From Amphritea sp. (GTDB lineage Bacteria > Pseudomonadota > Gammaproteobacteria > Pseudomonadales > Balneatricaceae): a DNA stretch of 13,657 bases. The notes under the pieces were generated by a model. That model saw only the letters and a list, made by a program, of their open reading frames with translations. It was not told the DNA's origin and searched no databases. The DNA lies in assembly GCA_018067325.1 (NCBI GenBank), contig JAGPUU010000438.1, forward strand, positions 1 to 13,657. The letters run 5' to 3'. A program made the translations under genes and the position numbers. Shown piece by piece: positions 1 through 13,657 of the stretch. Each line of letters starts with the position of its first letter. The stretch's first letter is position 1.

Positions 1-135
1 CCGTTGGGCATGAGTGGCGCCAGGCTTATAACAACAGCCATTAATCAGCTGGAATCTTCCGGTGGAAAATTTGCAATCTGCGCTATGTGTATTGGTGTGG
101 GCCAAGGCATTGCCACTTTAATTGAGCGAGTATAA
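1..135 (+). CDS. C-terminus of an acetyl-CoA acetyltransferase-type thiolase (partial, 5' end outside window)
   Basis: This is the last 44 codons of a thiolase, with the start lying left of the window. The visible tail opens with PLGMSGAR, the region that in thiolases directly follows the catalytic His of the GHPLG(M/A)SGAR block. It contains [10 protein letters not shown], the C-terminal active-site block with the catalytic Cys and glycine-rich loop (family knowledge). In this operon the most sensible role is 3-oxoadipyl-CoA thiolase, the last step of the beta-ketoadipate route (3-oxoadipyl-CoA + CoA to succinyl-CoA + acetyl-CoA). That specificity is inferred from the adjacent ring-cleavage gene 23 bp downstream. 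The fragment alone cannot separate PcaF/PaaJ-like enzymes from acetoacetyl-CoA thiolases. Confidence 0.9.
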
Positions 136-158
136 AACGACTTTCAGGAGTAAAACTG

Positions 159-1016
159 ATGAGTATTACTGAGCAAAACTTAACAGATATTGTTGTATCC
201 ACTTTGAACTCCGATGACCCGCGACTCAATCAGGTGATGGAGAGTCTGATTCGCCACTTGCATGACTTTATTCGTGAGGTTGAGCCCAGTGATGAGGAGT
301 GGATGACAGGTATTCAGTACCTCACAGAAGTTGGGCAGATGTGTAACGATGTCCGTCAGGAATATATTCTGCTATCAGACACTCTCGGCGTTACCGTACT
401 GAAAGATAGCCTTAATAATAAAAAGCCTGAAGGTGCAACCGAGGTCTCAGTGCTGGGCCCATTTTATCGCGAAGGGGCTGAGGTGATGCCATTGGGCGCT
501 AGTATCTCTCGCGGAGAGAATGATGGTCAGCCCTGTGTTGTTCGTGGTCGGGTAACAGCCCCGGATGGGACGCCTATTGCAGGAGCTGTCATGGATGCCT
601 GGCAGGCGGCCAGTACAGGGTTCTACGAACAGCAGGATGAAAACCAACCAGAGATGAATTTGCGTGGTCGGTTTAAGACTGATGAAAACGGTTACTACCA
701 TTTTAAAACAGTTAAACCCAAAAACTACCCGATACCCGGTGATGGACCTGTTGGGAAAATGCTGGACGCGGTTGGTCGACATAATTACAGACCTGCCCAT
801 ATCCATTTCATCGTCTCAGCAGAAGGTCATGAGCCGGTGATTACTCAGTTCTTTGATGCTACGGATGAATATGTAACTAGCGATGCCGTGTTTGGTGTAA
901 AAGAGTCGCTGCTGGTGGACTTCCAGGAAGTCACCGATCCTGCGCAGGCTGCTGAACTTAATCTGCCGGTTGGTGGTTGGTTAGTGGAATTTAACTTTGG
1001 CCTTAATCCGGAATAA
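159..1016 (+). CDS. Intradiol ring-cleavage dioxygenase, hydroxyquinol 1,2-dioxygenase type
   Basis: A 285-residue soluble non-heme Fe(III) intradiol dioxygenase. An alpha-helical N-terminal dimerisation domain (about residues 1-95) precedes the beta-sandwich catalytic domain. All four iron ligands expected in the family are visible: Tyr156 (in STGFYEQQ), Tyr190 (in PKNYPIPGDGP), His214 and His216 (in RPAHIHF). The C-terminal stretch YVTSDAVFGVKESL and the length resemble hydroxyquinol 1,2-dioxygenases more than CatA-type catechol dioxygenases (about 310 residues), which carry a different sequence there. The expected reaction is hydroxyquinol + O2 to maleylacetate, which a reductase (not in the window) converts to 3-oxoadipate for the upstream thiolase. 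An AGGAG box lies 8 bp before the ATG. The gene sits 23 bp after the thiolase and 4 bp before the YCII gene, so it is probably in one operon with them. Catechol or a substituted catechol remains a possible substrate. Confidence 0.88.
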   Translation: MSITEQNLTDIVVSTLNSDDPRLNQVMESLIRHLHDFIREVEPSDEEWMTGIQYLTEVGQMCNDVRQEYILLSDTLGVTVLKDSLNNKKPEGATEVSVLGPFYREGAEVMPLGASISRGENDGQPCVVRGRVTAPDGTPIAGAVMDAWQAASTGFYEQQDENQPEMNLRGRFKTDENGYYHFKTVKPKNYPIPGDGPVGKMLDAVGRHNYRPAHIHFIVSAEGHEPVITQFFDATDEYVTSDAVFGVKESLLVDFQEVTDPAQAAELNLPVGGWLVEFNFGLNPE

Positions 1017-1020
1017 AGCG

Positions 1021-1317
1021 ATGTATTTTGTAGTTTTTGCAACGGATAAACCGGGTATGGCACAAGCCAGAGCCGAAGCCCGGCCAACACACCGGGAATA
1101 TCTTCGCCAGCATGACCATCCGGTTCGTGTACGGGTGGGGGGGCCAACATTCAATGCCAGTGCCGAGCAGATGAACGGCACTATGCTGGTTATTGAAGCG
1201 GATGAGATCAAGCAGGTTCATGAGTATCTTAAAGGAGATCCTTATCAAGCAGCTGGTATATTTGAATCGATAGAGGTACGTCCCTGGTCATGGGGCTTAG
1301 GGTTGCCGGAGGAGTGA
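1021..1317 (+). CDS. YCII-family (YciI-like) small protein, possible TftG-like enzyme
   Basis: A 98-residue protein of the YCII family, a dimeric alpha/beta-barrel fold. It begins MYFVVFATDKPG, has the conserved His24 in the RPTH segment, a GGP turn at about residues 40-42, and the family C-terminal block GDPYQAAGIFESIEVRPW (Asp73). A TTG start at 997 would overlap the dioxygenase. The ATG at 1021 is preferred because it gives the normal family N-terminus, although only a weak GGAA precedes it. The best known catabolic relative is TftG of the 2,4,5-T pathway, which removes chloride from 5-chlorohydroxyquinol and is encoded with the hydroxyquinol dioxygenase TftH. By analogy this protein may act on a substituted hydroxyquinol, on its quinone, or on the ring-cleavage product. 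The exact reaction is unknown. Confidence 0.85.
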   Translation: MYFVVFATDKPGMAQARAEARPTHREYLRQHDHPVRVRVGGPTFNASAEQMNGTMLVIEADEIKQVHEYLKGDPYQAAGIFESIEVRPWSWGLGLPEE

Positions 1318-1320
1318 TTT

Positions 1321-1698
1321 ATGAAAACATGGCATCTTGAGCGTAATGCTCCTGAGACTGGAACCCGGCTTTGTCGTGTCGATGAGGTGTCGGAAGATGA
1401 GGTCGTTGAATTTAAGTTCGGTGACAATATCAAGACCCTGTTTCGAATGTTTCTTTATAACGATCAGGGCCAGTTACGGGCGTATATGAATGTTTGCCCA
1501 CACTTCAATGTGCCTCTGAATGTCAGTCCCGGTGAAATGTTCACCTCTGATCGTGCCCAGTTTATGTGTTCGATACACTATGCCAAGTTTAACCTGAACG
1601 ATGGTCATTGTACCGATGGCCCCTGCGAGGGGCTTGGGTTGGAGGTAATTCCACTGGATATTATTAACAATGAAGTGTTTGTCGGGAATGTGGCATAA
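1321..1698 (+). CDS. Small Rieske-type [2Fe-2S] ferredoxin
   Basis: A 125-residue single-domain Rieske protein. The cluster ligands are visible as Cys59-Pro-His61 (in NVCPHFNVPLN) and Cys83-Ser-Ile-His86 (in FMCSIHYAKF), followed by the GHCTDGPCEG loop typical of Rieske ferredoxins. There is no oxygenase catalytic domain and no membrane anchor, so it should be a cytoplasmic electron carrier. Its usual partner would be a ring-hydroxylating oxygenase; none is in the window, but one could lie upstream in the operon. A strong GGAGGAG box (1308-1314) overlaps the end of the YCII gene 6 bp before the ATG. The intergenic gap is 3 bp, so the genes are co-transcribed. A stand-alone role, for instance feeding electrons to an unlinked hydroxylase that makes hydroxyquinol, cannot be excluded. 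Confidence 0.88.
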   Translation: MKTWHLERNAPETGTRLCRVDEVSEDEVVEFKFGDNIKTLFRMFLYNDQGQLRAYMNVCPHFNVPLNVSPGEMFTSDRAQFMCSIHYAKFNLNDGHCTDGPCEGLGLEVIPLDIINNEVFVGNVA

Positions 1699-1772
1699 GT
1701 AGGTTTTTCACTCGTTTCTGGTTTGGTCTGAGCCAGTGATAGTCAGCTGCTGAAAATATCAGATCTTTACCC

Positions 1773-1806
1773 AAACCAAGCCCGATACCCAGGCTTTAGG
1801 TTTTTT
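1773..1806 (+). terminator. Probable rho-independent terminator of the dioxygenase operon
   Basis: An interrupted stem (AAACC and AAGCC pairing with GGCTT and GGTTT across a 9-nt loop, with a small TA bulge) runs straight into a T run at 1801-1806. It lies 74 bp after the Rieske gene stop. The stem is modest in GC content, so strength is uncertain. Confidence 0.55.
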
Positions 1807-1807
1807 A

Positions 1808-1843
1808 GCCGGCTCATCCCGAATGATTTGCCGGCATTTTTTT
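1808..1843 (+). terminator. Second hairpin with T run, directly before the thioesterase ribosome binding site
   Basis: GCCGGC at 1808-1813 is repeated at 1830-1835; the hexamer is self-complementary, so the copies can pair across a 16-nt loop. Seven T residues follow at 1837-1843. The T run abuts the GAGGTGG box (1844-1850) of the next gene. The hairpin is therefore either a backup terminator or part of an attenuating leader. Confidence 0.45.
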
Positions 1844-1852
1844 GAGGTGGTT

Positions 1853-2278
1853 ATGATCAATGTCCAACAACTTAACCAATTGAACACAGGATGCCTGCCG
1901 GGACTGATTGGTTTAGACATACTTTCGGCCACGCCTGATCAGTTAATTAGCGAGCTTGTTATAAGAGACGAACTGCTTGCGCCTAATGGTTATCTACATG
2001 CGGCGACAGTCATCGCCTTGGCAGATACAACTTGCGGTTATGGCACTCGGCTACACTTGGAATCAGGGCAGGGCTTTACCACGCTGGAGCTGAAATCCAA
2101 TTTTTTGGGGACTGCCAGAGAAGGCGTTATTCGTTGTATCGCAACGCCGCGCCACCTAGGCCGGAGTAGTCAAGTTTGGGAGGCGGAAGTAGAGGATATT
2201 CAAGGTAAAACACTGGCGCTGTTCCGTTGCACGCAGATGATCCTTAATGTTTCCAAAAAGGTAGAAGCCGATGACTGA
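1853..2278 (+). CDS. PaaI-like hotdog-fold thioesterase
   Basis: A 141-residue hotdog-fold protein resembling the PaaI/4-hydroxybenzoyl-CoA thioesterase superfamily. The core segment PNGYLHAATVIALADTTCGYG (residues 44-64) has the expected Asn/His then Asp pattern (Asn45, His49, Asp58) leading into the central helix. The later segment TLELKSNFLGTAREG matches the usual beta strand after it. The likely role is hydrolysis of an acyl-CoA or aryl-CoA, which would release CoA from dead-end thioesters; the substrate cannot be read from sequence. The ATG at 1853 is chosen over an in-frame ATG at 1823 because GAGGTGG lies 2 bp before it and the earlier codons fall in the hairpin and T run. The stop overlaps the start of the permease gene by 8 bp (ATGACTGA), so the two are translationally coupled. 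Confidence 0.82.
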   Translation: MINVQQLNQLNTGCLPGLIGLDILSATPDQLISELVIRDELLAPNGYLHAATVIALADTTCGYGTRLHLESGQGFTTLELKSNFLGTAREGVIRCIATPRHLGRSSQVWEAEVEDIQGKTLALFRCTQMILNVSKKVEADD

Positions 2279-3008
2279 AGGATGGGAGTTCTGGAGTATT
2301 GCGGTGATCGGGGTTCTGATAACGGGTATTTCAAAATCAGGCTTTGCCGGGGGGATAGGTGTTATCACGGTACCACTGTTGGCTCTTCAGATTGGGCCAC
2401 TCCGTGCTGCGGCATTAATGCTGCCGCTACTGATTATTATGGATATTCTCAGTGTTCGAGCCTGGTGGGGTAAGCAGGTTAAAGCTTTGTTATGGTTGTT
2501 GCTGCCACCTGCGGCAGTAGGTATTGGGATTGGATATCTGCTGTTCGATTATTTGAATGATCAAATCTTGCGCATGATACTGGGTTGGATGTCGATCTTA
2601 TTTGGCCTGTGGGGATTATTGAAGGGGATGAAACTGGGACGATTCACTTCTCCATGGGTTGGCAGGGTTTGTGGTGGTGTCGCTGGATTCACTAGTTTTT
2701 TAGCCCATGCTGGAGGGCCTCCACTTAACTTCTATCTGATCCCACAGCAGCTACCCAGAGAGAAGTTTCTCGCCACTGCGGTTCTGTTTTTGGCATCGAT
2801 TAACCTGATGAAATTGGTGCCCTATATAGCACTGGGGCAAATTAATAGTGATAACCTGGTGATTGGAATAGTACTAGCTCCAATTGCCTGGTTGGGGGTA
2901 AAGCTGGGGCTAAAGATCCAACATCTGCTTAACGATGTACTGTTTTATCGCATTATCCTGGTCCTGCTAATGTTGGTCGGTATAAAACTGATTACCGATG
3001 CCATCTAA
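2271..3008 (+). CDS. TauE/SafE (TSUP) family inner-membrane permease
   Basis: A 245-residue very hydrophobic protein with roughly seven to eight membrane segments. It has the two-repeat architecture of the TauE/SafE family. The first repeat carries a small-residue block near residues 20-35 (GISKSGFAGGIGVITVP). The second carries the equivalent block FLAHAGGPPLNFYL near residues 143-156. Family members export or import small anions such as sulfite, sulfoacetate or other organic anions; the substrate here is unknown. The ATG overlaps the thioesterase stop, tying the two products together in expression. If the operon handled a sulfonated aromatic this could be a sulfite exporter, but no desulfonating enzyme is visible. 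Confidence 0.85.
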   Translation: MTEGWEFWSIAVIGVLITGISKSGFAGGIGVITVPLLALQIGPLRAAALMLPLLIIMDILSVRAWWGKQVKALLWLLLPPAAVGIGIGYLLFDYLNDQILRMILGWMSILFGLWGLLKGMKLGRFTSPWVGRVCGGVAGFTSFLAHAGGPPLNFYLIPQQLPREKFLATAVLFLASINLMKLVPYIALGQINSDNLVIGIVLAPIAWLGVKLGLKIQHLLNDVLFYRIILVLLMLVGIKLITDAI

Positions 3009-3033
3009 ACAATACCTCTAAAGGGCAAGAAAG

Positions 3034-3072
3034 AAAAAACACCCGGCCTGCGGGGGGAAATGAGCAAGCCGG
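3034..3072 (-). terminator. Rho-independent terminator downstream of the WrbA gene
   Basis: Read on the minus strand, CCGGC-T-TGC (from 3072) pairs with GCA-G-GCCGG (to 3043) around a loop of about 12 nt. A T-rich tract (3034-3039) follows. It lies about 40 bp past the WrbA stop. On the plus strand there is no T run, so it should not efficiently stop transcription from the permease gene. Confidence 0.7.
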
Positions 3073-3111
3073 ATACATAAAGTATGACAGTAAGTTTAAT
3101 CAGTTAGCTGC

Positions 3112-3711
3112 TTAGGCACTTAGTTTTTGTGCCAGAGTTGCTACGTGATTTCCTTGGAAACGCGCCATTTCAAGTTCTTTCTCTGATGGACTACGAGAAC
3201 CATCGGCCCCCGCAATGGTTCCAGCTCCTAAGGGGGAGCCTCCTTTTACTTCGGAAATATCTGTCAGTTCTCCGCAGCTGTATGGCAGGCCAACAACCAC
3301 CATTCCATGGTGAAACAGGGTGGTATGGAATGACTGAATTGTTGTCTCATTACCACCGCCGGTACCTGTACTGGTAAAGACGCTGCCAACCTTGCCAATC
3401 AACGCGCCGTTCATCCACAGTCCACCGGTTTGATCGAGGAAGTTACGCATCTGGCTGGCCATGTTGCCAAAGCGGGTTGGTGTACCAAAGATAATGGCGT
3501 CGTAATCTGCTAGTTCATTAGGGGTCGCTATAGGAGCTGTCTGCTCCAGTTTTATACCGGCATTTTTAGCAGCATCTTCAGGCATTAATTCCGGCACGCG
3601 TTTGATAGTGACTTCAACACCTTCGACGGATGCTGCGCCTTGTGCGATGCTCGCTGCGAGCGTTTCAATGTGGCCATAAGATGAATAATACAGAACTAGA
3701 ACCTTGCTCAT
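3112..3711 (-). CDS. wrbA: WrbA-type NAD(P)H:quinone oxidoreductase (flavodoxin-like)
   Basis: A 199-residue protein, very close to the 198 residues of E. coli WrbA. The N-terminal FMN phosphate loop is [13 protein letters not shown] (residues 7-19). The isoalloxazine-contacting segment [22 protein letters not shown] spans residues 78-99, and [11 protein letters not shown] follows (114-124). GAGTIAG and the C-terminal helix complete the WrbA pattern. The family reduces quinones to hydroquinones by two-electron transfer, avoiding semiquinone radicals. The start at 3711 is preferred over an upstream in-frame start at 3765: AGGAGA lies 7 bp before it, and the extra 18 residues match nothing in the family. 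It is the third gene of a minus-strand series after DoxX and pirin, 119 bp past the pirin stop. An internal promoter in that gap is possible but I see no clear one. Confidence 0.92.
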
Positions 3712-3830
3712 TGCAGGTCTCCTTTTATCTTTGTTAAAAAGTGCGTTGATAAATCGAGTAAACATTAGGTTTATCTCTTGTTGAATGCTTTAACTTTGCT
3801 TCAGCGGTTTGTTTTGAGTGTGCTGCTTTA

Positions 3831-4517
3831 TTAGGGAAGCTCAAACAACAGAGCCTCAACCTTGTTAGGTTCAGTAAAACTCAGTTTTTCTTCCTTTTTT
3901 ATGGTCGCCCCATCACCTGACTGCACAGTGGTGCCGTTAACCTTAATCGACCCCCTGGCAATATGTAGATAGTAAGTTCGGCCTTTAACCGTGGTAAAAC
4001 TACTGTCTTTATCAGACTGACTGAGCTTATAAATTCGTGTGTTTTGACGAATTGACAGAGAACCTTTTTGGCCATCAGGCGATACAATCAACGTGACTCC
4101 CCGACTATCACTGAAATTATTTTGCTGGTAGCTGGGCTTAGCACCCAGCTGATTTGGTTGAATCCAGATCTGTAAAAAGTTCAGGTGTTGGCTTTTTGAC
4201 GGGTTGTATTCACTGTGCCTGATGCCGGTTCCTGCGCTCATCACCTGAACATCACCCGCTTTGAGGATGGAATGAAAACCCATGGTATCTTTGTGTTCGA
4301 TACTACCTTCCAGGATATAACTGATAATTTCCATGTCCCGGTGAGGGTGGGTGCCAAAACCGGTGCCCGGGCTGACCCAGTCATCGTTAATAACCAGAAG
4401 TTCTGAAACTCCCATATAACGGGGGTCATAATAGTTAGCGAAGGAGAAGCTATGTTTAGTTTCAAGCCAGTTGTATTTGGCGTATCCGCGTTCTTTACCC
4501 GGGCGTAATGTGATCAT
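3831..4517 (-). CDS. Pirin family protein (YhhW-like, possible quercetinase)
   Basis: A 228-residue bicupin-fold pirin, close in length to E. coli YhhW. The metal ligands of the N-terminal cupin are in register with YhhW: His57 and His59 (in GTHPHRDME), then His101 and Glu103 (in GIRHSEYN). Some bacterial pirins cleave quercetin and others act in redox or stress regulation; the physiological substrate here is unknown. It lies 37 bp downstream of the DoxX gene on the same strand, most likely in one transcript. The upstream AAGAGA box is moderate. The context with a quinone reductase suggests handling of flavonoid-like, catecholic or quinone compounds, which is inference. Confidence 0.9.
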   Translation of the reverse strand: MITLRPGKERGYAKYNWLETKHSFSFANYYDPRYMGVSELLVINDDWVSPGTGFGTHPHRDMEIISYILEGSIEHKDTMGFHSILKAGDVQVMSAGTGIRHSEYNPSKSQHLNFLQIWIQPNQLGAKPSYQQNNFSDSRGVTLIVSPDGQKGSLSIRQNTRIYKLSQSDKDSSFTTVKGRTYYLHIARGSIKVNGTTVQSGDGATIKKEEKLSFTEPNKVEALLFELP

Positions 4518-4554
4518 GTGGTTTCTCTTAACGGCAGTGGAAGGCCTGATGAAA

Positions 4555-5007
4555 TCAAGCTTGTTCCGATAAGGTGCTCATGCGACGGTCGATCGATATT
4601 GCACCGGCACCATTGAAGGCTAGGGCAACAGAGATACTGAAGAGTGCCAGGCCAAACTCGTAGCCGTTGTTGCTCATAAACAGGCCGTTGCTTATATGTA
4701 CGCTAAAAATCGCTACCAACATTGTGAAGGCCAGTACTACGGCAGCAGGTCGGGTCAGCAGACCAAGTAACAGGGCGATACCGCCGAAGAATTCAGCACT
4801 GCCTGCGCCAAGTGCCAATAGGTAACCGGGCTCAAGGCCGATAGAAGCCATCCACTGACCCGTACCTTCCAGGCCGTAGCCTCCGAAAGCACCGAATAGT
4901 TTCTGAGCGCCGTGGGCCGCAAAAATAATGCCGGTAGGGATTCTAAGAGCCAGCCCGGTCAGGCTGCTGTTGGTAGAAAGAAGACGATTTAAAAGGTTAC
5001 TGTTCAT
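4555..5007 (-). CDS. DoxX family membrane protein
   Basis: A 150-residue protein with about four membrane segments. It carries the family blocks RIPTGIIFAAHGAQKLFG (residues 22-39), GGYGLEGTGQW (42-52), SAEFFGGIALLLGLLTRPAA (70-89) and a C-terminal NGAGAISIDRR. DoxX-like proteins of this kind often sit beside pirin and oxidoreductase genes and have been linked to quinone-coupled redox or oxidative stress, but the biochemical role is poorly defined. TAGGAA lies 7-8 bp before the ATG, a normal ribosome binding site. It is the first gene of the minus-strand set and diverges from the LysR gene, so it probably is the main target of that regulator. Confidence 0.9.
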   Translation of the reverse strand: MNSNLLNRLLSTNSSLTGLALRIPTGIIFAAHGAQKLFGAFGGYGLEGTGQWMASIGLEPGYLLALGAGSAEFFGGIALLLGLLTRPAAVVLAFTMLVAIFSVHISNGLFMSNNGYEFGLALFSISVALAFNGAGAISIDRRMSTLSEQA

Positions 5008-5034
5008 GGGTTATTTCCTATATATTCAGTATTA

Positions 5035-5063
5035 TTGATTTATGCAATTACTATAAATTAATA
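5035..5063 (+). promoter_or_regulatory. Candidate sigma70 promoter of the LysR gene
   Basis: TTGATT (5035-5040) and TTAATA (5058-5063) are separated by 17 bp. The -10 overlaps the first inverted repeat (5052-5072), as expected for autorepression. On the opposite strand TATAGT (5050-5055) could be a -10 for the DoxX gene, without a good -35. This is pattern matching in a very AT-rich stretch. Confidence 0.4.
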
Positions 5064-5072
5064 GAATTTATA
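5052..5072. promoter_or_regulatory. Inverted repeat 1, candidate LysR operator
   Basis: A perfect 8-bp inverted repeat, TATAAATT and AATTTATA, separated by the 5-bp spacer AATAG. The 21-bp size fits LysR-type sites. It lies between the divergent DoxX and LysR genes. Confidence 0.6.
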
Positions 5073-5085
5073 AAAATAACGGGGA

Positions 5086-5108
5086 ATTTTGATTTAATTG
5101 ATCAAAAT
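5086..5108. promoter_or_regulatory. Inverted repeat 2, candidate LysR operator
   Basis: A perfect 8-bp inverted repeat, ATTTTGAT and ATCAAAAT, with a 7-bp spacer. Its centre is 35 bp from the centre of repeat 1. It ends 9 bp before the LysR start codon, so binding there could also block translation initiation or elongation of transcription into the regulator gene. Confidence 0.6.
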
Positions 5109-5117
5109 ATTTGAACT

Positions 5118-6035
5118 ATGTACTCACCGATCACTATAGATGCGCTCCGGACACTGGATGCGATTGACCGACGCCGTAGTTTTGCGGCTGCTGCCGAAGA
5201 GTTATACCGGGTTCCTTCCGCTATCTCTTATACCATCAGTAAGCTGGAAGAAGACTTGGGGGTAGAGCTGTTTGATCGTTCCAGGCGTAAGGCTGAACTG
5301 ACAGCAGTTGGCCGACTGATACTGGAGCAAGGGCGACAAATTTTGGTGGCAACCGAGGAGTTGACCGCGCTGGCAAAACAGACCGATGAAGGATGGGAAA
5401 CCGAGTTGCGGATCTGTATTGATAGTCTTATTAACTGTGAGCCAGTATATGACTTGATTGAACAGTTTCAGAAGCTTCAACCTCGTACAGAATTGCGTTT
5501 GACGGAGGAGGTGTTGGGTGGCAGTTGGGACGCTCTTAATTCCGAGCAGTGTGATCTGGTGATTGGCGCGGAAGGCGATCCACCGTCGCAGGGGTTTGGT
5601 ATTCATCTGCTTGGGCAGGTGGAGTTTGTGTTTGCTGTTTCGGCTAGTCATCCATTAACCGATATGCAGCAACCGATCTCGTTACAAGCGATTCAGGATT
5701 ATCCGACAGTGGTGGTAACAGATAGCTCCCGTTATCTTCCGGTCCGCTCCACGGGACTACTTGATGGTCGAAGTCGTATTGCGGTCTCTTCGATAGAACA
5801 CAAAATTGCTGCTCAAATAAGAGGCTTGGGGGTTGGCTACCTTCCTAAATTCAGGATTAAAAAAGAGTTAGAAGAGGGAACGTTGAAACAGCTAATGTTG
5901 GCGGAGACTCGTTCCCCCAGATCGATATCCATTGCCTGGCGAAATACGAGTAAAGGCAAGGGAGTGCAATGGTTTGTCAGTCAGCTTCGGCAGATGGTAT
6001 TTGATCAGGATTCTGGATTACAGCGACCTAAATAA
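5118..6035 (+). CDS. LysR-type transcriptional regulator
   Basis: A 305-residue LysR regulator. The N-terminal winged helix-turn-helix spans about residues 6-65, with the hallmark segments SFAAAAEELYRVPSAISYTI (21-40) and KLEEDLGVELFDRSRR (42-57). The remainder (about 90-295) is the two-lobed effector-binding domain. It is divergent from the DoxX-pirin-WrbA set and should control it and itself through the intergenic inverted repeats. The effector is unknown; a quinone or phenolic compound is the natural guess from the target genes. The start at 5118 fits the family N-terminus, but no Shine-Dalgarno sequence is visible before it, which suggests low or leader-dependent translation. This subgroup with the DALRTLDAIDRR opening is common beside DoxX/pirin genes. 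Confidence 0.93.
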   Translation: MYSPITIDALRTLDAIDRRRSFAAAAEELYRVPSAISYTISKLEEDLGVELFDRSRRKAELTAVGRLILEQGRQILVATEELTALAKQTDEGWETELRICIDSLINCEPVYDLIEQFQKLQPRTELRLTEEVLGGSWDALNSEQCDLVIGAEGDPPSQGFGIHLLGQVEFVFAVSASHPLTDMQQPISLQAIQDYPTVVVTDSSRYLPVRSTGLLDGRSRIAVSSIEHKIAAQIRGLGVGYLPKFRIKKELEEGTLKQLMLAETRSPRSISIAWRNTSKGKGVQWFVSQLRQMVFDQDSGLQRPK

Positions 6036-6057
6036 AAAGAACGGGCCATAGGCCCGT
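6034..6057 (-). terminator. Hairpin terminator of the BKACE gene
   Basis: A perfect 7-bp stem, ACGGGCC and GGCCCGT with a 3-nt loop (6041-6057). On the minus strand a T run (6038-6034) follows, after TTC just past the stem. It sits between the convergent LysR and BKACE genes and touches the LysR stop codon. The plus-strand side ends in ATAAAAA rather than T residues, so it terminates mainly the minus-strand gene. Confidence 0.75.
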
Positions 6058-6102
6058 ATAAAAAGCTGAGGAGATCAGCAAGACAGTGATAAGAAAATTG
6101 AA

Positions 6103-6939
6103 TTAGTGACTGGCAGGGAGTGAAAGAATTTCCCGGGCTTGAGCGGGCGTTGCAACGGTACGACCATATTCAGTGGTCAGTTCTGCAACTCTGGTAACTA
6201 ACTCTGCGTTGCTGCTAGCCAGACGGTCTTTATCAAATCGCAGATTATCCTCCAGACCTGTGCGGCAATGTCCGCCTAGTTCCAGCGCCCAGTTATTCAA
6301 CGTTAGTTGGTGGCGACCGATACCGGCAGCAGTCCAGGTAGCATCGGGTAACACCTTGTTAAGCTGCTCAATTTGGAATTTAAGTACTTCTTTATTGGCG
6401 GGTAAAATTCCTGGCATGCCCATAATGAACTGAACATGCACAGGGCTTTTCAGCAGCCCCTGTTTGACCATCTTTTCTACGTTATAGAGCATTGAAAGAT
6501 CGAAAGCTTCAATCTCTGGTTTGACGTCATACTCCAGCATCTTTTTTGCAAGCTCATCGATAAGCAAAGGATGGTTTTCATAGATCATCCCAGGAAAGTT
6601 AACCGATCCTGTCGAGAGTGATGCCATTTCAGGCCGGTGATGTAGCATGCCACCGCGTAGTTCGCTTTCACGTCCCCGTCCTCCGGTAGAAAACTGAACA
6701 ATCATGCCAGGGCAGTGTTTATTCACACCATTTTTGAAAGCTAGGAATCGTTCGGGATCTGATGAAGACTGGCCCTGATCACCACGCACATGTACATGGA
6801 CAATTGTCGCACCTGCTTCAAAAGCTTCCTGGGTTGACTCTATTTGTTCAGAGACTGAAATAGGGACGGCCGGGTTATCTTTTTTCTGTGGTAAAGATCC
6901 GGTAATGGCAACGGAAATGATACAGGGCTTGGTCATCAT
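6103..6939 (-). CDS. BKACE family beta-keto acid cleavage enzyme (DUF849)
   Basis: A 278-residue TIM-barrel Zn enzyme. The metal ligands known from the founding member Kce are in place: His48 and His50 (VHVHVR) and Glu230 (in TGLEDN). The catalytic Arg226 and the QFSTGG loop (residues 82-87) are also visible. The family condenses a beta-keto acid with acetyl-CoA and splits it to acetoacetate plus a shortened acyl-CoA. The N-terminal AITGSLPQ segment lacks the acidic residue that, as I recall, binds the amino group of 3-keto-5-aminohexanoate in Kce, so a non-amino substrate is likely. Given the aromatic pathway next door and the PcaR-like operators upstream, 3-oxoadipate is an attractive but unproven substrate. 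The start is either of two adjacent ATG codons (6939 or 6936). The gene appears monocistronic. Confidence 0.9.
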   Translation of the reverse strand: MMTKPCIISVAITGSLPQKKDNPAVPISVSEQIESTQEAFEAGATIVHVHVRGDQGQSSSDPERFLAFKNGVNKHCPGMIVQFSTGGRGRESELRGGMLHHRPEMASLSTGSVNFPGMIYENHPLLIDELAKKMLEYDVKPEIEAFDLSMLYNVEKMVKQGLLKSPVHVQFIMGMPGILPANKEVLKFQIEQLNKVLPDATWTAAGIGRHQLTLNNWALELGGHCRTGLEDNLRFDKDRLASSNAELVTRVAELTTEYGRTVATPAQAREILSLPASH

Positions 6940-6974
6940 GATTTCACTCTTCGATTAACGGCTTACAAAAATGG

Positions 6975-7031
6975 GTTCGCCATACGAATTAAAGTTCGTT
7001 ATACGGATATTAGTTCGTAATGCGAACTAGG
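6975..7031. promoter_or_regulatory. Triple operator array, PcaR/IclR-like
   Basis: Three 15-bp sites begin at 6975, 6994 and 7013, an exact 19-bp period. They are GTTCG-CCATA-CGAAT, GTTCG-TTATA-CGGAT and GTTCG-TAATG-CGAAC; the third is a perfect inverted repeat. The pattern resembles the published PcaR site of Pseudomonas putida, GTTCGATAATCGCAC. Site 3 fills the promoter spacer, site 2 covers the predicted transcription start, and site 1 lies in the leader. An IclR-family regulator encoded elsewhere is the likely ligand-responsive factor. Confidence 0.75.
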
Positions 7032-7035
7032 TCAA
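7007..7035 (-). promoter_or_regulatory. Sigma70 promoter of the BKACE gene
   Basis: On the minus strand TTGACC (-35, 7035-7030) and TAATAT (-10, 7012-7007) are separated by exactly 17 bp. Transcription should start near position 7000, giving a leader of about 60 nt. The 15-bp perfect palindrome of operator site 3 occupies the spacer, so a bound regulator would contact polymerase or exclude it. Confidence 0.7.
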
Positions 7036-7469
7036 TAGGTGCCGCTCTCTTTTTTAAATCTGCGTGGGGGAAGGGTAAGGCCTGAATGAGTGATAAATTC
7101 AGGCTGCAGGAGTAGCTGATTATGATTCAGCCGGATTAAAACTGGTGTTACTAAGATTGCCTTAATGGGTAAGCGGGGCGCTTATTTAGGCAAGGATTCG
7201 AGTGGAGATCTTGTTCTCAACTAGTTGCTGTAAGGGATTTTGTCGACGCTGATGTTCAAAAATTATTTCCTGCATGTGAACATTCTGAACGGGCTATTTT
7301 GGATGAATCAGATGCAACTTAATGCCCGTTGCCATCTGCGGAAGTGCGAAGGAGTGCTGCATAGGTAAATAAAAGGTGCATTAACTTATTTTTAATCACA
7401 GCTCATCGTCTTATCAGCTATCATTGTGACGCTTTAATGTGGATAGAGACATCGAGAGAGTGACGGATC
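7036..7469. other. Intergenic region with two hairpins and a possible gene remnant
   Basis: No convincing gene was found. An 8-bp perfect stem (GCCTGAAT and ATTCAGGC, 7080-7104) and a 10-bp stem with one bulged C (7309-7338, CAGATG-CAAC pairing with GTTG-C-CATCTG) are present; neither is followed by a T run. A plus-strand frame free of stops at 7173-7322 encodes 49 residues of protein-like composition, including VRDFVDADVQKLFPACEH, but has no good start codon. The right end must contain the promoter of the next gene; I see no strong match to a -35/-10 pair. Confidence 0.5.
7173..7322 (+). pseudogene. Possible protein-coding remnant, unidentified
   Basis: A 49-codon stretch between stop codons, without an ATG or a ribosome binding site at its head. 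Its translation ends VRDFVDADVQKLFPACEH followed by SERAILDESDAT and a stop, which reads like the C-terminus of a real protein. I do not recognise the family. Its stop codon lies in the loop of the 7309-7338 hairpin. Chance occurrence of a frame this short is quite possible. Confidence 0.2.
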
Positions 7470-8228
7470 ATGACAGTGCAGTCTAATCAAGAAATAACCC
7501 CTAGCGTGAAAGGCTGGCTGAGCCGTGGCTGGCAGGATTTCAGGCGTACCTGGGTGATTAGCATGATGTTCAGCTCAATATTTCTACTAATCTCGTTGGT
7601 GGCATATTGGCAGTTGTTACAGCTCGATTTAGGCTTAGTGCTATATCCGTTTATTGCCGGCTTTATGGTGGTAGCACCATTGTTGGTAACCGGCTTTCAG
7701 CGGGTAGGGCGAATGCTGCATGAGGGGAAGCAGCCGGGCTTTCTCGACCTGTTAAAAGGGGTTAGAGAGACGACTCCCGGAATATTCTTTTTAACTTTTG
7801 TGCTGTGTATTTGTTATTTGATCTGGGTGACCGATGCGGTGGTTATCTATGGGATGTATTTTGGTGTCAAAGCGGTTCCCATCAATGCGCAATTACTGTC
7901 TGATCCGGTACTACGGGAAAGCCTGGTTTCCTATCTGATGTTTACTGGCCTGATGGGCTTTGTTATTGCGCAGATGGGCTTTATGGTTGGCGCGTTTTCA
8001 ATTCCTTTGATTATGCATCAGAAAATGAACTTTGTTGACGCGGTGTTTTCCAGCGTGGCGACCGTATGGCGGCATAAATTGCTAATGTTTCGCTGGGCGC
8101 TGTCATTAGCACTGCTCATGCTCACCACGCTCATTGTGGCTCTGCCTTTGCTGGTGGTTGTCTTACCTGTAACAGCGTACGCCAGTTATGCAGCCTATGT
8201 GGATCTGTTGAAACCTGCTGATAGCTAA
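7470..8228 (+). CDS. DUF2189-type integral membrane protein
   Basis: A 252-residue membrane protein of unknown function. A short cytoplasmic N-terminus with WLSRGWQDFRRTW (residues 17-29) precedes membrane segments at roughly 30-50, 57-78, 105-130, 150-182 and 205-240. The segment YPFIAGFMVVAPLLVTGFQRVGRMLHEGK (split over residues 59-87) is the clearest family hallmark of DUF2189 proteins. It has no obvious catalytic residues. The gene stands alone: a long non-coding region lies before it and a convergent acyltransferase gene after it. Only a weak GAGAG element precedes the ATG at a long distance (about 11 bp), so translation may be modest. Confidence 0.8.
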   Translation: MTVQSNQEITPSVKGWLSRGWQDFRRTWVISMMFSSIFLLISLVAYWQLLQLDLGLVLYPFIAGFMVVAPLLVTGFQRVGRMLHEGKQPGFLDLLKGVRETTPGIFFLTFVLCICYLIWVTDAVVIYGMYFGVKAVPINAQLLSDPVLRESLVSYLMFTGLMGFVIAQMGFMVGAFSIPLIMHQKMNFVDAVFSSVATVWRHKLLMFRWALSLALLMLTTLIVALPLLVVVLPVTAYASYAAYVDLLKPADS

Positions 8229-8283
8229 ACCGGTATGGGCTGCAAGAGAGCATATTAAGCGCTTCGAATTCTTACTTCGATAT

Positions 8284-9693
8284 CTATAACTCGCCCAGTG
8301 AATTTCGGTAGTATTCAAACATTGCCCGGTGCTGACTATCTGCCTGAAACAAACCTTCTTCAACCTCAGTGATCATACCCCGCTTAGACAAGGTATAGAG
8401 CCCCTGTTCTAGTGCGTAATCTTCATCCTGTTTTGGCACCAGCATATAGCGTCCCTGTTTTCGAAGGCCGATAAATATTTCGTAACCTTTCACTTTAAGG
8501 TCAAGTTCTGAGACCGGTTGATCCAGGTTGTTGAGGAAAATGGCTGAGAGAATAGAGACCGGCAGAATTGGCAGGTGCTGTTCTATCTCCTGGGCGATAT
8601 CTTCTCCCAACTGACCGATTGCCTGTTTGCGTGCCGCGCTGTCACACTGGTTTAGATCGATGCCGTTCTTTTGCTGCCATTGTTGTAACGAGATCGGGTC
8701 ACCATAATTGACACAGGCATAACCGAACGGCTTGTGCTGATGGGGCAGCATGTGAGGCACTAACTGCAACAGGAACTTGCCAAATGAAAGTATGGAGTAA
8801 AACCGGCCCTTTTGTTTGAAGCCGTGTTCTTGATTGGCCAGTAGGGTTTTATCCTCAGGGATCTTGTCGTAATTCAGTGCGGTGGGGATAAAGACAATGT
8901 CTTTGCAGTTACCTTGTCCCATCGCTTTAGTGACATAGTTGAGCATTCCCAGCTTAAGTGGCTGCATCTTGCCATCCCGGCTTAATCCGCCTTCGATAAA
9001 CAGACCCTGTGGGATACAGTTACTAACCGCCAGCGAGACATAGCGCTCCAGCATTTTGCGGTACAGCGTGCTGCCGCTATCGCGCCGGATAATGTAAAAA
9101 CCGATCGCATGAAGCAATTGTTGAAACGGGAATCCGCGGGCCCACTCACCGGCGGAATAGGATATAGCCGCTTTGCGTGATGCCAGATAGATGAGGAAAA
9201 AAGGATCAAAATTGGAACGGTGATTGGAAACAATCACGATACAGCTGTTTGGATCGATATTGTCGTATTGCTTTTCAGCGCTGTAACCCACCTTCACCCA
9301 GTAAAGGAAACGTAAGAATCCCCGGGCTAACCAAAAGCCTAATCGGAAATAGAGCAGGACATTGAAGGAGGGTACAAGCTCTTCAGCATATTCGGATGCT
9401 CGCTTGTTTACTTCGATGGCGTCTGTGTCGCCGGTCCTGATCTCTTCGGCAATAGCAGCAATAACGTCCGGGTCACTGAGAAGCTTATCTATTAGTAGGC
9501 TTCGGCGACAATGGGTCTGGGGAGTGAATCCGTGGCTGAGTTTATCATCCAGAAAATGTGAGGTCTTGAGGGTACGCTTACGATAAAAACGTTTAAACCA
9601 GGGCGATAAAAAATAGTGGAAAAGACCGAGTCCTGCCAGTATTGCCAAGAGGAGAAACAACCACAGGGGTAGGTTTATCGTATCGTTGAACAT
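8284..9693 (-). CDS. PlsB-like glycerolipid acyltransferase (PlsC superfamily)
   Basis: A 469-residue membrane-bound acyltransferase. A membrane anchor spans about residues 8-29. The acyltransferase blocks occur in the order known for glycerol-3-phosphate and lysophosphatidate acyltransferases: block I NHRSNFD with catalytic His158 and Asp163, block II GFYIIRRD (198-205), block III FIEGGLSRDGK (232-242) and block IV FIPTALNYDKI (268-278). The EGG-SR-GK form of block III resembles PlsB, but the protein is far shorter than the about 800-residue E. coli PlsB. The C-terminal 150 residues are not recognised. The acceptor may be glycerol-3-phosphate or another lipid; unsure. AAGGA precedes the ATG by 7 bp. 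It lies 30 bp downstream of the alpha/beta hydrolase gene and should be co-transcribed with it. Confidence 0.87.
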   Translation of the reverse strand: MFNDTINLPLWLFLLLAILAGLGLFHYFLSPWFKRFYRKRTLKTSHFLDDKLSHGFTPQTHCRRSLLIDKLLSDPDVIAAIAEEIRTGDTDAIEVNKRASEYAEELVPSFNVLLYFRLGFWLARGFLRFLYWVKVGYSAEKQYDNIDPNSCIVIVSNHRSNFDPFFLIYLASRKAAISYSAGEWARGFPFQQLLHAIGFYIIRRDSGSTLYRKMLERYVSLAVSNCIPQGLFIEGGLSRDGKMQPLKLGMLNYVTKAMGQGNCKDIVFIPTALNYDKIPEDKTLLANQEHGFKQKGRFYSILSFGKFLLQLVPHMLPHQHKPFGYACVNYGDPISLQQWQQKNGIDLNQCDSAARKQAIGQLGEDIAQEIEQHLPILPVSILSAIFLNNLDQPVSELDLKVKGYEIFIGLRKQGRYMLVPKQDEDYALEQGLYTLSKRGMITEVEEGLFQADSQHRAMFEYYRNSLGEL

Positions 9694-9723
9694 GACGAAG
9701 TCCTTGAGCAGGTAATACGGCTA

Positions 9724-11127
9724 TTACTGTGCATTATCCTGTTTCTCCAATTGACTAAAGACTGCTCGCAGACGCCAGAGGGGCTGTTGATCCCGGATTA
9801 ATCCCAGCGGAATAGTAAAGTGGCCGCGGTGGTAAACAAAACGGTTCTGAGACGGCACCTGCCAGCTGTCCATATGAGCTTGTCCTGAGGCAAATGGGGT
9901 GACGATATCTTCAGAGCCCATGACGCTAATAATTTGTTCGGGCGGCATTGCCGGTGTATCTTCCGGATCCAGTTTATTCAACCATTCTCGTGCCAGCTCT
10001 TTGTTCCAGCCCTGATCACGCAGCGCATCGGAAAGGTGCCACAGGTCAGACAATGCGCCATCCAGAGAAGCTTCAGCGATATGCGTACAGTGGGTTACCA
10101 TAAACAGAGCATCGGGTTGCAATCTTTCGGGCCAGGTTTTCGCCCTGACAGCGATTGCTTTGGCGGTTTGTGCTCCCAGACTGCTGCCACCAATGGCCAC
10201 TGGACCGCTACTGGTGTTTCGGCACCAGTCCATCAAAACTGCCCATTCTCGGGTTTGTGCTGCGAGAAATTCGATCATGCCAACCGGCGCGGTTGACAGT
10301 AAACGTTCGCCGCCGAAGTGCCCGGGTATTACTCGTCGTCCATGCCAGGGCGCTTCGGGGCGTACAACCCGAATGCCCATGCTGGTTAAGGCATGCACCT
10401 CATCAATCAGGTTATGAAAATGATCAAATTCAACGAAAATACCATGGCCGAAAATCAGTGTGGGAGGATTTATTACTCCGACTGGTTCATGCACCCGGGC
10501 ATAGGCCAGATCATTCATATCTTCTGAAGGAGATTGAAAGCGTATCCAGTAATCCCGGCCGCTAGGTACTGGAATCGAACGAGACTCTTCTACTTCTGGG
10601 AAATGATCGGGCAAAGCAAAGGTTGCCTCAAAGGTGGCCTGATCAGGGTATTTGGAATGGGTTTCTTCTGGGGTTGGCGGACGTAAGGCTATCGATTGTT
10701 TAACCATCTTTCTGAAGGGAGTGAACTGCTTACGCATCATCAGATATTCGGTGCGGGTATCAAGACGCATCTCTTCTGCAATTAACAGGCGTTGTTCAGT
10801 GACAGTCTCATCACCAAACAGATATGCCTGCCAGACCTGTTCGGTCATCAGGTTTTTTAACCGGGCATGTTCAAAGTTGGCCAATACCCGTTTGGCTTTT
10901 TGACAATGTTTTGGTGAAGGGGCTATGTCGGCTTCGACACAGAAGCTATCCACTGATCCTTCAGCCGCACGAGCAGACGCCCAGAGTCGGGAAAGAGGGA
11001 AGAACCAGTGCTCAAGGATCCACAGGATCAAACGGTCAAGCCAGGGACGGGTGAGAAGTGGACTCAGAGAGGAGCGTAAAAAGCGCATCACTCGATCTGA
11101 GGCGATATGCCGGGGTCGTTTTATCAT
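9724..11127 (-). CDS. Alpha/beta hydrolase family protein
   Basis: A 467-residue protein from the ATG at 11127; a TTG six bases upstream would add two residues. Numbering here includes those two. The C-terminal half is an alpha/beta hydrolase fold: an oxyanion-type HG motif (LIFGHGIF, 227-233), the nucleophile elbow GGSSLGA (Ser318), the acid GSEDIVTPF (Asp409) and the histidine YHRGHFTIP (His438). The N-terminal ~180 residues are helical and carry no recognised domain; residues about 28-52 are hydrophobic or amphipathic and may bind membrane. No signal peptide is clear. Pairing with an acyltransferase suggests a lipase, esterase or lysophospholipase role in lipid turnover, which is inference. 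The ribosome binding site is weak. The overall layout resembles the ABHD18-like group but I cannot confirm that. Confidence 0.85.
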   Translation of the reverse strand: MIKRPRHIASDRVMRFLRSSLSPLLTRPWLDRLILWILEHWFFPLSRLWASARAAEGSVDSFCVEADIAPSPKHCQKAKRVLANFEHARLKNLMTEQVWQAYLFGDETVTEQRLLIAEEMRLDTRTEYLMMRKQFTPFRKMVKQSIALRPPTPEETHSKYPDQATFEATFALPDHFPEVEESRSIPVPSGRDYWIRFQSPSEDMNDLAYARVHEPVGVINPPTLIFGHGIFVEFDHFHNLIDEVHALTSMGIRVVRPEAPWHGRRVIPGHFGGERLLSTAPVGMIEFLAAQTREWAVLMDWCRNTSSGPVAIGGSSLGAQTAKAIAVRAKTWPERLQPDALFMVTHCTHIAEASLDGALSDLWHLSDALRDQGWNKELAREWLNKLDPEDTPAMPPEQIISVMGSEDIVTPFASGQAHMDSWQVPSQNRFVYHRGHFTIPLGLIRDQQPLWRLRAVFSQLEKQDNAQ

Positions 11128-11557
11128 ACCCAATATACTAAAGTGATACGCAAATAATGTATATGCAATATATATCGTAGTGCTTTGTTTTTTTCAGTGA
11201 GTAATAGAGGTATCCAGTAGCAGAAGTCCTAATGTATTGAGTGCTAATAAAGGGTAAACGTTAATGGCGGTGCATGCCTTGAATTACTCTTAAGAAGAGC
11301 TGGGCATAGTGGCGCATTGATGTCGTTTTATAAAACACATATTCGAAGTCGAAATTTCCAGCTGAGGTTTCATATCGATTCTTTATCGGTAATCATGCTT
11401 CAATCCTTTCACAGCAGGGGCTTAGTCGCATCCTTCCCAGGTTTCTGGTTTTCCTTGTTTTCCTTTCTGAAAACTATTTGATAAGTATTTGATTTATAAT
11501 ACTCAGATAGGCCTGTATTAAGATGGCCAATGGTTTTGTAATTTAGGGCTTAGTTCT
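11128..11557. other. Non-coding region between divergent hydrolase and phosphatase genes
   Basis: About 430 bp without a credible gene. It should hold promoters for both flanking genes: the left end is very AT-rich (11130-11190), and TATAAT occurs at about 11505-11510 before the phosphatase gene, but without a good -35 at 17 bp. A 12-bp perfect palindrome GTTTTATAAAAC lies at 11325-11336. A short CTCTT-AAG-AAGAG hairpin lies near 11287-11300. No tRNA or clear terminator was seen. Confidence 0.5.
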
Positions 11558-12043
11558 TTGATTAATAAAGATAAAATTTCAGTTGTTTTTGTGTGTCTAG
11601 GTAATATTTGTCGTTCACCAACAGCCCACGGTGTTTTTCGTGAGCTTGTAGAGCGGAGCGGACTGGCGCATCGGATTGAGATCGATTCTGCCGGTACAGC
11701 AGCCTATCATGTCGGTAATTCTCCCGACCATAGATCTGCGGCAGCAGCCCTGCAAAGGGGTTATGATCTCAGCGACCTGAGGGCCCGCCAGGCGATAGTG
11801 GCTGATTTTGGACACTACGATTATATTCTGGCGATGGATGTCCAGAATCTGGAGAACCTTCAGTCAATCTGTCCGACAAACTATGCAGGCTATCTGGGGT
11901 TGTTTCTAGAACTGGCTGATTTGGAGGAGCGAGAAGTGCCCGATCCCTACTATGGTGGTTCTTCTGGTTTTGATCATGTTCTGGATCTAGTTGAAGCCGC
12001 ATCTGAGGCGCTCTTAAAAAGAATTACCCAGGAGCTTAGTTAA
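11558..12043 (+). CDS. Low-molecular-weight protein tyrosine phosphatase
   Basis: A 161-residue cytoplasmic phosphatase. The phosphate-binding P-loop CLGNICRS gives the C-X5-R signature (Cys13 nucleophile, Arg19) right after the first beta strand. The general acid is Asp129 in VPDPYY. Length and layout are normal for the family. The start is a TTG: no in-frame ATG lies between the preceding stop at 11519 and the P-loop, and AGGG is 9 bp upstream. The stop overlaps the murB start by one base (TAATG), so the two are co-transcribed and coupled. This gene-murB order is also seen in Pseudomonas. It may dephosphorylate tyrosine-phosphorylated envelope or polysaccharide enzymes; the target is unknown. 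Confidence 0.93.
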   Translation: MINKDKISVVFVCLGNICRSPTAHGVFRELVERSGLAHRIEIDSAGTAAYHVGNSPDHRSAAAALQRGYDLSDLRARQAIVADFGHYDYILAMDVQNLENLQSICPTNYAGYLGLFLELADLEEREVPDPYYGGSSGFDHVLDLVEAASEALLKRITQELS

Positions 12044-13068
12044 TGTTGCTTGAACTTCAGGAAAACATCTCCCTTAAGTCTTTTAACAGCTTTGGTTTTG
12101 ATGTCTCAGCACGGTATTTCGTTGAGCTTAAATCTGTCGAGCAATTTGAAGCGTTACATCAGTTGATTGCAGATTGTGATCTGCCGGTTTTGATTATCGG
12201 AGGAGGGAGCAATCTCATCCTGACAAATGATCTGAACCAGTTAGTTGTAGTGAACCGTATATCCGGTCATTCAATCTCAGAGGCCGAGGATGGGACGTTG
12301 TGCGTAACAGCTGGTGCTGGAGAAGATTGGCACACTTTAGTCCGCTGGACGCTTGAACAGGGCTGCTATGGGCTTGAAAATCTTTCGTTGATTCCCGGTA
12401 CGGTGGGCGCAGCGCCGATGCAAAATATTGGCGCATACGGGGTAGAGTTGAAGGATCGTATGCTAAGCCTTGAAGCCTTTGATCTGGATACCGGTGAAAA
12501 GCAGAGGTTTAGCTGCGAAGAGTGCCAGTTTGGTTACCGTGATAGTGTTTTCAAAAGTCGTTATCCGGGACGTTATCTGATTACCAGTGTTACCTTCAGC
12601 CTTAGTCGGACTTTTAAACCGGTGCTGCATTACGGCGGTTTAATTGGGGAACTTGAGGCCCGTGGTATTGAGTCTCCCGGTGCTTTGCAGTTAAGTGACC
12701 TGATCTGCGAGACGCGCAATTCTAAGCTGCCTCAGCCTGAATTAATTGGCAATGCGGGCAGCTTTTTTAAGAATCCGGTTATTCAGACACAGCAGGCCGA
12801 GCAGCTTAAAGAGCGTTACCCAGGATTGGTGTCTTTTGCTGATAAGCCTGGCTATAGCAAATTAGCCGCAGGCTGGTTGATCGATCAGTTAGGCTGGAAG
12901 GGGCGTCGGGAGGGTGATGCCGGTGTTTACGAAAAACAAGCGCTGGTGTTGGTGAATTATGGTGATGCCAGTGGGCAGGATATTCTAGAGTTGGCGGGGG
13001 ATATTCAAGCCGATGTATATACAAACTTCGGGGTAATGCTTGAGATTGAACCTCGCTGTTATCCCTAG
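12043..13068 (+). CDS. murB: UDP-N-acetylenolpyruvoylglucosamine reductase (type I MurB)
   Basis: A 341-residue cytoplasmic FAD enzyme, almost the length of E. coli MurB (342). It reduces UDP-GlcNAc-enolpyruvate to UDP-MurNAc with NADPH, the second committed step of peptidoglycan precursor synthesis. FAD-binding blocks are IIGGGSNLIL (51-60) and GLENLSLIPGTVGAAPMQN (110-128). Catalytic residues are in the expected motifs: Arg166 in FGYRDS, Ser240 in GNAGSFFKNP and a Glu (334) in GVMLEIEPR. The region with GYRDS plus the following Tyr-containing loop marks the type I form. It overlaps the phosphatase gene by one base and is followed by a strong terminator shared with the convergent rne. Confidence 0.97.
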   Translation: MLLELQENISLKSFNSFGFDVSARYFVELKSVEQFEALHQLIADCDLPVLIIGGGSNLILTNDLNQLVVVNRISGHSISEAEDGTLCVTAGAGEDWHTLVRWTLEQGCYGLENLSLIPGTVGAAPMQNIGAYGVELKDRMLSLEAFDLDTGEKQRFSCEECQFGYRDSVFKSRYPGRYLITSVTFSLSRTFKPVLHYGGLIGELEARGIESPGALQLSDLICETRNSKLPQPELIGNAGSFFKNPVIQTQQAEQLKERYPGLVSFADKPGYSKLAAGWLIDQLGWKGRREGDAGVYEKQALVLVNYGDASGQDILELAGDIQADVYTNFGVMLEIEPRCYP

Positions 13069-13140
13069 TAGATGGCTTTCGTCAGTTGTGCGAGATCTCT
13101 GATTTATTAATCCAGTTCTTTAAACACAGAATAATAGACA

Positions 13141-13172
13141 TAAAAAAGCCGGCTAATTAGCCGGCTTTTTTA
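13141..13172. terminator. Bidirectional rho-independent terminator between murB and rne
   Basis: A 32-bp perfect palindrome: an 18-bp GC-rich core built from GCCGGC-TAATTA-GCCGGC, flanked by six A residues on the left and six T residues on the right. It therefore gives hairpin plus U run on both strands, for murB (+) and rne (-). Confidence 0.93.
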
Positions 13173-13182
13173 ATCCTGAGAA

Positions 13183-13657
13183 TCAGCTTACGCTATTCTC
13201 GCTGGAGTCTGTGTCGCTTACAGGCGCTTCATTAACCGCAGTGGTACGCGGATCATTTGGTGCCCGACGTGTGCGGCGCTGACGTGGTGCTGCAGCTTCA
13301 GGGTTGGCAGCAACAGGTGCTTCGCGACGAGGAGCTGGAGTCACGACTACTTCATCAGAAGCAACAACGGGTGCGGTAGACTCTGGACGCTTACGAACAC
13401 GACGTCCGGCTGGCCGAGGCTGTTCAGTCTCAGTGGCAGGCGTTTCAACAACAGGAGCTTCAACCACTGGCGCTTCAACCACCGACGCTTCAACTACCGG
13501 CGCTTCAACAACAGGCGCTTCAACGACTGGCGCTTCAGCTACTGGCGCTTCAACCACTGGAGCTTCAACCACTGGAGCTTCAACAACTGGAGTTTCAACT
13601 ACAGGCGCTTCAACAACAGGCGCTTTAGCTACTGGAGCTTGAGCCACAGGCGCTTCA
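13183..13657 (-). CDS. rne: C-terminal tail of ribonuclease E (partial, 5' part outside window)
   Basis: About 158 codons of the 3' end of a gene entering from the right edge; the catalytic domain is not seen. The protein is low-complexity: a Pro/Ala/Val/Glu pentad repeat, then an Arg-rich stretch (GRRVRKRPES), then RQRRTRRAPNDPR near the end and an acidic Ser-rich terminus. The RRAPNDPR motif and the convergent position next to murB match RNase E of Pseudomonas-like gammaproteobacteria. Tails of this sort are disordered scaffolds of the RNA degradosome, with Arg-rich segments contacting RNA. An unrelated PAV-rich basic protein is the alternative. The frame continues past 13647 to the window edge, so no start lies here. 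Confidence 0.83.
   Translation of the reverse strand, partial: EAPVAQAPVAKAPVVEAPVVETPVVEAPVVEAPVVEAPVAEAPVVEAPVVEAPVVEASVVEAPVVEAPVVETPATETEQPRPAGRRVRKRPESTAPVVASDEVVVTPAPRREAPVAANPEAAAPRQRRTRRAPNDPRTTAVNEAPVSDTDSSENSVS
13439..13657 (-). repeat. rne: 15-bp tandem repeat coding for a VVEAP pentad
   Basis: About 14 to 15 units of a degenerate 15-bp repeat (plus-strand form close to GGCGCTTCAACCACT) run to the window edge. Each encodes five residues, mostly VVEAP with variants VVETP, VAEAP, VVEAS and VAKAP. Third-position differences are scattered, so copies are not all recent. The period is a multiple of three, so copy-number change keeps the frame. Confidence 0.92.

Follow-up and report, generated by a model that had tools for sequence, protein, structure and literature searches.

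Candidate PcaR operators in the promoter of a predicted BKACE gene of Amphritea

Can a regulator of the metabolism of β-ketoadipate, a product of aromatic breakdown, namely the IclR-family protein PcaR, have a BKACE gene among its targets? The question is raised by a stretch of 13,657 nucleotides from the marine bacterium Amphritea sp., here termed the window, in which three similar sites are built into the promoter of a BKACE gene. The features concerned, in window coordinates, are listed below.

159..1016, forward strand: intradiol dioxygenase (Pfam Dioxygenase_C/N; functional context)
5118..6035, forward strand: LysR-type regulator, convergent with BKACE (Pfam); a rival candidate binder
6103..6939, reverse strand: BKACE, 278 aa, predicted 3-oxoadipate:acetyl-CoA acetyltransferase (Pfam and NCBIfam)
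6975..6989, reverse strand: O3 candidate operator, GTTCGCCATACGAAT in forward-strand letters; second of the tandem pair
6994..7008, reverse strand: O2 candidate operator, GTTCGTTATACGGAT in forward-strand letters; first of the tandem pair
7007..7012, reverse strand: -10 hexamer TAATAT (promoter scan; same in the relative G011)
7013..7027, reverse strand: O1 candidate operator, GTTCGTAATGCGAAC in forward-strand letters; occupies the -35/-10 spacer
7030..7035, reverse strand: -35 hexamer TTGACC with a 17-bp spacer (promoter scan; same in G011)

The BKACE protein matches the Pfam BKACE family over its full length (316 bits) and passes the NCBIfam model NF053568, 3-oxoadipate:acetyl-CoA acetyltransferase (463.6 bits; equivalog cut-off 350). 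Its orthologues show 99% identity in Amphritea sp. OB2, a close relative (G011), and 67% identity in genome G018. As 3-oxoadipate is β-ketoadipate, the predicted substrate of the enzyme is the reported effector of PcaR (PMC12455658, PMC12543098). The intradiol dioxygenase falls short of the NCBIfam cut-offs for catechol and chlorocatechol dioxygenases and is presumably a hydroxyquinol 1,2-dioxygenase; its G011 orthologue is in the same cluster as a hydroquinone dioxygenase gene. Elsewhere in the window, the right flank of BKACE (7040-8228) is a DUF2189 membrane-protein gene, and differs from that of G011, where a LysR gene is divergent from BKACE (C11:152230-153600). A reverse-strand reading frame at 13183-13647 is rich in PVVEAPVVEA-type tandem repeats, and the first ~135 bases resemble, by eye, the end of a PcaF-type thiolase gene.

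The three sites are each 15 bp in length and GTTCG-N5-CGAAC-like, and their starts are exactly 19 bp apart, precisely as first noted from the sequence. O1, described in the original prediction as a perfect palindrome that fills the 17-bp spacer of TTGACC/TAATAT, does match at 10 of 10 arm bases, its central five bases being asymmetrical. It conforms fully to the GTNCG-N5-CGNAC palindrome of a PcaR operator, and the departures from GTTCG-N5-CGAAC are two arm bases in O2 and one in O3. O2 runs from the final two positions of the -10 hexamer across the predicted start point. Transcription is inferred to start near 7000, about seven bases after the -10 box, which would place O2 at about -8 to +7 and O3 at about +12 to +26. 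The promoter scan on the BKACE strand finds 9 of 12 consensus bases here, but this is one of 3 promoter-like sites in 601 scanned bases, against 1.3 (sd 1.3) in shuffles, and the scan alone is therefore weak evidence.

The array was compared with chance by a search of the whole window, and of 1000 dinucleotide shuffles, for equally spaced sites, with periods between 17 and 24 allowed. Of 30 arm positions, the window's best triple mismatches at 3, and the best per shuffle always at 8 or more; the best pair has 2 mismatches, whereas 3 were attained in 2/1000 shuffles and 2 in 0/1000. The three-site array is far beyond chance expectation. All 30 array arm bases are identical in G011, with two central O1 bases changed. 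From the -35 box through the array 65 of 67 columns are identical between the two genomes, and 121 of 150 just upstream. The 19-bp period was at first thought unusual. However, Suvorova and Gelfand (2021, PMC8222616), in a survey of 94 orthologous groups of IclR regulators, report tandem sites as common, at distances of 18-22 nt and mostly 19-21. The centre-to-centre distances of 19 and 19 fall inside this range, and the period thus needs no special explanation.

Pfam detects two IclR proteins in the window's genome (G000, 93% complete). The product of C3:322-1104 reaches 355.8 bits with TIGR02431 (PcaR/PcaU/PobR; cut-off 284.75) and is termed PcaR here. The second, on contig C16, was rejected as PcaR at 134.4 bits, below this cut-off, and GTTCG-N5-CGNAY has no match anywhere on that contig. 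Between pcaR and the divergent gene hapC, at C3:266-280, is the sequence GTTCGCTTAGCGAAC, found at the same place in G011. This promoter has a perfect palindrome and, 20 bp off, a half-site-like match in which the right arm alone is good. With the full-length G011 copy as query, the gene divergent from pcaR matches the hydroquinone dioxygenase small subunit (PDB 5m21, 4zxa).

The pcaR and BKACE genes sit on separate contigs in the fragmented G000 assembly, and their linkage is taken from G011, where a stretch of about 21 kb contains the porin, pcaR, the hydroquinone/hydroxyquinol genes and BKACE. The cluster comprises the following.

131 to 152 kb, one contig of G011: porin, pcaR, hapC, putative hapD (named from position), aldehyde dehydrogenase, CoA-transferase pair, Fe-dependent dehydrogenase, ABC-transporter-like frames (the binding protein alone was scanned), PcaF-type thiolase, intradiol dioxygenase, further genes, BKACE

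The Fe-dependent dehydrogenase is presumably a maleylacetate reductase. A cluster of these families probably makes β-ketoadipate from hydroquinone or hydroxyquinol. CoA-transferase and thiolase genes are thus also present alongside BKACE. The CoA-transferase pair is CoA_trans by Pfam and falls below the pcaI and pcaJ family cut-offs, so that its substrate is assigned from context; its sizes presumably recall the CatI/CatJ type. The G011 thiolase gene (C11:144125-145327; about 9125-10333 in locus L065) has one in-frame stop, the first 345 residues of the same thiolase are open on contig C225 of G000, and a second, stop-free copy is found elsewhere in both genomes. One motif is present at three promoters of the cluster, namely those of BKACE (three sites), the porin (two sites with a period of 19, in both G000 and G011) and pcaR/hapC.

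In the whole genome the exact sequence GTTCG-N5-CGAAC occurs at 8 places, and the reversed control pattern at 0. Two of the 8 are the BKACE and pcaR/hapC promoters. The other six are found just past the ends of reading frames (G000 C2:5151, C311:4229 and 4269, C321:10657, C374:14941 and C467:1878). Five of them share the flank GTCACAAA after the palindrome, the C2 copy being divergent. A tRNA origin was considered for these six and rejected; they look like copies of a dispersed repeat. The same palindromes occur in G011, and the probable repeat confounds naive motif scans. A G011 motif site at C11:167501 is inside a reading frame and hence was not counted as an operator.

Arrays, defined as two sites with a 19-bp period and up to 3 mismatches in 20, and PcaR, at E<=1e-40, were searched for in 57 related genomes. 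PcaR is present in 9, an array in 10 and both in 8, i.e., an array in 8/9 PcaR genomes against 2/48 without PcaR (Fisher p 2.4e-7). Without the window's genome these figures are 7/8 against 2/48 (p 1.2e-6). The reversed control pattern was found in 6/57 genomes and shows no association with PcaR. Among the exceptions, G008 and G020 have an array without PcaR, and no array was found in G055, a PcaR genome in which pcaR is near a contig end. The PcaR proteins of G003, G021, G033, G035, G043, G054 and G055 pass TIGR02431 (288-345 bits). Additional arrays distant from pcaR are found in G033 (two) and G043 (one).

Across the class, 16 of 274 genomes have an array, 7 have PcaR and 3 have both. Without G000, an array is present in 2/6 PcaR genomes against 13/267 without PcaR (p 0.037), both of these arrays being no more than 0.35 kb from pcaR. 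As 23/274 genomes show the reversed control pattern, single array matches at this stringency are mostly background in this sample. In G003, G021, G033, G035, G043, G054, G163 and G226 the nearest array lies 68 bp to 2.8 kb from pcaR, and such positions are better evidence than the co-occurrence counts. The original suggestion of PcaR-like operators, IclR control and a β-ketoadipate link gains support from a TIGR02431 PcaR with the motif at its own promoter, from the NF053568 call for BKACE and from the arrays that accompany pcaR in related genomes.

The surroundings of pcaR were compared in seven genomes. In G021, G033, G035 and G054, CoA-transferase genes are directly downstream of arrays, with subunit A 59-69% identical to that of the G011 pair, and PcaF-type thiolase frames are found in the compared stretches. 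In G003 the array is directly upstream of a fused CoA-transferase gene, followed by pcaF; the fused protein passes both the pcaI and pcaJ cut-offs and is the sole one to do so. G043 has a CoA-transferase-like frame about 2.7 kb beyond the array. The CoA-transferases with an array at their promoter probably serve the step that BKACE can replace.

The position of these arrays relative to the promoter recurs. The array starts +1 to +3 nt past the final base of the -10 box in G021, G033, G035, G043 and G054 (-35 TTGACA or TTGACG). By the same measure, both the array in the Amphritea porin promoter and O2 of the BKACE promoter are at -1. O2 thus has the offset of the porin array and is within 4 nt of the other arrays that have a promoter at their edge. 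Nine arrays were tested for such an edge promoter with single-base shuffles of the 60 bases upstream. The p values are 0.0002 to 0.0095 for 7 of the 9, with 0.0070 for BKACE; G003 gives p 0.11, a weak match, and no edge promoter is present at the second G035 array of this set. The porin promoter has 11/12 consensus bases against 9/12 for BKACE. Judged from these positions, the O2-O3 pair is the counterpart of the tandem pair that recurs beside the -10 box elsewhere, and the spacer site O1, common to the window and G011, is an addition.

The sites, their spacing and promoter overlap, the regulator, the protein families, and the linkage and co-occurrence of arrays with pcaR are read in the sequence; the binding, the effector, the enzyme activity, the sign of the control and the role of O1 are inferred. 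It is fairly likely that the array consists of operators of the strain's own PcaR, and that BKACE belongs to its regulon, being repressed by PcaR and relieved by β-ketoadipate. Besides the BKACE promoter, the regulon of PcaR (G000:C3:322-1104) would take in those of the porin and of the divergent pcaR and hapC genes, the latter for hydroquinone ring cleavage. When there is no inducer, PcaR dimers on O2 and O3 would block RNA polymerase by occupying the DNA from the end of the -10 hexamer, across the start point, to about base 26 of the transcript; a third dimer at O1, in the -35/-10 spacer, may make the block tighter. β-Ketoadipate made by the hydroquinone/hydroxyquinol pathway would then be bound by PcaR, which would release or rearrange, and BKACE would be made. 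The enzyme is predicted to convert β-ketoadipate and acetyl-CoA to acetoacetate and succinyl-CoA, and would be a single-enzyme alternative to the CoA-transferase and thiolase.

Two dimers seated on the start point, just downstream of promoter elements close to consensus, would by their position have the geometry of a repressor. P. putida PcaR is reported to repress its native promoter PcaO, and a box downstream of the -10 can repress (PMC12455658). In Ralstonia, transposon fitness data and a deletion are reported to show loss-of-repressor behaviour of PcaR at a β-ketoadipate operon (PMC12543098). In hybrid promoters, upstream boxes activated, and a P. stutzeri box downstream of the -10 repressed, more so with succinate, but a P. 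putida box downstream of the -10 still activated (PMC12455658). The published box-position rule is therefore not clean, as the two boxes downstream of the -10 differ in sign. A pcaR mutant of P. stutzeri A1501 is reported not to grow on 4-hydroxybenzoate or benzoate, as expected for an activator (PMC2907835). Repression is favoured by the geometry and the repressor reports; set against these is the P. stutzeri mutant, and activation through O1 is accordingly the main rival.

By this rival explanation, PcaR activates BKACE mainly via O1 by re-aligning a suboptimal promoter, and O2 and O3 limit or fine-tune expression. The P. stutzeri phenotype agrees with it, as do the induction of P. putida pca genes by β-ketoadipate together with PcaR and the activation obtained with a P. 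putida box between the -35 and -10 in the hybrid promoter PpHP2 (PMC12455658). The BKACE promoter, weaker than that of the porin, is also consistent with a need for activation. However, what the genomes have in common is the pair beyond the -10, mostly with a near-consensus -35 that should need no activator, and control mainly by activation appears unlikely, although it merits attention.

A second rival has a LysR-type regulator as the binder. TTCG-N5-CGAA satisfies T-N11-A as well, and LysR genes adjoin BKACE, one convergent with it in the window and another divergent from it in G011. The LysR type of the window (E<=1e-60) is associated with arrays (6/11 vs 4/46, p 0.0019), in a scoring that covered 41 LysR candidates in many genomes and may have misses. 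This association is weaker than that of PcaR, however, and G003, G035 and G043 have arrays near pcaR with no match to this LysR type. The arrays sit beside pcaR genes, and the divergent LysR gene of G011 is absent next to BKACE in the window. A pair abutting the -10 box is also an atypical position for LysR activators; the sites fit T-N11-A and do not fit the activator position. For a similar Burkholderia xenovorans sequence, GTTCGCTAAACGAAT, the authors proposed a LysR regulator (PMC3572157). This sequence, from strain LB400 upstream of a gene called pcaR, fits the IclR pattern GTTCG-N5-CGAAY equally well. Binding by a LysR regulator is quite improbable. That the array is chance or decaying sequence with no regulatory role, as the many distant BKACE orthologues without an array might suggest, is scarcely credible in view of the shuffle test, the unchanged arm bases in G011 and the recurrence at functionally matching promoters.

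Control of BKACE by PcaR through such an array was also considered as a general property of BKACE genes, and rejected, since most distant BKACE loci are without the array. Conservation upstream of orthologues, by which the original prediction was to be judged, is thus seen in one close orthologue (G011) and is lacking in many distant ones, which have no pcaR nearby or have other promoters. G018, with the order pcaH-pcaG-BKACE-CoA-transferase, has no PcaR at E<=1e-40 and no 19-bp array; the Marinobacterium loci L072 and L082 resemble it in having pcaH, pcaG and BKACE, then CoA-transferase genes. In the class-wide sample, PcaR is likewise unmatched in the four other genomes whose BKACE match is strong (E<=1e-90).

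Named BKACE loci were compared for the best 80 of at least 579 confirmed, and several of the 80 are incomplete. An IclR gene 36-39% identical to Amphritea PcaR is found in 11 of these 80, a more distant one (23-31%) in 11 more, and no IclR match above 60 bits in the compared stretch of the remaining 58, which include L067 solely because its pcaR lies further off. Ten of the first 11 are Burkholderiaceae, in which the IclR gene is transcribed away from the BKACE side; the eleventh, L110, is labelled Mesoflavibacter, a label taken as given. The Burkholderiaceae proteins score 254-268 bits (6 of 10 tested, five as the tblastn-matched part), below the TIGR02431 cut-off, and are therefore called PcaR-like.

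Five of these loci (L092, L098, L100, L105 and L111) have a pair of GTGCG-N5-CGCAC-like sites with a 21-bp period, ahead of BKACE or of a preceding frame judged by eye to be transporter-like. In all five, a TTGYYC-17-TATTCT promoter lies 19 nt downstream of the end of the pair. In L089 the 21-bp pair is present and the same rule finds no promoter of this type; in L070 the pair is on the pcaR side and its promoter match is weak, and in L078 it is far downstream. Over the 80 loci, 9 pairs have the 21-bp distance, against 3 with the reversed motif, but other distances too exceed the control (7 at 23 bp, 6 at 28 bp; 49 against 23 in total); several of the Burkholderiaceae species are closely related, and their pairs are not independent events. 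About 18 nt ahead of the first tandem site, the same five loci have a conserved GGTGCAAACCC (GGTGCTAACCC in L092), possibly an additional half-site of the kind known from three-box IclR operators.

Other elements are seen before BKACE in other groups. In an alignment of twelve Caballeronia loci, the element GTACTAGTTAGTT precedes BKACE in 10, L086 has it with one change and L113 is without it. In the form GTACTAGTTAGTTnAAAT, it lies roughly 50-120 bp upstream of BKACE in L086, L090, L093-L095, L097, L102, L103, L106, L108 and L109. Its conservation suggests another regulator there. A lone GTTCGTACGACGAAT site occurs about 190 bp upstream in four of the twelve loci (L097, L102, L103 and L109), and of these only L109 adds a weak partner at 20 bp; sites of this type are thus not altogether missing there. 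In L114, L116, L118, L119, L122 and L130 (Polynucleobacter and a beta proteobacterium), an IclR gene at about 9170-9970 is directly before BKACE on the same strand. It is 27-29% identical to Amphritea PcaR, and the L114 copy is below the TIGR02431 and BhcR cut-offs.

Perhaps the PcaR family was wired to BKACE at least twice and with opposite geometries, a reading put forward tentatively and with more doubt than confidence. Amphritea and its order would have a 19-bp operator pair abutting the -10 box, in a repression geometry, both at CoA-transferase promoters and at BKACE, where a spacer operator is added. The Burkholderiaceae would have a 21-bp pair upstream of the -35, in an activation geometry, with a PcaR-like IclR gene nearby. 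If this is so, a regulator family follows the metabolic step and not the gene when an unrelated enzyme replaces or doubles it, and the sign of control would be predictable from the period and placement of the operators.

How does the locus compare with known systems? The P. putida PcaR regulon (operator GTTCGATAATCGCAC) is reported to share with it an IclR-family PcaR, GTTCG-N5-CG[AC]AC half-sites, an operator inside the promoter and genes that handle β-ketoadipate (PMC12455658, PMC8222616). The P. putida targets are pcaIJ, pcaF and pcaBDC, whereas the Amphritea target is BKACE. The Amphritea promoter also differs in its three sites with a 19-bp period, two of which extend from the -10 box into the transcript, and in a pathway apparently fed by hydroquinone/hydroxyquinol genes. 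The PcaR motif of C. glutamicum, GTTCGC-N3-GCGAAC, fits the palindrome of the Amphritea pcaR promoter (PMC8222616). Relative to the tandem IclR operators described in the same survey, the difference is that three sites are in register at one promoter; COG3246 is unnamed in the main text of that survey, to which the comparison was confined. Acinetobacter baylyi PcaU/PobR likewise has a three-part operator for a regulator of the PcaR/PcaU/PobR type, but with a palindrome and one half-site in place of the three whole palindromes at BKACE (PMC8222616). The Amphritea pcaR/hapC promoter, with its palindrome and half-site-like match, looks nearer to this three-box operator.

In Methylobacterium, as in the prediction made here, a BKACE termed 'kce' has been proposed to use β-ketoadipate and acetyl-CoA (PMC8963497, PMC12379598). 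The homologue is reported in pca operons without pcaIJ and pcaF (PMC8963497); these two papers, citing Bastard et al. 2014, refer to it as BKACE group G4, and neither main text contains the terms PcaR and IclR. Amphritea, unlike these operons, also has CoA-transferase and thiolase genes.

CatM and BenM are LysR-type regulators. In Ralstonia eutropha H16, a COG3246 gene, predicted as a β-ketoadipate enzyme, is likewise placed under a pathway regulator, the difference being that this is of the CatM/BenM type and belongs to the catechol branch (PMC6449761). This predicted control is the nearest precedent. No report of IclR or PcaR control of BKACE was found in the open-access literature searched, and the PcaR wiring of BKACE is probably unreported. 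The components are familiar and do not make a new kind of system; within the literature covered, what is new is the target and the three-site layout. The array would be independent regulatory evidence that this BKACE group acts on β-ketoadipate in vivo, and would show a pathway regulator that covers an alternative enzyme for the same step. The operator pair directly after the -10 box would also provide a testable rule for repression versus activation by the PcaR family, a matter left open in a recent biosensor paper (PMC12455658).
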